Shown here: positions 1-64,000 of the stretch, piece after piece
Numbering within the stretch: the stretch's first letter is position 1
Layout: every line of letters begins with the position of its first letter
Origin: Pedobacter sp. Bi126
Lineage (GTDB): Bacteria; Bacteroidota; Bacteroidia; Sphingobacteriales; Sphingobacteriaceae
NCBI RefSeq assembly: GCF_918698245.1
Contig: NZ_CAKKMS010000002.1
Span: 372,001 to 436,000 of the forward strand
Length of the DNA: 64,000 bases
Direction of reading: 5' to 3'
Made by a program: the position numbers and the translations under genes
Notes under the pieces: generated by a model
What the model saw: only the letters and a program-made list of their open reading frames with translations
The model's database searches: none
Told to the model about the DNA's origin: nothing

Positions 1-826
1 CCATATCAGGGTCGCTTTTGGTCGGTAATTTTAATTTCGATAAAACAGTTTTATCCAATTGTTCTTTTAACATCAACAATGGCACATCATAAATAGTAGA
101 TGCATCCATCGATTCGACTACCGCATTGATGTTAACGTTACAAAATAAAGCAATTTTTTTTCTGATCTCAGGGCTAATGTGGTGCTCGGTTCTGCAAACT
201 AATATATCTGGCTGTATTCCATATTCCAACAAAGCTTTAACCGAGTGTTGAGTCGGCTTGGTTTTTAACTCACCGGCAGCAGCTAAATAAGGTACCAGGG
301 TTAAATGGATCACAATAGCATTGGTACTGCCTTCTTCCCATTTAAACTGACGAACAGCCTCAATAAATGGCAACGATTCGATATCACCCACAGTTCCACC
401 AAGTTCTGTAATTATAATATCATATTCACCACTATCACCTAAAATACGCATGTTGCGTTTAATCTCATCAGTAATGTGGGGTACAACCTGAACTGTTTTG
501 CCCAGATACTCACCTTTACGCTCTTTATTAATTACATTCTGGTAAATACGGCCGGTAGTAATGTTGTTTGCCTGTGATGTTGGAACGTTAAGGAAACGCT
601 CATAATGACCAAGATCCAGATCGGTTTCAGCACCATCTTCGGTAACAAAGCATTCGCCATGTTCGTATGGATTTAAAGTTCCTGGATCGATATTAATGTA
701 CGGATCGAATTTTTGAATGGTTACACGGTAGCCACGTGCCTGTAAAAGTTTAGCTAAAGATGCGGAAATGATGCCCTTACCTAAAGAGGAAGTAACACCG
801 CCCGTAACAAAAATATACTTTGTCAT
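1..826 (-). CDS. pyrG: CTP synthase, N-terminal part (cut by window edge)
   Basis: Makes CTP from UTP, ATP and glutamine in the cytoplasm, the last step of pyrimidine nucleotide synthesis. The ATG is at 826 and the frame stays open to base 1, giving about 275 residues of a protein usually near 540. The start [11 protein letters not shown] followed by SSLGKG is the P-loop-like ATP site of the synthetase domain, and the later [20 protein letters not shown] and [11 protein letters not shown] stretches are hallmark metal and UTP binding segments. The glutaminase domain lies outside the window. A TAnnTTTG -7 box lies 64-71 bases upstream of the start. Identification is certain. Confidence 0.97.
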
Positions 827-889
827 GATTGATAATTTGTGGAATTAACCAGGTGTTTTGGACCTGTTTAATTGTTTTTGTACGGGATA

Positions 890-897
890 CAAAGGTA
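890..897 (-). promoter_or_regulatory. -7 box upstream of pyrG
   Basis: On the minus strand these bases read TACCTTTG, an exact match to the Bacteroidota -7 consensus TAnnTTTG. It lies 64 bases before the pyrG ATG, leaving a leader of about 60 bases. I see no clear -33 TTTG at the usual spacing, so it is a candidate only. Confidence 0.5.
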
Positions 898-987
898 CAA
901 AAAATTATCGCTCGATTAGATACTTGCCAGAATATTTTTTCTCCATATTATATCTCTGATAGTGACTGTTTTAGGTAAGGTGATCAC

Positions 988-1749
988 CTAAAGTATCAGC
1001 GTGTAGAGTTCTTTTTTAATGTCTTCTATCTTTCTGGGGTTCTTTTTATCCTCATAACGGGTATAGAGGTCGATCATTTTTTTGAAATCTTTTTCGGTAT
1101 CGGTTCTTTTGCCTTTTGCAGGAGGAACAATGTTAAAGATAGGAACGTTTTTAGCTTCAACCTTGGTGGCAAACCAGGTAGTATTATACCGGGGTATGGC
1201 CAGGCCTAATATCATTCCAGGTAAGCCTGTAAATCCTTCAGGGCCACCTTTTAACAAAATTTCTTCACTATAGAAAGCCACCACAGTAACCGAATCGTTT
1301 ATTACTGCTATTGCTTTACGGCATTCGTAGCCTGCAATTTGGCGTACATCGTGCATGATTTTCCAGTTGAGATGGGGGATAGTGTCTTTTAAAATAAAAT
1401 CTTCGCCGCCTATTGGTTTTCTGATTACTCTTGCTTTTTTGCTAAAGTCCGTATATAATTCATTCGTATTCTCACCAGCAATAAAGAAGAAATTATTGTC
1501 GTTCAAGGTCTCTTTCGGTTTAATCTTATAAATGGAGCTACTGTCGTTAAAGCTATAATCCCAATTGGAAGTCCTGTATTTGCTCATTTTATCCCTGGCA
1601 TCGTCTGATATCCAGGTGTTTGATGCCAATTGCTGCTTTTGATTGATCTTTTTCTCGAAAGTTACTTTAGCGCTTTTGATGAAAACAGTTTGTGCACGCA
1701 CTATTATAATGGCAAAAAACAAGATTACGGTTAGTCCTAAATTTTTCAT
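988..1749 (-). CDS. GLPGLI family secreted protein
   Basis: 253 residues from the ATG at 1749; a TTG at 1755 is in frame but the ATG is preferred. Residues 1-20 form a signal peptide ending in AQ, so the protein is exported to the periplasm or outer membrane. The family signature is present as GLPGMILGL in the second half (TFTGLPGM context: EGFTGLPGM). The biochemical function of GLPGLI proteins is not known. The gene begins 6 bases after the stop of the outer membrane barrel gene and is almost surely co-transcribed with it, a common pairing in Bacteroidota that suggests a joint role in transport or envelope handling of a ligand. Confidence 0.88.
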   Translation of the reverse strand: MKNLGLTVILFFAIIIVRAQTVFIKSAKVTFEKKINQKQQLASNTWISDDARDKMSKYRTSNWDYSFNDSSSIYKIKPKETLNDNNFFFIAGENTNELYTDFSKKARVIRKPIGGEDFILKDTIPHLNWKIMHDVRQIAGYECRKAIAVINDSVTVVAFYSEEILLKGGPEGFTGLPGMILGLAIPRYNTTWFATKVEAKNVPIFNIVPPAKGKRTDTEKDFKKMIDLYTRYEDKKNPRKIEDIKKELYTLIL

Positions 1750-1755
1750 CTTCAA

Positions 1756-4533
1756 TTATTTTTTATCTTGTTTAACAAAGTTTCCGGTTAAATTATAGGT
1801 GATGCCAATTAACACGTACCTCGGAATAAAGCTATTGGTGTATTCGCTGATGTTATTGCCTCCAACGTAACGGTTATAGCCGATTTTTTCGGCCAGAATA
1901 TCAGAAATGGATACTTTAAGCTCTAATTCTTGTGATTTGAGCATCTTTTTTGATAAATAGGCATTCCACAAGGCAATATTTATTGGTGTGCTAAATGAAG
2001 AATTTGCTGGTTGATACGATAATGATATCGATGTGTTAAATTCTGTATTGTATGGAAGTTCTATATTTCCAGAAATATCATGATTGTGGCTAAAGTTTTT
2101 ACCATTATTTATCGAACCGATTGACGATCTGCTGTTTGAAAAAGTGACCGATGGATTATACTGAATTTGAACTTTATCACCATAATAGCTAAAACGAGGC
2201 CGTATATTAATGCTATTGTTCACATTTTCATTCAGTTTATTGTTTAAGATCGATACTGCGTTCGAGTGATTGAAACTGGCATTTAATCCCGTATTAAAGC
2301 CGATTTTGCTAAAACTTTTATTAAAGCTCGCACCCGCGTAAAAATTATTATTACCATTTAAATTGATATAACTGCTGACCGTTTTATTTACATCATCTAC
2401 TGTTCTGGAGCTTACAACGGCATTCTTGGTAAAGCTATAGCCACCATACACATACGCGTACATTTGCGATTTTTGTTGATAGGTATTAAAATTAAAGCCA
2501 AAATTATTGTTGAAAGATGGTTTTAAATTTGGATTACCTCTTATTTCGTAAAGTGGATTGTTAATTTGTCTGATAGGTTGCAACTGATCTAAACTCGGCT
2601 GTCGGGTACTGCCATTGTAGTTTAGCGATACGCTGGTATTTTTGCCAAGTTTATAGTTAAAGTTGCTCTGTGGGGCCCAGTTTAAATAGTTTCGGTTAAA
2701 TTTATTGTCTCGGTCCAGATCATTCAGCTCGAATGTAGTTTCGGTAGCCTCTGCACCACCAGATAGCGTGAACTTCTTTGACCTGTATTGCAACACAATT
2801 TTACCGATGTTCGAAAAATTATTGAAATCGAAATTGTTGCTCAGTGAATCGATTCGTTTATTATTTAATGACTTATCGAATACCAGTTTATGGCTATTTG
2901 ATGTTACCGTTTTAAAGCTGTAGGCTGTTTGTAATGAAAATTGCTTGCCTAAAGGTTCGGTATATGATATTCTGGTACCAAGAGAGCTTTCACTTCCCGA
3001 ATTATCGTTCAGAAAGTTCTGGTTAACAGTTCTATTGATTGTTCCATTCCCATCGTAGTATTTAGTCACACTTAAACTGGTGCCGAAACTGGTGCTGCTT
3101 TTGGTTTCAGGTTGTAAATCAATCGAGAGTGTTCTCCCTTTTTTTACAAACTTTTTGGAGTAGTTTATATTTCCGTTAAACAGGTCGTTGTCGCCATTGC
3201 TATCATTAGACTGATCACTATTATTTACAAATACCCCCGCGTCATTTTTAGTTTCGTTCTTGCTGATATACTGGCTGTTGTTTTTGCGTTTGCTACCTGC
3301 AAAGGATATTTTTAAGGTAGAAAGCGAATCTAATTTAATATCGACACTGCCTTTTAAGCTCTGTCCGGTGTTTCTGGTTTCGCTGTTTGAGCTGCTTTCG
3401 CTAAAGAAATTCGTCCCGTTGGGCAGTAACGACTGGTTTTTCGAAGTTGTTCTGTCCAATATGTTTCTGTCACTGCCTTTATAATTGAGTTTTAGGCCAA
3501 CTTTGTTTTCGTTCCATTTGTTAGAAAAATGAGCCCCATATCCCGTTACATCAGGTAGTCCGTTTGATGGTGAAAAATCATCTTCGTCACGGCTACCACC
3601 ATAACTGATCATGACCGTACTGCCGTCATCGCCAACTTCAATCACATCATAATCATTGCCTTTTAGCTTGCTCATGGCAGCACTTGCTTTCGAATCTTGA
3701 TTGGTATTGGAATTAGAACCAAAAACCGCGGCCTTTAATTTGTTTTTATAAATGCCTGCCATGCCACCTATATTTTTATAATGCTTAAGATCGCTATTGG
3801 CATCCAAGGTGCTGAGGTATCCATTTTTGGCGTTTTCCTTGAGTTTGATGTTCATGACCTTCTCTTTGGCATCACCTTCTTTTATGCCAGATAATTCTTC
3901 CTCTTTAGTTTTTTTGTCGTAAACCTGAACTTCACTAACTGCGTTGGCTTTCAGGTATTTCTGGGCCAGAAGTGGGTCGTCGCCAAAAAATTCTTCGCCA
4001 TCAACTAAAAGTGTATTTACATCTTTTCCACCAGCTTTTATGGCGCCATCTTTGTCAACCTCAATTCCAGGTAATCGTCTTAATAAATCCTGTAGATTGG
4101 CATGTGGTTTTACCGCAAAACTATCCGCCTGGTAGGTTATGGTATCGCCCTTCATACTAATGGCCTGCTTTTGGGCTTTAATTACCACTTCGTTTAAAAG
4201 CGTGGCTTTGCTATCCATCGCGATATTACCCAGGTTAAATTTTGATGAATCAGACAATTGGATGTCTCTTATATAATCGGCCATCCTCGGAAAAGTGACA
4301 ACCAGGGTATAATTTCCTTTTTTTAAATTCGAAAACTCGAATTCACCGTTAACCTTGGTCCGTGCATCTTTAACTAAAATGGAATCTTTGCTTGATATTA
4401 GCAGGATAGAGCTGTTCTGTAATTTTTTTTTTTCAACGGTATCAACCACAACGCCTTTTATACTAGCATGTTGAGCGATGGAAGGAAGAAAAAATAATGA
4501 AAAAATGAGCGCTAATAGTAATGGTTTGAGCAT
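1756..4533 (-). CDS. TonB-dependent receptor-like outer membrane beta-barrel protein
   Basis: 925 residues. Order of parts: signal peptide 1-20 ending in IAQ, a carboxypeptidase-regulatory-like beta-sandwich at about 22-110 (start HASIKGVVVDT), a plug-like region at about 115-230 with LLRRLPGIEVDKDG and LLVDGEEFFGDDP, then a long barrel of alternating hydrophobic and polar strands rich in N, S and Y to the end. This matches the outer membrane barrel family often annotated OMP_b-brl_3 rather than a full SusC with a clear TonB box. Substrate unknown. It is first in a two-gene unit with the GLPGLI gene. There is no SusD-like partner beside it, so a polysaccharide utilisation locus is not supported. 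Confidence 0.88.
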   Translation of the reverse strand: MLKPLLLALIFSLFFLPSIAQHASIKGVVVDTVEKKKLQNSSILLISSKDSILVKDARTKVNGEFEFSNLKKGNYTLVVTFPRMADYIRDIQLSDSSKFNLGNIAMDSKATLLNEVVIKAQKQAISMKGDTITYQADSFAVKPHANLQDLLRRLPGIEVDKDGAIKAGGKDVNTLLVDGEEFFGDDPLLAQKYLKANAVSEVQVYDKKTKEEELSGIKEGDAKEKVMNIKLKENAKNGYLSTLDANSDLKHYKNIGGMAGIYKNKLKAAVFGSNSNTNQDSKASAAMSKLKGNDYDVIEVGDDGSTVMISYGGSRDEDDFSPSNGLPDVTGYGAHFSNKWNENKVGLKLNYKGSDRNILDRTTSKNQSLLPNGTNFFSESSSNSETRNTGQSLKGSVDIKLDSLSTLKISFAGSKRKNNSQYISKNETKNDAGVFVNNSDQSNDSNGDNDLFNGNINYSKKFVKKGRTLSIDLQPETKSSTSFGTSLSVTKYYDGNGTINRTVNQNFLNDNSGSESSLGTRISYTEPLGKQFSLQTAYSFKTVTSNSHKLVFDKSLNNKRIDSLSNNFDFNNFSNIGKIVLQYRSKKFTLSGGAEATETTFELNDLDRDNKFNRNYLNWAPQSNFNYKLGKNTSVSLNYNGSTRQPSLDQLQPIRQINNPLYEIRGNPNLKPSFNNNFGFNFNTYQQKSQMYAYVYGGYSFTKNAVVSSRTVDDVNKTVSSYINLNGNNNFYAGASFNKSFSKIGFNTGLNASFNHSNAVSILNNKLNENVNNSINIRPRFSYYGDKVQIQYNPSVTFSNSRSSIGSINNGKNFSHNHDISGNIELPYNTEFNTSISLSYQPANSSFSTPINIALWNAYLSKKMLKSQELELKVSISDILAEKIGYNRYVGGNNISEYTNSFIPRYVLIGITYNLTGNFVKQDKK

Positions 4534-4597
4534 GTATTTGATAAAGAAGCGTTAATAAATGGATTGTTTGGTTAAGCGCCTCAAAATACAACTATTT

Positions 4598-4624
4598 ATT
4601 TAGTTATTATAAATAAAACTAAAT
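4598..4624. promoter_or_regulatory. Inverted repeat upstream of the barrel/GLPGLI unit
   Basis: ATTTAGT and ACTAAAT arms of 7 bp are separated by 13 bases of AT-rich DNA, 65-91 bases upstream of the barrel gene ATG. The surroundings are extremely AT-rich, so chance is possible. Position fits a repressor site or upstream element. No regulator gene lies next to it. Confidence 0.3.
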
Positions 4625-4759
4625 ATTTTTTAAAAAAAATATACCACTTGATTTACGGAGAATAATAGCCTTAAAGAAGAGGCTGAGAAGAAGGAAGTGC
4701 AAGTTATGCGTTTAATGAAGGCATTTTAGATTGATACGCTTCACCATCAATGATAACAT

Positions 4760-5236
4760 TTATTTTGTTGCCGCTAAAATCAGTTTTTTGATCAGTACAA
4801 TCTGTCCAAAATGGTAGTAACTGTGCTCAATCACACCTTCTATATTACGCAGATAAGTGCCATATTTTTCATTTACAAATACCTGATCTAATTTTTCTTC
4901 CGGCATTTGCGCTACTTCATCGGCGAAGACTGCCGAATTTGCCAAAAATTCTTCCACCAGTTTTTTCCAATCTTTTTGTGATTGTATTAGCGGTAGGTCG
5001 AAACTATATTGATCTTTAATTTCCAAAGGACCGCCTTCAAATACATTTAAAATGCCAACCAGGTAATAATTGATATGATAGGTTAAAGCTGCAATAGTAT
5101 TTAAATCCGCTACCTGATATATAGCCTGTTGCCAGGTAATGTTCAATAATTGATCCTTATAATTGGTATTGGCAATCCAATACCCATTTAGAAAAACTTC
5201 CCTTAATCGGTTTGCAATTAATTCAGATCTTTTCAT
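4760..5236 (-). CDS. DinB-like / DUF1572-type four-helix protein
   Basis: 158 residues, no signal peptide. The helical pattern and spaced histidines (TYHINYY near residue 53 and EHSYYHFGQ near 140) match the DinB/YfiT-like metal-binding four-helix fold, the histidines being the likely metal ligands. Members act as thiol-dependent enzymes or stress proteins, and this one cannot be assigned a substrate. It stands 30 bases downstream of the lipoprotein gene on the same strand and could share its transcript. The 226 bases on its downstream side up to the barrel gene contain that gene's upstream region. Confidence 0.7.
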   Translation of the reverse strand: MKRSELIANRLREVFLNGYWIANTNYKDQLLNITWQQAIYQVADLNTIAALTYHINYYLVGILNVFEGGPLEIKDQYSFDLPLIQSQKDWKKLVEEFLANSAVFADEVAQMPEEKLDQVFVNEKYGTYLRNIEGVIEHSYYHFGQIVLIKKLILAATK

Positions 5237-5266
5237 TTCTAAATTCCTGACATTGATTTATATCTA

Positions 5267-5809
5267 TTAACAACAGTTATAATAAATCTTCACCTTCTGT
5301 TCTTTTTCGCTCCAGGCAATATAAATATTGTTCTCTTTTCCTAAACGATACTTAAAGCCATTTAATCCCGATTTCTTTAATTCCTCATAAAGAGCTTTAT
5401 CAGGTGTGTAATTATCGGCTTTATCTTCGGGCATTACTGCAGGTTCGAGAAAATTGTCATCGCTAAAAAAATCATCTGCGATGGTTTTTAAGAAAATAAT
5501 CTGGTCTTTTTCTTTTGAAAGATCAACATTTGGATCGGTACTGCCCAATAACTCAGTTCCTTTGATTCTGGTATTGTAAATTTCTTTTCCGTCGGCATTT
5601 TTGATTGTGAAATTCAATACCATTTCTTCGGGTTTTCTACCAGTAAGTTCGATCTTAAAAGTGTCCAAACGTTTTAAATCAGAAAAAGATTTGGCGAGGC
5701 GCTGGTTAACATTTTTAAACTCAATGGCATTGGTTTCCTTTTTGCTGTTCGAATTACAGGCAACTAGCGCTAACAGACAGATAGCAACGAAGAGCGGTAT
5801 ATTTCTCAT
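5267..5809 (-). CDS. Putative lipoprotein, function unknown
   Basis: 180 residues from the ATG at 5809; a TTG at 5815 is two codons upstream. The N-terminus is a type II signal peptide with lipobox LVAC, acylated cysteine about residue 18, followed by the polar NSNSKKET. The mature part is mixed charged beta/alpha with no motif I recognise; it ends in a CC pair. It may be anchored in the outer membrane facing the periplasm. Neighbours on the same strand are the DinB-like gene downstream and a small outer membrane protein gene upstream. No function is proposed. Confidence 0.6.
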   Translation of the reverse strand: MRNIPLFVAICLLALVACNSNSKKETNAIEFKNVNQRLAKSFSDLKRLDTFKIELTGRKPEEMVLNFTIKNADGKEIYNTRIKGTELLGSTDPNVDLSKEKDQIIFLKTIADDFFSDDNFLEPAVMPEDKADNYTPDKALYEELKKSGLNGFKYRLGKENNIYIAWSEKEQKVKIYYNCC

Positions 5810-5868
5810 ATTCAAAACTACAAATTTTATGTTTTAGTTCATGTCCATATTTTATGATATCCCCTAAT

Positions 5869-6438
5869 TTAAAAGGAATAGCCAATAGATAACCATAATT
5901 GAAAGTCGAAATAACCACCTCGGAGCCTATTATTTAGATTGTTTTGAACATGATAATAATCTCCGTAGCCTAGGCCTGTTAAACCCTCTAAAAGAAAATG
6001 TTTTCCCGGAATAAAGGATACGCCAAATGTTCCGCCGTAACGTAAAGAACCCGCACTAAAATCTTTGTTGCGGCCCCAGCTGAAAATGCCGGTTTCATCA
6101 ACTGAGCGGTGCGAGACAACAGTTTTATCAAGGTTTCCGAAATAAACGCCATAAAAAGCATTGGCTTCTCTTTTTTTAATCGGGCGGATGTATTTCTTTG
6201 CACGAAGCAAGAAGCCTTCGTAATGGAGATAATCGAGGTAGCCCAGATTTTTAATTTCGCCAGAGGTGTAAGCGAGCTCCAAACCATAAAGGCCTGAAAA
6301 AGTCTTTTCTACGGCTATGGTAGGCCTTTTGGCTACTAAATTCAAAATGTTTGTCTTTATCATTAAACCGGGTTCATCTTGTGCAAAGCTGACATAGGCA
6401 GATAAAATGAATATAGATAGGAGCGCTTTCTTTTTCAT
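5869..6438 (-). CDS. Small outer membrane protein, hypothetical
   Basis: 189 residues. Signal peptide 1-19 ending in FAQ, then alternating hydrophobic strands with many G, Y and F, and a terminal aromatic residue (SIGYSF), the usual ending of an outer membrane barrel that is recognised by the BAM machinery. Length would allow an eight-stranded barrel. The function is unknown. It is divergent from the MarR-GNAT gene, with 105 bases between starts, so the two share a regulatory region and the MarR operators could also act on this gene. Confidence 0.6.
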   Translation of the reverse strand: MKKKALLSIFILSAYVSFAQDEPGLMIKTNILNLVAKRPTIAVEKTFSGLYGLELAYTSGEIKNLGYLDYLHYEGFLLRAKKYIRPIKKREANAFYGVYFGNLDKTVVSHRSVDETGIFSWGRNKDFSAGSLRYGGTFGVSFIPGKHFLLEGLTGLGYGDYYHVQNNLNNRLRGGYFDFQLWLSIGYSF

Positions 6439-6484
6439 ATAAGGGCGAAAATACTAAAATATTAACCCCAAGCAATTAAAACTG

Positions 6485-6514
6485 TTGCAGACTACAATTT
6501 AGTTTTTATATTTG
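6485..6514 (+). promoter_or_regulatory. Promoter of the MarR-GNAT gene
   Basis: TATATTTG at 6507-6514 is an exact Bacteroidota -7 box (TAnnTTTG). A TTG at 6485-6487 lies 19 bases before it and can serve as the -33 element. The start codon is 29 bases after the -7 box. Confidence 0.65.
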
Positions 6515-6515
6515 C

Positions 6516-6543
6516 GTAACTGATTACGTAATTAATTATTACT
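6516..6543. promoter_or_regulatory. Array of short palindromes between promoter and MarR-GNAT start
   Basis: Just after the -7 box come GTAACTGATTAC (arms GTAA/TTAC), the perfect 10-bp palindrome ATTACGTAAT at 6523-6532, and GTAAT-TAATT-ATTAC ending at the base before the ATG. Their position over the transcription start is where an autorepressing MarR protein would bind. Binding by this gene's product is an inference. Confidence 0.55.
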
Positions 6544-7497
6544 ATGAATTTTTTCGAAGAAACTGGTAAAGTAGCTATAGGTAGCAGGTTAAGAATGCTA
6601 ACCGATAAAGTAACCGAAGACGCAGCGCAGATTTATAAGTTGTATAATATTGATATGCAACCTAAGTGGTTTCCTGTGTTTTATGCTTTGGCACAAGACA
6701 AGGAAAAAACGATCACCGAACTGGCTAAAGCTATTGGCCATTCTCATCCATCGGTAAGCAAAATTATCAGTGAGATGCTGAAAAAAGGTTATGTTAAAGA
6801 AAGTAAAGATAAAACCGACGGACGTAGAAATGTGGTAAGCCTTTCTAAAAAAGGAGTGGAGATTTCAGAAGAAATAAAAGATCAGCTAATTGACGTAAAC
6901 GCCGCTATTGAAGATATTTCGGCACAGACGCAAAATAAACTTTGGGAGGCAATAGGTGAATGGGAGTTTTTATTGGAGCAAAAGGCTTTATTGAGAAGGG
7001 TAGTGGAAAAGAAAAAAGAAAGAGATAGTTTAAAGGTTGAGATTGTAGATTACCAGCCCAAATATCAGGAAATATTCAGGTCGCTAAATGTAGAGTGGAT
7101 TTCACATTATTTTACCATGGAAGAATCTGATTATAAAGCTTTGGATAATCCGCAGGGTTATATTTTAGATAAAGGAGGTTTTATATTGGTTGCTCTATAT
7201 GAAGGTGAGCCTTTGGGTGTTTGTGCGCTAATTAAGATGAACGATGGCGAATATGATTTTGAACTGGCCAAAATGGCGGTATCGCCAAAAGCACAAGGAA
7301 AAAATGTAGGCTTTCTATTGGCAAATGCGATTATTGATAAGGCAAAATCGTTTGGCGCATCTAAAATTTATTTGGAGAGCAATACCATTTTAAAACCAGC
7401 CATAAACCTTTACCATAAACTAGGTTTCCAAAAAGTGGCAGGTAAGCCCACGCCTTACACGCGATGTAATATTCAGATGGAACTGGTGATTAGGTAG
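6544..7497 (+). CDS. MarR winged-helix / GNAT acetyltransferase fusion
   Basis: 317 residues. About 1-150 is a MarR-type domain: KEKTITELAKAIGHSHPSVS is the recognition helix region and KTDGRRNVVSLSKKG the wing. About 165-315 is a GNAT domain with the acetyl-CoA loop (AVSPKAQGKNVGFLLANA) and the final ALNLYHKLGF-like motif seen here as AINLYHKLGFQKV. MarR-GNAT fusions are known; the MarR part probably controls its own synthesis and the GNAT part acetylates a small amine or protein. Operator-like palindromes fill the space between its promoter and ATG. Substrate and inducer cannot be read from the sequence. Confidence 0.88.
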   Translation: MNFFEETGKVAIGSRLRMLTDKVTEDAAQIYKLYNIDMQPKWFPVFYALAQDKEKTITELAKAIGHSHPSVSKIISEMLKKGYVKESKDKTDGRRNVVSLSKKGVEISEEIKDQLIDVNAAIEDISAQTQNKLWEAIGEWEFLLEQKALLRRVVEKKKERDSLKVEIVDYQPKYQEIFRSLNVEWISHYFTMEESDYKALDNPQGYILDKGGFILVALYEGEPLGVCALIKMNDGEYDFELAKMAVSPKAQGKNVGFLLANAIIDKAKSFGASKIYLESNTILKPAINLYHKLGFQKVAGKPTPYTRCNIQMELVIR

Positions 7498-7563
7498 GTT
7501 AGGGAGAGTTTAGGGAGTACGCTAACCTCTAAACCCTAAACTTATAACCAATGTTTAAAGAAT

Positions 7564-8319
7564 TTACTCTAGTTTCAAAGCCTTAAGTAATTTATTCAGT
7601 TTTAATAAGTCTTCTGGTGTATCTATTGCAACCGTTTCTAAGTCAGTTACTTTTGTTTGGATATAAAACCCATTTTCGATCCAGCGAAGTTGTTCTAAGC
7701 TTTCGGCAATTTCTAAAGAAGATGGTGGTAATTTGGTAATGGCTTTTAACGATTCTGTGCGGTAACCGTAAATTCCGATGTGCTTGTAAAACTGATGTTT
7801 TTCTGCCCATACACCTGGTTCACCATTTCTGATAAAAGGAATTGGGCTACGGCTAAAATACATGGCGCGACCGTTTACATCGATCACTACTTTAGGACTA
7901 TTGGGATTGTATACACTTTCCTGACTCTGAATCGACTTGATTAATGTTGCTAACTGTACTTTTTCTTCAGTAAAGCAGCTTGCCAGTAATTCAATCTGTG
8001 CAGGTTCGATAAAAGGTTCATCGCCCTGGATGTTGATCACAATATCGTATCCAGGTAAAGTTTCAATCACCTCAGCGCATCTATCGGTTCCGCTTTGGTG
8101 ATGAGTTGAGGTAAAGATAAACTCTCCACCAAACCGTTTTACTTCATCGGCAATCCGTACATCATCTGTGGCAATTACTACTTTCGATAGGCTTTCGGCT
8201 TTCGATGCTTGCTCGTAAACCCTTTGGATCATGGTTTTTCCGGCAATATCTACCAGAGGCTTTCCCGGAAAACGGGTAGAGGCATATCGTGCAGGAATAA
8301 TTCCGATAATTTTAGACAT
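7564..8319 (-). CDS. kdsB: 3-deoxy-manno-octulosonate cytidylyltransferase
   Basis: Activates KDO with CTP to CMP-KDO for lipopolysaccharide inner core synthesis, in the cytoplasm. 251 residues, the family's normal length. The N-terminus IIPARYASTRFPGKPL is the nucleotide-binding signature, with QGDEPFI at about 98-104 and the CMP/Mg region MYFSRSPIPF near 160. It is the last gene of a minus-strand run (trpS, deoxynucleoside kinase, DUF5808, kdsB), only one base after the DUF5808 stop, so translational coupling is likely. Confidence 0.96.
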   Translation of the reverse strand: MSKIIGIIPARYASTRFPGKPLVDIAGKTMIQRVYEQASKAESLSKVVIATDDVRIADEVKRFGGEFIFTSTHHQSGTDRCAEVIETLPGYDIVINIQGDEPFIEPAQIELLASCFTEEKVQLATLIKSIQSQESVYNPNSPKVVIDVNGRAMYFSRSPIPFIRNGEPGVWAEKHQFYKHIGIYGYRTESLKAITKLPPSSLEIAESLEQLRWIENGFYIQTKVTDLETVAIDTPEDLLKLNKLLKALKLE

Positions 8320-8320
8320 A

Positions 8321-8521
8321 CTATTTATGTAAAGTTCTTAATAAGATAACCGCACCAATAATAACCGCCATAACTACATAAGAAATTGGATGAGCAAAGT
8401 TAAATGTCCAGCCCAAAATTTTATTGCGCTTCGGAACCAAAACCCTGGAATCTGATTTATTGAAATAAATAATTCCCCATTTCCAGTTTAATGGATTTTC
8501 GTGCTGAAAATCTTTGCCCAC
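8321..8521 (-). CDS. DUF5808 family small membrane protein
   Basis: 66 residues from a GTG at 8519-8521. The first part, with WGIIYFNKSDSRVLVPKR and GWTFNFAHP, is the DUF5808 pattern; one transmembrane helix (about 43-62) ends the protein. Function unknown in this family. It lies 14 bases after the kinase gene and one base before kdsB, so it belongs to that transcript. No ATG is available at this end, which supports the GTG. Confidence 0.75.
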   Translation of the reverse strand: MGKDFQHENPLNWKWGIIYFNKSDSRVLVPKRNKILGWTFNFAHPISYVVMAVIIGAVILLRTLHK

Positions 8522-8535
8522 CTTATTCGTTCAGA

Positions 8536-9150
8536 TTAAAATAAACCGTTAATCTCGGCCTCAATAGATTGGATTACCGTCCCTAAATCTTCTGGATTAT
8601 TAGTGAAATCTAATTTATCCTTGTCCAAAATCAATAATTTTCCCAGGTTATAACCCTTAATCCAGGCTTCATATTTTTCGTTCAGCTTAGACAGGTAATC
8701 GATACGGATGCCTGCTTCGTACTCACGGCCACGACGCTGGATATTATTAACCAATGTAGGTACCGATGCACGCAGGTAAACCAGTAAATCTGGTGGTTTA
8801 ATAAAAGAGGTAATGTTATCAAAAATAGCCCTGTAATTATCATGATCTCGGGTGGTCATTAATGCCATATCATGCAGGTTTTCTGCAAAAATATGTGCGT
8901 CCTCGTAAATGGTTCTATCTTGGATTACGTTGCGTTTATTTACTTCAATGTCGGTAATTTGCTGAAAACGACTATTTAGGAAATAAATCTGAAGATTAAA
9001 GCTCCAGCGTTTCATGTCGCTGTAAAAATCTTCCAGATAAGGGTTATTGTCCACAGCCTCGTATAAAGCTTCCCATCCATAATTCTTGGCTAATAAACCT
9101 GTTAAGGTAGTTTTACCGGCACCTATATTTCCTACAATTGCTATGTGCAT
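8536..9150 (-). CDS. Deoxynucleoside kinase
   Basis: 204 residues. Phosphorylates deoxynucleosides in the salvage pathway, using ATP. Walker A is GNIGAGKTT at 7-15, the DR-type catalytic/lid motif is DRTIYED near 98, and RRGREYE near 140 resembles the LID arginines. It is closest to the deoxyadenosine/deoxyguanosine kinase-like group of Bacteroidota and Firmicutes; which base it prefers cannot be decided. It precedes DUF5808 and kdsB. The 78 bases between it and trpS hold a GC-rich inverted repeat. Confidence 0.88.
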   Translation of the reverse strand: MHIAIVGNIGAGKTTLTGLLAKNYGWEALYEAVDNNPYLEDFYSDMKRWSFNLQIYFLNSRFQQITDIEVNKRNVIQDRTIYEDAHIFAENLHDMALMTTRDHDNYRAIFDNITSFIKPPDLLVYLRASVPTLVNNIQRRGREYEAGIRIDYLSKLNEKYEAWIKGYNLGKLLILDKDKLDFTNNPEDLGTVIQSIEAEINGLF

Positions 9151-9157
9151 ATTTTCT

Positions 9158-9226
9158 TGCGTTTTGCGGTGAGCGTTTTGCGTAAGGCGATTTTAGCGCC
9201 AACCGCCATCCGCTTACCGCAATATT
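9158..9226. repeat. GCG-rich intergenic inverted repeat
   Basis: Between trpS and the kinase gene, GCGGTGAGCG and CGCTTACCGC can pair with one mismatch, around internal GCGTTTTGCG and TTTAGCGCC words. Similar GCGTTTAG/CTAAACGC vocabulary recurs between other genes here (7500-7545, 12541-12600, 14570-14615, 46825-46870). It may be a processing or attenuation hairpin within the operon. Confidence 0.45.
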
Positions 9227-9228
9227 AA

Positions 9229-10227
9229 TTAAAAACTTTTAAACCCGATTAAACTGCGAACCTCTCTGATGGTTTTTTGCGCGCTTTCGCGGGCCTTCAA
9301 TGCACCATGTTTAGCCACTTGCCTTAAATATGAATCATTTTTGGCAATATCCAAAATACGCTCACGCATAGGTGCAGTCGTAATAATCATATCTTCTGCC
9401 AACTGTTTTTTGAAATCGCCATAACGGATCTGCATTTTGCTATATAACTCTTCAAAATGTGCAAGTGTATCCGCACTCGAAACCACTTTCATTAAATCAA
9501 AAAGATTCTGGATAGGCTCAGGTTTTGGTTGGTTTTCTTCCGTTGGGCCACCGTCACTAACTGCTCTCATTACTTTTTTACGGATAGTTTCAGGGTCATC
9601 AGATAGGTAAACTGCATTGGCTTCGCCTTCTGATTTACCCATTTTACCTTTACCATCTAAACCAGGTACTTTAACCAGCTTGTCAGTGTAGCTAAAAGCG
9701 TAAGGTTCAGGAAAATATTCTGTATTGTATAACCTGTTGAAGCGGTTTCCGAAAGTACGGGCCATTTCCAAATGTTGCTCCTGATCTTTTCCAACAGGTA
9801 CTTTAGTCGCTTTGTGGATTAAAATATCGGCGGCCATTAATACGGGATAGGTTAATAAACCTGCATTTACGTTATCTGGGTTGGCACGTACTTTATCTTT
9901 AAAAGATGTACTACGCTCCAATTCACCCATATAAGCGTTCATATTTAAGTATAGATAAAGCTCCGCAATTTCCGGAACATCACTTTGTATATAAATGGTA
10001 CTATTTTCTGGATCAATTCCACTAGCCAGATATTCAACCAAAACATGTTTAATATTTCCATGTAAATCGGCTGGAGTAGGATGTGTAGTTAAAGAGTGTA
10101 AATCGGCGATAAAAAAGTAGCAATTGTAGTCGTTCTGCATTTGAACGAAGTTTTTAACTGCACCATAATAATTACCCAAATGTAATTTTCCTGTTGAGCG
10201 GATACCGCTCACCACTGTTTCTTTCAT
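9229..10227 (-). CDS. trpS: Tryptophanyl-tRNA synthetase
   Basis: Charges tRNA-Trp. 332 residues, a normal bacterial length. Class I signatures are visible: the HIGH motif as HLGN at 16-19 and the KMSKS motif as KMGKS at 195-199, and the GxDQ-like tryptophan/ATP element VGKDQEQHLE near 145. It is the first gene of the minus-strand run leading to kdsB. The upstream region (10228-10616) is repeat-rich and not coding. Confidence 0.97.
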   Translation of the reverse strand: MKETVVSGIRSTGKLHLGNYYGAVKNFVQMQNDYNCYFFIADLHSLTTHPTPADLHGNIKHVLVEYLASGIDPENSTIYIQSDVPEIAELYLYLNMNAYMGELERSTSFKDKVRANPDNVNAGLLTYPVLMAADILIHKATKVPVGKDQEQHLEMARTFGNRFNRLYNTEYFPEPYAFSYTDKLVKVPGLDGKGKMGKSEGEANAVYLSDDPETIRKKVMRAVSDGGPTEENQPKPEPIQNLFDLMKVVSSADTLAHFEELYSKMQIRYGDFKKQLAEDMIITTAPMRERILDIAKNDSYLRQVAKHGALKARESAQKTIREVRSLIGFKSF

Positions 10228-10302
10228 AATGGCACGAAATTAAAAATAAAATACAAGCAAATCATAAATCGCTTCAATTTTAATGGTAAGATTTTAAAAC
10301 AT

Positions 10303-10345
10303 TCGTCATCTCGACCGGAGTGCAACGTAGCGGAGAGATCTTTTC
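10303..10345. repeat. Dispersed CGTCATCTCGAC repeat, copy 1
   Basis: Starts CGTCATCTCGACCGGAGTG and runs to CGGAGAGATCTTTT. The same words occur at 17288, 48833, 51940 and 55437 in this window, always between genes. It lies in the 389-base gap between trpS and plsC and is followed at 10393-10482 by a second repeat type. The remainder of the gap holds nothing I can name. Confidence 0.8.
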
Positions 10346-10392
10346 CTCGTGCTTAGTCTCGCAACGACCACAGAACAATATAACCATAATTG

Positions 10393-10482
10393 GAAATGAA
10401 TTCAGCATTTCACAGGAGGCCTAGTCTTTTTTCCGTTATATCCCTTGCTGCGCTGTGAGGCTTTCAATGAATAAGGTTTATA
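10393..10482 (-). repeat. Dispersed ATAAACCTTATT...AACGGAAA repeat, copy 1 (inverted)
   Basis: The reverse complement, starting ATAAACCTTATT and passing through CACAGCG, AACGGAAA and TGAAATGCT, aligns by eye over its whole length with 17165-17250 on the plus strand. The central part can fold back, as GGAAA..CC and GG..TAACGGA words flank a variable loop. Related halves are seen at 34429-34525. Like copy 2 it sits beside a CGTCAT-type repeat. Confidence 0.7.
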
Positions 10483-10652
10483 AACAGCGGTTTTTGCAAC
10501 CGTGGAGAAGTGCTTTTCCGATCGTTATCTCAACTGTATTGGAGGGATCTTTTGACCGGGTTTCGCCAGTGATTGGTATAATGCAACCATAATCTTAGCC
10601 CAATGCAATCAGTTGTTTGAAATATCAAACTATTTTATATTTTTGGTTATCT

Positions 10653-11378
10653 ATGATTTATCTTCTAAGACAAGTACACCGGATATGGTTTCTATTCTGG
10701 ATACTGTTTTTTTTCGCTCTGTTCTACCCAATATATTACATTACCTCACGTAATGAGAAGTATTATAGTACGCTCAATTTTTTCAGAAAAGCCAACAGTT
10801 TTTTGTGCAGTCTATTTTCAGGTGTTTTTTTTCGTTATCAGTATGAAGAAAAGCTAAATCCGAAACAAACTTACATCTATTGCGCAAACCACACCTCTAA
10901 CCTGGATATTATGATTTTTTGTATCATGGGGCATGGTAAATTCCATTTTATGGGAAAGGACGAATTGTTGAATAATCCCGTATTGGGTATTTTTTTTAAA
11001 ACCATCGATATTTCTGTAAACCGCGACAGTAAGATTTCGGCTTTTAAAGCATTTAAAAAAGCTGGCGAAAACCTAGAAAAGGGGATGAGTCTGATTATTT
11101 TTCCGGAAGGTAAAATAGACGACCATTACCCACCAAAGTTGGGTGAGTTTAAGAATGGTCCGTTCCGCCTGGCTATCGATAAAAATATACCGCTGGTACC
11201 TGTGAGTATTACCAATGTTTGGAAAATTAATTGGGATGATGGAGCAAAGTATGGAAGTAAGCCAGGAATTTGCGATATTTACGTCCACAAACCCATTAAT
11301 ACATCAACTTTGGCCGATGTTGATTCTGATGTATTGAAAGAAAAGGTTTACAGATTGATTGATAGCAAGTTAGTATAA
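10653..11378 (+). CDS. plsC: 1-acyl-sn-glycerol-3-phosphate acyltransferase
   Basis: Adds the second acyl chain to lysophosphatidic acid in membrane phospholipid synthesis. 241 residues from the ATG at 10653 (an in-frame TTG at 10617 would add 12 residues and is less likely). A hydrophobic N-terminal helix (about 8-33) anchors it in the inner membrane. The catalytic NHTSNLD is the NHx4D motif, and IIFPEGKI is the FPEG glycerol-phosphate binding motif. gatC starts two bases after the stop, so both are on one transcript. Identity within the LPLAT family is a family-level call. Confidence 0.88.
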   Translation: MIYLLRQVHRIWFLFWILFFFALFYPIYYITSRNEKYYSTLNFFRKANSFLCSLFSGVFFRYQYEEKLNPKQTYIYCANHTSNLDIMIFCIMGHGKFHFMGKDELLNNPVLGIFFKTIDISVNRDSKISAFKAFKKAGENLEKGMSLIIFPEGKIDDHYPPKLGEFKNGPFRLAIDKNIPLVPVSITNVWKINWDDGAKYGSKPGICDIYVHKPINTSTLADVDSDVLKEKVYRLIDSKLV

Positions 11379-11380
11379 AT

Positions 11381-11671
11381 ATGAATTTAGACGCAAAAAC
11401 CATCCATAAAATAGCCGATCTGGCCAGAATTCATATTGATGAAAAGCAGGTGGATACATTGATCCCTGAAATGAACAAAATTTTGTCGTTCATGGAAAAG
11501 TTAAATGAACTGGATACTTCAAACGTGAAACCATTGGTTTATATGAACGAATCGGTAAATGTTTGGAGAGAAGATGTGGTTAAGCAGGAAATAGCTACAG
11601 CTGATGGTTTGAAAAATGCAGCAAAACATACCGACCAATTTTTTATGGTACCAAAAATTATTGAAAAATAA
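11381..11671 (+). CDS. gatC: Asp/Glu-tRNA amidotransferase subunit C
   Basis: 96 residues, typical length. Small subunit of GatCAB, which converts misacylated Glu-tRNA-Gln or Asp-tRNA-Asn to the correct form. The pattern KIADLARIHIDE at the start, LNELDTSNVKP in the middle and TDQFFMVPKIIE at the C-terminus is characteristic. gatA and gatB are not in this window, as is common in Bacteroidota. It follows plsC with a two-base gap. Confidence 0.95.
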   Translation: MNLDAKTIHKIADLARIHIDEKQVDTLIPEMNKILSFMEKLNELDTSNVKPLVYMNESVNVWREDVVKQEIATADGLKNAAKHTDQFFMVPKIIEK

Positions 11672-11784
11672 TGGTGTAATCGTCATGCTGATTAATTCGG
11701 CAGCTTTAAGATTAACATTTGTGCAGTAATTTTTATCCCTCTTGTAACATCTTACCCTTTACGCTTGTCTAAAAAAGAAAAAAC

Positions 11785-12543
11785 ATGGAGAAACCACTCA
11801 TCACTATAAAAGAAATTGGCCGTAAATATGTTATTGGATCTGAAGTGATTCACGCTTTAAAATCAGTTTCTTTAGATATTAATAAAGGCGAATTCGTAGC
11901 ATTGATGGGCCCGTCTGGTTCCGGTAAATCAACCCTGATGAATATTTTAGGCTGTTTGGATACACCGTCAAGCGGAACCTATGTTTTAAATGGAACCAAT
12001 GTGAGTCACATGAGTGATGATGCCCTGGCAGAAGTGCGCAACCAAGAAATCGGTTTCGTGTTTCAAACCTTTAATTTATTGCCGCGTTCAACATCTTTAG
12101 ACAATGTTGCCTTACCTTTAATTTACGCGGGAACAAGTAAAAAGGATAGAGATGCAAGAGCAGCTAAAGCGTTAGAAAATGTAGGTTTGGGCAATCGTAT
12201 GGATCACAAGCCAAATGAGCTATCGGGCGGTCAACGTCAACGTGTGGCCGTAGCCAGGGCTTTGATCAATAATCCATCTATTATTTTGGCCGATGAGCCA
12301 ACGGGTAACTTAGATACCAAAACATCAATTGAAATAATGGGCCTGCTTGAAGAAATCCACAGTAAAGGAAACACCATTATTCTGGTTACGCACGAGGAAG
12401 ATATTGCGCAGCATGCTCACCGTATTGTACGTATGCGTGATGGTTTGATTGAAAACGATTATTTAAATACAGATATAAAAAATGTATCTCCACGTTTGCA
12501 GGCTTTGAAAGATACGGGCAGCGATTGGGAGAAAATTAATTAA
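11785..12543 (+). CDS. ABC transporter ATP-binding protein (MacB/LolD type)
   Basis: 252 residues. Walker [10 protein letters not shown] at about 42-50, Q-loop in [10 protein letters not shown], signature [15 protein letters not shown], Walker [12 protein letters not shown] and the switch histidine in ILVTHEE. The group is the MacB/LolD-like export ATPases that power FtsX-type permeases for lipoproteins, peptides or antibiotics. No permease is adjacent. A MacB-like permease lacking its own ATPase is 3.3 kb downstream at 15871 on the same strand and is the obvious partner candidate. The C-terminal extension is short and charged. Confidence 0.93.
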
Positions 12544-12615
12544 GGCGTACTGTATAAGGTTTAAGGCGTAAGGTTTTACCCTAAACCTTCTATCTTCTAC
12601 CTTCAACCTTTCTAA
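12544..12615. repeat. Hairpin-forming spacer between ABC ATPase and adenosyltransferase genes
   Basis: AAGGTTTA at 12556-12563 and TAAACCTT at 12582-12589 can pair around GGCGTAAGG. No T-run follows, so it is a weak terminator at best. It shares TTTA(A)GG / CC(C)TAAA words with the spacers at 7500-7545 and 14570-14615. Confidence 0.4.
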
Positions 12616-13164
12616 ATGAAAATCTACACTAAAACTGGCGATAAGGGCCAAACATCACTTATTGGTGGTACCCGAGTACCTAAATATCATTTACGTATCG
12701 AAACCTATGGAACTGTTGACGAGTTAAATTCGTACATAGGTTTAATTATGTGCCAGGATATTGAGGCGCACGAACAGAAACTATTAAAAGAAATTCAGGA
12801 TAGGTTATTTACTGTTGGTTCATCGCTCGCGGCAGACCCAGAAGCATCTAAGATGAAGATCCCCGATCTGCACGATACTGATATTACCTTGTTGGAAAAT
12901 GAGATGGATCTGATGAACGAAAAACTGCCTGCTTTAAAACATTTTGTTTTACCTGGCGGAAATACTGTCGTTTCTTACTGCCATATTGCTAGATGTGTTT
13001 GTAGAAGGGCAGAACGACTCACAGTTGAACTTGCAGAAAATAGCTTTGTAGATGAGCGTGTAACAGTTTATTTGAATCGTTTAAGCGATTATTTATTCGT
13101 TTTGGCACGAAAACTGACCGTGTATTTTAAGACGGAAGAAAACATTTGGATTCCGCGGGTTTAA
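12616..13164 (+). CDS. Cob(I)alamin adenosyltransferase, PduO type
   Basis: 182 residues. Transfers the adenosyl group of ATP to cob(I)alamin, making adenosylcobalamin. The N-terminal ATP-binding motif is TKTGDKGQTSLIGG, followed by RIETYGTVDELNSYIG; the C-terminal RCVCRRAERL and YLNRLSDYLFVLAR complete the PduO signature. The five-helix bundle length is right. Its product is the chromophore of CarH-type photoreceptors such as the one at 30070, and the cofactor of mutases elsewhere in the genome; this link is an inference. It stands alone between spacers. Confidence 0.94.
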   Translation: MKIYTKTGDKGQTSLIGGTRVPKYHLRIETYGTVDELNSYIGLIMCQDIEAHEQKLLKEIQDRLFTVGSSLAADPEASKMKIPDLHDTDITLLENEMDLMNEKLPALKHFVLPGGNTVVSYCHIARCVCRRAERLTVELAENSFVDERVTVYLNRLSDYLFVLARKLTVYFKTEENIWIPRV

Positions 13165-13177
13165 TAGTGGAAAAATA

Positions 13178-13211
13178 AGTTTGTTTTGCTCAAAAAATTT
13201 AATATACTTTG
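13178..13211 (+). promoter_or_regulatory. Promoter candidate for the DUF2795 gene
   Basis: TTTGTTTTG around 13180-13188 can act as the -33 element, and TATACTTTG at 13203-13211 resembles TAnnTTTG with one extra base. It is 39 bases before the ATG at 13250. Confidence 0.5.
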
Positions 13212-13249
13212 CGCAATAATAAGAACAAGAATTTAATTGAATTGACGAT

Positions 13250-13471
13250 ATGTATTGGACATTAGAATTAGCATCGCACTTGGAAGACGCACCATGGCCT
13301 GCAACTAAAGACGAATTAATTGATTATGGTATCCGCTCTGGTGCCCCAGTAGAAGTAATTGAAAACTTACAGGCATTAGAAGATGACGGCGAACCTTATG
13401 AAACCATTGAGGAAATTTGGCCAGATTACCCAACTAAAGAAGATTTTTTCTTTAATGAGGACGAATACTAA
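13250..13471 (+). CDS. DUF2795 family small acidic protein
   Basis: 73 residues, no signal peptide or membrane helix. The pattern MYWTLELASHLEDAPWPATKDEL is the family hallmark seen throughout Bacteroidota, and the tail is highly acidic (KEDFFFNEDEY). Members are small, highly conserved cytoplasmic proteins without a known role. It has its own promoter-like upstream region and is closed by a strong terminator, so it is likely a highly expressed single-gene unit. Confidence 0.85.
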   Translation: MYWTLELASHLEDAPWPATKDELIDYGIRSGAPVEVIENLQALEDDGEPYETIEEIWPDYPTKEDFFFNEDEY

Positions 13472-13486
13472 ACATTAGAAACTATA

Positions 13487-13520
13487 AAAACCTTCCAGCT
13501 AAACTGGGAGGTTTTTTTTT
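13487..13520 (+). terminator. Rho-independent terminator after DUF2795
   Basis: AAAACCTTCCAG pairs with CTGGGAGGTTTT around a short CTAAA loop and is followed by a run of T. The hairpin starts 16 bases after the stop codon. Confidence 0.9.
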
Positions 13521-13636
13521 GATTTCATTTCCGAGATTATTCGTCATACCAATAAAATAATTACATTTTTTAAACAAAAGTGAAAAGCCGAATGTTAATA
13601 CATCAATAATTATAACATTGCTAAAAAATTAACACT

Positions 13637-13795
13637 ATGGGAAATTTATTGTATTTAGTCGCAGTAGTATTGGTAATACTATGGGTAATAGGATTTGTAT
13701 TTCACGGCTTCGGAGACGTTGGCGGTATAATCCACGTTTTATTGGTAATCGCAGTTATTGCAATTCTGCTTAAAGTAATTGGCCGGGCAGCGTAA
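13637..13795 (+). CDS. lmo0937-type small membrane protein
   Basis: 52 residues, ATG at 13637, TAA at 13793-13795. Two hydrophobic helices (about 4-22 and 31-47) are separated by FHGFGDVGG, and the protein ends in VIGRAA; this matches the lmo0937 family of tiny membrane proteins that are frequent in Bacteroidota and Firmicutes and often stress-induced. Function unknown. It is flanked on both sides by terminators and so forms a unit of its own. Confidence 0.8.
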   Translation: MGNLLYLVAVVLVILWVIGFVFHGFGDVGGIIHVLLVIAVIAILLKVIGRAA

Positions 13796-13860
13796 AAAAA
13801 TATATCGCACCGATATCCATTGGTTTAGAAGTAGGGAACACTTTGAAATGGATGGATTAA

Positions 13861-13890
13861 AAAAGGAGTTTCAAAAATGAAACTCCTTTT
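13861..13890. terminator. Bidirectional terminator between the small membrane protein gene and ispD
   Basis: AAAAGGAGTTTCA (13861-13873) pairs perfectly with TGAAACTCCTTTT (13878-13890) around a four-base loop. A-rich and T-rich flanks on both sides allow termination in both directions; on the minus strand it follows the ispD stop by 7 bases. Confidence 0.88.
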
Positions 13891-13896
13891 TATGTT

Positions 13897-14562
13897 TTAA
13901 TTTTTTAACAACAATTCGGCAAGCTCAAGATCGATTGGATAAGTGATTTTAATATTCCCTCTTTCTCCTTCAATGATATTAATCTCATAACCGATAGATT
14001 CTACCACGCTTGCGTCATCTGTAAAATGAGTATTGAATTCTTGGTTGTAAGCTTCTTTAAGAATGTTAAGGCTAAAAGTTTGCGGCGTTTGTACTAAATA
14101 GATCTCATCGCGTTTTAATGCCGTTGTTTTACCGTCTCTAAGCGAGCGTACGCTATCGCTTGATTGTACGGCTGCAATAACGTTTCCCTGTAGCTCAGCT
14201 TCATTAAAACAGTTGTCGATAAGAGATTTGGAAACGAGCGGACGAACGGCATCGTGAATGGCAACATAACTTTCTTCTTCGATAGCATGGATTGCATTTT
14301 TCACAGAGTGAAAACGCTCCGTGCCGCCATCGATAACCTGGTGTGGTACATGGAAATTAAATTCCTCACATAACCGGGTCCAATAAGCTTGTTGATCTTT
14401 GTTTAGAACCAGTAAAATTTTTGGTTGGGTATCACTTTGTGCAAAAGCTTTTATGGTATGCATCAAAACCGGAAGGTTTTTGAGCAGTAGAAATTGTTTT
14501 GGGGTTTCCGTTTGCATCCGATTGCCAGAACCGCCTGCTACAATTATAGCGTAGTATTTCAT
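13897..14562 (-). CDS. ispD: 2-C-methyl-D-erythritol 4-phosphate cytidylyltransferase
   Basis: Third step of the MEP isoprenoid pathway: joins MEP and CTP to CDP-methylerythritol. 221 residues, normal length. The nucleotide-binding AGGSGNRMQ at 10-18 with the PKQF loop, AIHDAVRPLVS at about 103-113 and the DDASVVE region near 172 are diagnostic. Its product feeds the IPP/DMAPP used by Idi and CrtB encoded near 31 kb. It lies 58 bases downstream of queA on the same strand, separated by a hairpin-rich spacer. Confidence 0.96.
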   Translation of the reverse strand: MKYYAIIVAGGSGNRMQTETPKQFLLLKNLPVLMHTIKAFAQSDTQPKILLVLNKDQQAYWTRLCEEFNFHVPHQVIDGGTERFHSVKNAIHAIEEESYVAIHDAVRPLVSKSLIDNCFNEAELQGNVIAAVQSSDSVRSLRDGKTTALKRDEIYLVQTPQTFSLNILKEAYNQEFNTHFTDDASVVESIGYEINIIEGERGNIKITYPIDLELAELLLKN

Positions 14563-14569
14563 AGTTGAG

Positions 14570-14615
14570 CGTTTAGGGCGTGGCGTTTAGCGCTAAACCG
14601 CCAAACGCCAACCGC
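14570..14615. repeat. GCGTTTAG/CTAAACGC hairpin spacer
   Basis: Between queA and ispD, the words GGCGTTTAGCG and CTAAACCGCC and the palindrome TTTAGCGCTAAA are packed in about 45 bases and can form several alternative stems. Similar spacers occur at 7500-7545, 9158-9226, 12544-12615 and 46825-46870. Confidence 0.45.
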
Positions 14616-14620
14616 AAAAC

Positions 14621-15670
14621 TTATATAATTAGCATGGCATCGCCATAGCTGTAAAATTTATACTTTTCTTTTACCGCAACTTCGTAAGCATTCATTACGT
14701 TCTCATATCCGCCAAATGCACTTACCATCATCAATAAAGTAGATTCTGGCGTGTGGAAATTGGTAATCATTGAGTTTGCAATACTGAAATCGTAGGGAGG
14801 GAAGATAAACTTACTGGTCCAATCGTTGGCCGATTTTAATGTTCTGTTAGCAGAAACAGCCGATTCGATAGCACGCATTGAAGTAGTACCTACCGCGCAG
14901 ATTTTTCTTTTTTCCTCTAAAGCTTTGTTTACAATGTTTGCATCTTTTTGCTCGATAATAAATTGCTCAGAGTCCATTTTGTGTTTGGTTAAGTCTTCAA
15001 CCTCAACAGTTCTGAAAGTTCCTAAACCAACGTGTAACGTTACTTCTGCAAATTCTATACCTTTAAGCTCAAGACGTTTCATCAACTCACGACTAAAGTG
15101 TAAACCTGCAGTTGGAGCAGCTACGGCACCTTCGTGCTTAGCAAAAATGGTTTGATAACGTTCTTTATCTTCAGCAGTGGCTTTACGTTTAATATATTTA
15201 GGAAGTGGAGTTTCACCTAAAATTTCAACGTTTTTTCTAAATTCTTCGTCAGTACCTTCAAACAGGAAACGGATGGTACGGCCACGTGATGTGGTGTTAT
15301 CCACAACCTCAGCAACCAATAAATCGTCGTCGCCAAAATATAATTTATTACCTACGCGGATTTTACGTGCCGGATCTACCAAAACATCCCATAAACGTAA
15401 TTCCTTGTTTAATTCACGTAGTAAGAAAACCTCGATGGTTGCACCGGTTTTCTCTTTATTGCCATATAAACGGGCAGGGAAAACCTTAGTGTTATTTAAT
15501 ATCATTACGTCTTTGTCATCGAAATAACCTAAAACGTCTTTAAAAATTTTATGTTCAATTTTACCGCTGTCTTTGTGTAAAACCATTAGGCGAGCTTCGT
15601 CGCGTTGTTCTGCCGGATTGTTGGCTACTAATGATTCTGGTAAGTTGAATTTGAATTGTGATAATTTCAT
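14621..15670 (-). CDS. queA: tRNA preQ1 ribosyltransferase-isomerase
   Basis: Transfers and isomerises the ribosyl part of S-adenosylmethionine onto preQ1-tRNA to make epoxyqueuosine. 349 residues from the ATG at 15670 ([14 protein letters not shown]). An upstream in-frame ATG at 15739 is rejected because a -7 box lies at 15693-15700, between the two. Characteristic segments are LIANNP-like [45 protein letters not shown] and [15 protein letters not shown] [12 protein letters not shown]. The next enzyme of the pathway, QueG, is encoded at 48988. Confidence 0.96.
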
Positions 15671-15692
15671 TCTTGATGAATTTTTTGAGGTG

Positions 15693-15700
15693 CAAAAATA
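15693..15700 (-). promoter_or_regulatory. -7 box of queA
   Basis: On the minus strand this reads TATTTTTG, a perfect TAnnTTTG, 23 bases before the ATG at 15670. It settles the start codon, since transcripts from here cannot include the ATG at 15739. Confidence 0.65.
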
Positions 15701-15870
15701 CGAATTTAATTTTTCTTTTCCGTATTTTATCAAACGCAATTTATGTATATTATGTTTTAATCAATTTAAATCAAATAATACAGGGCGATTAATGCATTGT
15801 AGACATAAAATTAATTAGTTTTGAAGATAAGCTGTAACCTTTTGAAAAGCTTTGCATCTAACCTTTAATT

Positions 15871-17115
15871 ATGATAATCTTTAGGCTAATAGGCGAGAGT
15901 TTCCGTTTTGCATTTGATGCATTGCGCCAGAATAAATTACGCACCATGTTATCGCTTTTGGCTATAACAATCGGTATTTTTACCATTATTGCTGTATTTT
16001 CTGCAGTAGATACCTTTCGCGGTAAATTGCAGTCCAGTGTAGATAAACTGGGTTCCAATACTATTTATATTCAAAAATGGCCTTGGAGTTTTGGCGATAA
16101 TTACCCTTGGTGGAAATATATGAACCGCCCTCAGCCTTCATTGCGCGATTTTGAAGCCCTCCGCGAAAGAATTGAAAATGCACAAGGCGTTACATTCGAA
16201 ATATCGACTAACGATAGGACGATCAAATACAGAAGTAACTCAGTAGAAGGGATTTCGGTATGGGCAGCATCGCATGATTTTAATAAAACCTGGAATTTCG
16301 AGCTTCAGGACGGCCGGTATTTTACCGAAAATGAGAGTAAAAACGGCTCACCTGTTTGTATTTTAGGTTCTGATATAGCCGACGGACTTTTTGATGGCGG
16401 TGCGCCAGTGGGTAAACAGGTCCAGATTTTAGGAAGAAGATTAACTGTTGTTGGTGTTTTCAAAAAAGAAGGAGAAGATATGTTGGGTACCTCTCTTGAT
16501 AAAAACGTAAATATTCCGATTGCTTTTGCAAAAGGTGTTTTAGACATCCAAAGTGAGCGTTATGGTCCACAGATCACAGTTCGTGGTAAGGATAATGTGA
16601 ATTTAGAAGAGGTAGAAAGCGAATTGAAAGGTTTAATGCGCTCCATCCACAGAATCAGACCTGGCCAGGAAGAAGATTTTGCACTAAATAAAACCACCAT
16701 TATTTCTAACCAGTTAGATTCGATGTTTAAAATGGTAAATATTGCTGGTTGGGTAATTGGTGGGTTTTCGATCCTGGTTGGTGGTTTCAGTATTGCCAAT
16801 ATCATGTTCGTATCGGTTAAGGAACGGACCAATATTATCGGCATCCAAAAATCGTTGGGGGCAAAAAACTATTTTATCCTGCTTCAATTCATATTCGAAT
16901 CAATTTCGCTTTGTATTTTAGGTGGTTTGCTGGGTTTATTACTGGTCTTTCTGCTCGCCTTGGGCATTGGTGCGGCCACAGATTTTCATATTATACTGGG
17001 CTTGAACAATATTGCCTTAGGTATCGGCATATCAATAATCATCGGCACTATCTCTGGTTTTTGGCCAGCATATTCAGCATCAAGATTGGATCCGGTAGAG
17101 GCCATTAGAAGTTAA
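15871..17115 (+). CDS. MacB/FtsX-type ABC transporter permease
   Basis: 414 residues. Architecture: membrane helix at about 20-42, a periplasmic MacB-like domain from about 45 to 280, and three membrane helices near 290-315, 335-365 and 378-400, ending in PAYSASRLDPVEAIRS, the classical MacB permease ending. IFTIIAVFSAVDTFR at the start and FVSVKERTNIIGIQKSLGAK before helix 3 are family signatures. It exports lipoproteins, peptides or toxins with an ATPase of the kind encoded at 11785; no ATPase or membrane fusion protein is adjacent. The substrate cannot be told. Confidence 0.92.
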   Translation: MIIFRLIGESFRFAFDALRQNKLRTMLSLLAITIGIFTIIAVFSAVDTFRGKLQSSVDKLGSNTIYIQKWPWSFGDNYPWWKYMNRPQPSLRDFEALRERIENAQGVTFEISTNDRTIKYRSNSVEGISVWAASHDFNKTWNFELQDGRYFTENESKNGSPVCILGSDIADGLFDGGAPVGKQVQILGRRLTVVGVFKKEGEDMLGTSLDKNVNIPIAFAKGVLDIQSERYGPQITVRGKDNVNLEEVESELKGLMRSIHRIRPGQEEDFALNKTTIISNQLDSMFKMVNIAGWVIGGFSILVGGFSIANIMFVSVKERTNIIGIQKSLGAKNYFILLQFIFESISLCILGGLLGLLLVFLLALGIGAATDFHIILGLNNIALGIGISIIIGTISGFWPAYSASRLDPVEAIRS

Positions 17116-17164
17116 TTTGCAGTTAACGGTTTCTGGTTTTCAGTTGCAATGCCCTTAGTTGATA

Positions 17165-17250
17165 AACCTTATTGCAGTGGAAAACCCACAGCGTAGCGAG
17201 GATTTGTAACGGAAAGAAGGACTGGATTCTCCGATGAAATGCTTGCTTTC
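17165..17250 (+). repeat. Dispersed ATAAACCTTATT...AACGGAAA repeat, copy 2
   Basis: Begins AACCTTATTGCAGTGG, has CACAGCGTAGCGAGG in the centre and continues with GTAACGGAAAG and GATGAAATGCTTGC. It aligns along its length with the reverse complement of 10393-10482. Left word GTGGAAAACCC and right word GGATTTGTAACGGAAAG are also found, diverged, at 34429-34525. Confidence 0.7.
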
Positions 17251-17287
17251 ATTTTCTGAAAAAATAGAAGGCTACATAACTCACTAT

Positions 17288-17391
17288 ATCGTCATTTCGA
17301 GCGGAGTGAAACGGAGTCGAGAAATCTGTTGCAATAGATCTCTCTCCCGAAATTCGGGACTGGGCTTCAGTCGAGAAGACGAACCTTTTTC
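17288..17391. repeat. Dispersed CGTCAT(C/T)TCGA repeat, copy 2
   Basis: Starts ATCGTCATTTCGAGCGGAGTG and ends at GGCTTCAGTCGAGAAGACGA, with the inner palindrome CCCGAAATTCGGG. Ends are inverted relative to each other (CGTCATTTCGAG / CAGTCGAGAAGACG), so the element can fold. It lies in the gap between the MacB-like permease and the aminotransferase gene. Confidence 0.8.
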
Positions 17392-17412
17392 TTGAGATAA
17401 CGGTGATATAAA

Positions 17413-17452
17413 TAAAAAAAAACCATGTTAAACTTAATTAACATGGGTTTTT
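17413..17452 (-). terminator. Terminator after the aminotransferase gene
   Basis: TTAACATGGGTT and AACCATGTTAA pair around a short AT loop. On the minus strand the hairpin is followed by a run of nine T, 40-80 bases after the aminotransferase stop. Confidence 0.85.
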
Positions 17453-17493
17453 ATGATGATGTTGCTAACTGCAAGCGGTTGACTTCAAACTAA

Positions 17494-18690
17494 CTAAGCT
17501 AATTTACCTAAAGCTTCTTTAATTCTTCTTAATGCTTCAACCAAACTCTCGTCAGATGCTGCGTACGATAAACGGATGTAGTTGTTGTTACCAAACGAAT
17601 CGCCACCAACTGTTGCTACGTGACCAACGTTTAATAAATATAAAGCCAGGTCTGAAGAATCTTTAATTACATTTCCGTCAGCATCTTTTTTACCGAAGAA
17701 CGAACTGATTTCTGGGAAAAAGTAGAAGGCACCATCAGGAAGATTTGTTTTTACACCAGGGATTTCGTTTAATAAATTGTAAACCAATTCTCTACGGCGT
17801 AAAAATGCTTCTTTCATTTCTAAAACACTGGCTAAACCTTGCTCGTAAGCAACAATTCCTGCTCTTTGTGCAATAGAACAGGTTCCTGAAGTAGTTTGTC
17901 CCTGTAATTTATCGTTAGCTGCTGCAATTTCTTTATTAGCGGCAATATAACCTAATCTCCAGCCTGTCATGGCGAAAGCCTTAGAGAAACCGTTAACAAT
18001 GATTACACGGTCTTTAATACTATCGAATTGAGCAATAGACTCATGTTTATCAACAAAGTTAATATGCTCATAAATCTCATCAGATAAGATGTAGATATTA
18101 GGGTGTTTTTCGAAAACAGCAACCAGCGCTGCTAATTCTTCTTTGCTGTAAACCGAACCTGTTGGGTTACATGGCGAAGAAAACATAAATAATTTCGATT
18201 TCGGCGTAATGGCTGCTTCTAACTGTGCAGGAGTGATTTTGAAATCACTTTCTATGTCGGTATCAATAAAAACAGATTTTCCTTCTGCAAGGGTTACCAT
18301 TTCTGAATAAGAAACCCAGTAAGGCGTTGGGATGATTACCTCATCATCCGGATCAATCAAAGTTAAAATAACATTCGATAAAGATTGTTTTGCACCTGTT
18401 GAAACCACGATCTGAGAAATATCATAATCCAGGTTGTTTTCTGTTTTTAGCTTGTTTACGATGGCCTGGCGCAGGTCCGGATAGCCCGGTACCGGCGAAT
18501 AACGTGTGTAATTTTCGTCTAATGCCTTTTTAGCTGCGTTTTTTACGTGATCGGGTGTATTGAAATCGGGTTCACCAACGCTTAAACTAATGATGTTAAT
18601 ACCCTTAGACGCTAATTCGCGGCCAAGTTTGGTCATTTTAAGGGTTGCAGATTCAGATAGACTGTTGATTCTTTTGGATAAGGTGCTCAT
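17494..18690 (-). CDS. Pyridoxal-phosphate aspartate/aromatic aminotransferase (class I)
   Basis: 398 residues. Fold type I aminotransferase of the aspartate aminotransferase Ib group: SVGEPDFNTPDHVK at the start, the SPCNPTGSVYSKEEL motif near 175, ILSDEIYEHI near 200 and the PLP lysine in NGFSKAFAMTGWRLGYIA near 235. It most likely moves amino groups between aspartate and 2-oxoglutarate, perhaps with wider specificity. It is divergent from the metal transporter gene and has a -7 box at 18709-18716. Confidence 0.93.
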   Translation of the reverse strand: MSTLSKRINSLSESATLKMTKLGRELASKGINIISLSVGEPDFNTPDHVKNAAKKALDENYTRYSPVPGYPDLRQAIVNKLKTENNLDYDISQIVVSTGAKQSLSNVILTLIDPDDEVIIPTPYWVSYSEMVTLAEGKSVFIDTDIESDFKITPAQLEAAITPKSKLFMFSSPCNPTGSVYSKEELAALVAVFEKHPNIYILSDEIYEHINFVDKHESIAQFDSIKDRVIIVNGFSKAFAMTGWRLGYIAANKEIAAANDKLQGQTTSGTCSIAQRAGIVAYEQGLASVLEMKEAFLRRRELVYNLLNEIPGVKTNLPDGAFYFFPEISSFFGKKDADGNVIKDSSDLALYLLNVGHVATVGGDSFGNNNYIRLSYAASDESLVEALRRIKEALGKLA

Positions 18691-18708
18691 GGTTAATTAC
18701 TTTGAGCG

Positions 18709-18716
18709 CAAATATA
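18709..18716 (-). promoter_or_regulatory. -7 box of the aminotransferase gene
   Basis: Reads TATATTTG on the minus strand, an exact TAnnTTTG, 19 bases before the ATG. The divergent spacer to the transporter gene (18691-18803) is only 113 bases long. Confidence 0.6.
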
Positions 18717-18803
18717 TAAACCAAATATTATTCTGCACTAAAAAAGACATAGTTTTTCTCATTTAATTTATTCGATAAGCGTATTTTTGAAAAAAATATC
18801 CTG

Positions 18804-19790
18804 GTGTCGGTAAAAAAGAAAGCTATAATAATTTCTCTGGTGGTGAGTGTGGTGCTGATGTTGGCCAAGTTTGTTGCGTATTTTATTACGGGATCGAATG
18901 CCATCTTAACAGATGCAGCAGAGAGTATTGTAAATGTAATAGCAGGGAGTTTTGCCTTTTATAGCATTTACCTAAGCACACAACCCCGCGACGAAAATCA
19001 TCCTTATGGACATGGAAAAGTTGAGTTTTTCTCGGCTTTTGTTGAAGGGATATTGATTCTGATTGCAGGAGTTGTTATCATTTTCAAATCTTCGTACAAC
19101 CTTATTTATCCTCATTTGGTAGGAGAACTATTGACAGGAACGCTGATTATTGGTATCACGGGCTTGATTAATCTGATTGTGGGCCTATACCTCATCAATG
19201 TAGGTAAAGATGAACATTCTGTTACATTGCAGGCTGATGGTAAACATTTATTAACTGATACGTACACCAGTGCGGCGATTGTTGTCGGCTTAATCTTAAT
19301 TCAGCTAACAAATATTATTTGGCTAGATAGCTTGCTTTCTTTTTTGGTAGGCTTTTATATTGTTTATTCTGGTTATAAACTTACCCGTGGTTCGGTGGGT
19401 GGATTAATGGATGAAAGTGACTTTACACTTGTTGAAGAAGTGGTAGATGTTTTACAAAAGAACAGGCACAACCCGTGGATTGATGTGCACAACCTGCGTA
19501 CCCAGCAATATGGTCCTGAATTTCATATCGATTGCCATGTAACATTGCCATATTATTTTGACTTAAATAAAGTTCACCGCGAAATCTCACAGATTGATGA
19601 ACTGATCAATAAAAACGGCTTCCGCAAAGCAGAACTCTTCATTCATGCAGATCCATGCTTGCCTGAGTGTTGCCATTATTGCCATATGAGTGAATGCCCG
19701 GTGAGGGCAGAGGCCTTTAAAAAGGAAATTGTATGGACACCAGAAATAGTAATTAAAAATAAAAAGCATTTCGAAAATGAGCTACTTTAA
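18804..19790 (+). CDS. Cation diffusion facilitator metal exporter
   Basis: 328 residues from a GTG at 18804. Five to six membrane helices fill about 1-200, with the metal-site aspartates in LTDAAES (near 37) and LLTDTYTS (near 153) and the intervening HPYGHGK loop; a cytoplasmic dimerisation domain (about 205-283) follows. Such proteins export Zn, Fe, Mn or Co in exchange for protons. Unusual is the tail at 285-298 with C285, C289, C290, H291, C293, H294 and C298, a likely extra metal site. It overlaps the NUDIX gene by 14 bases, so they are co-transcribed. Confidence 0.92.
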   Translation: MSVKKKAIIISLVVSVVLMLAKFVAYFITGSNAILTDAAESIVNVIAGSFAFYSIYLSTQPRDENHPYGHGKVEFFSAFVEGILILIAGVVIIFKSSYNLIYPHLVGELLTGTLIIGITGLINLIVGLYLINVGKDEHSVTLQADGKHLLTDTYTSAAIVVGLILIQLTNIIWLDSLLSFLVGFYIVYSGYKLTRGSVGGLMDESDFTLVEEVVDVLQKNRHNPWIDVHNLRTQQYGPEFHIDCHVTLPYYFDLNKVHREISQIDELINKNGFRKAELFIHADPCLPECCHYCHMSECPVRAEAFKKEIVWTPEIVIKNKKHFENELL

Positions 19791-20229
19791 TGTTAGGGTC
19801 TATGGATTGTTAATTAACCAAAATAATGAGGTTTTGGTAAGTGATGAGGAAGAATATGGCTTTCGTTTCAGTAAGTTTCCAGGTGGCGGTTTAGAACTTG
19901 GCGAAGGATTAATCGATGGATTAAAACGTGAGTTTGTGGAAGAGTGCGATGCTGAAATTGAAGTATTATCTCATTTTTATACTACAGATTTTTTTGAAAA
20001 ATCATCATTTAACGATAGCCAGGTAATTAGTGTGTATTATATCGTTAAAGAAAAAGCGCCTTTGCACCTGGCCTTTAAAGATGTTATTTACGATTTCGAT
20101 GGAGAAGGTGAAATTCTTCAGGTTTTCAGGTGGGTGAAAATTGAAGATTTAAATATTGATGATATTACCTTTAAAACAGATAAAACCGTAGGCCAGCTTT
20201 TAAAAAATCAATATTCAGTTAAATTATAA
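19777..20229 (+). CDS. NUDIX hydrolase
   Basis: 150 residues. The Nudix box is present as G-x5-E-x7-REFVEE within FPGGGLELGEGLIDGLKREF (about residues 31-54), with Cys in place of the usual Gly after REFVEE. It hydrolyses a nucleoside diphosphate linked to another group; substrate unknown. The start overlaps the metal exporter gene by 14 bases and bioA begins two bases after its stop, so exporter, NUDIX and bioA form a tight unit. Confidence 0.9.
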   Translation: MSYFNVRVYGLLINQNNEVLVSDEEEYGFRFSKFPGGGLELGEGLIDGLKREFVEECDAEIEVLSHFYTTDFFEKSSFNDSQVISVYYIVKEKAPLHLAFKDVIYDFDGEGEILQVFRWVKIEDLNIDDITFKTDKTVGQLLKNQYSVKL

Positions 20230-20231
20230 TC

Positions 20232-21536
20232 ATGATGCCCGATTCGTCCAAACGCCATACTCCAGATTCCCAGCTCAATTTAACTGAACGCGATCAAAAG
20301 GTAATCTGGCATCCCTATACCCAAATGAAGAATGCACTGCCCCACATCCCGATTGTTAAGGGAGAAGGGGTGTACGTTTTTGATGAGGGTGGTAAACGGT
20401 ATATCGATGCGGTTTCATCCTGGTGGGTAAATATTCATGGTCATTCGCACCCTTATATTGCACAAAAAGTAGCAGAACAGCTCAATGTGCTTGAACACGT
20501 GATTTTTGCAGGTTTTACGCACGAGCCCGCTGTACTACTTGCAGAAAGGCTTTTGCCCATATTGCCTGGCAAACAGGATAAAGTTTTTTATACCGATAAC
20601 GGATCAACTGCAGTAGAGGTAGCCTTAAAAATGTGCCTGCAGTACTGGGACAATAAGGCCACACCAAAAACGAAGATTTTAGCCTTTAAAAATGCCTATC
20701 ATGGCGATACTTTTGGCGCCATGTCTGTTAGCGGCCGCAGTATTTTTACCGATGCTTTTAACAGTCTACTGTTCGATGTCGAATTTATCGATCTACCAAA
20801 TGAGGGTAATATCTCACATCTCGCATCTCATATCTCGAATCTTAAAGATACCGCTTGTTTTATCTTCGAACCACTCATTCTAGGATCGGGCGGGATGTTA
20901 ATGTACGAATCTAAATATTTGGATCAACTTTTATCTGCCTGTAAAGACGCCGCAATTTTAACCATTGCTGATGAAGTGATGACGGGTTTCGGTAGAACAG
21001 GAACTTACTTCGCTTGCGAGAAATTAACTAACAAGCCTGATATTATTTGTTTAAGCAAAGGTTTAACTGGTGGAACAATGCCATTAGGGGTAACGACCTG
21101 TACAAAAGAGATTTTTGAAGCATTCTTAAGCGACGATAAATTAAAAACACTTTACCACGGACACTCTTTTACAGCGAATCCGATTGCTTGTGTGGCTTCT
21201 TTAGCGAGTTTGGATATTCTGTTAAAAAGTGAAACACTTCTTAATATTAAGCGGGTAGAGGCCAAACATGCTGTTTTTCTTGAAGAAATTAAAACGCATC
21301 CTAAAGTTAAAGCAATTAGGCAAACGGGAACAATTATTGCAATAGAGTGGGAGACTGGCAATGAAACCTCTTATTTAAGTAATCTGCGTAATTTATTGTA
21401 TGCGTACTTTTTAGAGAAGGGAATTATATTAAGGCCATTAGGCAATATTATCTATATCCTCCCGCCGTATGTAATCAGCGATGAAGATCTCGATTATATT
21501 TATGCAGCCATAAAATCGGCTTTAGAAGAGGTATAG
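20232..21536 (+). CDS. bioA: Adenosylmethionine-8-amino-7-oxononanoate aminotransferase
   Basis: Converts KAPA to DAPA in biotin synthesis, using S-adenosylmethionine as amino donor. 434 residues. IWHPYTQMKNALP at about 24-36 and SSWWVNIHGHSHP near 65 are BioA-specific substrate residues; NAYHGDTFGAMSVSG, DEVMTGFGRTGT and the PLP lysine in CLSKGLTGGTMPLGVT complete the class III pattern. No other bio gene is in the window. It is last in the exporter-NUDIX-bioA unit. A nonessential extra ATG precedes the chosen one by one codon. Confidence 0.94.
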   Translation: MMPDSSKRHTPDSQLNLTERDQKVIWHPYTQMKNALPHIPIVKGEGVYVFDEGGKRYIDAVSSWWVNIHGHSHPYIAQKVAEQLNVLEHVIFAGFTHEPAVLLAERLLPILPGKQDKVFYTDNGSTAVEVALKMCLQYWDNKATPKTKILAFKNAYHGDTFGAMSVSGRSIFTDAFNSLLFDVEFIDLPNEGNISHLASHISNLKDTACFIFEPLILGSGGMLMYESKYLDQLLSACKDAAILTIADEVMTGFGRTGTYFACEKLTNKPDIICLSKGLTGGTMPLGVTTCTKEIFEAFLSDDKLKTLYHGHSFTANPIACVASLASLDILLKSETLLNIKRVEAKHAVFLEEIKTHPKVKAIRQTGTIIAIEWETGNETSYLSNLRNLLYAYFLEKGIILRPLGNIIYILPPYVISDEDLDYIYAAIKSALEEV

Positions 21537-21591
21537 GTGCTTTTGTGGTGGCAGGAGGCTACAGCCAGTAATTATAACATAGCTTAAAACG

Positions 21592-21670
21592 CTTGTCAGT
21601 CTGAGCCTAGTCGAAGACCTTTATAAGTTAAAAATCAAAAAAGATTGTCCTTCGACTACGCTACCATTGA
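21592..21670. repeat. Short inverted dispersed repeat (TCAGTCTGAGCCTAGTCGAAG)
   Basis: CAGTCTGAGCCTAGTCGAAGAC at one end and GTCCTTCGACTACGCTACC at the other form a stem; the words TCGAAG and TTCGACT are the same as those at 48890-48910 (TCTTCGACTCCGCTCAGACTGAC). It is a member of the general CGTCAT/TCGAC family. Confidence 0.65.
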
Positions 21671-21699
21671 CGTTATTCTATAAACAACTATTAATCAAT

Positions 21700-21960
21700 A
21701 TTTTAGTCACCATCGAATTTCCATCCAGCTAGGCCATAGCACGGTATCCCCGTTCTACTTAAATCCGGCCTAACAAATTTTTCGGGCTCCACCGACCCAG
21801 CCTACCCACTAGCTTTGAAAGAAAAATTTTCAGCCGGTGTTTTTTGTTTCTTTTTGACAGCAAAAAGAAAGAGCCCCATCGGCGGCGGCGAGCCGAGGCA
21901 AGGATGAGCCTCTGGGCAAAAAAAAGATATGCGTCATTCATATTGATTTTTATACAATAA
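21700..21960. repeat. Long intergenic element carrying a spurious 60-codon frame
   Basis: The 473-base gap between bioA and the SRPBCC gene holds no gene I accept. Within it 21759-21941 is open on the minus strand and would give a basic peptide with FFLLSKRNKKH and SPKNLLGRI; these words recur in intergenic frames of Sphingobacteriaceae as I remember them, which suggests a repeated DNA element rather than a protein. It is GC-richer than the surroundings (GGCGGCGGCGAGCCGAGGC). TTTTTTGTTTC(T) and GCAAAAAGAAAG words could pair. Confidence 0.4.
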
Positions 21961-22009
21961 ATTATCCCTCAGGATGACAATCTTTTTTGATTCATCGAAG
22001 AACTTAATG

Positions 22010-22444
22010 TTAAGATTTAGGCTCTAAATAATTTTTAAGCGCATCATTAACAAAATAAGTCCAGCCGCCATTGAAACTTGTTTTGGCAAAGTCAGGGCCG
22101 TTTTCAGCAAAGCTTTCTATACCACTATGTGTTAATTTCAGCCTTGTTTGCTCGCCTTGCTCAAATAACTCCCAACTTACCACCGAATTGCCTGGATAAC
22201 CGTCATATCGCCAAGTGTAGGCGAGTTTCCTGCCCTCAACAATTTCGGTTATTTCGCAAAGATGTAAATATTGAGGTCCATCATCGGGGCCACCAGAAAA
22301 CTCAAACTTAAAGCCTACTTCCGGTTTAAAGTTTTCCAATTGGAAATACCACTGTTTAATTTCATTGTTATCGGTTAAAGCTTTCCAAACTTTTTCGATA
22401 GGCGCATTATACACCCGTTCTGCAATAACTGGTTCGTTTTTCAT
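22010..22444 (-). CDS. SRPBCC / AHSA1-type START-domain protein
   Basis: 144 residues. The pattern ERVYNAPIEKVWKALTDNNEIKQWYF at the N-terminus, GGPDDGP in the middle and LTHSGIESF to NGGWTYFVNDALKNYL at the end is the AHSA1/SRPBCC family, a hydrophobic-pocket fold that binds small lipophilic ligands. In many Bacteroidota it is the fixed partner of an ArsR regulator, as here: it starts two bases after the ArsR stop. Ligand not known. Confidence 0.9.
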   Translation of the reverse strand: MKNEPVIAERVYNAPIEKVWKALTDNNEIKQWYFQLENFKPEVGFKFEFSGGPDDGPQYLHLCEITEIVEGRKLAYTWRYDGYPGNSVVSWELFEQGEQTRLKLTHSGIESFAENGPDFAKTSFNGGWTYFVNDALKNYLEPKS

Positions 22445-22446
22445 CT

Positions 22447-22764
22447 TTATTTTGATTTAGTGTCTTTTGATAAGTGTATTTCTAAAGCATCTAATTTGCT
22501 TGTCCAAAAAATACGGTATTGTTCTACCCATTTAGATACTTCTGCTAGTTTTTGAAATTGTATGTTACAGTACCGGTCACGGCCTTGTTGGGTAATTTCT
22601 ACTAAACCACATTCTGTTAAAACTTTAATGTGCTGAGAAATGGCAGGCCTGCTCATGTCGAAATTTTCGGCAATTGCATTTAGATTTAAGGTGTTATGCG
22701 CAATCAGATTAATGATTTCTCTTCGGGTAGGATCGGCAATGGCTTGAAATACATCTCTTCTCAT
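22447..22764 (-). CDS. ArsR-family winged-helix repressor
   Basis: 105 residues. The N-terminal RRDVFQAIADPTRREIINLI and the recognition helix MSRPAISQHIKVLTECGLVEIT are the standard ArsR/SmtB fold. The metal-binding ELCVCDL motif is absent, so it senses something other than metal, as in the SRPBCC-linked group. It leads a two-gene unit with the SRPBCC gene. Its upstream region has an exact -33/-7 promoter with two matching palindromes, arguing for tight autorepression. Confidence 0.92.
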   Translation of the reverse strand: MRRDVFQAIADPTRREIINLIAHNTLNLNAIAENFDMSRPAISQHIKVLTECGLVEITQQGRDRYCNIQFQKLAEVSKWVEQYRIFWTSKLDALEIHLSKDTKSK

Positions 22765-22774
22765 AGAATTAATT

Positions 22775-22823
22775 GCGTAAGTAATTGCTTACAAATATAA
22801 GCGTAAGTAATCGCTTACGCAAA
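22775..22823 (-). promoter_or_regulatory. Promoter with twin operator palindromes of the ArsR-SRPBCC unit
   Basis: On the minus strand TTTG at 22823-22820 and TATATTTG at 22799-22792 are exact -33 and -7 boxes with 20 bases between. The palindrome GTAAGTAATCGCTTAC (22803-22818) fills the space between the boxes, and GTAAGTAATTGCTTAC (22777-22792) covers the bases just after the -7 box. The copies differ at one central base, lie 26 bases apart centre to centre, and so fall on nearly the same helix face region. A repressor bound to either would block the polymerase. Confidence 0.8.
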
Positions 22824-22847
22824 TTTTAGTTTATTTTTAATGAGGAA

Positions 22848-23264
22848 TTAACCCAAGGGCATTTTATTCATATCCATGTAAAGAATACTCCATCTTTGGC
22901 CATCCAGGTCAACAAAACCACAGCCATACATCCAGCCATCTTTGTAGCCTGGCTCGCCATAAAGTGTACCACCGGCAGCTACTACTTTTTGAGCCAGATC
23001 ATCTACTTCTTCTGGACTTTCTGCGTCAAAGGAGAATAATACTTCGCCGCCATTGCGTTTATCGGCAATACTGGTTCCTGCAAAACCTTCGTACAAAGTT
23101 TCTTCAAAAAGCATAATCGCTAAATTACTTTCTCCCACTAAAAAGCACGCGGAATCTTCGCGGGTGCCATACTGAAGATTAAGCGTAAAACCGAGCTGCG
23201 AGAAGAATGTTTTTGACTTGTTAATGTCCTTTACCGGAAGGTTTATCCAAAGTGATTTTATCAT
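22848..23264 (-). CDS. VOC-family (glyoxalase/bleomycin resistance-like) protein
   Basis: 138 residues. Two beta-alpha-beta-beta-beta repeats: the first begins LWINLPVKDINKSKTFFSQLGF, the second has LAQKVVAAGGTLYGEPGYKDGWMYGCGFVDLDGQRW. This is the PhnB-like branch of the VOC superfamily, metal-dependent or not. Substrate unknown. It is on the same strand as and upstream of the ArsR unit but has 83 bases of its own spacer with the operators, so it is probably transcribed separately or through it. Confidence 0.88.
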   Translation of the reverse strand: MIKSLWINLPVKDINKSKTFFSQLGFTLNLQYGTREDSACFLVGESNLAIMLFEETLYEGFAGTSIADKRNGGEVLFSFDAESPEEVDDLAQKVVAAGGTLYGEPGYKDGWMYGCGFVDLDGQRWSILYMDMNKMPLG

Positions 23265-23529
23265 AACGTTTTATATTTGATGTAAGTAAAGATAGGTAAG
23301 CAGCTATAGAGTTGCCCTTGCTAAAAAAGAAAATTAACAGGGCTGTTTGAGACAATTTAGGTTATCGTGATTAGCTTATATTTTCTTTTATTCGTTATAT
23401 GGTTAAAGCATTGCGGCAATATTGCGTCTTGTAAAGCATAGTACTTTATTAGTCTACGTTTTATAATCTTTTAGGCTTAACTGGTTGGCGAAGTTATTGT
23501 GCTAATTATTAACATGTTAGGGATTGTCT

Positions 23530-23865
23530 TTAAGTTTTGTACTTTTCTGAAAGCTTCTTTGAGGCTACATTGCAATAAGAAAGTGTAAGTGCATCGACAA
23601 GCATTTCGTCTGTTAATGCTGTTAGGTCAAAAATTGTCCAGCCTTGTTTGCCCCAGGCTCCGGTAGCCGGCCATATGCTGTTGCGATCAAAATCACAGAA
23701 AACAGACTGATCAATTGCCGATAATTTAAATGTTGCCTCCCCTTTCTGAATATTTAGCGTAGCAAAGATCTTTTTATTTACCCGGAAGGAAGTTTTTTCG
23801 AAATGTGGCAATTCAATAACTTCATCAAAAGATAGGCAATGAGCTATAAATATTGATGAATCCAT
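23530..23865 (-). CDS. MmcQ/YjbR family protein
   Basis: 111 residues. LPHFEKTSFRVNKKIFATLN and the C-terminal ALTDEMLVDALTLSYCNVASKKL fit the YjbR fold, thought to bind DNA or nucleic acid ligands by structural likeness. No catalytic motif is seen. It follows the exonuclease/GIY-YIG gene by 16 bases on the same strand and is likely co-transcribed with it. The 265 bases between it and the VOC gene contain nothing recognisable. Confidence 0.82.
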   Translation of the reverse strand: MDSSIFIAHCLSFDEVIELPHFEKTSFRVNKKIFATLNIQKGEATFKLSAIDQSVFCDFDRNSIWPATGAWGKQGWTIFDLTALTDEMLVDALTLSYCNVASKKLSEKYKT

Positions 23866-23881
23866 GGCGTGTAGTTAAACG

Positions 23882-25255
23882 TTACAATTTATACAATTTC
23901 TGTGGATGTTGTTCTGCGTAATTCAGAATTAAATTTAAGATATAACTGTTGGACTGATAGATAGAAAGATCATTTTTGATTGGCGCCAGACCATCAGTAA
24001 GATAGTTCTTATCGGTGAAGTAGCCCATTCCATAAAATTTTCCATTCTCTACAACCAAACAGCTAAACTCATTGTCTTTTCTGCCTTCATCCACCAATGC
24101 GAAACTTGGTTGTTGTTTCTGGATATCGGCCAATGCCGTATTTAATTTTTTATTATAAACACTAACAGTTTCTATTCCGCTACATGCGCCAAAACACTGC
24201 CCATTTTCATGTGCATAACATTTAGTGGCCGTTTTTTGCAGGTAACAGAGCTTTGCACAAAGCTGGTATTTATCAACCAGTTGGTTTAAGAAATTATAAC
24301 CTTCCAATAAACTGTTAAAACTCTGGAAGGAGTTGTTGTTTTTTTTATGTTTATCTATCGCTAAGCGCAAATAGCCGTTTTGATCTTCGAAAATATATAA
24401 ATCATATTTATGCTCATAACGTTTCATTGCCCGGTTGTTTTCAGGCCAAAGGCGTTTTATTTCATTGGCTTCTAAAATGAGCGCCATTAATTCGGTACCA
24501 CAAATTACATGGTCTACATCATGAATCGTGCGTAAAAAATCCTGGCGTTGCCGGTTAGGTGTATTGCCTGTAAAGTGACTGGTTACGCGTTTCTTAAGGT
24601 CTTTAGCTTTTCCAACATAAATAATCTTGCCCTTACTATCTTTAAAATAATATACACCTGGTTGATGAGGTAACCTCAGGATAGAAGCTTTATCTAAGTG
24701 CGGCGGTAAAACCTGCTCTTTTGATGTTTTCTTCAGCATTTCCGCAATTATGCCTTCCTGATCGTATTCTAGCAATAAATTGAATAGGATACTGGTCGCA
24801 TCTGCATCTCCCGCTGCCCGGTGTCGGTTTTGAATCGGGATCTGCAAGGCTGTACAAAGTTTTCCTAAACTATAGGAAGATTTGCCAGGAATTAGTTTTC
24901 TGCTCAATCTTACCGTACACAGCTTTTTGCATTGTAAATCATATCCTGCAGCGGCCAAATGATGCTTTAAAAAGGAATAATCGAAGTTTACATTGTGCGC
25001 CACAAAAATCTTATCGTTTAATAACTGATAAATCTGTAAAGCTACATCATCAAAGGTTGGGGCATCCGATAACATGTTATCATCAATCCCTGTAAGCGCC
25101 GTAATGTAAACGGGTATAGGCTGTTTCGGATTAATTAGGGTAGTGTAAGATTCAACTATTTCATTGCCATCATGGATGTTAATGGCAACCTCGGTAATAC
25201 CATTTGCTGAGGCATGACCGCCAGTGGTTTCGATATCTACAACTGCGTATAACAT
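23882..25255 (-). CDS. DnaQ-like exonuclease fused to a GIY-YIG nuclease domain
   Basis: 457 residues. About 1-165 is a DEDDh 3'-5' exonuclease: VDIETTGG with D7 and E9, D92 in NFDYSF, and H145 with D150 in HRAAGDADAT. From about 196 a UvrC/Cho-type GIY-YIG nuclease follows: PGVYYFKDSKGKIIYVGKAKDLKKRV. The remaining 200 residues have several cysteines (QLCAKLCYLQ, KCYAHENGQCFGACSG) as in UvrC-like proteins of this type. Such fusions are found across Bacteroidota and probably process damaged DNA. The YjbR gene follows closely. Confidence 0.9.
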   Translation of the reverse strand: MLYAVVDIETTGGHASANGITEVAINIHDGNEIVESYTTLINPKQPIPVYITALTGIDDNMLSDAPTFDDVALQIYQLLNDKIFVAHNVNFDYSFLKHHLAAAGYDLQCKKLCTVRLSRKLIPGKSSYSLGKLCTALQIPIQNRHRAAGDADATSILFNLLLEYDQEGIIAEMLKKTSKEQVLPPHLDKASILRLPHQPGVYYFKDSKGKIIYVGKAKDLKKRVTSHFTGNTPNRQRQDFLRTIHDVDHVICGTELMALILEANEIKRLWPENNRAMKRYEHKYDLYIFEDQNGYLRLAIDKHKKNNNSFQSFNSLLEGYNFLNQLVDKYQLCAKLCYLQKTATKCYAHENGQCFGACSGIETVSVYNKKLNTALADIQKQQPSFALVDEGRKDNEFSCLVVENGKFYGMGYFTDKNYLTDGLAPIKNDLSIYQSNSYILNLILNYAEQHPQKLYKL

Positions 25256-25327
25256 TAAATTAATTTGAAATACAAATCTATGCTAAAATAATTAGTATGA
25301 AAATAATTTTGATTATTTCTTTAGCAT

Positions 25328-25360
25328 AAAAAAAGCGGTTATGTATTTAACGTAACCGCC
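25328..25360 (-). terminator. Terminator after the outer membrane protein gene of the LytTR cluster
   Basis: GCGGTTA (25335-25341) pairs with TAACCGC (25353-25359); on the minus strand the hairpin is followed by seven T. It lies 22 bases beyond the stop of the gene at 25382 and ends the cluster. Confidence 0.85.
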
Positions 25361-25381
25361 CTGGTATTTTGTATGTAAATA

Positions 25382-26008
25382 TTAAAGTTTACTTAACAGC
25401 TTGCTTAAATTAGGTTTAATGCCTATAGAAATTGGTACAGTGTTAAAAGCCCTGTTCTGGATTTTACTAAAGCCATACATGTAACTGGCCTCGACAAATA
25501 AATTGGCACCTCCAATATTGTATTCAATACCGGCCCCACCTTCGGCAATACCCAAACCATTTGATTTATTATCTTGGGTAACCTGCAGGGTTGTGGTATT
25601 CACGCTAGCCTGAGGCGTAAGAATAAAACCGCCACCAGCACCTGCAAAACCATAAAAAGCCCATTTGTTTACAATTTTACGGTACCCTAAAGCAACATTT
25701 AGCAAGTAGGTGGTTGCTCGGCCTTTTTGTAAGGTATAGGTATAACCCGCATCTGGCGTTATCTGGTTAAAAGTAAAAGCATGTAAACTTGCTTTAGGAT
25801 ATAAGAACAAACCGCCTTTGCCCAAACCCAGGTTTAAACCTAATGATGTTGAAAATTTTGGCTTAAAATAATCCGTAGTTTCGCCCATTGGGAACGCAAA
25901 GCCAATTCCACTCATGGAATAGAGTTTATCTGGTCTGCTTTGTGCTTTTACTTTGATTGATACTGTTGCGCATAACAACAGAAGAGATAGTAGTAATTTT
26001 AATTTCAT
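25382..26008 (-). CDS. Outer membrane beta-barrel protein (porin-family-like)
   Basis: 208 residues. Signal peptide to about residue 22 (VKAQ), then alternating strands with many G, Y and F: MSGIGFAFPMGETTDYF, GLNLGLGKGGLFLYPKAS, and so on. The size is right for an eight- to ten-stranded barrel. No binding motif. It starts 10 bases after the CheY-like gene, so it seems to be part of the regulatory cluster's transcript, an unusual placement that may mean the barrel is its target or sensor. Confidence 0.75.
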   Translation of the reverse strand: MKLKLLLSLLLLCATVSIKVKAQSRPDKLYSMSGIGFAFPMGETTDYFKPKFSTSLGLNLGLGKGGLFLYPKASLHAFTFNQITPDAGYTYTLQKGRATTYLLNVALGYRKIVNKWAFYGFAGAGGGFILTPQASVNTTTLQVTQDNKSNGLGIAEGGAGIEYNIGGANLFVEASYMYGFSKIQNRAFNTVPISIGIKPNLSKLLSKL

Positions 26009-26018
26009 ATCTGATTTT

Positions 26019-26381
26019 TTAATTTTCGGTTAAAGCACTTACTTTTTGGAGCAAATCTGCCATATTAAAGGGTTTTTCTAAATAATCGTCGGGATGGTAT
26101 TGTTGCGATGTAATATAATTTTCATCGTACCTGGCCGATGCCATAATAATAGGGATGCTCGCTGTTTCAGGATTTAACCTTAACTTTTTAAACACAGCAC
26201 GCCCATCCATCCCATTTAACATAATGTCTAGAATAATCAGATCGGGACTGAAATCTCTTATTGTTTTAAAAATATGCCGTGGCGATAGTAGTGGATAAAC
26301 TTTATAATGTTCGGTTTCTAATACATCCTGGAAAACTTCTAATACATCTGGATCATCATCCACGACCAACACTCTTTTCAA
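26019..26381 (-). CDS. Single-domain CheY-like response regulator
   Basis: 120 residues, only a receiver domain. The acidic pocket is VVDDDPD at 5-11, the phosphoacceptor aspartate lies in LIILDIMLNGMDG (about residue 52), the conserved Thr/Ser position is ASAR near 82, and the Lys in LEKPFN near 103. With no output domain it must act by protein contact or as a phosphate sink. It is followed by the barrel gene 10 bases on and preceded by the LytTR regulator gene 112 bases upstream. Confidence 0.93.
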   Translation of the reverse strand: MKRVLVVDDDPDVLEVFQDVLETEHYKVYPLLSPRHIFKTIRDFSPDLIILDIMLNGMDGRAVFKKLRLNPETASIPIIMASARYDENYITSQQYHPDDYLEKPFNMADLLQKVSALTEN

Positions 26382-26493
26382 AACAGATAAATCAATTAAT
26401 AATAAAATAGATTATCCTAATACAAAGTTTTTGACTTAATGTTTTGATTATGCCTTAAAAATTGATCCGATGCTGATGTTCGAGTATTAAAGA

Positions 26494-27252
26494 CTACATT
26501 ATGGTGCCAGGACGGGGTTTTTCCTGAAGCAAATTGTTCTTGATAAAATTTGCAAAAAGCTCTATGTATGTGCCCGAAACAGTAAATGATGTTTCGCCAG
26601 AAAGCAGTATTTTATTGCCGAGTACACTTTTGATATGCTGTTTTGCAATAACAACAGAAGGGTTAATCTGGATAAATGCTGAATGCTTTTTTAACATTTT
26701 CAAAGTCTTGGTAAAATTAGATTTTGAACTTAGAAAAGCATTTTTTGTAGTTTTAAATTGAATATCTTCCCCCATTTCTTCTATGGCAATCAATTCATTC
26801 AGCTCTATTCTTACCAAATCAGCATTTTCTCCTTGTAAGGGGATGTAAAAAAAATGATCGTCGAAAATGGAAAAAGGATGTTGTGCTTTTTTTCCAGTCG
26901 GATAGAGGTTGTTTATTGTTTTCGTAAAATGTAAAATAGAATAGGGTTTAAGCAAATAAGCATCCGCATCAACTTTAAAAGCATCAATGGCATACCGTGG
27001 GTGCGCCGTAGTGAAAACCAGGTGTTTTGTTTTTTGCCTTAATAGGGTTGCCAGTTCGATTCCGGAAAGTGAAGGCATTTCGACATCCATAAAAATAATA
27101 TCGACAGGATTAGATACCGATATTTCTGCCAGGGCTTGGAGCGGTTCAGTAAAAGTTTGGATAAGCTTTAAATCAGGCAGTTTCTCCATATATGCTATTA
27201 AACTCTCTAGGGAATGAGGGTCGTCATCAATAGCGATACAACTTATTGACAT
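26494..27252 (-). CDS. LytTR response regulator
   Basis: 252 residues. Receiver domain at 1-120: CIAIDDDPHSLESL and the phosphoacceptor D in IIFMDVEMPSLSG near 55, Lys in YLLKPYS near 104. The LytTR DNA-binding domain covers about 150-245, with LIAIEEMGEDIQF and FIQINPSVVIAKQHI. Such proteins bind short direct repeats upstream of their target genes. It lies downstream of the histidine kinase gene with 163 bases between, so it may have its own promoter as well. Confidence 0.93.
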   Translation of the reverse strand: MSISCIAIDDDPHSLESLIAYMEKLPDLKLIQTFTEPLQALAEISVSNPVDIIFMDVEMPSLSGIELATLLRQKTKHLVFTTAHPRYAIDAFKVDADAYLLKPYSILHFTKTINNLYPTGKKAQHPFSIFDDHFFYIPLQGENADLVRIELNELIAIEEMGEDIQFKTTKNAFLSSKSNFTKTLKMLKKHSAFIQINPSVVIAKQHIKSVLGNKILLSGETSFTVSGTYIELFANFIKNNLLQEKPRPGTIM

Positions 27253-27415
27253 TTTTTATAGGTTTAGTTGATGCAAATTACAATTTCAACCATTAAAATG
27301 AAAAAAAAACACATTCGAAACGGATTTTTATGTATTCGGCAAGGAAAATCAGCTTTTCTTTTGAGATTATTGTGTAATTTGAAATTTTAAACTAAAGTTA
27401 TTAAAGCAGGTTTTC

Positions 27416-28498
27416 TTATTTGATTTTAATAACCAGCATTACTTTGAAAAACTGGTCTGAATCAGTAAAGTAGCTGAATTCAACATTTTTGCCATAACTG
27501 TAAGCTAAGCGCTTCTTTATGTTTTCCAATCCAGAACTTAAGCCTGAGTTATCTTTAATTGCTTTTATTAAGTTTGAAGTTTCTATTATAAGTCGATGAT
27601 CTTTGATGCTCAAACTCACTTCGGCAGGATGTAATGGCGTAAGCAGTTCGCCATGTTTAAACATGTTTTCTACCAAAGTGGTTAATACTAAAGGAATGAT
27701 TTTAGTATTACGTATCTCGTCATCATACCAGAAACGGAGCTGTACCTGGTGATCTTTACGGAGCTGGTGCAGGTTGATGAGGTTTTCTACCTGGTTAATC
27801 TCCTCATCAAGCAAAATAAATTCTTTATCCTGATTGCTGTCAACCGAATAGCGCATCATCTCTGCAAGAGAATGAATAGCTTCTGCGGCAACCGGAGAAG
27901 AATCTTTCGCGTTCTGATAAATAAAATCTAAAGTATTAAATAACAGATGAGGCTGTATCTGTGCCTTTAAAAAGGCATTTTCCGATTTAGCTATCTGGAT
28001 AATGTTATTTAACCGTTGTTTTTCCAGGTCTTCAATCTTTTTCCGTTCTTCGAGAAAATTAAGGAGAAAATAATAACTGGTAGCGAAGCACATAAAGTAT
28101 ATGGCCCGGTAAATCGGCGCAGCAAAAAAAGCTGCATTAAATATCAGTTTAATAGGACCATTATAATCTGTATAATTAATTACGATATAATCTAAACAAA
28201 CCGTTAGTATTAAATAAGCACCTAGTTCGAGTAAAGTAAACAGAGGTAATTTCCACCATCTTTCATTAATCTTTTTCAGGGCCGAAGCCAAAACTACATG
28301 CGCGTGGAAATAAAATGTAGCGATGTTTAAGCTATAAAAAATAACATAAGTGCTCAGTGTAGAGAATCTGCCAACAAAGATGCCAATGATTATGGCCTCG
28401 TAAAATATGAATATGGTCCAACCTAAAATATGAAGTTTTTTGTCAGAAAACCAGGCTGAAATTTTGTGTAATTTGTTTTTTTTAGCGATAAGCGTCAT
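27416..28498 (-). CDS. LytS-type sensor histidine kinase
   Basis: 360 residues. Four or five membrane helices in about 20-145, a short coiled coil (LEERKKIEDLEKQRLNN) near 150-167, the His_kinase domain with the phosphorylated H184 in AQIQPHLLFNTL, and the ATPase domain with LVENMFKHGE near 287 and a G-rich SGLSSGLENIKKRL near 325. No extracytoplasmic sensing domain is evident, so the signal is probably felt in the membrane. It lies between two LytTR regulator genes and may serve both. 91 bases separate it from the upstream regulator. Confidence 0.93.
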   Translation of the reverse strand: MTLIAKKNKLHKISAWFSDKKLHILGWTIFIFYEAIIIGIFVGRFSTLSTYVIFYSLNIATFYFHAHVVLASALKKINERWWKLPLFTLLELGAYLILTVCLDYIVINYTDYNGPIKLIFNAAFFAAPIYRAIYFMCFATSYYFLLNFLEERKKIEDLEKQRLNNIIQIAKSENAFLKAQIQPHLLFNTLDFIYQNAKDSSPVAAEAIHSLAEMMRYSVDSNQDKEFILLDEEINQVENLINLHQLRKDHQVQLRFWYDDEIRNTKIIPLVLTTLVENMFKHGELLTPLHPAEVSLSIKDHRLIIETSNLIKAIKDNSGLSSGLENIKKRLAYSYGKNVEFSYFTDSDQFFKVMLVIKIK

Positions 28499-28589
28499 TG
28501 GCTAGTTGATTGAGGAACGGCTATATATGCTAAACAATAAAACCATAAGCGTTTAATTGTTTAGATAACGAAAATACTAAAAAATTAGT

Positions 28590-29330
28590 TTAAGAGCGGT
28601 TAGTTTTAATCGTTTTCTCTTTTATGTAATCCTGTATGTTCTCCCGGTAACTATTTCCAATGTTGATGGTTAAATCATTAATCATTTTTAGTGTACCGCC
28701 CTCTACTTTCTCAATGTAGTTTTTAGCAATAATAAATGAGCGGTGTGCCTGGGCAAAATTCTGATAGTCTTTTAAAATAATCTTAATCTCTGATAGTGCA
28801 ATGTATGACACAATGGTTTCGTTTAGGGTGAAAATCCTGACATAGTTTTGCAGGCTTTCTATCGCAACGATATCCGTATACCTTACCTTAATCAAATTGT
28901 TCTTCTCATTTTTATTTCTTACAAAGAAATAATCATCCTCTTTTTTAATACCAACATTCGGTAAGCTGGGGCTAAGGGGAAATAATCTGTTTATGGTCTC
29001 CGCAAAACGGGCAAAGGTATATGGTTTTAATAAATAAGCGCTTGCATTCATTTCAAAAGCTTCATAGGCATATTTAGAATGCGAAGTGGTAAAAATTAAT
29101 TTGTCTGTTTTATGCCTAATTGCTTTTGATAATTCTAATCCAGAGATCATAGGCATATCAACATCTATAAAAATAATGTCAACCTGATCTCCTGCGGTAA
29201 TTTCGTTTAATGCCTGTAATGGATCTGTATACGAGTTTATTAAATGAATGTTTGCGAGATGACTGATATATGATTTTATACCGTTGACGGCGTGAATGTC
29301 GTCATCAATTACGATACATGTTAATTTCAT
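28590..29330 (-). CDS. LytTR response regulator
   Basis: 246 residues. The receiver domain has CIVIDDDIHAVNG and the phosphoacceptor D in IIFIDVDMPMISG near 55, with Lys in YLLKPYT near 104. The LytTR domain spans about 142-240: VAIESLQNYVRIF, FAQAHRSFIIAKNYIEKVEG. Its receiver closely resembles that of the regulator at 26494 (for instance NASAYLLKPY against DADAYLLKPY), suggesting an old duplication. It is the first gene of the cluster. The 288 bases upstream to the next gene show no motif I can name. Confidence 0.93.
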   Translation of the reverse strand: MKLTCIVIDDDIHAVNGIKSYISHLANIHLINSYTDPLQALNEITAGDQVDIIFIDVDMPMISGLELSKAIRHKTDKLIFTTSHSKYAYEAFEMNASAYLLKPYTFARFAETINRLFPLSPSLPNVGIKKEDDYFFVRNKNEKNNLIKVRYTDIVAIESLQNYVRIFTLNETIVSYIALSEIKIILKDYQNFAQAHRSFIIAKNYIEKVEGGTLKMINDLTINIGNSYRENIQDYIKEKTIKTNRS

Positions 29331-29618
29331 TAGGTATGTTTTAAGGTTAAACGAAATTATAGGTTGCTTTTTAAATAAAGAAATTATTTTAGGTCTGCAA
29401 CGATGTTTAGTTGGTTTTTGTAGTAAATATGATACGTATATGTTTTTTTATGCAAGAAACATGATCAGCGAAAACCGACGATGAAAGGCTTTTATAAAAA
29501 GAATAAAACAATTTTATTTAATTACTTGTATAACAATATATTGCATTTTGAATCGTAGTTATTAATAGATATATTTAATAACCCAATAATCATCCCTAAT
29601 TACCTAAAACAATATCCC
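29331..29618. other. Divergent spacer without recognised features
   Basis: AT-rich, divergent between the LytTR regulator at 28590 and the small protein at 29619. Several poly-A and poly-T runs and near -7 boxes are present but none at a convincing spacing. I see no RNA gene or palindrome of note. Confidence 0.3.
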
Positions 29619-29894
29619 ATGAAAAATAGAACCCGCACCGCCAATAGATTAAACGTGTCTATTACCAAAAAGGTTATTGAACTGCAGGAGCAAGGTTACG
29701 ACTGTGATTTTCTGCTACTGGCTAATGGTAGTTTACATTGCATGCAAACCAACTTAAGCTATCCGCTAAGTACGGTTGCTATTAAACAAAGGGAACATGG
29801 CTACGATTTCTTTAGCCATTCTTATAAAAATGTGCATACCATCGAAACAGGTAACGGCGAAAGAGGTGTATTGCTTACCGAAAAGGTGTTTTAA
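29619..29894 (+). CDS. Small hypothetical protein (Bacteroidota family with GYxxDFxLL motif)
   Basis: 91 residues, basic N-terminus KNRTRTANRLNVS, then ELQEQGYDCDFLLLANGSLHC and GYDFFSHSY. The pattern of an alpha helix followed by GY-x2-DF-x2-L and CMQTN resembles the short proteins that databases sometimes call phosphoribosylpyrophosphate synthetase-like without good reason. No enzymatic motif is visible. It lies between the LytTR cluster and the CarH-like gene; it ends 175 bases before the latter, and its operator is unrelated. Function unknown. Confidence 0.6.
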   Translation: MKNRTRTANRLNVSITKKVIELQEQGYDCDFLLLANGSLHCMQTNLSYPLSTVAIKQREHGYDFFSHSYKNVHTIETGNGERGVLLTEKVF

Positions 29895-30031
29895 CCGGTT
29901 ACTTTATGCCTTTAATCAGTAGTTAAAATTTACTGCGTTTAGCAGGTATTTCATGCGAACTTAATGATTACGATGCATACAATATCAGACGATATATTTA
30001 GGGCATTTTAGTAAAAACTTTTTTTTCTTCT

Positions 30032-30067
30032 TTTTGTTTAAATTTTATTGAATATATTTAAACAAAA
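30032..30067. promoter_or_regulatory. Perfect 12-bp-arm palindrome, likely operator of the CarH-like gene
   Basis: TTTTGTTTAAAT (30032-30043) and ATTTAAACAAAA (30056-30067) are exact inverted copies with a 12-base spacer, ending two bases before the ATG at 30070. TTTG at 30033-30036 and TATATTTA at 30053-30060 could be a -33/-7 promoter embedded in it, with 16 bases between. This is the best single candidate for a binding site of the encoded MerR-type regulator. Confidence 0.75.
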
Positions 30068-30069
30068 TA

Positions 30070-30972
30070 ATGACTTATTCTATTTCAGATCTTGAACAGC
30101 TTTCGGGCATCCATTCTCATACCATCAGGATCTGGGAGCAGCGGTACAATGCACTGAGTCCGATGCGATCTCAAGGGAATACGCGTTTATATGATGATAA
30201 GCAGCTCCGAAGACTATTAAACATCGTAAGCTTAAATAAAAGCGGTTTAAAAATTTCTAAAATCTGCAGCCTTTCTGATGAAGCGATTGATAAATTGCTC
30301 GACCAACAGTTCTCATATCCTACTGATGATGAGCAGGCAGATTATGTTTCGCAACTTATTAGGCATGGTTTGGCTTTTGATGAGCACTCATTTAATCATT
30401 TAATTGATCAAAGCATTGATCAGTTGGGACTTTCAGATTGCTACCGGAAAATAATGTATCCATTGTTGGTCCGTTTGGGCTTAATGTGGCGAAAAGACGA
30501 TATTTGCCCTGCACACGAGCATTTTTTATCAAACATTATCCGTCAAAAAATATTTACTCATATCAATAATCTTCCTTTAACAAGGCATGCTGGCGAAAGC
30601 TGGCTTCTTTTTTTACCGGAAGACGAGGATCATGATATTGGGCTGCTTTTTGCCAGTTATATGCTGAGGATGCACCATCATCAAGTTATTTTCTTAGGAA
30701 GCAAAGTTCCGTTGGATTCAATTAAGCGGATATTTTCCACATTAAATGTAGGCCATGTTTTGCTTTTTATGATAAAGTCAAGATCAGAACCTAGCGCGCA
30801 AAAATACGTAGATGAATTGTCTGAAATATGCTCATCCGCTAAGATCCATCTTGCCGGAAATAGTGAGGTAATCAGTAAACTAAACAATATCGAGCACATC
30901 AACTGGTTTAAAACGCTCGATGAATTTGAAAAAACAATACAATACCCTGTTTTACATGAAAGAAATTTTTGA
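30070..30972 (+). CDS. CarH/LitR-like MerR regulator with B12-binding light-sensing domain
   Basis: 300 residues. MerR winged helix at 1-70 (YSISDLEQLSGIHSHTIRIW), a four-helix cap with W140-x9-E150-H151 (the CarH W-x9-EH signature), then a cobalamin-binding Rossmann domain with E186-x-H188-xx-G191, the ExHxxG motif whose His ligates cobalt. In CarH, adenosylcobalamin-bound tetramers repress carotenoid genes in the dark and fall apart in light. crtB and idi follow at once, fitting that role. The C-terminal part overlaps the crtB start by 17 bases. Light response is an inference from motifs and context. Confidence 0.88.
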   Translation: MTYSISDLEQLSGIHSHTIRIWEQRYNALSPMRSQGNTRLYDDKQLRRLLNIVSLNKSGLKISKICSLSDEAIDKLLDQQFSYPTDDEQADYVSQLIRHGLAFDEHSFNHLIDQSIDQLGLSDCYRKIMYPLLVRLGLMWRKDDICPAHEHFLSNIIRQKIFTHINNLPLTRHAGESWLLFLPEDEDHDIGLLFASYMLRMHHHQVIFLGSKVPLDSIKRIFSTLNVGHVLLFMIKSRSEPSAQKYVDELSEICSSAKIHLAGNSEVISKLNNIEHINWFKTLDEFEKTIQYPVLHERNF

Positions 30973-31792
30973 TCAACTATCTGCCAATTGTAGCCGGCTT
31001 ACCACTAAGTTGTATAGTACCAGCTTTTCTTATGGTATTTATTTTCTTGGTAAAGAACTGCGTCAACCCATACACTCCATTTATGGCTTTGTACGTTTAG
31101 CAGATGAAATTGTAGATAGTTTCCATCAGTATGACAAGAATTTTTTATTAGAAAAATTTAAGAACGATACTTTCGAAGCCATTAGCCTGGGTATTAGTTT
31201 AAACCCCATTTTAAATTCATTCCAAAGGGTTGTAAATCAATATCAGATAGATCAGGAGCTGATTGTTCTTTTTCTGAGGAGTATGGAGATGGATCTTTCT
31301 ACGCAAGAATATACACCAGAACTTTACAACGAATATATTTTAGGCTCCGCAGAAGTGGTGGGTTTGATGTGTTTAAAGGTTTTTACCAATGGCAATATTG
31401 CAGATTACGAACAATTGAAACCTTACGCCATGAAATTGGGCTCTGCATTTCAGAAGGTTAATTTTTTGAGGGATGTGAAAGCTGATCATCAAACACTTAG
31501 TCGAAATTATTTTCCCAATGTTAATTTAGCCCTATTCTGCGATCGTCAAAAAAAAGAAATCGAAGAAGAAATTGAAGCCGAATTTGCAATGGCCTTAACT
31601 GGTATTAAGCAGTTGCCTACAGCATCCAGAAATGGCGTATATTTGTCCTATATCTATTACAAAAAGTTATTTGCTAAGATAAAGCGCTTAAGTGCTGAAA
31701 AAGTCATGACTGAAAGGATAAGAATTTCGAACACGCGTAAAGTTGGTTTGATGTTTGGTTCTATTATCCGTAATAAGTTAAATGTAATTTAA
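30956..31792 (+). CDS. crtB: Phytoene/squalene synthase family protein (phytoene synthase)
   Basis: Condenses two GGPP (or FPP) head to head; with this neighbourhood phytoene is likely. 278 residues from the ATG at 30956; longer frame from 30920 is not needed. Two aspartate-rich Mg-diphosphate motifs are intact: D50EIVD54 in RLADEIVDSF and D173VKAD177 in NFLRDVKADHQ. It overlaps the regulator gene by 17 bases and abuts idi with no gap, so the three are one operon. No crtI desaturase or later carotenoid gene is in the window; it must be elsewhere. Confidence 0.9.
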   Translation: MKEIFDQLSANCSRLTTKLYSTSFSYGIYFLGKELRQPIHSIYGFVRLADEIVDSFHQYDKNFLLEKFKNDTFEAISLGISLNPILNSFQRVVNQYQIDQELIVLFLRSMEMDLSTQEYTPELYNEYILGSAEVVGLMCLKVFTNGNIADYEQLKPYAMKLGSAFQKVNFLRDVKADHQTLSRNYFPNVNLALFCDRQKKEIEEEIEAEFAMALTGIKQLPTASRNGVYLSYIYYKKLFAKIKRLSAEKVMTERIRISNTRKVGLMFGSIIRNKLNVI

Positions 31793-32335
31793 ATGGAAGA
31801 ACAAGTTATTCTGGTTGATGAGGAGGATGTGCCAAAAGGACAGATGGATAAAATGGAAGCGCACGAGAAAGGTGTATTGCACCGTGCCTTTTCTGTTTTT
31901 ATTTTTAATTCTAAACGCGAATTATTACTGCAGCAGAGAGCAATAAGCAAATATCATTCTGCAGGTTTATGGACAAATACCTGTTGCAGTCATCCTCGGA
32001 TTGGAGAAAGTAATATCCATGCTGCAAAAAGGAGATTGATGGAAGAAATGGGGATGGACTGTGAATTGAACTATCTATTTAAATTTACCTACAAGGCAAT
32101 ATTTGAAGATGGATTAACGGAACACGAGGTTGATCATGTTTTTTTTGGCATGAGTGATGAACTACCGGTTATAAATCCCGATGAAGTAGAAGCCTTTAAG
32201 TATATGGATTTGCATACGCTAACACAGGATATTGTGGTTAATCCGAGTGCCTATACGCCGTGGTTAAGAATCTGCTTGGATAAAGTTGTAGCGCACGTAT
32301 CAACGGCTAAAACAAAAAACGGGCATACAGCCTAA
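31793..32335 (+). CDS. idi: Isopentenyl-diphosphate delta-isomerase, type I
   Basis: Interconverts IPP and DMAPP. 180 residues. A Nudix-fold enzyme: active-site Cys in TNTCCSHPRIGE (C64/C65, H67), the Glu region LTEHEVDHVF with E110, H111 and E112, and the metal-binding RLMEEMGMDC. Starts on the base after the crtB stop. The presence of idi with crtB under a light regulator suggests that IPP/DMAPP balance is adjusted together with carotenoid output, drawing on the MEP pathway to which IspD at 13897 belongs. Confidence 0.94.
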   Translation: MEEQVILVDEEDVPKGQMDKMEAHEKGVLHRAFSVFIFNSKRELLLQQRAISKYHSAGLWTNTCCSHPRIGESNIHAAKRRLMEEMGMDCELNYLFKFTYKAIFEDGLTEHEVDHVFFGMSDELPVINPDEVEAFKYMDLHTLTQDIVVNPSAYTPWLRICLDKVVAHVSTAKTKNGHTA

Positions 32336-32354
32336 GCCATATACCCGTATCTAA
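32317..32354 (-). terminator. Terminator-like hairpin at the idi 3' end
   Basis: ACGGGTAT and ATGCCCGT (read on minus) can pair around a 12-base loop and are followed by TTTTTT on the minus strand. It overlaps the last codons of idi and would work for minus-strand transcripts from the glycosylase region; on the plus strand the T-run is missing. Confidence 0.5.
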
Positions 32355-32529
32355 ATTAACGCTCTCGAGGACAAATATAGGACTAGTTTAGAAAATTCCT
32401 AAAAGATTAACATTTCTTTTACTTTAAGATTATAGTTTGTTGTTTTGATAAAAGATGTGCAATAATTTAAATGCTTAACATTTAGTGGTTTATATTTCTG
32501 AGTGGAAATTTTAAGCCGAAAAAATATTT

Positions 32530-33267
32530 CTAGCTAGCGTATAGTTTTTGGCATTTTTTACAGAAATAAGTTTGCCGGTGTGTTTTTCCGATTTCCTTTT
32601 TCTCGATTTTATGTTTAAGTGGGCACTCTTTCTTACTATATACTTCCCAATGCTTACCTAATGTATTTTCCTTTTTCCACTTTAAAAAATCAAAACTATA
32701 ATTTCTGGCTTCCTTAACCAGTGCCTTTAATTTTGCAGGTGGCAAATTTTCAATTTTGGTTAAGGGATGTATACGGGTACGGTATAAGACCTCGTTTTTA
32801 ATAATATTACCCACTCCACTAAAAATCTGCTGATCCAGCAATACATCGCAAACCAATGCCTGGGGTTTTTCTTTTAACTTTTTAATAGCTGCATTGCTGT
32901 CCCACTCATCAGCCATTACGTCGTTTTCCCAGTGGTAATGTTTTTTAACGTTTCCTTCCAGGAGGTCAACTTTGCAGGTATAAAAGTTTAACTCATCTTT
33001 TTTAAAGATGAGTCCCAATTTTAATGGCGCTTTTTTACACTCATTAATTAAATAACTTCCAAATAACATAAAATGAATACGGATTGTGAAATCGTTAAAA
33101 CAGATCAGGAAATGTTTACCCCAACTCTTAAAATCCTGGATCTTTTCATGAAGCAATCTATCCTTGTCGAAATTTGCATTGCCTGCTACTTCCAGTACCT
33201 CCGGTTTACCCAAATGGAGCGCTTTGATTAAATCTTTTAGTATTACTATTGATGGACCTTCGGGCAT
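32530..33267 (-). CDS. Fpg/Nei-family DNA glycosylase (endonuclease VIII-like)
   Basis: 245 residues. The N-terminus MPEGPSIVIL carries the catalytic Pro1 and Glu2 after Met removal; KSWGKHFLICF has the conserved Lys; the helix-two-turn-helix LVCDVLLDQQIFSGVGNIIKNEVLYR follows; and the C-terminal zinc finger is CPLKHKIEKKEIGKTHR and CKKCQ. It excises oxidised bases in base excision repair. It lies one base after the KTSC gene on the same strand, so both are co-transcribed. Confidence 0.92.
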   Translation of the reverse strand: MPEGPSIVILKDLIKALHLGKPEVLEVAGNANFDKDRLLHEKIQDFKSWGKHFLICFNDFTIRIHFMLFGSYLINECKKAPLKLGLIFKKDELNFYTCKVDLLEGNVKKHYHWENDVMADEWDSNAAIKKLKEKPQALVCDVLLDQQIFSGVGNIIKNEVLYRTRIHPLTKIENLPPAKLKALVKEARNYSFDFLKWKKENTLGKHWEVYSKKECPLKHKIEKKEIGKTHRQTYFCKKCQKLYAS

Positions 33268-33268
33268 A

Positions 33269-33472
33269 TCATTCTTCTTCTAGTTTCTGGAATTTAAATT
33301 TATCCTTAATGTGACGGTTAAAATATCTTCCTTTCGATCCGGAAGCCTTTAACATCTTGTAAATTTTTTCTGGGACCTCTTTATATTGATAAATCATATC
33401 GGTTACAAAGATGATTTTCAATGTTTCTGTAGCTGCATCATAACTAAAATATTTGATTACTGATGATGGCAT
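33269..33472 (-). CDS. KTSC domain protein
   Basis: 67 residues. MPSSVIKYFSYDAATETLKIIF at the start and YQYKEVPEKIYKMLKASGSKGRYFNRHIKDKF are the KTSC pattern, named after a domain also fused to lysyl-tRNA synthetases. No enzymatic motif is present. The gene is one base from the Nei-like glycosylase, so a role with DNA or RNA repair can be suggested but not shown. Confidence 0.88.
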   Translation of the reverse strand: MPSSVIKYFSYDAATETLKIIFVTDMIYQYKEVPEKIYKMLKASGSKGRYFNRHIKDKFKFQKLEEE

Positions 33473-33516
33473 AATATTAAATTATACCTTAAAAACAGCT
33501 ACTGTTACAAATGGTT

Positions 33517-33897
33517 TCAATCGTTTTTGAGTGCTGATTCTTCCCGTTGAGCTTTAATCTTTTCCTTTTTCAGATCGATACGGATAATATTATATAAACT
33601 CATATAAACATTTGCTACCCATATTATCGAAAAGAAAGAAATAAGGTAACCACGCCAATCAGGGTAAAGTAAGGTGAATTTGGTAATAAAAAGCAGTATC
33701 GCGGTTACATAATGACTGAAGCAATATTCGCATGTAAAAACATAAAAAAACTTTCTTTTTGCCAGTTGATCGCAGTTTTTAGAACGGTTTACACAGAATT
33801 CACGTGCTTCTTTGAAAATTTCTTCTTTTGTAACTGTCCATGCGACGCAAGCTACGGGTAAGGCCATAATGAAAAGATAATAGATGTGTGCTTCCAT
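33517..33897 (-). CDS. Membrane protein with CxxC loop, unknown
   Basis: 126 residues from the ATG at 33897 (a longer frame to 33924 adds 9 residues). Helix at about 4-18, a basic stretch, the motif FTCEYCFSHYV, a helix at about 60-82 and another near 90-112, then a lysine-rich cytoplasmic tail. The C-x2-C pair resembles DUF1360-like membrane proteins. It precedes the KTSC-Nei pair on the same strand by 45 bases. Function unknown. Confidence 0.6.
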   Translation of the reverse strand: MEAHIYYLFIMALPVACVAWTVTKEEIFKEAREFCVNRSKNCDQLAKRKFFYVFTCEYCFSHYVTAILLFITKFTLLYPDWRGYLISFFSIIWVANVYMSLYNIIRIDLKKEKIKAQREESALKND

Positions 33898-34008
33898 AGT
33901 AATTAAATCAGGGTATAAATACAACCTTAAACCATTGAAAATGTTTATTAAGCGATAAACATTTTGATTATATTTATGTTAATTAAAATATATCTAATTA
34001 TTAGTTTT

Positions 34009-34197
34009 ATGGAAAGATCAGAAATCATATCTCTACTTGAGGTAATCAATCAACAGGTTAGTTCTTCGGTTTTAGGTGGGATGGAAGAAGAATATGAAGA
34101 ATTAGAAAGCATGGGCCTGATTAAAATTAACCGCGATTCGGTACAATGGTCGTCTGCTATGACGCCTGCAGGAAATGCATATTTAGGACACGATTAG
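34009..34197 (+). CDS. Small hypothetical protein
   Basis: 62 residues from the ATG at 34009; a longer frame starts at 33964. MERSEIISLLEVINQQVSSS, then an acidic EEEYEELE and MTPAGNAYLG at the end, which recalls a small winged-helix remnant without being a clear member of any family. It stands alone between a membrane protein gene on the other strand and the repeat-rich gap. Confidence 0.4.
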   Translation: MERSEIISLLEVINQQVSSSVLGGMEEEYEELESMGLIKINRDSVQWSSAMTPAGNAYLGHD

Positions 34198-34712
34198 TTG
34201 GGTTAGCGTTGATACAGGAAATGGCTAACTTCTCATGATTTGGAAAGCAGTTGGAGTGGTTCTTCGCTTAAAGTAGTCCCGCCCCCGTTTCTGCCCCGAT
34301 GAAGAATCGTGGCATTTCACTATGGTCGGGTTTAGGTTGATTGTTCCCTGCTCATAGCTTCCTTTTCCTTGCGCTAGCCAAATTACTTAACACTCCTGAC
34401 TTTAAAATAAATTACTGTTTAAGCCATGTAGCCCTGATGGAAATGGAAATCCCTTTTGGGCCTCGTTGAATTGTTTATATCGGGTTTTAACCAAAAGGAT
34501 TGGAATGGACAGCAGGACTGAACCCTACCTAATGGCTACTGGCCTTGCGCTTCAAAAAAAATAACTGTTTATTTTTAACGATTGATCAGCAGACTTCCCA
34601 TCAGGATCTTTACGACTAAACTTTGACCAATTTATTGTTGGAATTCTGCTAAATTTGCAGCAAGTTTAGAATTGTGCCCTAAATAAAATAAAAGGCCATT
34701 CTATCTGCAGAT
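34198..34712. other. 515-base gap with hairpin repeats, no gene
   Basis: Upstream half (34198-34380) has short GC-rich words such as CCCGCCCCCGTTTCTGCCCCG and ATCGTGGCATTTC but no frame longer than a few dozen codons. The later half carries a repeat element (34429-34525) and then the promoter region of the HipA-like gene. TAAATTTG at 34650-34657 is an exact -7 box, with TTTG at 34622-34625, 24 bases before. Confidence 0.45.
34429..34525. repeat. Palindromic GATGGAAATGGAAATCC...GGATTGGAATGGACAGCAGG element
   Basis: ATCCCTTTTGG (34450-34460) pairs with CCAAAAGGAT (34491-34500) with one bulge; outer CCTG and CAGG also pair. The left part GTGGAAATCCC and right part GGATTGGAATGGACAGCAGGACTG match the halves of the repeat at 17165-17250, where the words are GTGGAAAACCC and GGATTTGTAACGGAAAGAAGGACTGG. 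I recall similar elements in many Bacteroidota genomes. Confidence 0.6.
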
Positions 34713-35504
34713 ATGAACGATTTACAACTTAGAACGGTAAATGTAACCAGATACGTTACGCCTTTGCGCGAGGGTGGCTCTATGCCTGCCATTGCGGAAG
34801 CTGATGATAACTTTTTATATGTACTTAAATTTAGAGGGGCAGGACAGGGCACCCGGGCTTTAATTGCCGAACTAATTGGTGGCGAAATAGCCCGCTATTT
34901 AGGTTTGCGTGTACCTGAATTGGTTTTTGCCAATTTAGATGAAGCTTTTGGGAGAACAGAACCCGACGAAGAAATACAGGATCTGCTAAAAGCCAGCGTG
35001 GGCTTAAATTTGGCACTACACTATTTATCTGGTGCAATAACATTCGACCCGACTGTAACTACTGTTGATGCTAAACTTGCCTCGCAGATTGTATGGCTAG
35101 ATTGTTTTTTAACCAACATGGACCGTACCTGCAGAAACACCAATATGTTGCTGTGGCATAAGGAGCTCTGGCTAATCGATCATGGTGCTGCATTATATTT
35201 TCATCATTCTTGGCAGAATTGGGAAGAGCAGGCTATTAAACCCTTCTTTTTGGTTAAAGACCACGTATTGTTACCGTGGGCTACTGAACTCGAAAGTGTA
35301 AATGACGAATTTAGTAAACTACTTAGCCCTGAAAAGATCGAATCTGTTATTAATTTAATTCCTGATGATTGGTTGGAAGGCGAAACGAACTTCGAAAGCA
35401 AAGCAGCACACCGTAATGCCTATAGGCATTTCCTTACTACCAGGTTAACCCATTCAACTATATTTTTAAAAGAGGCGCAGCATGCAAGGGAAATTCTTAT
35501 TTGA
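34713..35504 (+). CDS. HipA-like kinase
   Basis: 263 residues, shorter than HipA (about 440). The kinase core seems complete: ATP lysine K39 in YVLKF, glycine-rich GAGQGTRAL next to it, catalytic D137 in TNMDRT, N142 and N144 in RNTN (the DRxxxNxN of the HipA catalytic loop), and metal-binding D156 in LIDHGAAL. There is no HipB-like repressor gene beside it. Instead a DUF3037 gene overlaps by 23 bases, a known combination of unknown function. Both probably share a transcript. It may phosphorylate a tRNA synthetase or the partner, which is a guess. Confidence 0.85.
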   Translation: MNDLQLRTVNVTRYVTPLREGGSMPAIAEADDNFLYVLKFRGAGQGTRALIAELIGGEIARYLGLRVPELVFANLDEAFGRTEPDEEIQDLLKASVGLNLALHYLSGAITFDPTVTTVDAKLASQIVWLDCFLTNMDRTCRNTNMLLWHKELWLIDHGAALYFHHSWQNWEEQAIKPFFLVKDHVLLPWATELESVNDEFSKLLSPEKIESVINLIPDDWLEGETNFESKAAHRNAYRHFLTTRLTHSTIFLKEAQHAREILI

Positions 35505-35865
35505 GTATGCTGTGATTCGCGTAATGCCAAGGGTAGAACGTGAAGAATTTATTAATGTGGGCATTATTTTGTTTTGTGCCAAGCAAAAATTTCTAAAAAG
35601 TGTTTTTTCCCTCGATGAGAAAAAAGTAAAGGCTTTTTCTGCAGAGATAGATTTAGAAGAACTAAAAGAGAACTTATGTGCTTTTGAAAGAATAAGTATG
35701 TCTGCAAAAGGATCAGGTCCCATTGGTCAGTATGACCAGGCTTCTCGTTTTAGGTGGCTCACAGCAACCAGAAGTACGGTAGTGCAGTGCTCAAAAGTAC
35801 ACCCTGGTTTTTGCGATGATGCTGAAGAGACTTTGTTAAGGCTGCATAACGAGCTTGTTTTATAG
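35482..35865 (+). CDS. DUF3037 family protein, partner of the HipA-like kinase
   Basis: 127 residues. FEYAVIRVMPRVEREEFINVGII near the start and FRWLTATRSTVVQCSKVHPG near the end are the DUF3037 pattern. No catalytic motif, signal peptide or membrane segment is visible. It overlaps the kinase gene by 23 bases in another frame, so the two are translationally linked. In other genomes DUF3037 genes sit next to this same kinase group. The protein could be a substrate, inhibitor or antitoxin. Confidence 0.88.
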   Translation: MQGKFLFEYAVIRVMPRVEREEFINVGIILFCAKQKFLKSVFSLDEKKVKAFSAEIDLEELKENLCAFERISMSAKGSGPIGQYDQASRFRWLTATRSTVVQCSKVHPGFCDDAEETLLRLHNELVL

Positions 35866-36063
35866 CGCTATGCGCATGGTGCTTGGCGTTAAGCGTTTGA
35901 TTTACCTTTAAGAACAAATATTTTCAGCTCTTGAATAGTGTATCAAGCTAGCAGTCAGGCAATTAAGTAATTAATCAGTTTGCGATTGGCAGTTTTTAGC
36001 TGACAATCATGCAATCTAACAATTAAGCAATACAACAATTTATACAGTTAACCACCCTTTCCC

Positions 36064-37977
36064 TTGCCAAAAGAATATTTCAAAAAACTCCAGGATCTGC
36101 TCGATACCGAACGCAACGAAGATTTACAATCGTATTTAAAACTTACTGAAAATACTTCGGCCGCCGATAGGAGGGCCTTGGGTTTAACCTGGTACCCTAT
36201 TGCAATCAGGAATACCGAGATAGGCCGTGGCGATTATTTAACTGTAGAGTTGGAACGGACTACCCATCAGGATTTTTCTCATCAGTTCCGTTTTGGTTCG
36301 GCGGTGGTATTATTTTCTAATCACGATGCCAAAGAAGACCGGATAGAGGGGATTATAAATCACCAAAGTGGCAGCAGGATGAAAATCAGCTTCCGTGTTG
36401 ATGAATTACCAGACTGGACCAGAGATGGCAAACTCGGTGTAGACTTACTTTTTGATAATAACAGTTACGACGAAATGCAGGGTGCCCTTAAACAGGCTAC
36501 GCATTTGGCAGAAAATGAATCGGAAAATAAACTGATCCGTATTTTAACGAAAGGAGAAAAACCTTCATTTCGGGGCGAAGAGAAATTTATCATTCCAAAT
36601 ATGTTAAACGACTCGCAGCAATTAGCGGTGAATAAAATTATTGCAGCCGATCATTTGGCTGTGGTTCATGGTCCACCGGGCACTGGAAAAACGACAACAC
36701 TTGTGCACGCTATAAAATCGTTGGTTAAACACAGCGATCAAAAAATCCTGGTGGTAGCACCAAGTAATACTGCTGTTGATTTACTTACTGAAAAATTAGC
36801 GGCTGAGGGGCTAAAAGTAATCCGTGTAGGGAATCCGGCAAGGGTTTCAGAAAGATTGCTTGCGGCTACGCTTGATCATCAAATGGCCGATCACCCGGAG
36901 ATGAAAACGATTAAGGCTTTAAAAAAGCAAGCCAGTGAGTATAAAAACATGGCCCATAAATATAAGCGGAGCTTCGGCAAAGCAGAACGGGAGCAACGTA
37001 AGGCCTTGTTTGATGAAGCGCATAAAATTGGAAAGGAAGTAGAAAAAACGGAGCAGTACATTATGGATAATCTGTTTACTAAAGCACAGATTATTACCGC
37101 TACCCTGGTAGGAGCCAACCATTATACTGTTCGGAATTTAAAGTATAATACCATTGTAATTGATGAGGCTGGCCAGGCTCTGGAACCTGCCTGCTGGATA
37201 CCGATTTTAAAAGCACAGAAAGTAATATTAGCTGGCGATCATTTTCAGCTTTCTCCAACTATAAAATCAAATGAAGCAGCCAAAAATGGTTTAAGTAATA
37301 CTTTACTAGAAAAAGCAGTAAATCTTCATCCAGAGTCGGTTGTGTTGTTAAAAGAACAATACAGAATGAACAAAGATATTATGGGTTATTCATCTCAAGT
37401 ATTTTACAAAAATGAGTTGATAGCGCATCAATCTGTTGCCGATCATTTATTGTTTACCGGCGATCAAGCGATTCAATTTATCGATACTGCAGGCTGTAGT
37501 TTTGACGAAAAATTAGATGGAACAAGTACAACCAATCCTGATGAAGCTGCATTTTTGGTCAAACATTTAACGAATTTGGTTGCTAGTTTGACAGATAAAA
37601 CCTTAACTGATAGTTTTCCGTCTGTTGCCATTGTTTCGCCTTATAAACAGCAGGTTCAGATTTTAAATGCATTGGTTCAGGAAAATGAAATTTTAAATCC
37701 ATATCGCAATAAAATTGCAGTTAACACCATTGATAGCTTTCAGGGGCAGGAACGTGATGTGGTTTATATTAGCCTTACCAGGAGTAATGGCGACGGAAGC
37801 ATTGGGTTTTTATCAGATACCAGGAGAATGAATGTTGCCATGACGAGGGCAAGGAAAAAGCTGGTCGTTATTGGCGATAGTGCTACTTTATCGAAATCTA
37901 ATTTTTATGCTGAATTTATCCAGTATGCTGAGCGATTGAACGCATACCACAGTGCCTGGGAATTTATGGAGCTATAA
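36064..37977 (+). CDS. Superfamily I DNA/RNA helicase, IGHMBP2/UPF1-like
   Basis: 637 residues from a TTG at 36064. A beta-rich N-terminal domain to about 170 is followed by two RecA-like domains: Walker A GPPGTGKTTT at 203-212, Walker B VIDEAGQA, motif III-like LAGDHFQLSPT, and the C-terminal motifs VAIVSPYKQQ, TIDSFQGQERDVVYISLTRSN and VAMTRARKKLVVIGD. This is the UPF1/IGHMBP2 branch, 5'-3' helicases that act on DNA or RNA. It is alone between the HipA-like/DUF3037 pair and topB. Its cellular role in bacteria is not settled. Confidence 0.93.
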   Translation: MPKEYFKKLQDLLDTERNEDLQSYLKLTENTSAADRRALGLTWYPIAIRNTEIGRGDYLTVELERTTHQDFSHQFRFGSAVVLFSNHDAKEDRIEGIINHQSGSRMKISFRVDELPDWTRDGKLGVDLLFDNNSYDEMQGALKQATHLAENESENKLIRILTKGEKPSFRGEEKFIIPNMLNDSQQLAVNKIIAADHLAVVHGPPGTGKTTTLVHAIKSLVKHSDQKILVVAPSNTAVDLLTEKLAAEGLKVIRVGNPARVSERLLAATLDHQMADHPEMKTIKALKKQASEYKNMAHKYKRSFGKAEREQRKALFDEAHKIGKEVEKTEQYIMDNLFTKAQIITATLVGANHYTVRNLKYNTIVIDEAGQALEPACWIPILKAQKVILAGDHFQLSPTIKSNEAAKNGLSNTLLEKAVNLHPESVVLLKEQYRMNKDIMGYSSQVFYKNELIAHQSVADHLLFTGDQAIQFIDTAGCSFDEKLDGTSTTNPDEAAFLVKHLTNLVASLTDKTLTDSFPSVAIVSPYKQQVQILNALVQENEILNPYRNKIAVNTIDSFQGQERDVVYISLTRSNGDGSIGFLSDTRRMNVAMTRARKKLVVIGDSATLSKSNFYAEFIQYAERLNAYHSAWEFMEL

Positions 37978-38031
37978 CCATAAAATTGTTGCTTTTTGCA
38001 ACTGCTTCGCATGATATGACGCAAGTTGATG

Positions 38032-39885
38032 TTAAGCCTTTTCCAGTTTCTTTTCTTCTGCGAGTTTGGCCGATATACTGGCTCCTGCAATTAACAGTTC
38101 GTGCGTAATGGTTTTGGTATATTCTGTGATTTCTGATTTAAAATCTTTTACGGATGAGCCTGAACGTATTTCTTCTAATCTTTTTTCCCACTGTCCGGTA
38201 AGTTCAGCCTGCGCTATCTGTTTATCTTTAACCACTTCGTAAACAGCGAGTCCTTTATTGGTAGGTACAAGATTTCGCTTTTCCCTGGTAATATATTCTC
38301 TGGTGATTAACGTTTCGATAATGGATGCACGCGTTGCCGGCGTACCTAAACCACTATCTTTCATGGCATAACGTAATTCTTCATCTTCAATCTCCTTGCC
38401 GCATGTTTCGAGCGCTTTTAATAACGAAGCCTCGTTGTACATTGGCTTTGGTTTAGTCTGCTTTTCTAAAAGAGATTTTTCTGTTATAGGCAATAGTTCT
38501 CCAACAGCAACCTTTGGTAAAGCTGCATTGTCTTCATCTTTTTTATCATCTTCAGGGTCATTAAAAACAGCTCGCCAGCCCGCAGAGCGGATTACCGTTC
38601 CATTGGCCACAAAAGTAACTCCTGATTGAATGGTTATTTTGGTTAATTCTTTAAGACATTCCTGGTGAAAAGCCTCAATCATACGACCAATAACCATATC
38701 GTATACAGCCTGTTTATCTGCACTTAGTCCATAAGCCTGCTCGCCTGTTGGTAAAACAGCATGGTGATCGGTTACTTTTTTAGCGTTAACACTTCGCTTA
38801 TTTAAAGTAATGGTTTGCAAAAATTGTGCTTGTTTTCCAAAATCAGCATGATCGGTAAATTTTGCAATCAAATCTGGAACGCCTGCAAAAACGTCATCAC
38901 CAATGTAGCGCGATCCGGTACGGGGGTAGGAAACCAATTTGCTCTCGTACAGGTTTTGCAAAATATTAAGTGTTTGATCAGCAGTATATCCCTTTTTCTT
39001 ATTGGCTTCTTGCTGTAAACTACTTAAGTCGTGCAATAACGGAGGTGGTTCTTTTCTTGGCTTTGCTTCTACAGCCGTAATGTTTCCTCCTGCAGGAAAG
39101 CCAGAAGCCACATCCTCTACAAGCGCAAATAACTTTTCTACTTCTTCCTTTTCCTTATAATTCGAAGTTGATATAGCCTTAAATGTCTGCTCATCCTTGG
39201 TCAGCAAAATACTGATCTGATAATAGGTTTGAGGAACGAAATTTTTAATCTCCAAAAAACGAGCACAGATCATGGCCAGGGTAGGCGTTTGTACCCGCCC
39301 CAATGAAAGAACTGTTCTGTTACCTGCCGAAATACTTAGCGCCTGTGTGGCGTTCATTCCCACCAGCCAGTCTGATTCTGAGCGGCAATGAGCCGAATTA
39401 AACAGGGTATCGTAATCGGTTCCCGGTTTTAAGTTTCTGAATCCATCTTTTATTGCTTCATCTGTTTGCGAAGAGATCCAAAGGCGTTTGAAAGGTTTTT
39501 TGCATTTCAGGTAATAATAAATGTACCTGAAAATTAATTCACCCTCACGCCCCGCATCCGTTGCCACAATAATTTCACTCGCCTCATCAAAAAGTTTTTT
39601 TATGGTGTCTAATTGTTTTCGCACTGCCGGATCTTCTACAAAACCATCTTTTGTTTTAATCTTTCTAATGGCAAGTTTAAACTTTTGCGGAAGCATAGGT
39701 AAATGTTGCTTCCTCCAGCCAATAAAACCATAATCTTGAGGGGGAGCCAATTGTAACAAATGCCCGAATGCCCAGGTAAAAGAATATCCTTTACCTTCAA
39801 TGTATCCATCTTTTCTGGTGGTTGCTCCGAAAACTTTAGCAAGTTCACGACCAACAGAGGGCTTTTCTGCAATTACAATCTTCAT
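38032..39885 (-). CDS. topB: DNA topoisomerase III
   Basis: Relaxes and decatenates DNA by single-strand passage. 617 residues. TOPRIM at the N-terminus (MKIVIAEKPSVGRELAKVFG) with the DxD-like VATDAGREGELIFRYI near 108-123; active-site Y320 in VSYPRTGSRYI; the CHRSESDWLVG-like HCRSESDWLVGMNATQ near 165. No C-terminal zinc fingers, as in TopB and not TopA. It is convergent with the helicase gene. No operon partner on its strand, and the mobile-element copies of topB are not indicated here, since core genes surround it. Confidence 0.94.
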   Translation of the reverse strand: MKIVIAEKPSVGRELAKVFGATTRKDGYIEGKGYSFTWAFGHLLQLAPPQDYGFIGWRKQHLPMLPQKFKLAIRKIKTKDGFVEDPAVRKQLDTIKKLFDEASEIIVATDAGREGELIFRYIYYYLKCKKPFKRLWISSQTDEAIKDGFRNLKPGTDYDTLFNSAHCRSESDWLVGMNATQALSISAGNRTVLSLGRVQTPTLAMICARFLEIKNFVPQTYYQISILLTKDEQTFKAISTSNYKEKEEVEKLFALVEDVASGFPAGGNITAVEAKPRKEPPPLLHDLSSLQQEANKKKGYTADQTLNILQNLYESKLVSYPRTGSRYIGDDVFAGVPDLIAKFTDHADFGKQAQFLQTITLNKRSVNAKKVTDHHAVLPTGEQAYGLSADKQAVYDMVIGRMIEAFHQECLKELTKITIQSGVTFVANGTVIRSAGWRAVFNDPEDDKKDEDNAALPKVAVGELLPITEKSLLEKQTKPKPMYNEASLLKALETCGKEIEDEELRYAMKDSGLGTPATRASIIETLITREYITREKRNLVPTNKGLAVYEVVKDKQIAQAELTGQWEKRLEEIRSGSSVKDFKSEITEYTKTITHELLIAGASISAKLAEEKKLEKA

Positions 39886-40087
39886 GAATGGGCTTATCTT
39901 TTCAACCCCAAAGATGATTAAAATATTGGCAACCGATTAAAAAAATTACTCACAATGCTAATAACATTCCTTTGGGCAAACAATTATCAGATAACTTTGT
40001 CCATCATTAGTGTCAGAATTTTTTATATCGGATTGATTAACAATTTGGTAATATCGTTATCTAACAGCTACAATTGATTTTTAATGA

Positions 40088-40531
40088 ATGGATAAAATTT
40101 ATGAACTGGCAGGTAATAAAATTAAAGTAGGGCTCGAACCGCAATTAATCCGCGTGTATAGTAATGCTCAACTTTGGGCTTATCTTGATGGAAAAGCAGA
40201 TTCAAGGTTTGAACTTTTGATAAAAACAATTAAAGCCGATTATGAACAGCATTTCGGTAAAGCACTGGCTATTTCTAACGCTTCGCTTATTGTAGAAATC
40301 CTGGTACATGTGTATTGCGATTATCTGGGATTGTCTTTTAACCGCATAGTACGGATAAAATGGATGCAGGCTTTAGTTAAAAAACTGCTCAAACGTGCTG
40401 AAGTTGTAGACTGCGGCGAAAAGGAGGTAGACAGTAACCGTTGGGTTTGGGATTTATTGGCCAGCAGCAAATCTATCTTTACCTGGATCTTGCCTAAAAA
40501 CCTGAACGCCAAAAATATTAAACAATATTAA
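40088..40531 (+). CDS. Hypothetical protein
   Basis: 147 residues. Predicted mostly alpha-helical with a hydrophobic middle (LIVEILVHVYCDYLGLSF) and basic WMQALVKKLLKRAEVVDC. I recognise no family. A -7 box is not obvious in the 202-base upstream gap. Its stop overlaps by four bases the stop of the L,D-transpeptidase-like gene on the other strand (TTAA is shared). Codon use looks like the neighbours, so it is probably a real gene of unknown function. Confidence 0.5.
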   Translation: MDKIYELAGNKIKVGLEPQLIRVYSNAQLWAYLDGKADSRFELLIKTIKADYEQHFGKALAISNASLIVEILVHVYCDYLGLSFNRIVRIKWMQALVKKLLKRAEVVDCGEKEVDSNRWVWDLLASSKSIFTWILPKNLNAKNIKQY

Positions 40532-41313
40532 TCCATTTGGGCTGCTAAAATCTGTTCCTGATTTAATACAACACTTGCTGCCAGTGTTTCATTTAAAAAT
40601 GATGAATTGTATTGTTGTTCTGAATTATTGATAAACAGTACCGTTCGGTCTGAAATGGTATTGATCACCTGATCGGCCAACTTAGCCGGGACAGCAGGAC
40701 AACCCTGACTTCTGCCCAGTCTGCCTAATTGATCGATGCTTTTTTGACTTACATAACTGGCACCATGAACCACAATAGACCTCTCTCTCGCATTGCTGTT
40801 AAAACCTTGGTCCATGCCATCCAGTTTAAGCGAACGGCCATGTTTTCCGTAGTAGACTTCACCGGTTAAATAAAAACCTAAGCTACTCTGGTTCGAATTG
40901 ATATTGTTGGAAAAATAGGCTGGCTTATCGCCACCACTGTTTTGCCCATGGGCTACCCAAGTATTTAATACTAATTTTTTGCTCGCAAGATCGATAATAT
41001 ACAGGCGTTTTTTAGAACTTTCCTGATCAAAATCGGCAATGGTTAAAACAGATTTGGTATGTAAAAGGCCAGAATGTTTTAAGTTATAAAAACCGGTTAG
41101 CGCTTTTTCAAAAACCTGTTCACTTAATCCGGCAGAATCTAAATGAACCTGATGGTAAATATTTGAGATATATTGATTGTATAAGCTATCTGTAGCTATG
41201 TGCTTAACAACTTCTTGTTGTGTATGGGGAAGCTCCGCTGCTTTCCAACTTGTTCCGACAATGCTCATACCCATCAAAAAAATCGTAGCAATGTCCAGGA
41301 TGTATTTCTTCAT
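40528..41313 (-). CDS. Murein L,D-transpeptidase catalytic domain family protein (YkuD_2-like)
   Basis: 261 residues, signal peptide or membrane anchor at 1-22. The catalytic centre is H183 in VVHGASYVS and C205 in RSQGCPAVP, the HxxG...SxGC pattern of L,D-transpeptidases, so it probably makes or cuts 3-3 crosslinks or attaches proteins in the cell wall. Ends next to the hypothetical gene with a shared TTAA stop. Substrate and localisation beyond the periplasm are inference. Confidence 0.88.
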   Translation of the reverse strand: MKKYILDIATIFLMGMSIVGTSWKAAELPHTQQEVVKHIATDSLYNQYISNIYHQVHLDSAGLSEQVFEKALTGFYNLKHSGLLHTKSVLTIADFDQESSKKRLYIIDLASKKLVLNTWVAHGQNSGGDKPAYFSNNINSNQSSLGFYLTGEVYYGKHGRSLKLDGMDQGFNSNARERSIVVHGASYVSQKSIDQLGRLGRSQGCPAVPAKLADQVINTISDRTVLFINNSEQQYNSSFLNETLAASVVLNQEQILAAQMD

Positions 41314-41487
41314 TCAGTATGGTTTAGTTTGATATTGAGCTATTTATACGGTTGTTTTGCTCAAATGTTGCCCAAATCAATTCTGTAGCGTTTCAAATAC
41401 AAATGGTTTTACATTTTCGTGACTTAAAACGGAATAATATAGCTTTTAGGAATGTGAAGCAGCAAGCTATATTAGATCTATTGTTCC

Positions 41488-41594
41488 CGTTGAATTGCAG
41501 AGGACGCAGATTTGAGTGGCTTATCATTCCCAATGGAAATGATCCTTTCTAATTAAATTATTATCTGTGTTAATCGCCATAATCTGGGGAGAAA
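41488..41594. repeat. Diverged ATCTGTGTTAATC-type dispersed repeat
   Basis: TTGAATTGCAGAGGACGCAGATTTG and, 60 bases later, ATTATCTGTGTTAATCGCC and AATCTGGGGAG are words of the familiar Bacteroidota intergenic element in which ATCTGTG/ATCTGCG units repeat. It fills part of the 336-base gap before the 40-residue microprotein. I see nothing else in the gap. Confidence 0.55.
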
Positions 41595-41624
41595 CTTAGT
41601 AATTTTTCTTTAAATCTATTTTCC

Positions 41625-41632
41625 TATTTTTG
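41625..41632 (+). promoter_or_regulatory. -7 box of the 40-residue membrane protein gene
   Basis: TATTTTTG is an exact TAnnTTTG, 17 bases before the ATG at 41650. It supports that the tiny frame is transcribed. Confidence 0.5.
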
Positions 41633-41649
41633 CTGCATAAAAATGTAAA

Positions 41650-41772
41650 ATGCCAAACGAAGAAAATGATTACTCTTTCTGGACCAAATACAAAAGATTT
41701 GCTTCAACAGAAATTTTAATGTACCTGATCATGATTATTGGTATTGGCCTCGGGATTATTTTTTTAAGCTAA
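41650..41772 (+). CDS. Tiny single-helix membrane protein
   Basis: 40 residues: MPNEENDYSFWTKYKRFAS, then a helix ILMYLIMIIGIGLGIIFL that ends one residue before the stop. It has a perfect -7 box 17 bases upstream. Its last 17 bases overlap the end of the DUF3857 gene on the other strand, so the transcripts converge. No family recognised; the amphipathic/helix layout is that of bacterial membrane microproteins. Confidence 0.5.
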   Translation: MPNEENDYSFWTKYKRFASTEILMYLIMIIGIGLGIIFLS

Positions 41773-43663
41773 GTGCTAATTTTAAATAATCTGCAGCATT
41801 TACATCATTAATGAATTTCGAAAACTCATTATACTGCGCTGCAGGAAATGTACCATCGTTTAGTATAAATTTCCGGTAATAGGTTAGTTTGTTGCCTACT
41901 AAGCTGGCCTTACATACATATTCCCCGAAAGGGCTTTTAAAAGCTTTATCTTGTCCAATAATCAATTCTGTAATTACATTATCTGGCAAGGTATAAACAA
42001 TGCTATCTTCGTCTGTATATCCGCGGTTAATGTAAACAGGAAGTGTTCTGTTCTTTATTTCAGGAATCGACCGCCTCAGGTTAAAGGCATTGAGCTGTAA
42101 AAACATTTTGTTTCCATTAACAGGCGCATAATTTCTGATATTAATGCTTACTTCTTCCGTTAATTTGGGCGATATATCTTTTTTCTGCGCAAAGGAAACT
42201 GCTTCGAAATCAATATTGTCAATGTTATAAGCTTCTTTTAGTAGTTTATGCTGTTCGGTTATTGATTTACCGATCAGCGATTCCTGATTTTCGTATTGTG
42301 AGCCAGCATAAACGGTATTCATTTTTCCAGATACACTACCATCTAACTGAACAGTTAAGTTGGCTTTACGTATCTGCAAGTTCTCAGCAGTGGTTAGTTT
42401 TGGCGTATGCAATAGTTTGCCTCCCTCGGTAGTACAGGCAAGCACCAATCTATCATCCGTAAAATCGCTTAAAAAGCCGAAGGGGATTTTTTGGCTGGTG
42501 CATTCTAACCAGGTTGTGTCACCCTTTAAGGGCATACATAGAATAATATGATTGCCTTGTACCATACTGGCATAGTTCGGGTCCATACTTTTCTTTTCAG
42601 AACCAGCCGATACTACGCAGTAATAAGAATCAATATTTACTGCACTGAGCAGGCTTTGCATATAATTTACCAAAGCTTTACAATCACCATAGCCTAACCG
42701 GTCTACTTCACTGGCAGCAATCGGCTGAAAACCACCAATACCAATCTGTACGCTAATGTACCTTGTTTTGTCTTGTAAATACTGATAAATTTTACGTGCC
42801 TTATCTTTGTCTGTTTTTTCGTTTTTTACAAGGTCTTTTACCATTTCAATGGTGGCAGGTGGCAGGACTTTGCGTGCTGCTAACAAATCGTCATAAATCC
42901 ATTTGCCTAGCTCTTTCCAGTTGGTATAGCTGCCTTTATGGTTGTAATAATAAAACGCTTGAGGGGCAATCTGGATGTTGGTTACATAAGTTTCGTGTGC
43001 CGGGCTATAGGGTTCAGTTCTAACCGCCAGGATATTATTTGCCTTCCAAATTGTTTTTTTCTGCTTCTCATCAGTTAGTACTTCTGGTGTTCCGTTATAA
43101 TTCTGGGTTTTTATTCTTATCTCATCTGTTGGCTTACAAATAAACGTGTAAGTGCTTTTCTCTACTGAAACATCATCTGCTGGTTTCGGGCTCCAATCGG
43201 GTATAATCAGATTTTGCTTATTTCTAATTTCATAATTGTAAACCAGGGTGTAAGGATATTGGTTTACCGATGGTAGATAGTGTTTTACGCGGCTATCAAC
43301 AAATAAGGAGAATCCATCGGCCGCGCTCATATCGGCAAAATCGTTTTGAGAAAACTTGTTGGTGAGCTTGCCAACGCTGTTGTAAACTTCTCCTTTTATC
43401 CCTTTAATTGAAATGTTTTTATCGTAATAGAGTACCAAGCGTGCTTCGTCCTCTCCATTTTGGTTAAATACCGTAATGGCCTTTTTTACATTGAGCATTA
43501 CGTTATCAGGCGAGCGCATATCGATGGTTGTTTCTTCATTCCTGATACAGGCATTGGCCCGGTTGCGCAGGTTAGCGGGAATTAAATCAACATCATAATT
43601 GTCTTGCGCAAAGCCAATAACAGAAACTAAAAGCAAGGAAAATACGGTAAATAAGAATCTCAT
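41756..43663 (-). CDS. DUF3857/transglutaminase-like protein with an intact Cys-His site
   Basis: 635 residues. Signal peptide at 1-19 (AQ), DUF3857 domain at about 60-220, transglutaminase-like domain at about 265-395 with C328 in GYGDCKALVNYM and H372 in GNHIILC; the third residue is E387 (WLECT) instead of the usual Asp. A C-terminal beta domain follows to residue 635. It acts in the periplasm or outer membrane; the substrate is unknown. It starts one base after the stop of the companion gene and is clearly co-transcribed with it. Confidence 0.9.
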   Translation of the reverse strand: MRFLFTVFSLLLVSVIGFAQDNYDVDLIPANLRNRANACIRNEETTIDMRSPDNVMLNVKKAITVFNQNGEDEARLVLYYDKNISIKGIKGEVYNSVGKLTNKFSQNDFADMSAADGFSLFVDSRVKHYLPSVNQYPYTLVYNYEIRNKQNLIIPDWSPKPADDVSVEKSTYTFICKPTDEIRIKTQNYNGTPEVLTDEKQKKTIWKANNILAVRTEPYSPAHETYVTNIQIAPQAFYYYNHKGSYTNWKELGKWIYDDLLAARKVLPPATIEMVKDLVKNEKTDKDKARKIYQYLQDKTRYISVQIGIGGFQPIAASEVDRLGYGDCKALVNYMQSLLSAVNIDSYYCVVSAGSEKKSMDPNYASMVQGNHIILCMPLKGDTTWLECTSQKIPFGFLSDFTDDRLVLACTTEGGKLLHTPKLTTAENLQIRKANLTVQLDGSVSGKMNTVYAGSQYENQESLIGKSITEQHKLLKEAYNIDNIDFEAVSFAQKKDISPKLTEEVSINIRNYAPVNGNKMFLQLNAFNLRRSIPEIKNRTLPVYINRGYTDEDSIVYTLPDNVITELIIGQDKAFKSPFGEYVCKASLVGNKLTYYRKFILNDGTFPAAQYNEFSKFINDVNAADYLKLALSLKK

Positions 43664-45637
43664 TTAATTTGCCTTTTTTAATAAAAATTCTGTTTTCTGG
43701 TTCTGGATGATCTTGCTATAGAATTCCTTTAAGAAAAGATATTCTTCTGGCTGATAAATAGCATTGTTAAACTGTAAAATCTGACTCATTGAAATGGTGT
43801 TTCCATCTAAAGCCGTTTGCAATAAATACTTTCCACCAGCATTGGGTAAAGCTATTGCCATATCTTTCGGTTTTTCTATCAATTGGTATTTTTCTGGTAA
43901 AAGCACACTGATGATAATGCGCTCGTCAGAAGCTGCACCCAAATCAACTGGGTAGGTGCGTTCGTTTAAATTAAATGGATTTTTCGAAATGGTATTGATA
44001 AAAAATGGGCTAAAATAGAACTGATCTTTATTGGTGCCATCGTTTATGGTAAACTCTACTTCGTATTTTTCGATTAAAGAATTTTCCACACTATCCAGGT
44101 TCGAAATTTGATGATCCAGTATCTTAATTCTGGTTAAACGTTCATCAAGCTTCTCGACATATTCATCCGGCGAATTGTATCGTAGAATATCTTTACGTTT
44201 GTTATATGCCGCGTAACCAATGGTATGGGTAGTTAAGGTGCCAATAATTTTTCCTTCAGTAGTCATTTTTCCCGTTAGGATATAACTGGTAGTTGTTTTC
44301 TGGCTGGCCTTTAAATCTATCCAGTAAGATGGTTTCTTTAAATTGATTACCCTGCCCTGGTCGTTAATACACCGAAGTGGTAACAATCCGAAGGGTAGAA
44401 GTGGTTCTGTAGCATCCAGTAAATAACTTTTATCGGCAAGATTTACTTTAGCAACCAGGTAATTAAAATCGCTCATTACCGGATAAAGTTTGTTTACAGT
44501 TCCATTATCACGGGTAGAAAGGATAACAGCCTCTGCATCTAAACCAGCTGCAGAAAGTGCCGCAATTAGGCTCAGGTTAATATCTGCTACATTGCCCGAT
44601 CTGTTTTCTAGTACTTTTTTAATGTTATCTTCCGCGTATTTTCCGTAGTAATTATTCCACTTGATCTGTTTTTTGATGTAATTATAAACGGCTTTTGCTT
44701 TATCTAAATCAGTAGTACTTCCTTTTGTAATTTCTGGAATGAGGTCTTTAAAAACATCTTTCCTTTTCATCTGATCGCCCAGGGTTTTATATGATGACAG
44801 TTCATAATCAACATCTTTCCAAGTTTTAGTATAGGAAGTTTTTGCTCCATTCAAATTCTGTACATCCGAAAGCTCAAAATAAATAGCCGATTTAAAGTTA
44901 CTGGGCGCGGTCATGTTATCTTCTTCAATAAATGCCGGAATGTTTTTCATCATGTAGTTGATTTTTGAGCAATCGATAGCTACGCCTGAAAGCCTTAAAC
45001 ATTCTTTGCTCAACTCTACTTTTTGATCCGTCAGTTTTTGAAATCCGCGTAAGGAAACATTGTAGTTGTAAATGCCTGGGATGTAAACCAAATATTCGCT
45101 AATCACCTTTGGAATGTTGCTTTGAAATTCCCATGTTTTGAAATTAAATAAGTTGGGCGATTTTAACCTATAACTATATTCAATTATAGCGCCTTCTTTG
45201 AGGTTTGGAAGCGTAAACTTGGTTAGTCTGGTGTATTTTGACCGGTTTTCAGTGAAAACAGCCTTTCTGTCCATTACGGTTTCTACAAAATTATTATTTA
45301 CATAATTAAAAGTAGAGGCTTTTAAATCACTGATCGTTTCTTCGCGAGATTCGTCTTTATAGGTCGGAATAACAATATTAGCTTCCTTAAAGCCTTCTTT
45401 ATTGTAGATTTTGATTTTTACATGGTGCTCAAAAATCAGTTCTAAACTGCCAGTATTATCATCCCGTTGGATAGATGCTGTACCAAACTCTTTTAAAACA
45501 ATAGCGTTGGCATTACTGTCTAATTTTTTTCTGTCGAATTCGTAATCGTCATAGGTGATTGCACCAAAGTTAAAGTTTTGAGCATGAGTAGTTAATGATA
45601 AAAATAGGAGGGATAGTATGGCTAATGTCTTATTCAT
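43664..45637 (-). CDS. DUF3857/transglutaminase-like protein lacking catalytic Cys and His
   Basis: 657 residues from the ATG at 45637 (an upstream frame to 45700 is unlikely, because MNKTLAILSLLFLSLTTHAQ is the signal peptide). DUF3857 at about 75-235, then a transglutaminase-like fold at about 310-410. The position of the active Cys is V350 in SGNVADINL and the His position is Y393 in FNYLVAK, while the Asp D408 in LLDAT stays, so it should not be catalytic. It precedes the intact copy and may be its partner or a binding protein. Confidence 0.85.
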   Translation of the reverse strand: MNKTLAILSLLFLSLTTHAQNFNFGAITYDDYEFDRKKLDSNANAIVLKEFGTASIQRDDNTGSLELIFEHHVKIKIYNKEGFKEANIVIPTYKDESREETISDLKASTFNYVNNNFVETVMDRKAVFTENRSKYTRLTKFTLPNLKEGAIIEYSYRLKSPNLFNFKTWEFQSNIPKVISEYLVYIPGIYNYNVSLRGFQKLTDQKVELSKECLRLSGVAIDCSKINYMMKNIPAFIEEDNMTAPSNFKSAIYFELSDVQNLNGAKTSYTKTWKDVDYELSSYKTLGDQMKRKDVFKDLIPEITKGSTTDLDKAKAVYNYIKKQIKWNNYYGKYAEDNIKKVLENRSGNVADINLSLIAALSAAGLDAEAVILSTRDNGTVNKLYPVMSDFNYLVAKVNLADKSYLLDATEPLLPFGLLPLRCINDQGRVINLKKPSYWIDLKASQKTTTSYILTGKMTTEGKIIGTLTTHTIGYAAYNKRKDILRYNSPDEYVEKLDERLTRIKILDHQISNLDSVENSLIEKYEVEFTINDGTNKDQFYFSPFFINTISKNPFNLNERTYPVDLGAASDERIIISVLLPEKYQLIEKPKDMAIALPNAGGKYLLQTALDGNTISMSQILQFNNAIYQPEEYLFLKEFYSKIIQNQKTEFLLKKAN

Positions 45638-45821
45638 TTGAGCGTATATAAATTGTCGCAATTTAATCCTACAAACTAACATTCTGAAATAATTTGACAA
45701 TTAAATTTATAAATTAATAAAGCTGTTTTACAGAACTAATGAAACCTTTTTAGCACTTTTGAAAAAAAAGAATTTGACATTCCGATTCAAATCTAATGTC
45801 GCCAATCTCACATCATAAGAA

Positions 45822-46775
45822 ATGAAATTAAATTTAAAGCGCCCTTTAGCATTTTTTGATTTAGAAGCTACTGGAATTAATGTTGGAGCTGACAGAATCG
45901 TTGAAATAGCGATTTTAAAAGCCATGCCAGATGGTTCTGAACTGGTTAAAACCTGGCGTGTAAATCCAGAAATGCCGATTCCTTTGCAAACCTCGTTAAT
46001 ACATGGTATTTATGATGAAGACATTGCAAACGAGCCTACCTTTAAAACTTTGGCAGCCGAAATTGCCGAATTCATTGGCGAAAGTGACCTGGCAGGATAC
46101 AATTCGAATAAATTTGATATCCCGATGCTTTTAGAAGAATTTTTAAGAGCTGAAGTGGATTTTGATATGAACAACCGCAAGTTTGTTGATGTACAGAATA
46201 TATTCCACCAAATGGAGCAGCGTACTTTAAAAGCAGCTTATAAATTCTATTGTCAGGAAGATTTAATTAATGCACACGCTGCAGAAGCGGATGTTATTGC
46301 CACTTACAAGGTTTTACTCGGCCAGTTAGAAATGTACAAGGAAACCGAGTTTGAAAGCAAACAAGGTGTAAAAAGCATTCCCGTTGTAAATGATGTAGAT
46401 GCATTGCATATTTTTACCAATATTAATAAACCTGTAGATTTTGCTGGCCGTTTGGTTTACAATGATGACAATGAGGTATGCTTTAACTTTGGTAAACATA
46501 AAGGTAAAACTACTGCTCAGGTATTTTCGGTAGAGCCTAGCTATTATGCCTGGATGAAGAATGGCGATTTCCCTTTGTACACAAAGAAGAAATTAGATGA
46601 GGAGTGGGCAAAATTCAATGCCAAGAAAAATGAAAACAAGGCAGCAAGACCTCAAAATAATACACCAACAAATAAGCCTCAATATCAACAAAAGCCTCAG
46701 CCTAAGCAAGAAAAACCGGCACAACCAATTAATACAGATATGTTGGAGCAGTTGAAAATGAAGTTTGGTAAGTAG
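45822..46775 (+). CDS. DnaQ-like 3'-5' exonuclease with C-terminal tail
   Basis: 317 residues. DEDDh exonuclease at about 8-175: DLEATGINVGADRIVEIA with Asp and Glu, and a later HAAEADVIATYK with His and Asp. Then a small domain with NFGKHKGKTTAQVFS and YYAWMKNGDFP (DUF3820-like) at about 218-260, and a low-complexity tail rich in P, Q, N and K. It is divergent from the DUF3857 pair, with 184 bases between starts. Substrate is probably DNA. No partner is adjacent. Confidence 0.92.
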   Translation: MKLNLKRPLAFFDLEATGINVGADRIVEIAILKAMPDGSELVKTWRVNPEMPIPLQTSLIHGIYDEDIANEPTFKTLAAEIAEFIGESDLAGYNSNKFDIPMLLEEFLRAEVDFDMNNRKFVDVQNIFHQMEQRTLKAAYKFYCQEDLINAHAAEADVIATYKVLLGQLEMYKETEFESKQGVKSIPVVNDVDALHIFTNINKPVDFAGRLVYNDDNEVCFNFGKHKGKTTAQVFSVEPSYYAWMKNGDFPLYTKKKLDEEWAKFNAKKNENKAARPQNNTPTNKPQYQQKPQPKQEKPAQPINTDMLEQLKMKFGK

Positions 46776-46824
46776 ATTTTGATTAATCGGTTAATTGTGT
46801 AAACTTGGTAATCTGTTAACTGGT

Positions 46825-46870
46825 TATTAAAAGATAACATTACGCTATGCGCAAAGCGCTTTGCCCTAAA
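46825..46870. repeat. GCGC/AAGCGCTTT palindrome spacer
   Basis: Between the exonuclease and the peptidase genes, ATTACGCTATGCGCAAAGCGCTTTGCC holds AAAGCGCTTT, a perfect 10-bp palindrome, and ends with CCCTAAACTC. It belongs to the GCG/TAAA vocabulary found at 7500-7545, 9158-9226 and 14570-14615. Confidence 0.35.
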
Positions 46871-46878
46871 CTCAAAAA

Positions 46879-48738
46879 ATGAAATCTATAAAAATATTTA
46901 GCCTTTTATTGTGTACAACATTTTACGCTAACGCGCAGACTACTTTACCAATAGCGCCTGAATTTCAAAAAACCTATCAAAAGGAAACCAGAAATGCGAA
47001 TGGGAAACCCGGTAAGAATTATTGGCAAAATACTTCCAAATACGATTTGAATGTAGATTTTAATCCTACTAGCAGGTTATTAAAGGGAAAAGTTCAGGTA
47101 ATTTATACCAATAACAGTCCTGATACGCTGAAGGAAATCTGGTTTAAAATTTATCCAAATCTGTACAAAAAAGGAACACCAAGAAAATCAAAATTGGCAG
47201 AGTCTGACCTGGGTAATGGGGTTGCTATTGAAAAACTGGCAGCAAACGGAAAGTCAATCACTGATTTTAAAATTGATGGAACCAATATGACTGTTAGTGT
47301 TCCTGCGGTTGTTCCTGGCAAAACGATTAGCTTTTCTATTGATTATAGCTATACTTTAAATAAGGGATCGCATATGCGTACAGGTCAGGTAGATGAGGGG
47401 TCTCATTTCGTGGCTTACTTTTTTCCGCGTATTGCGGTTTATGATGATGTAGACGGATGGAATAAATTCCCTTACACAGGAGCTGAGGAGTTTTATAATG
47501 ACTTTGACCAATTCAATGCTTCAATTACTGTTCCAGGTGGTTATGGAGTTTGGGCAACCGGCGACCTGAGAAACCCTTCAGAAGTTTTCCAGAAAGATAT
47601 CGTTTCCAGAATGTTATTTGCCGAAAAAAATGATGCCGTAATTGATGTGATTACCGACAAAGATTTAGCTGATAAAAAAGTAACGCAACCGAATGCTTTT
47701 AATACCTTTAAATTCGAGGCTAAAAACGTTACTGATTTTGTATTTGCGCTAAGCGATCATTACCTGTGGAAATCGAGCAGTTTAGTCGTTGATCCTAAAA
47801 CAAAAAGAAGAACCCGTGTAGATGCTGTTTTTAATCCAAAACATAAAGATTATTACGAAGTGATTGATTTTGCCCGTAAAACGGTTGAAGCCATGAGTTA
47901 TACTTTTCCTAAATGGCCTTTTCCATACAATCATGAAACGATATTCGATGGTTTAGACCAAATGGAATACCCAATGATGGTGAACGATAACCCGGTTGAT
48001 AACCGCACAGATGCCATTACCCTAACTGACCATGAAATTTTTCATACGATGTTTCCTTTTTACATGGGCATAAATGAGACAAAATATGGTTGGATGGACG
48101 AAGGTTGGGCCACAATAGGTGAGTGGTTGATTTCTCCGATGATTGATTCTACAATTGTTGATGAATACGGCGTACAACCTACGGCTTCCTCATCTGGTGG
48201 TAAAGATGATACTCCAATAATGACTTTAACCCCAGATTTAAAAGGATCAGGATCTTTTACCAATTCGTACCCTAAACCAGGTTTGGCTTATTTGTTTGTT
48301 AAAGATTACCTTGGAGATGAACTGTTTACCAAAGCTTTGCATACTTATATTAAAAACTGGAATGGTAAACACCCGATGCCACACGATTTCTTTAATAGCA
48401 TGAATGAGGGAAGCGGTAAAAATTTAAACTGGTTCTGGAAAGCCTGGTTTTTTGAAGATGGCGTTACCGATATGGCTATAAAGGCTGTAGACAAAACATC
48501 AAGTGGATATACGATTACCATTGAGAACAAAAGCGTTAAGCCTTTACCAATCGATTTATCTCTGACTTATGACGATGGCTCTGTTGAAAATAACCATAGC
48601 ACCATTGGTGTTTGGGAAAAAGGGGATAAGCAAGTGAAAGTAACAATCAAAACAAGCAAGAAATTATCAAAAGTGGTGATGGGAAACCCGCATACGCCTG
48701 ATAAAGTGAAAAGTGACAACAGTTTTTCGTTGAATTAG
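46879..48738 (+). CDS. M1-family zinc metallopeptidase
   Basis: 619 residues, signal peptide 1-19 (NAQ). The zinc site is H385-E386-x-x-H389 in TDHEIFHTM followed by E408 in WMDEGWA, an exact HExxH-x18-E. An N-terminal beta-rich region and C-terminal ARM-like part complete the M1 layout. It works in the periplasm or at the surface as an aminopeptidase. The M1 exopeptidase signature GAMEN is replaced by YPMMVNDN (after LDQM), as in other members of this Bacteroidota subgroup. Confidence 0.9.
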   Translation: MKSIKIFSLLLCTTFYANAQTTLPIAPEFQKTYQKETRNANGKPGKNYWQNTSKYDLNVDFNPTSRLLKGKVQVIYTNNSPDTLKEIWFKIYPNLYKKGTPRKSKLAESDLGNGVAIEKLAANGKSITDFKIDGTNMTVSVPAVVPGKTISFSIDYSYTLNKGSHMRTGQVDEGSHFVAYFFPRIAVYDDVDGWNKFPYTGAEEFYNDFDQFNASITVPGGYGVWATGDLRNPSEVFQKDIVSRMLFAEKNDAVIDVITDKDLADKKVTQPNAFNTFKFEAKNVTDFVFALSDHYLWKSSSLVVDPKTKRRTRVDAVFNPKHKDYYEVIDFARKTVEAMSYTFPKWPFPYNHETIFDGLDQMEYPMMVNDNPVDNRTDAITLTDHEIFHTMFPFYMGINETKYGWMDEGWATIGEWLISPMIDSTIVDEYGVQPTASSSGGKDDTPIMTLTPDLKGSGSFTNSYPKPGLAYLFVKDYLGDELFTKALHTYIKNWNGKHPMPHDFFNSMNEGSGKNLNWFWKAWFFEDGVTDMAIKAVDKTSSGYTITIENKSVKPLPIDLSLTYDDGSVENNHSTIGVWEKGDKQVKVTIKTSKKLSKVVMGNPHTPDKVKSDNSFSLN

Positions 48739-48832
48739 ATGAATACGGAGGATTCAGGTTTTTCTGGGCGATCTGTTTAGTTAAACTTGATCTTGCTAAT
48801 AAATTTGCCTGATATATAGTTATCGCTCTGAA

Positions 48833-48980
48833 TCGTCATCTCGACTGGAGCGAAGCGGAATGGAGAGATCTTTAAACGGTATTAGGGTCTTCGACTCCGC
48901 TCAGACTGACATATTGGTATAGATTTAGTTTCGCTGAGCCTTCGGGTTCTCGACTCCGTTGCGCTTCGCTCGAAATGAAG
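48833..48980. repeat. Dispersed CGTCATCTCGAC repeat, copy 3 (composite)
   Basis: Begins CGTCATCTCGACTGGAGCGAAGCGG, passes GGAGAGATCTTTAAACGG, then TCTTCGACTCCGCTCAGACTGAC, GCTTCGG words (GAGCCTTCGGGTTCTCGACTCC) and ends GCTCGAAATGA. It is a tandem of at least two units and lies downstream of the peptidase gene, before the queG 3' end. Same words as copies at 10303, 17288, 51940 and 55437. Confidence 0.8.
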
Positions 48981-48987
48981 ATAAACA

Positions 48988-49971
48988 TTATTCAGGTTTC
49001 AGAAAATCGATATTCCTTTTCAGTCCGGAAAATTTAGTGCGCTTAACTGCCGACCCTTTAAAGACCTTTTTAAAAACATCATCTGTAATTTCAGTCAGGT
49101 CTTTTGCGTTCAAATCCAGTAAGCCGTTCTCTGGCTTAAAAGCTTCTTCATTGTGTGCTTTAGAGAAACGGTTCCATGGGCAAACATCCTGACAGATATC
49201 ACAACCGAACATCCAGTTGTTCATTTTATCTTTAAACTCATTGGGAATTTCATTTTTCAGCTCAATAGTGAGGTAGGAGATGCATTTGGTTCCATCTACA
49301 ACCTGTGGTGCAATAATGGCATCAGTTGGGCAGGCGTCTAAACAACGTGTACAGCTTCCGCAATAATCAGCTTGATATGGGTGATCGTAATCTAGCTCTA
49401 GATCAACAATCAATTCTGCAAGAAAGAAAAAGGAACCATCAGTTTTACTGATCAGGTTAGAATTTTTACCAATCCAGCCAATGCCCGATTTTTTTGCCCA
49501 GGCACGATCTAAAACCGGAGCAGAATCTACAAACGCTCTTCCCGAAACTTCGCCAATATTTTCTTCAATAAAATGAGTTAGTTCTTTTAATTTATCTTTT
49601 ATTACGGTATGGTAATCTTGTCCGTACGCATACTTGGAAATTTTTGGCGCATCAGGATCTGATTGTTTTTCTTCTGTGTAATAGTTTAAGGATAAGGAAA
49701 TTACTGATTTTGCGTCCTCTACTAAAAGTCTGGGGTCGAGGCGTTTATCGAAATAATTTTCCATATATTTCATTTCACCATGGCGGTTTTGATTCAGCCA
49801 TTTTTCTAACCTTGGGGCCTCTTCTTCAAGAAATTCAGCTTTTGAAATGCCACAGGCCATAAAACCCAAACGCAGGGCTTCATCTTTGATTAGTTGGCTA
49901 TATTTTGCTGAATTGTTGTACACCGATCTGCAAAGATAAGGCTTAGGATTTAAAACATTTTCATTAATCAC
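48988..49971 (-). CDS. queG: Epoxyqueuosine reductase
   Basis: Reduces epoxyqueuosine to queuosine in tRNA, using cobalamin and two 4Fe-4S clusters. 327 residues. The two cluster motifs are [16 protein letters not shown] and [13 protein letters not shown], and the N-terminal half has the [18 protein letters not shown] [13 protein letters not shown] motif. It follows QueA (14621) in the same pathway. It depends on cobalamin, so a cobalamin supply is expected. The N-terminal 15 or so residues vary in the family, and the start could be a little downstream. Confidence 0.95.
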
Positions 49972-50060
49972 TTGTTCTAAATACAGAAACTAAATTAATT
50001 AATTATGGTTCATCCTGATTGAAATCAAACGAGGAAAGGAGGAACTTTAGAGTATTAGCT

Positions 50061-50267
50061 ATGGAAAATATAGATCCACAACATACGGAATCAGGAGCAG
50101 CTCCTAAACCGATCGAAAAAGATTACGAAAGTCATAAGGAAGATCCAGGGCCAGCAAAGCCAGCGGTAACGGAGAAAGATGAAAACGGAGCAGGGCAAGC
50201 CTTGAAATGGGTGCTACCTCTGGCTGTGATTATTGGTCTGATTATATGGTTTGTGATGAGAAAATAA
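50061..50267 (+). CDS. Small tail-anchored protein
   Basis: 68 residues from the ATG at 50061 (an upstream in-frame ATG at 50019 is less likely). A hydrophilic, charged region of about 45 residues (ENIDPQHTES, PKPIEKDYESHKEDPGPAKP) is followed by one helix LKWVLPLAVIIGLIIWFV and MRK. Likely a tail-anchored inner membrane protein of unknown function. It lies divergent to queG; a terminator follows its stop. Confidence 0.55.
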   Translation: MENIDPQHTESGAAPKPIEKDYESHKEDPGPAKPAVTEKDENGAGQALKWVLPLAVIIGLIIWFVMRK

Positions 50268-50286
50268 TTAGCTTTAGATTATAATG

Positions 50287-50322
50287 AAAATGCCGGCTCA
50301 TTTATTTGACCGGCATTTTTTA
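50287..50322. terminator. Bidirectional terminator between the small protein and the GNAT-nitrilase gene
   Basis: AAAATGCCGG (50287-50296) pairs perfectly with CCGGCATTTT (50310-50319), with T-rich flank on plus and an A-run on the other side. It closes both convergent genes. Confidence 0.88.
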
Positions 50323-50329
50323 TGGATTA

Positions 50330-51838
50330 TTATTTCAAAAGTTTAACCTGATAAAGGTCTTTTCTTCTGTCTTTTAGCACTTTTACCGTTCCATAGTGGT
50401 GTAGTTCGTCTAGTAAATGTAGGTCAACATCGACTACTAAAACCATCTCCGTATTTGGCGTAGCTTCTGCTTTTATGGCATTGGTTGGGAAAGCGAAATC
50501 AGAAGGTGTAAAAACCGCCGATTGCGCGAACTGAATGTCCATGTTGTTAACCTTCGGTAAATTGCCCACGCAGCCTGCAATGGCCACATAGCATTCGTTT
50601 TCTATCGCCCGGGCCTGAGCACAATGCCGAACGCGTGTATAGCCATTCTGTGTATCCGTTAAGAAAGGCACAAACAAAATCTGCATGCCCTGATCGGCAT
50701 AAATGCGGCTTAATTCAGGGAATTCTACATCATAACAGATCAAAATGCCTACTTTACCACAATCAGTATCAAAAACCTGTACTTTATCACCGCCAATCAT
50801 ACCATAATATTTCTGCTCATTTGGTGTAATGTGGATTTTTCTATACTCATCTATTTTACCGGTACGGTGACAAAGGTAAGTGGCATTATAGAGTTTACCA
50901 TCCTCAATAAGTGGCATACTGCCTGTAATGATGTTAGTATTGTAGCTCAACGAGTACTCGTGCATTCTTTGTACAATCTCTTCCGTTTTTTCGGCGAGTT
51001 TGCGCATGGCCTCAATTTCTGGCAAATGATTATAAGGTTGCAGTAAGGGCGTGTTAAATAGTTCAGGAAACATCACGAAATCTGATTTGTAACCACTTAA
51101 CGCATCAACAAAAAATTCTACCTGCTCATAAAATGCGTCCATATTGGGGAATAAACGCATTTCCCATTGCACCAAACCCAAACGGATGGTCATTGCCGAA
51201 CGGGCTGAAGCATCAATGCCCTGGTAATAAATGTTATTCCACTCAATTAAGGTGGCATATTCTTTTGATTCTTTATCGCCCGGCAAGTAATTCTTTAATA
51301 CTTTTCTTACGTGAAAATCATTAGAGATCTGGAAAGTAAGCGTAGGATCGTAAATTTCTTTTGCTTTTACCTTGTCAATATACTGCCTTGGGCTAAGCTG
51401 TTCAGCATATTGATGATAACCCGGAATTCTGCCACCTGCAATAATACTTTTTAGGTTTAGGCTTTCACAGAGTTCTTTACGTGCCTCATATAACCTTCTT
51501 CCCAAGCGCAAACCACGGAAGTCAGGGTGCACGAAAATTTCGATTCCGTATAGCGTGTCGCCGTTTGGATCGTGTGTTGTAAAAGAATAATCGCCAGTAA
51601 TCAACTTGTAGGTATGCCGATCGCCATATTCGTCGTACTCTACAATAATGGCTAATGAGCAGGCTACAACCTTATCATCAACAGCGATACAGAGCTGCCC
51701 CTCGGGGAAAATATTTAAAAGTTTTGCAATACTTGATTTTGGCCAGATGGAACCGCCCATACTGTCGTAGGCCTGGAGCATCGATTCTTTAAGATCTTCG
51801 TAATCTTCGAGCGTTAGTTTACGTAATTCAATATTCAT
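50330..51838 (-). CDS. GNAT acetyltransferase fused to carbon-nitrogen hydrolase
   Basis: 502 residues. About 1-195 is a GNAT domain with the acetyl-CoA loop in GIEIFVHPDFRGLRLGRRLYEARK. About 225-500 is a nitrilase-fold hydrolase: catalytic E in MFPELFNTP, K in DEYRKIHITPNEQ and C in ILICYDVEFPELS, all three in place. This bifunctional form is widespread in Bacteroidota; its substrate is unknown, possibly an amide of a modified amino acid or of polyamines. It is convergent with the small tail-anchored gene. Confidence 0.93.
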   Translation of the reverse strand: MNIELRKLTLEDYEDLKESMLQAYDSMGGSIWPKSSIAKLLNIFPEGQLCIAVDDKVVACSLAIIVEYDEYGDRHTYKLITGDYSFTTHDPNGDTLYGIEIFVHPDFRGLRLGRRLYEARKELCESLNLKSIIAGGRIPGYHQYAEQLSPRQYIDKVKAKEIYDPTLTFQISNDFHVRKVLKNYLPGDKESKEYATLIEWNNIYYQGIDASARSAMTIRLGLVQWEMRLFPNMDAFYEQVEFFVDALSGYKSDFVMFPELFNTPLLQPYNHLPEIEAMRKLAEKTEEIVQRMHEYSLSYNTNIITGSMPLIEDGKLYNATYLCHRTGKIDEYRKIHITPNEQKYYGMIGGDKVQVFDTDCGKVGILICYDVEFPELSRIYADQGMQILFVPFLTDTQNGYTRVRHCAQARAIENECYVAIAGCVGNLPKVNNMDIQFAQSAVFTPSDFAFPTNAIKAEATPNTEMVLVVDVDLHLLDELHHYGTVKVLKDRRKDLYQVKLLK

Positions 51839-51939
51839 AATGTTTGATTTCTATTTTATGAACACCAAAAGGGCTTAAATGTTCAGATGGATTGTATATT
51901 TCTATTAAGATTCCGAAACAAGTTTAGGAGGACGAACAA

Positions 51940-52084
51940 AAAGATTGCTTCGTTCCTCGCAATGACGGAAATAAGTGTGTCATCTCGACCGCAGTGTTCC
52001 TAAGGAGCTCCTTTGGAGGAGAGATCTTTAATACTACGATACCAGATTTCTCCGTTCCGCTTTGCTCCAGTCGAAATGACGACC
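51940..52084. repeat. Dispersed CGTCATCTCGAC repeat, copy 4
   Basis: Left flank CGTTCCTCGCAATGACGG, then GTGTCATCTCGACCGCAGTG, then GGAGAGATCTTTAATAC, and at the right end CAGTCGAAATGACGACC. It ends where the ruvB 3' region begins. The CAATGACG and TGACGAC ends are inverted relative to the start, as in the other copies. Compared with others it has TTCCTAAGGAGCTCCTTTGGA inserted in the middle. Confidence 0.75.
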
Positions 52085-52104
52085 GACTATGGAGTGTGGC
52101 GATA

Positions 52105-53127
52105 TTAAAACAACTTTCCGGTTTGGCCGGGATAATTTTTCTTTAAGTGCTTGTAAGCCGCTTCGGTAACTTCTCTACCCCGTGAAGTACGCATAATATA
52201 ACCCTCTTGAATCAAAAATGGCTCATAAACCTCCTCAATAGTGCCTTCATCTTCTCCAACAGCTGTTGCAATGGTTTTTAAACCTACCGGACCGCCTTTA
52301 AATTTATCGATGATGGTAACCAGGATCCTGTTGTCCATTTCATCCAAGCCATGTTCATCTACATTTAATGCATTGAGGGCATAGCGGGCAATTTCAGTAT
52401 CGATATTTCCGTTTCCTTTAATCTGCGCAAAATCTCTTGTTCTCCGTAAAAGTGCATTGGCGATACGGGGTGTGCCGCGACTACGGCGGGCAATTTCGTA
52501 GGCACCTTCATCACTGATCGGTGTTTTTAATATATCAGAAGAGCGTAGCACAATTGTGGTTAGCAATTTAGCATCGTAGTAAGCCAGGCGGGCATTGATG
52601 CCAAAGCGTGCCCTTAACGGAGCAGTCAGCAATCCGGAACGGGTGGTAGCACCTACTAAAGTAAAAGGATTAAGCGATATCTGTACAGAACGGGCATTCG
52701 GGCCAGTTTCGAGCATAATATCAATTTTAAAATCCTCCATGGCAGAGTATAGGTATTCTTCTACAAGGGGAGATAAACGATGGATCTCATCAATAAAAAG
52801 AATATCGCCTTCATCTAAGCCGGTTAATAAACCAGCTAAATCACCAGGTTTGTCTAATACCGGACCAGAGGTTACCTTAATGCCAGTAGCCATTTCATTG
52901 GCAATGATATGAGAAAGTGTGGTTTTGCCTAATCCGGGAGGACCATGCAAAAGAACATGATCTAAAGCCTCACCGCGGAGTTTCGCCGCCTGAACAAAAA
53001 TCTTTAGATTTTCCATCACTTTTTCCTGCCCAGTAAAATCTTCAAAAGCCTGTGGCCTTAAGACCCTTTCAATATCGCGATCGGTAGGGCTTAGGTTACT
53101 TGCTTCAGGATCCAGATTCTCATTCAT
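52105..53127 (-). CDS. ruvB: Holliday junction branch migration ATPase RuvB
   Basis: 340 residues. Hexameric AAA+ motor that moves Holliday junctions with RuvA and RuvC in recombination repair. Walker [14 protein letters not shown] near 58-70, Walker [11 protein letters not shown] near 110, sensor 1 in [12 protein letters not shown] near 158 and the arginine-finger/sensor 2 region [19 protein letters not shown] near 218. The winged helix at the C-terminus has [18 protein letters not shown]. It follows hbd by 31 bases. ruvA and ruvC are not seen. Confidence 0.97.
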
Positions 53128-53158
53128 ACAGCAAATATAAAATTAAATGCTAAAAAAA

Positions 53159-54052
53159 TTAGGATTTTTTAAATTTATCAGAAACGACAAGATCTTTTGA
53201 TCCGGCAGTATACTTATAAAAACCTTCGCCAGTTTTAATACCTTTTTTACCTGCAGCAACCATATTTACTAATAAAGGGCAAGGCGCATATTTAGGATTT
53301 CCAAATCCATCGTTCAATACTTTTAATATCGCCAAACAAACATCCAGACCAATAAAATCTGCTAATTGCAAGGGCCCCATCGGGTGCGCCATTCCAAGTT
53401 TCATTACCGTATCGATTTCGTAAACACCTGCTACGCCTTCATATAGGGTATAAATGGCCTCGTTAATCATTGGCATTAAAATGCGGTTAGCCACAAAACC
53501 CGGATAATCATTTACCTCAACAGGAACTTTCTCCAAACTTTGCGATAGCGACATAATAGTACTGGTTGTTTCATCACTTGTGGCATAACCTCTTATTACT
53601 TCTACTAACTTCATTACCGGAACAGGGTTCATAAAGTGCATCCCGATCACCTTATCACCTCTACCGGTTACGGCAGCAATCTGCGTAATGGAAATAGAAG
53701 ACGTATTAGAAGCCAGAATAGCATGTGCAGGTGCGTACTCATCTAAATCCTTAAAGATCTTCAGTTTTAAGTCCACACTTTCGGTAGCGGCTTCTACAAT
53801 TAAATCGGAGCTTTGAACGCCATCCTTTGTTGAGGTATATGTGGTGATGTTATTAAGAGTTGCCGCTTTCTGATCTTCTGTTAATGTGCCTTTGGCAAGC
53901 TGTCTGTCTAAATTTTTGGTAATGGTTTGTATGGCCCTATCCAATGCAGCTTGATTAATATCAATCAGGTTGACTTGATAATTGAATTGTGCAAAGGTAT
54001 GAGCGATGCCATTTCCCATCGTGCCGGATCCTATAACTGCGATTTGTTTCAT
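53159..54052 (-). CDS. 3-hydroxybutyryl-CoA dehydrogenase
   Basis: 297 residues. NAD-binding GxGxxG in VIGSGTMGNGIAHTFAQF at 6-23, then FNPVPVMKLVEVI (here MNPVPVMKLVEVIRG) with the catalytic histidine nearby in GMHFMNP, and a C-terminal dimerisation domain ending in GEGFYKYT. It oxidises 3-hydroxyacyl-CoA to the 3-keto form in fatty acid or butyrate-type metabolism. It stands between pdxH and ruvB on one strand, a mixed unit with no common function. Confidence 0.94.
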   Translation of the reverse strand: MKQIAVIGSGTMGNGIAHTFAQFNYQVNLIDINQAALDRAIQTITKNLDRQLAKGTLTEDQKAATLNNITTYTSTKDGVQSSDLIVEAATESVDLKLKIFKDLDEYAPAHAILASNTSSISITQIAAVTGRGDKVIGMHFMNPVPVMKLVEVIRGYATSDETTSTIMSLSQSLEKVPVEVNDYPGFVANRILMPMINEAIYTLYEGVAGVYEIDTVMKLGMAHPMGPLQLADFIGLDVCLAILKVLNDGFGNPKYAPCPLLVNMVAAGKKGIKTGEGFYKYTAGSKDLVVSDKFKKS

Positions 54053-54144
54053 CTTTAAGAGATTAAAAAAAGAGAATTTAATAGTAAACGATTAGTTAAA
54101 TAGAGATCTTGCCGGATAGCCCGATCTCTATTTATTATATTAGG

Positions 54145-54795
54145 TTATGGTGCCAATCTTGTTTTAGTCCAGATTCCCTTAACCTTTTCGAAATTTATCC
54201 TGTCATGCAGCCTGCTGCTTCTTCCTTGCCAAAACTCTATCCTTGTAGGTTTTACAATATAACCGCCCCAGTGCGCAGGTTTTGCAATACCTTTATCGGT
54301 ACTTTTAGCCTTTAATTCTTCAAATTTTTCTTCTAAAAATGCCCTATTTGGAATAACCTGGCTCTGTGGAGAGGCTACTGCTCCAATCTGACTGCCAATT
54401 GGCCTGGTATTGAAATATTCTTCGGAAGTTTCCTTATCTAGTTTTTCTACCGTTCCTTCGATCCTCACTTGTCTTTCCAATTCAGGCCAGAAAAATACTA
54501 AAGCCGCATATGGATTACGTTTAAGCTCTTTTCCTTTGGCACTTAGGTAATTTGTAAAGAATCTAAATCCATCTGTATCAACGCCTTTAAGTAAAACAAT
54601 ACGGGCATCGGGTCTGCCAGCTTTATCGGCTGTAGCCAAAGTCATTACATTGGGTTCGTATATCTGGGCATCAACAGCATGTTGAAACCATTTTTTAAAC
54701 TGAATAATTGGGTCTTGATCAACGTCAGATTCATCCAGCGAAGCGCTTTTGTAATCTTGGCGCAGGTTTTGTAGAAATTCATTTGTAACTTGCAT
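54145..54795 (-). CDS. pdxH: Pyridoxamine 5'-phosphate oxidase
   Basis: 216 residues. Makes pyridoxal phosphate by FMN-dependent oxidation of PNP or PMP. The family motifs are YEPNVMTLATADKAGRPDARIVLLKG, GFRFFTNYLSAKGKELKRNP, ALVFFWPELERQVRIEG, RPIGSQIGAVASPQSQ, and the end IEFWQGRSSRLHDRI with TRLAP. It supplies PLP for the many PLP enzymes here (BioA, the aminotransferase). It is divergent from the YqgE gene. Confidence 0.97.
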   Translation of the reverse strand: MQVTNEFLQNLRQDYKSASLDESDVDQDPIIQFKKWFQHAVDAQIYEPNVMTLATADKAGRPDARIVLLKGVDTDGFRFFTNYLSAKGKELKRNPYAALVFFWPELERQVRIEGTVEKLDKETSEEYFNTRPIGSQIGAVASPQSQVIPNRAFLEEKFEELKAKSTDKGIAKPAHWGGYIVKPTRIEFWQGRSSRLHDRINFEKVKGIWTKTRLAP

Positions 54796-54841
54796 TTAAC
54801 AAAAATAGACATCTTTTACGGTGTAACAAATGATTATCATC

Positions 54842-55405
54842 ATGCTGAACAATATAAAACCTAAAACAGGCCGCTTGCTTATCTCAGAGCCATTTATGGC
54901 CGATCCTAATTTTAAAAGATCTGTTGTGCTATTAACAGAGCATGGTGATGATGGCACCGTGGGTTATATCCTGAACCAGGTAGGGAATCTGATGTTGAAC
55001 GATGTGATCCAGGATTTGTGGGATGCAAAAAACTACATTTATTTTGGCGGACCAGTTGCAGCAGATACCTTACATTTCATTCATCGTAGTTATGATAAAC
55101 TACAGAGTGGTGAGCCTATTGGGAATGGACTGTATTGGGGTGGAAATTTTGAAACACTTAAAATCCTTTTAAATACCAATGCCATAAGCGCTGAGGAAAT
55201 AAAATTTTTTATGGGCTACTCTGGCTGGGGCCATGGACAGCTCGATCGCGAAATAGAGCAGAATGCCTGGATGGTGAGTGATACCTTTAATCCTGATCTC
55301 ATTTTTAGTAACGATGACGAAAAACTTTGGCGGGATGTGATCGTAAACTTAGGACCAAAATATGCCCATATCAGTAATTTTCCGGTAGACCCGAGTTTAA
55401 ATTAG
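54842..55405 (+). CDS. YqgE/AlgH family protein
   Basis: 188 residues from the ATG at 54842 (an in-frame ATG at 54830 adds four residues). GRLLISEPFMADPNFKRSVVLLTEH, YFGGPV and FFMGYSGWGHGQLDREIEQNAW are the standard family blocks. It is a conserved cytoplasmic protein of unknown function, once linked to transcription control. It is convergent to nothing near; a CGTCAT-type repeat follows directly. Confidence 0.94.
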   Translation: MLNNIKPKTGRLLISEPFMADPNFKRSVVLLTEHGDDGTVGYILNQVGNLMLNDVIQDLWDAKNYIYFGGPVAADTLHFIHRSYDKLQSGEPIGNGLYWGGNFETLKILLNTNAISAEEIKFFMGYSGWGHGQLDREIEQNAWMVSDTFNPDLIFSNDDEKLWRDVIVNLGPKYAHISNFPVDPSLN

Positions 55406-55436
55406 GGAGTTTTTTTGAGAAGTTTTTATAAAGTAG

Positions 55437-55545
55437 TCGTCATCTCGACTGAAGCACAGCGGAATGGAGAGATCTATAGAGATAGATTTAGCTTCGCTGA
55501 GCCTTCGGGTTCTCGGCTGCGTTGCACTCCGCTCGAAATGACGAT
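55437..55545. repeat. Dispersed CGTCATCTCGAC repeat, copy 5
   Basis: CGTCATCTCGACTGAAGCACAGCGG, GGAGAGATCTATAG, then TTAGCTTCGCTGAGCCTTCGGGTTCTCGG and GCTCGAAATGACGATA at the end. The middle block TTCGCTGAGCCTTCGGGTTCTCG is identical in words to that at 48930-48952. It lies between the YqgE and purE 3' ends. Confidence 0.8.
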
Positions 55546-55568
55546 ACCTTGCAGTCAGTCACCGCTAC

Positions 55569-56075
55569 TTAGGACTCAAGACTATCAGCGCTTTCTTCAA
55601 CCTTTCTTCTCAGTTCATCTTTATAAGCTTGCATTTTAACCGTTAAAGACTCATCAGCTGTAGCTAAAATCTGAGTGGCCAATAAACCTGCATTTTTAGC
55701 TGCATTTAAAGCTACTGTAGCTACCGGGATGCCATTTGGCATTTGTAAAATAGATAAAATACTATCCCAGCCATCGATAGAGTTTGATGATTTAACCGGA
55801 ACACCGATTACTGGCAATGTGGTAATAGAAGCCACCATTCCAGGTAAGTGGGCAGCACCACCAGCACCGGCAATAATCACTTTTAAACCACGGCCTTGCG
55901 CTTCTTTAGCATAATTAAACATCCGTTCCGGTGTTCTGTGGGCAGATACAACCGTAATTTCATAGTTTATTCCAAATTCTTTTAATACATCAGCGGCATC
56001 TTGCATAACAGGTAAATCTGATTTGCTACCCATGATAATTCCAACTAATACCGAATTTGAATTTCCTTGACTCAT
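55569..56075 (-). CDS. purE: N5-carboxyaminoimidazole ribonucleotide mutase
   Basis: 168 residues. Converts N5-CAIR to CAIR in purine synthesis. The class I motifs are [25 protein letters not shown] (catalytic His), [14 protein letters not shown] and [19 protein letters not shown]. It follows purK by 82 bases on the same strand, so the two steps are encoded together. Confidence 0.97.
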
Positions 56076-56157
56076 ATCTATTTTATTTCTTTTTTAACTT
56101 CTTTTAAACTTTTTGTATTTCAACCTTTTTAGTTCCTATTCAGGAGGCTAGGAGGGG

Positions 56158-57297
56158 CTATGCTACTACTTTTAGTGTTTTTTGTACAAAGCGTGCTTTT
56201 TCGATGGCTTTTTCTCTATCGATATCTACAATGGTTACATGGCCCATCTTGCGGAAAGGTTTTGTGTATTTCTTGCCATACAAGTGAACAAAAACACCGT
56301 CAATCGCCAATATTTTTTCCAGATTTTCATATTTAGCTACACCTTCGAAGCCTTTTTCGCCAAGTAGATTAATCATAATGGCGTTGGTGATACTTGTGGT
56401 ATCGCCAAGTGGCAAATTATAAATAGAACGTAAATGTTGTTCGAACTGAGAAACATAATTGCCTTCAATAGTTTGGTGACCGCTATTATGCGGACGGGGG
56501 GCCACCTCGTTAACCAGTAACTCTCCATCTTTGCAAATAAACATTTCTACCGCTAAAATCCCGGTGATGTTCATTGCTGATGCAATATTTTTTGCAATGT
56601 TTTCTGCTTTTTGTTGTAAGCTTTCGGCAAAAGTAGATGGAGAAATTAAAAACTCAACCAAATTGGCCTCTGGATTAAATTCCATTTCTACCATCGGGAA
56701 AGTTTTCATATCGCCATTGGCATTACGGGCAACAATTACGGCAACTTCTTTTTCAAAATCGACCAGTTTTTCAATAATACAAGGTGCATCGAAAGCTTTG
56801 GCCAGATCGGCTGCACTATTGATTTTCATCACACCTTTGCCATCATAACCATCTTTGCGCAGTTTTAAAATATATGGAAAAGGGATAGCACTGTTCTCCA
56901 TATCTTCCTTCGTATTTACAATCTGGAAAGGAGAGGTTGGGATATCATTTTCTTTAAAAAACTGTTTTTGTACACCTTTATCTTGAATTAAACGGATCAC
57001 CCTCGATTGTGGAAAAACCTTTTTGCCTTCTTTTTCAAGCTGCTCAAGGGCGTCGATATTTACTTTTTCAATTTCAATGGTAATGATATCGGCTTTCTTT
57101 CCAAAAGCGTAAACGGTGTCAAAATCGGTAATTGAGCCATTTTCGAAGTAATTAGAGATGTGTTTACAAGGGGCATCAGGATCTGGGTCTAAAACTAATG
57201 TGGTTACATTGTAATTGATTGCTTGTTGAATGAGCATTCTGCCCAATTGTCCGCCACCTAAAATACCTAATTTTAATTCGCTAATCTGTTTTGCCAT
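56158..57297 (-). CDS. purK: N5-carboxyaminoimidazole ribonucleotide synthase
   Basis: 379 residues from the ATG at 57297 (MAKQISELKLGILGGGQLGRM); the upstream frame to 57327 is not needed. ATP-grasp enzyme that carboxylates AIR using ATP and bicarbonate. Nucleotide-binding IEKLVDFEKEVAVIVAR and the catalytic AVEMFICKDGELLVNEVAPRPHNSGHQTIEG are present. It precedes purE, the next step, on the same strand. The only other purine genes of the pathway must be elsewhere. Confidence 0.97.
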   Translation of the reverse strand: MAKQISELKLGILGGGQLGRMLIQQAINYNVTTLVLDPDPDAPCKHISNYFENGSITDFDTVYAFGKKADIITIEIEKVNIDALEQLEKEGKKVFPQSRVIRLIQDKGVQKQFFKENDIPTSPFQIVNTKEDMENSAIPFPYILKLRKDGYDGKGVMKINSAADLAKAFDAPCIIEKLVDFEKEVAVIVARNANGDMKTFPMVEMEFNPEANLVEFLISPSTFAESLQQKAENIAKNIASAMNITGILAVEMFICKDGELLVNEVAPRPHNSGHQTIEGNYVSQFEQHLRSIYNLPLGDTTSITNAIMINLLGEKGFEGVAKYENLEKILAIDGVFVHLYGKKYTKPFRKMGHVTIVDIDREKAIEKARFVQKTLKVVA

Positions 57298-57351
57298 GCG
57301 CTTGAAAATAATGCTACTTTTGTGCAAAAGTAACCATAATAAATTTTATTG

Positions 57352-58542
57352 ATGAATGCTGATGCAATAATTATTGGTGCAGGTGCCTGCGGATTGATGT
57401 GTGCGGTGCAGGCAGGCTATCTGGGTAAAAAAGTGATTGTGCTCGAAAAAAATGAAAAACCCGGTGCCAAAATTTTAATTTCAGGTGGTGGTCGCTGTAA
57501 TTATACGAATCAATTTGCATCAGCTGAGCAGTTTATATCAGCAAACCCACATTTTATCAAATCTGCTTTCACGCAGTGGACGGTTGACGATACCATTGGC
57601 TTTTTTGAAACTTATGGTATAACAGGTAAAGAAAAAACTTTAGGCCAATTATTTCCTGATGATAAAAATGCGAAAGATGTTGTTGAGGTTTTTACATCCA
57701 TTTGCAAAGATTTCGGGCAAGAAATTAGGTGTAACGCAGATGTAAAGGATATTGAAATATTGCCAGAAGGCTTTAAAGTAAGTTATGAGAAAAATGGTAA
57801 AACGGTAGTTTTAACTGCGGACAAGCTAGTGATTACCACCGGAGGTTTACCCATCCCAAAAATGGGTGCTACCGATTTTGCCTTACGCTTTGCGAGAAAA
57901 CATGACTTAAAAATTATTGAAACGGCTCCTGCTTTGGTTCCATTAACCATTACTGGTAAGGATGAAGAATGGTTTGCGCAGCTTTCGGGAAATTCTGTTT
58001 TTTGCGAAGTAAGCAATGATGAGATTTCGTTCGAAGAAAATATCCTTTTTACCCATTGGGGATTAAGCGGGCCTGCCATTTTGCAGATTTCTTCTTTTTG
58101 GAGAAGAGGTGAAACAGTTAACCTGAATCTGTTGCCTCATCAGGATATCGTAGCATTATTGGATGAAGAAAGAAAAACGAATGGCAAAACTTTATTGTCG
58201 ACGCTTTTAAACCGGATTTATACCAGGAAGTTTACCGATGCATTAGGTAAGTTTTTACCTTTAAGCAAACCTGTTGCGGCATTAACAAAATCAGAAATCG
58301 ATTTAATTGAACAAACCATTCATCACTTTAAGGTTAAACCCGCGGGTGATAAAGGCTATGACAAAGCCGAAGTAATGCGTGGTGGAATCGATACCAACGA
58401 AATATCTTCTAAAACTCTGGAATGTAAAAAGATCCCGAACTTGTTTTTTGGTGGCGAATGTTTAGATGTTACAGGTTGGCTGGGCGGCTATAATTTTCAA
58501 TGGGCATGGGCAAGCGGTTTTGTTATTGCGCAACATATTTAA
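57352..58542 (+). CDS. BaiN/HI0933-type FAD-dependent oxidoreductase
   Basis: 396 residues from the ATG at 57352; a TTG one codon upstream is ignored. FAD-binding GxGxxG is IIIGAGACGLMCAVQAGYLGKKVIVLEKN; RCNYTN is the RxxYTN motif of the family; the C-terminus GGECLDVTGWLGGYNFQWAWASG closes the flavin site. Members act as dehydrogenases or reductases with unclear substrates. It is divergent to purK, with 54 bases between starts. Confidence 0.93.
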   Translation: MNADAIIIGAGACGLMCAVQAGYLGKKVIVLEKNEKPGAKILISGGGRCNYTNQFASAEQFISANPHFIKSAFTQWTVDDTIGFFETYGITGKEKTLGQLFPDDKNAKDVVEVFTSICKDFGQEIRCNADVKDIEILPEGFKVSYEKNGKTVVLTADKLVITTGGLPIPKMGATDFALRFARKHDLKIIETAPALVPLTITGKDEEWFAQLSGNSVFCEVSNDEISFEENILFTHWGLSGPAILQISSFWRRGETVNLNLLPHQDIVALLDEERKTNGKTLLSTLLNRIYTRKFTDALGKFLPLSKPVAALTKSEIDLIEQTIHHFKVKPAGDKGYDKAEVMRGGIDTNEISSKTLECKKIPNLFFGGECLDVTGWLGGYNFQWAWASGFVIAQHI

Positions 58543-58790
58543 GATTATAAGCCTGTAAGGTTATACTACCTGCTACTTAAATGTGCTCAGGTGACTAAGG
58601 TGGTCAATATTATCCTGAAAATGAGCGGCTGTAATACTTCGGAAGGTGCAGCCCTGCTATCCCTCCAAGTCCTCACTCATGCTTCGCTCCGGGCTTTTCG
58701 TTCTATCAGGTTTATTTAACCTAAAACAGCGGTTCTTAGGGGGCAAGCTAAATAAACCTACCAGGTTTCTAAAACCTGATAGGTTTGGAT
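58543..58790. other. Intergenic gap with hairpins
   Basis: About 58640-58700 holds CAGCCCTGCTATCC, which reads GGATAGCAGGGCTG on minus and resembles the GGATTGGA...AGCAGGACTG end of the 34429-34525 element, followed by a GGAGC-rich stretch. The bases 58754-58786 form the palindrome listed separately. I see no gene. Confidence 0.4.
58754..58786. terminator. AAACCTACCAGGTTT / AAACCTGATAGGTTT hairpin
   Basis: Two 15-base arms pair with one G-T type mismatch around a CTA loop. It is 4 bases beyond the stop of the gene at 58791 on the minus strand and 212 bases after the oxidoreductase stop. T is not clearly run at the end, so it may be a termination or a repeat element; the similar TTCTATCAGGTTTATTTAACCT lies at 58710. 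Confidence 0.55.
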
Positions 58791-59507
58791 CTACAAATAA
58801 ACATTTGGCATAATCTCCCATGCCCATGGCTTTTTAAAGGTTTTGAACGTTCTGAGCTGCGAAAAATATAAAACCTCACTTGTTTTTCGGTTTGCAATAT
58901 CCCTTCGGTGTAGATTACCAACAGTAGTAAATAATTCGCGGGTTTTAAAATCGTAAACCCTTTCGGTCATATCGCCACTGTTCTGGTTAAAATAAAGATT
59001 TATCGCACTGGTTAAAAACCAGTCTTTATTCTCAAATTTAAAGGTATAACCCAGTTCCCAGCGCCATTCCGAGCCACCCTGGAAGCGGAGATAGAGTTGT
59101 TGATCTTTAATCGCAATCTGTTGTAACGGATCACCCAGTTTACCACCTTCTTCGGAACGTAGAATGAAATCATTATTTTGGGTTGATAAGCTAAAAGCCC
59201 CAGTTGATTTATCTTTAAAAAAGATAGCCAATATTCTTGGTTTCTGGGTTTCTTTAATGATATCTGTATTGTTGTCTCCATAAACACGGGTTTCATCAAT
59301 CGATCTGTTAAACTCAAAAACTACCGCCAGATCGTCTGAGGCATCGTTGTTTAAGTCGCCATAAACATGATCGATAACGGTCCAGTTGGGTGGAGTAATT
59401 TGCTCAATGGAAGATCCTTGTGTTTTAATTTTAGGAAATACAAATGCTTTTTGTGCAAAGCTGATTTGCACACTGAGCATCAGGATGTAGAAACAAAAAA
59501 CTTTCAT
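58791..59507 (-). CDS. Secreted hypothetical protein with FG-GAP-like motif
   Basis: 238 residues. Signal peptide at 1-19 (SFAQ). Near residue 50, VYGDLNNDASDDLAVVFEF is an acidic D-x-N-x-D-x-x-D pattern as in calcium-binding FG-GAP repeats, but only one copy is obvious. The remaining beta-rich protein has no family I can name. It would be periplasmic or at the surface. Divergent from the radical SAM gene, with 182 bases between them. Confidence 0.55.
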   Translation of the reverse strand: MKVFCFYILMLSVQISFAQKAFVFPKIKTQGSSIEQITPPNWTVIDHVYGDLNNDASDDLAVVFEFNRSIDETRVYGDNNTDIIKETQKPRILAIFFKDKSTGAFSLSTQNNDFILRSEEGGKLGDPLQQIAIKDQQLYLRFQGGSEWRWELGYTFKFENKDWFLTSAINLYFNQNSGDMTERVYDFKTRELFTTVGNLHRRDIANRKTSEVLYFSQLRTFKTFKKPWAWEIMPNVYL

Positions 59508-59588
59508 TTAGGTAGAAAACGTGTTGATGTAGGGTTAAAACGTGTAAATTGGTGTTTTAGTTTAAATTAATTGCATATCCAGGTATAT

Positions 59589-59668
59589 TCGTCATGCTGT
59601 CCCGAATTTTCGAGATCAGCAGCTTATAGGCCCTGACCCCGATGTAAAATCGGGACAGGGTAACGACG
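59589..59668. repeat. Palindromic repeat with CTGTCCCGA/TCGGGACAG stem
   Basis: CGTCATGCTGTCCCGAATTTTCGAG at the left and AAAATCGGGACAGGGTAACGACG at the right form a stem of at least nine perfect pairs (CTGTCCCGA/TCGGGACAG). CGTCAT start and AACGACG end are of the CGTCAT repeat type. It lies immediately upstream of the radical SAM gene at 59690. Confidence 0.65.
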
Positions 59669-59689
59669 CTATTAAAAAATCCCGTACTT

Positions 59690-61927
59690 TTGCAGAAAAA
59701 ACAATTCCCTTTGAAAACCGAAATATTTGCCATTACGCCGCCATTTACCCAACTGAATACCCCATATCCAGCAACGGCGTATATAAAAGGTTTTCTGAAC
59801 ACTAAAAATATCAGCGCTACACAGGCCGATCTAGGCATTGAGGTGATTTTGGAATTGTTCTCTAAAAAAGGATTGCAAGATCTGTTCAATCACACTGAGC
59901 GAAGTTTTTGCATTGATAGTGAAAATCCAAGAAGCGATAATGCTAAACGTATTTTCGCTTTACAAGATGAATATTTAAAAACCATCGATGCGGTAATTGC
60001 ATTTTTACAAGGCAAAAATCCAACTTTGGCATTGCAGATCTGTAGTGATGATTTTCTGCCCCAAGCTTCGCGTTTTGCAGCTTTAGAAGAGTTGGATTGG
60101 GCTTTTGGGGCAATGGGTACGCAAGATAAAGCGAAACATTTGGCTACACTTTTTCTTGAAGACATATCGGATTACATAGTAGAGTGTGTTGATGAAAATT
60201 TTGGTTTTAGCCGTTATGCAGAACGTTTAGGCAGAAGTGCTAATTCCTTTGATGAACTGTACGATGCTTTGCATAAAGAACCAACCTACATAGATGAGAT
60301 CCTGATTTCGGTTTTAAAAGAGAAAATTGAAACTGTTCAGCCTAAATTGTTCCTGATTTCTGTTCCTTTTCCGGGCAATTTGTATAGTGCTTTCCGTTGT
60401 GCACAATGGGTCAAGGCCAATTACCCAGAAATCAAAATTTCTATGGGCGGTGGTTTCCCGAATACAGAATTAAGATCATTATCGGATGCAAGGGTTTTTG
60501 AATTCTTCGATTACATTACCTTAGATGACGGCGAATTACCAATTGAACTCTTACATCAAAATATTACACATCCTATTCCAGCTGAAGCCCATTTTTATAA
60601 AAGGACTTTCCTGCTAGAAAAGGGCAAGGTGGTTTACCGTAACGATGCCTTCAGAAATGATTATAAGCAGGCTGATGTAGGTACGCCAGATTATACAGGG
60701 TTATTATTGGATAAATATATTTCGGTAATTGAAATCGTAAACCCCATGCACCGCATGTGGAGTGATGGGCGATGGAACAAACTCACCATGGCCCACGGTT
60801 GTTACTGGGGCAAATGTACGTTCTGCGATATTTCACTCGATTATATCAAAGTTTACGAACCGGTTGCCGCCAAATTGATTGTAGATCGGATTGAGGATCT
60901 ATATGAAAAGACCGGGCAAAATGGCTTTCACTTTGTTGATGAGGCTGCACCACCGGCTTTAATGCGAGAGGTTGCCTTAGAAATCATCAGAAGGAAATTA
61001 GCGGTTACTTGGTGGACAAACATCCGTTTTGAAAAAAGCTTTACTCAAGATTTATGTTTATTGTTAAAGGCTTCGGGTTGTATTGCCGTTTCGGGTGGAC
61101 TGGAAGTTGCCTCAGATCGTTTGTTAAAGCTGATCGATAAAGGCGTAACGGTAGAACAAGTGGCTAAGGTTACCCGTAATTTTACCGAAGCTGGAATCAT
61201 GGTTCATGCTTATTTGATGTATGGCTACCCCACACAAACAGTACAGGAAACGATCGACAGTTTGGAGATGGTACGCCAGTTGTTTGAAGTTGGGATATTA
61301 CAATCAGGCTTTTGGCACCAATTTGCCATGACGGCACATAGTCCGGTAGGCATGTACCCGGAAAAATTTGGGGTGGTAAAAGACACTGAAGTGATCGGGA
61401 CTTTTGCCAATAACGATATCAATTATACCGATAAAACGGGCATCGACCATAATAAATTCAGTTTCGGGTTGAAAAAATCACTTTTCAATTTTATGCATGG
61501 CATTTGTTTTGATTATGAACTGCAGGATTGGTTTGATTTTAAAATTCCTAGGACGAAAATCCCTTCAGATTTTATTGAAAAGGCTTTAAATGATGAGGAT
61601 TATTTTAATACAAAACCTACCGCAAAAGTAGTTTGGATAGGAGGAAAGCCTTCTGCCGAGTATTTTACCAAATCGAAAAAGGGTAATACCTGGGAAATGG
61701 CATCATTAACTTTTCACGATAAAAAAGAGACTTTTACTGTGCAAACCAATAAAAAGGAAGGAGTCTGGCTGAACAGTATTTTAAATAAAATCTCGATCTC
61801 CAATGAAAAAGTCTTCACTTTTCAGGAGGTTAAAACCGATTTTGAACAAGAAATGGAAAACTTTGAGCTGTTCTGGTATTCTAAACCGATCAATACGCTT
61901 AGGGAATACGGTTTGTTGGTTTTGTAA
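59690..61927 (+). CDS. Radical SAM protein, B12-binding-type family
   Basis: 745 residues from a TTG at 59690. The large N-terminal half looks like the B12-binding-type Rossmann region of these proteins (SMGGGFPNTELRSLSDARVF near 251-270) but lacks a clear DxHxxG. The 4Fe-4S site at C371-x4-C376-x2-C379 (in HGCYWGKCTFCD) binds S-adenosylmethionine; the spacing has one residue more than the usual x3. The rest, with VSGGLEVASDRLLKL and YGYPTQTVQETIDSLEMV, forms the radical SAM barrel. The substrate is unknown. Alone on its strand. Confidence 0.87.
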   Translation: MQKKQFPLKTEIFAITPPFTQLNTPYPATAYIKGFLNTKNISATQADLGIEVILELFSKKGLQDLFNHTERSFCIDSENPRSDNAKRIFALQDEYLKTIDAVIAFLQGKNPTLALQICSDDFLPQASRFAALEELDWAFGAMGTQDKAKHLATLFLEDISDYIVECVDENFGFSRYAERLGRSANSFDELYDALHKEPTYIDEILISVLKEKIETVQPKLFLISVPFPGNLYSAFRCAQWVKANYPEIKISMGGGFPNTELRSLSDARVFEFFDYITLDDGELPIELLHQNITHPIPAEAHFYKRTFLLEKGKVVYRNDAFRNDYKQADVGTPDYTGLLLDKYISVIEIVNPMHRMWSDGRWNKLTMAHGCYWGKCTFCDISLDYIKVYEPVAAKLIVDRIEDLYEKTGQNGFHFVDEAAPPALMREVALEIIRRKLAVTWWTNIRFEKSFTQDLCLLLKASGCIAVSGGLEVASDRLLKLIDKGVTVEQVAKVTRNFTEAGIMVHAYLMYGYPTQTVQETIDSLEMVRQLFEVGILQSGFWHQFAMTAHSPVGMYPEKFGVVKDTEVIGTFANNDINYTDKTGIDHNKFSFGLKKSLFNFMHGICFDYELQDWFDFKIPRTKIPSDFIEKALNDEDYFNTKPTAKVVWIGGKPSAEYFTKSKKGNTWEMASLTFHDKKETFTVQTNKKEGVWLNSILNKISISNEKVFTFQEVKTDFEQEMENFELFWYSKPINTLREYGLLVL

Positions 61928-62027
61928 ATTTTGCTTAGGCTCATTTCCAACGAACGTAAAATATTTAGACGATTAAATCGTCATTCTATCGCTGCACTCG
62001 TTAGAAACGAGCGCAAACATTATTTTA

Positions 62028-62291
62028 CTACATCTTCATTTTAAAATGCGTCAGGAAATAGATGATGCAGATTAATATAATCGAATTTAAGATCAGTAAT
62101 AACCAAGAAATAATAGATTTCCGGTCTTTCATTACTGCTATAAAAGATGTGATGTAAGCCATTGCAATTAACGCCAGGAATAAGTTTACAGTCTGGATAC
62201 CCAAAATATAATATCCGTCGTATGAAAAAACGAGTGCACTGAGTGCTAAGAATACAACTGAGGCGGTAGTGTAGCGTTTATTCGGTTTCAT
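62028..62291 (-). CDS. Small three-helix membrane protein
   Basis: 87 residues. Three hydrophobic helices at about 8-26, 30-52 and 60-80 with basic ends (MKPNKRYTT and HFKMKM). No family recognised. It begins 66 bases beyond the stop of the amidohydrolase gene on the same strand. Function unknown; membrane role only. Confidence 0.55.
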   Translation of the reverse strand: MKPNKRYTTASVVFLALSALVFSYDGYYILGIQTVNLFLALIAMAYITSFIAVMKDRKSIISWLLLILNSIILICIIYFLTHFKMKM

Positions 62292-62356
62292 GTTGATTTA
62301 ATTTACCATGTAAAGAGCATTCAATCGCACCCTTTACATGGCTCAAAATTTATAGT

Positions 62357-64000
62357 TTAATCACAATGCGGAACAGTAAAAGTCCAGGTTTCTGATTCTC
62401 CGTTTGGAATAATATAGCCATTTCCTCTGATATTCTCGAACCATAATTTACCTCTAAGTTTTTCTCTGGTTCCTACTTCATTTAAGGTCGCACTATCATA
62501 AAGTCTGCCGTTAATCATCACATATTTAATTTTTTCCGAATTGCGGATATCATCTAATGGATTGGCATCCATAATCACCATATCAGCTAGTTTCCCAACT
62601 TCTAGTGAACCGATTTCTTTGTTCATCCCTAAATAACTTGCGCCGTTTAACGTTGCGGCCCTGATGGCTTGCATTGGCGTAAAGCCACCCTGAACAAACA
62701 TCCAAAGTTCCCAATGTGCACCTAAACCCTGGATTTGTCCATGGGCACCAAGATTAATCTTTGTACCACCGTCAGCAATTTGTTTAGCAGCTTTGGCAAT
62801 GTCGATATGGTTATAGTCGCTGTACTCAGAAGTTGTTCTCCGTCTGGCTCTCGCATCAATAATCGAACGCGGCGTATAGGTCATTAATTTTTCGTTCTCC
62901 CAAACATTGGTTCTGTCGTACCAGTAATTTTCGCCCCATTGTCCCCCGTAAGCCACAATTAAAGTAGGTGTATAAGCTACATCGGTATTGTTCCAAAGCG
63001 TGGTAACATCTTTATAAACCGGTATAACAGGAATACTATGTTCTATTCCGGTATGCCCATCGGCAACCATATTCATGTTGGTGAAAAAAGTAGAGCCACC
63101 TTCAGGTACAACCTCCATATTTAACTGTCGTGCTGCTTCTAAAATCTGTTGACGCTGCTCTCTACGCGGTTGATTATACGACTTTACTGAAAATGCGCCA
63201 ACTGCCTTTAGCCTGCGCAGATTAGCCAAGGCATCATCTAAGCTATTAATCACCACTTTAAAATCGCCATCAGCACCATATAAAATAGATCCTGTTGAAT
63301 AAACCCTCGGGCCAACCATTCTGCCTGCTTTAAGCATTTCGCTCTGGCTAAAAACCATTTCGGTATTGCTTGACGGATCGTGCGAAGTGGTTACACCAAA
63401 AGCCAGATTGGCCATATAACTCCAATCGCTCTGTGGTGTTATTCCATCAGGACTGGTGCGCAAGTGCGCGTGAACATCAACAATGCCTGGCATAATGGTT
63501 TTGCCATTAACATCAATTACTTTGGCGTTGGCCGGAATGCTTACTTCATCTGTTTTTCCTATCGCAGTAATTTTATTTCCATCGGTAATAATGGTACCAT
63601 TTTCAATAACTTCGTCACCTTTCATCGAGATAATCCTTGCGCCTTTCAACGCCACTATTCCGGTAGGGATATCGGATTTTAAAACCAAATTGATGTCTAT
63701 AGAAGATGCTTCGGTTTTGGGGGTAGCTCCATCAAAGTTGAAAGCATTATTTACATCAACGGTAAAATATTTAGGACCCAACGTCCAATGCAGACTTTTA
63801 CTATCGGCGCTCCATTGAATATATGTTCCGCCATCGGTAGTCACTTTTGTAACCGGAATGGCTTTATTGCCTGCTGATGCATCCTGTGCCGTACCAATAT
63901 TGATCATTGGTGTGATGTAAACGTTAAACAATTCGTTAAATGCCACCCATTTATTATCCGGACTGATAACAAACTGATTTGCATATTGAGAAGTAAAGTG
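62357..64000 (-). CDS. TolB-like/amidohydrolase protein, C-terminal part (cut by window edge)
   Basis: The frame runs on past base 64000 and has no start here; an in-frame GTG at 63946 only marks a gap, with the coding reading HFTSQYANQF before it. The visible part has about 548 residues. Upstream residues belong to a beta-propeller-like region (WSADSKSLHWTLGP), then an amidohydrolase from about residue 160 after the edge: metal ligands in VDVHAHLRTS, HIEHS-like HTGIEHSIP and GAHGQIQGLGAHWELWM. This two-part architecture is known as TolB-domain amidohydrolases. The substrate could be a peptide or cyclic amide. Confidence 0.88.
   Translation of the reverse strand, partial: HFTSQYANQFVISPDNKWVAFNELFNVYITPMINIGTAQDASAGNKAIPVTKVTTDGGTYIQWSADSKSLHWTLGPKYFTVDVNNAFNFDGATPKTEASSIDINLVLKSDIPTGIVALKGARIISMKGDEVIENGTIITDGNKITAIGKTDEVSIPANAKVIDVNGKTIMPGIVDVHAHLRTSPDGITPQSDWSYMANLAFGVTTSHDPSSNTEMVFSQSEMLKAGRMVGPRVYSTGSILYGADGDFKVVINSLDDALANLRRLKAVGAFSVKSYNQPRREQRQQILEAARQLNMEVVPEGGSTFFTNMNMVADGHTGIEHSIPVIPVYKDVTTLWNNTDVAYTPTLIVAYGGQWGENYWYDRTNVWENEKLMTYTPRSIIDARARRRTTSEYSDYNHIDIAKAAKQIADGGTKINLGAHGQIQGLGAHWELWMFVQGGFTPMQAIRAATLNGASYLGMNKEIGSLEVGKLADMVIMDANPLDDIRNSEKIKYVMINGRLYDSATLNEVGTREKLRGKLWFENIRGNGYIIPNGESETWTFTVPHCD

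Follow-up and report, generated by a model that had tools for sequence, protein, structure and literature searches.

A conserved inverted repeat as the putative operator of a CarH/LitR-like regulator at carotenoid genes of Pedobacter

The 36-bp palindrome at positions 30032–30067 of the window (the whole 64,000-nucleotide stretch of Pedobacter sp. Bi126 DNA analyzed here) is probably the operator of the adjoining CarH/LitR-type MerR regulator, which is predicted from sequence to repress, in the dark, crtB and idi as well as its own gene. The carotenoid cluster is headed by the same pair of units in Pedobacter and Mucilaginibacter and also in other genera of the family. In the mechanism that we propose, the regulator would be a two-fold dimer or tetramer that, with adenosylcobalamin (AdoCbl) bound, holds both inverted TnnACA units in the dark. 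The bound site would cover the promoter or the start region, so that the regulator gene, crtB, and idi would be shut. Light would then break the Co–C bond, the protein would let go of the DNA, and the supply of carotenoid precursors would rise, because no phytoene synthase family gene besides the crtB-like one was found.

Structure and conservation of the palindrome

The left arm, TTTTGTTTAAAT (30032–30043), and the right arm, ATTTAAACAAAA (30056–30067; neither arm assigned to a strand), are exact reverse complements of 12 bp each, separated by a spacer of 12 bases. Two bases, TA, lie between the palindrome end at 30067 and the regulator ATG at 30070. These features had been described in the preliminary description and were confirmed from the sequence. 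According to the available part of PMC9304148, the CarH operator unit known from Thermus and Bacillus operators is nnnnTnnACAn. The first 11-bp unit of this type was located on the minus strand at 30034–30044 (core TGTTTA at 30035–30040) and the second on the plus strand at 30055–30065 (core TAAACA at 30059–30064). Each arm thus carried one TnnACA unit, and the two were mutually inverted, with 10 bp between the units and 18 bp between the cores.

For the 175-bp intergenic stretch, chance occurrence was estimated with a first-order Markov model, counting perfect 12-bp arms with a loop of 3–30. Such arms arose anywhere in this stretch in 0.26% of 5000 simulations. For the whole window, the same model gave a mean of 0.4 expected matches with a maximum of 3 in 60 simulations, and 5 overlapping perfect-arm matches were observed at three places (13860, 30032, and 54097). 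The other two perfect palindromes, whose arms measured 12 bp or more, spanned 13860–13891 and 54097–54134. Since the window holds these, the palindrome taken alone is of modest weight, and the case depends on its conservation. Throughout the 6.3-Mb genome of the strain, the palindrome at 30032–30067 was the sole such site with up to 3 mismatches allowed, no second copy being found; with one site, the switch in this genome would be local, comprising the regulator, the phytoene synthase, and the isomerase.

A regulator homolog was present in 87 of 99 genus genomes, and we compared 90 genus loci. These were the full set of 53 with 41% identity or more and 37 of the 46 that were listed with lower identity. 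The inverted pair, with a gap of 18 or 19, was found at the regulator start codon in all 53 loci of the former set, ending between −3 and +12 bp relative to the ATG, and at the start codon in none of the 37 lower-identity loci compared. Five crtI-linked loci of lower identity carried the pair approximately 27 bp upstream of the regulator ATG and a second time ahead of crtI. The downstream gene order in the 53 loci was crtB–idi in 36 and crtI–crtB–idi in 17. When named species and the family were sampled at the same identity (at least 41%), 75 of 77 loci, Mucilaginibacter among them, had the pair; the two misses, L225 and L227, were both outside the protein group on the tree. This group had a support of 99 (SH-aLRT, midpoint root) and contained the pair in 76 of its 77 rows, window included, with locus L258 as the miss, and the nearest named row to the window protein was P. 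borealis. The genus, named/family, and tree sets overlap in species. Conservation upstream of orthologs, which had been named beforehand as a test able to refute the operator reading, was therefore seen in both the genus loci and the tree rows, and it rules out a chance palindrome despite the two other perfect palindromes in the window.

The pair was also searched at 650 ORF starts as a null test and occurred at 65, of which 58 were regulator starts; at the remaining 7, the gene was directly behind a distant merR homolog in each case. With gaps of 6–30 allowed at these starts, 65 of 70 matches had a gap of 18 or 19. A genus-wide search for TTTGTTTA-N16..20-TAAACAAA returned 65 places, 38 at car genes and 27 elsewhere, and the latter look like background because the control gave 20. 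Many second-type merR genes of the genus (upstream regions L061–L091) were preceded by clusters of TnnACA/TGTnnA units in another arrangement.

For a closer view of the geometry, 75 sites were aligned. The alignment included only loci with the core (the misses being L225, L227, and L258), and its 100% columns (T, ACA) are due to this choice. The gap between cores was 18 in 52 sites and 19 in 23, and when gaps of 8–30 were permitted, a pair with a gap of 18 or 19 adjoined the ATG in each of the 75 loci. Locus L216 was counted as pair-bearing, yet its outer arms were weak (6 of 12). The first n position paired as T–A in 50 sites, C–G in 20, and A–T in one, and was unpaired in 4; most changes were two-sided, with few of them independent on the tree, and a test for independent two-sided change at this covarying position was not significant, with only 3–5 pairs. 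Upstream of the palindrome, a weaker conserved AAAACTTTT-like stretch was seen at 30014–30023 on the plus strand (column conservation of up to 75% A in the 75 sites). The promoter that the preliminary description had placed within the palindrome is retained as possible: TAnnTTT occurred in the left arm of 54 and the right arm of 47 of the 75 related sites, and a sigma-70-type promoter scan returned nothing at the palindrome. An Rfam match to CRISPR-DR40 at the palindrome was sub-threshold (23.5 against a gathering score of 42 bits) and was dismissed as chance.

With respect to membership among CarH operators, TnnACA units were found in both arms (75 of 77 loci), and tandem 11-bp direct repeats were not. 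Known CarH operators are tandem 11-bp direct repeats, and the inverted repeats proposed at the CarA operator were later taken as read in direct-repeat form, both as described in the available part of PMC9304148. This precedent would favor a direct-repeat operator as in Thermus CarH, the palindrome being a by-product, as would the incomplete TnnACA matches at offset −22 of each unit, which exceeded the background (2.4 of 4 vs 1.3, none full). However, at offsets of −33, −22, −11, +11, and +22 from the two units, none of the 75 sites had a full TnnACA, and distant sites varied in their spacer letters while both arms and the gap were kept. We give a direct-repeat operator the slimmest of chances and regard the inverted pair as the probable operator.

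The regulator and the genes behind it

The regulator gene (30070–30972, plus strand) encodes a MerR-type, CarH/LitR-like protein of 300 aa with an HTH, a B12-binding_2 four-helix cap, and, in the structural model, a Rossmann domain. Its best PDB matches were Thermus LitR/CarH entries (E 6e-16 and 7e-16), and Foldseek matched the model to Thermus LitR/CarH with an E of 2e-16. The MerR recognition helix RxWExRY was conserved as R20, W22, E23, R25, and Y26 in 90 of 90 loci. Among 53 close homologs, the Wx9EH motif, which contacts the adenosyl group, was invariant (W140, E150, and H151), as were E186 and H188 of the D/ExHx2G/P motif with the lower axial His; the last position of this motif was G191 in 48 and Pro in 5. 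The codons of W140, corresponding to the adenosyl-stacking Trp131 of T. thermophilus CarH (TtCarH), and of R141, corresponding to TtCarH His132, are at 30487–30492 (plus strand), and that of H188, corresponding to the lower axial cobalt ligand His177, is at 30631–30633 (plus strand). Residues 86–297 of the model aligned with complete CarH B12 domains, which differs from the class II LitR type without a Rossmann domain, and the presence of W140 in 53 of 53 homologs differs from CarA, in which the Trp of Wx9EH is absent.

Other features departed from CarH. The light-state ligand His132 of TtCarH was replaced by Arg in 45, Gln in 4, Leu in 3, and Ser in one of the 53 homologs. The B12 tail motif SxT/V...GG was represented by F233...A262-G263, with Phe in 53 of 53 and GG in none of 53, and because the Ser and the first Gly are replaced, binding of the cobalamin tail may be altered or lost. 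The protein scored 87.7 bits with the NCBIfam CarH equivalog NF052513 (cut-off 400), and Pfam B12-binding (PF02310) had no match in it. The earlier designation as CarH-like stands for a MerR protein with the residues known to contact AdoCbl in CarH and needs qualification with regard to the absent His132 and the partly lost tail motif. According to the available text of PMC11796333, the His after the Trp varies among photoreceptors, and CtMerR, which has Arg where TtCarH has His132, nevertheless undergoes light-induced loss of its adenosyl group. The H132A mutant of TtCarH was mostly tetrameric still in light in the part of PMC10442372 available, where an earlier report that disagrees is cited.

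These replacements bear on how the regulator would sense light. The operator may be correctly assigned and the regulator nevertheless be no AdoCbl sensor, acting independently of B12 like CarA or being released by a partner, as class II LitR is by its LOV protein. In 53 of 53 homologs, Phe replaces Ser and A/S-G replaces G-G, which would fit such a regulator, as would the unmatched PF02310 and the use of similar TGTACA units by class II LitR with a LOV partner (available part of PMC9758184). We consider this rather doubtful. From the sequence, we infer AdoCbl-dependent dark repression and light release by the regulator. An ATP:cob(I)alamin adenosyltransferase family match (PF01923) at 12622–13113 on the plus strand (G000:C2:384622-385113) indicates that the organism can probably convert cobalamin to AdoCbl.

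The preliminary description had identified the next two genes as crtB and idi. The latter (31793–32335, plus strand) scored over the cut-off of isopentenyl-diphosphate isomerase models. The former (30956–31792, plus strand) matched the squalene/phytoene synthase family model SQS_PSY, and its name rests on family and context because the NCBIfam CrtB and HpnD models were all below cut-off. The ATG chosen for it overlaps the regulator by 17 bp, its listed ORF starting at 30920, and no other SQS_PSY gene was found in the genome. A Flavo-1 sRNA (RF01705) was found at 34426–34523 on the plus strand (59.2 bits, gathering score 42).

The best crtI match of the genome was on another contig (locus L117), and no palindrome was present upstream of it. 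Thirty crtI loci were inspected, and a clear palindrome (0 or 1 mismatch) was found only in L095, L096, L103, L105, and L112, in which crtI adjoins a second-type merR. L117 and its relatives, the window clade, had a conserved TTTATTTACACC-ATG upstream of crtI in place of the palindrome. A light-controlled operon, as originally suggested, is partly supported by the CarH-type MerR, the conserved site, and the light-related genes found at the site in other genomes of the class; the unlinked crtI without a site is a correction to it.

Sites and target genes across Bacteroidota

We searched 395 genomes of the phylum for the inverted pair, with the spacing left free over nine values. The search detected 47 sites, spread over 30 genomes that all belong to the class of the window (98 genomes), and the reversed-pattern control gave 5. 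The spacing was that of the window in 43 sites, one longer in 3, and three shorter in one; the chance of such concentration on one of nine spacings was 1e-36, p-values here being inflated by relatedness of the genomes. The MerR family (E 1e-30 or better) was present in 30 of 30 site genomes, and none of 311 genomes without it had a site, counts that take two 395-genome draws as identical, score at most 6 MerR candidates per genome, and treat genomes that are not independent. Within the class of the window, sites were found in 30 of 70 genomes with the MerR vs none of 28 without it. The exact site was absent from 54 of 84 MerR-holding genomes, including all 14 outside the class. Binding of the palindrome by a regulator other than the MerR is made quite unlikely by this co-occurrence and by the match of the site to the DNA unit of the MerR family.

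The genes neighboring all 47 sites were assigned to target classes. Heads of merR, sigma, or crtI genes accounted for 11 sites; those in L272, L297, and L310 were 101–230 bp upstream, and no crt gene was in view at the sigma genes of L269 and L270. Photolyase or flavin-reductase/DUF2452 operons accounted for 13, of which 7 had a photolyase-type gene in view (weak blastp matches in L303 and L309) and 6 only a flavin-reductase or DUF2452 gene, one of them 308 bp away. The remaining sites were at fasciclin genes (11), pterin/folE genes (3, one not directly in front), SDR-type genes (3), rhodopsin/blh (1), and other genes or none (5). We take the first genes in L280 and L287 to be SRPBCC and the genes in L268 and L296 to be PTPS, in each case from the first residues; a Pfam scan of the first gene of L280 found no family.

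Sigma-70 regions 2 and 4 were identified by Pfam in all six genes scanned, three of which (L221, L224, and L234) belong to the 7 extra null-test genes and three (L219, L220, and L230) do not. The order in Spirosoma and Adhaeribacter was merR, sigma, crtI, crtB, with the palindrome ahead of sigma. Two palindromes 53–54 bp apart preceded the sigma factor gene in L224, L228, L234, and L235. At 1501–1536 of L290, the palindrome was flanked by two divergent genes, one 13 bp away encoding a bacteriorhodopsin-like protein and the other, 44 bp away, a beta-carotene 15,15'-dioxygenase family protein. The palindrome was followed by fasciclin-domain genes in L273, L283, L284, L288, L291, L293, L298, L300, L306, L308, and L311, called by Pfam for L283 and L288 and by blastp for the other nine; we know of no light role of fasciclin proteins.

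These placements also bear on whether the palindrome controls translation, forming a hairpin in the RNA of the start region, instead of being a DNA operator. The fold of 30032–30072 (−7.3 kcal/mol, z −2.8), the end of the palindrome at the start codon, and the excess of G–U-compatible over C–A arm mismatches in the 75 sites (47 vs 12) would all suit a hairpin. However, the mismatches cannot be counted as independent, since 29 of 75 rows share one left-arm G, and many other sites are 27–230 bp from the ATG or between divergent genes. The paired palindromes, the conserved letters, which are those of the CarH DNA motif, and the lack of any Rfam family reaching its gathering score at the palindrome likewise argue against RNA, and we hold a hairpin to be very unlikely compared with a DNA operator.

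In other Bacteroidota, the targets of the same switch may be photolyase operons, the gene of an ECF-type sigma factor, folE, or rhodopsin. On balance, we lean toward one light regulon in much of Bacteroidota, in which a CarH/LitR branch would act on the inverted operator TTTTGTTTAR-N16-YTAAACAAAA and sense light with AdoCbl in the absence of bis-His ligation. It may turn on carotenoid genes directly (Sphingobacteriaceae) or, in other groups, through an ECF-type sigma relay, together with photolyases, pterin, rhodopsin/retinal, and fasciclin genes.

Comparison with known light regulators

No CarH/LitR operator in Bacteroidota was found described in the literature searched, which was mostly outside subscription journals and at listing level. 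Light-induced carotenoids are reported for Chryseobacterium lacus (Bacteroidota), whose authors conclude in the available part of PMC7064467 that a new regulator is possible. The present analysis offers a concrete operator, regulator, and target list for light-induced carotenoids in this phylum. CarH-type proteins with a natural Arg at His132 and a two-fold operator would be useful for the study of DNA release without bis-His ligation, and the compact 36-bp site may serve as a building block for putting Bacteroidota genes under light control.

The regulator resembles CarH of Thermus thermophilus and Bacillus megaterium (class I LitR) in the RxWExRY helix, the Wx9EH cap, the Rossmann domain with ExHxxG, and the TnnACA unit, and carotenoid gene control is the known role of CarH, as predicted at this cluster. 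Unlike CarH with its tandem 11-bp direct repeats, the putative operator here consists of inverted units, 18–19 bp apart at their cores, and directly adjoins the start codon. In the protein, His132 has given way to Arg, Gln, Leu, or Ser, and the Ser and first Gly of the tail motif are replaced. CtMerR of Chloracidobacterium (PDB 8JBS/8JBT) is among the closest known systems. Class II LitR of Pseudomonas (PplR/PmlR) also has two TGTACA-type units per site, and its light regulon (phrB, folE, cryB) resembles the target set of the 47 sites, both according to the available part of PMC9758184; its gap, however, is 12 bp vs 18 here, and it has a LOV partner and no Rossmann B12 domain. CarA of Myxococcus is similarly a crt repressor with MerR and B12-type domains, for which inverted repeats were once proposed at the operator, but unlike the regulator described here, it is without the Trp of Wx9EH.
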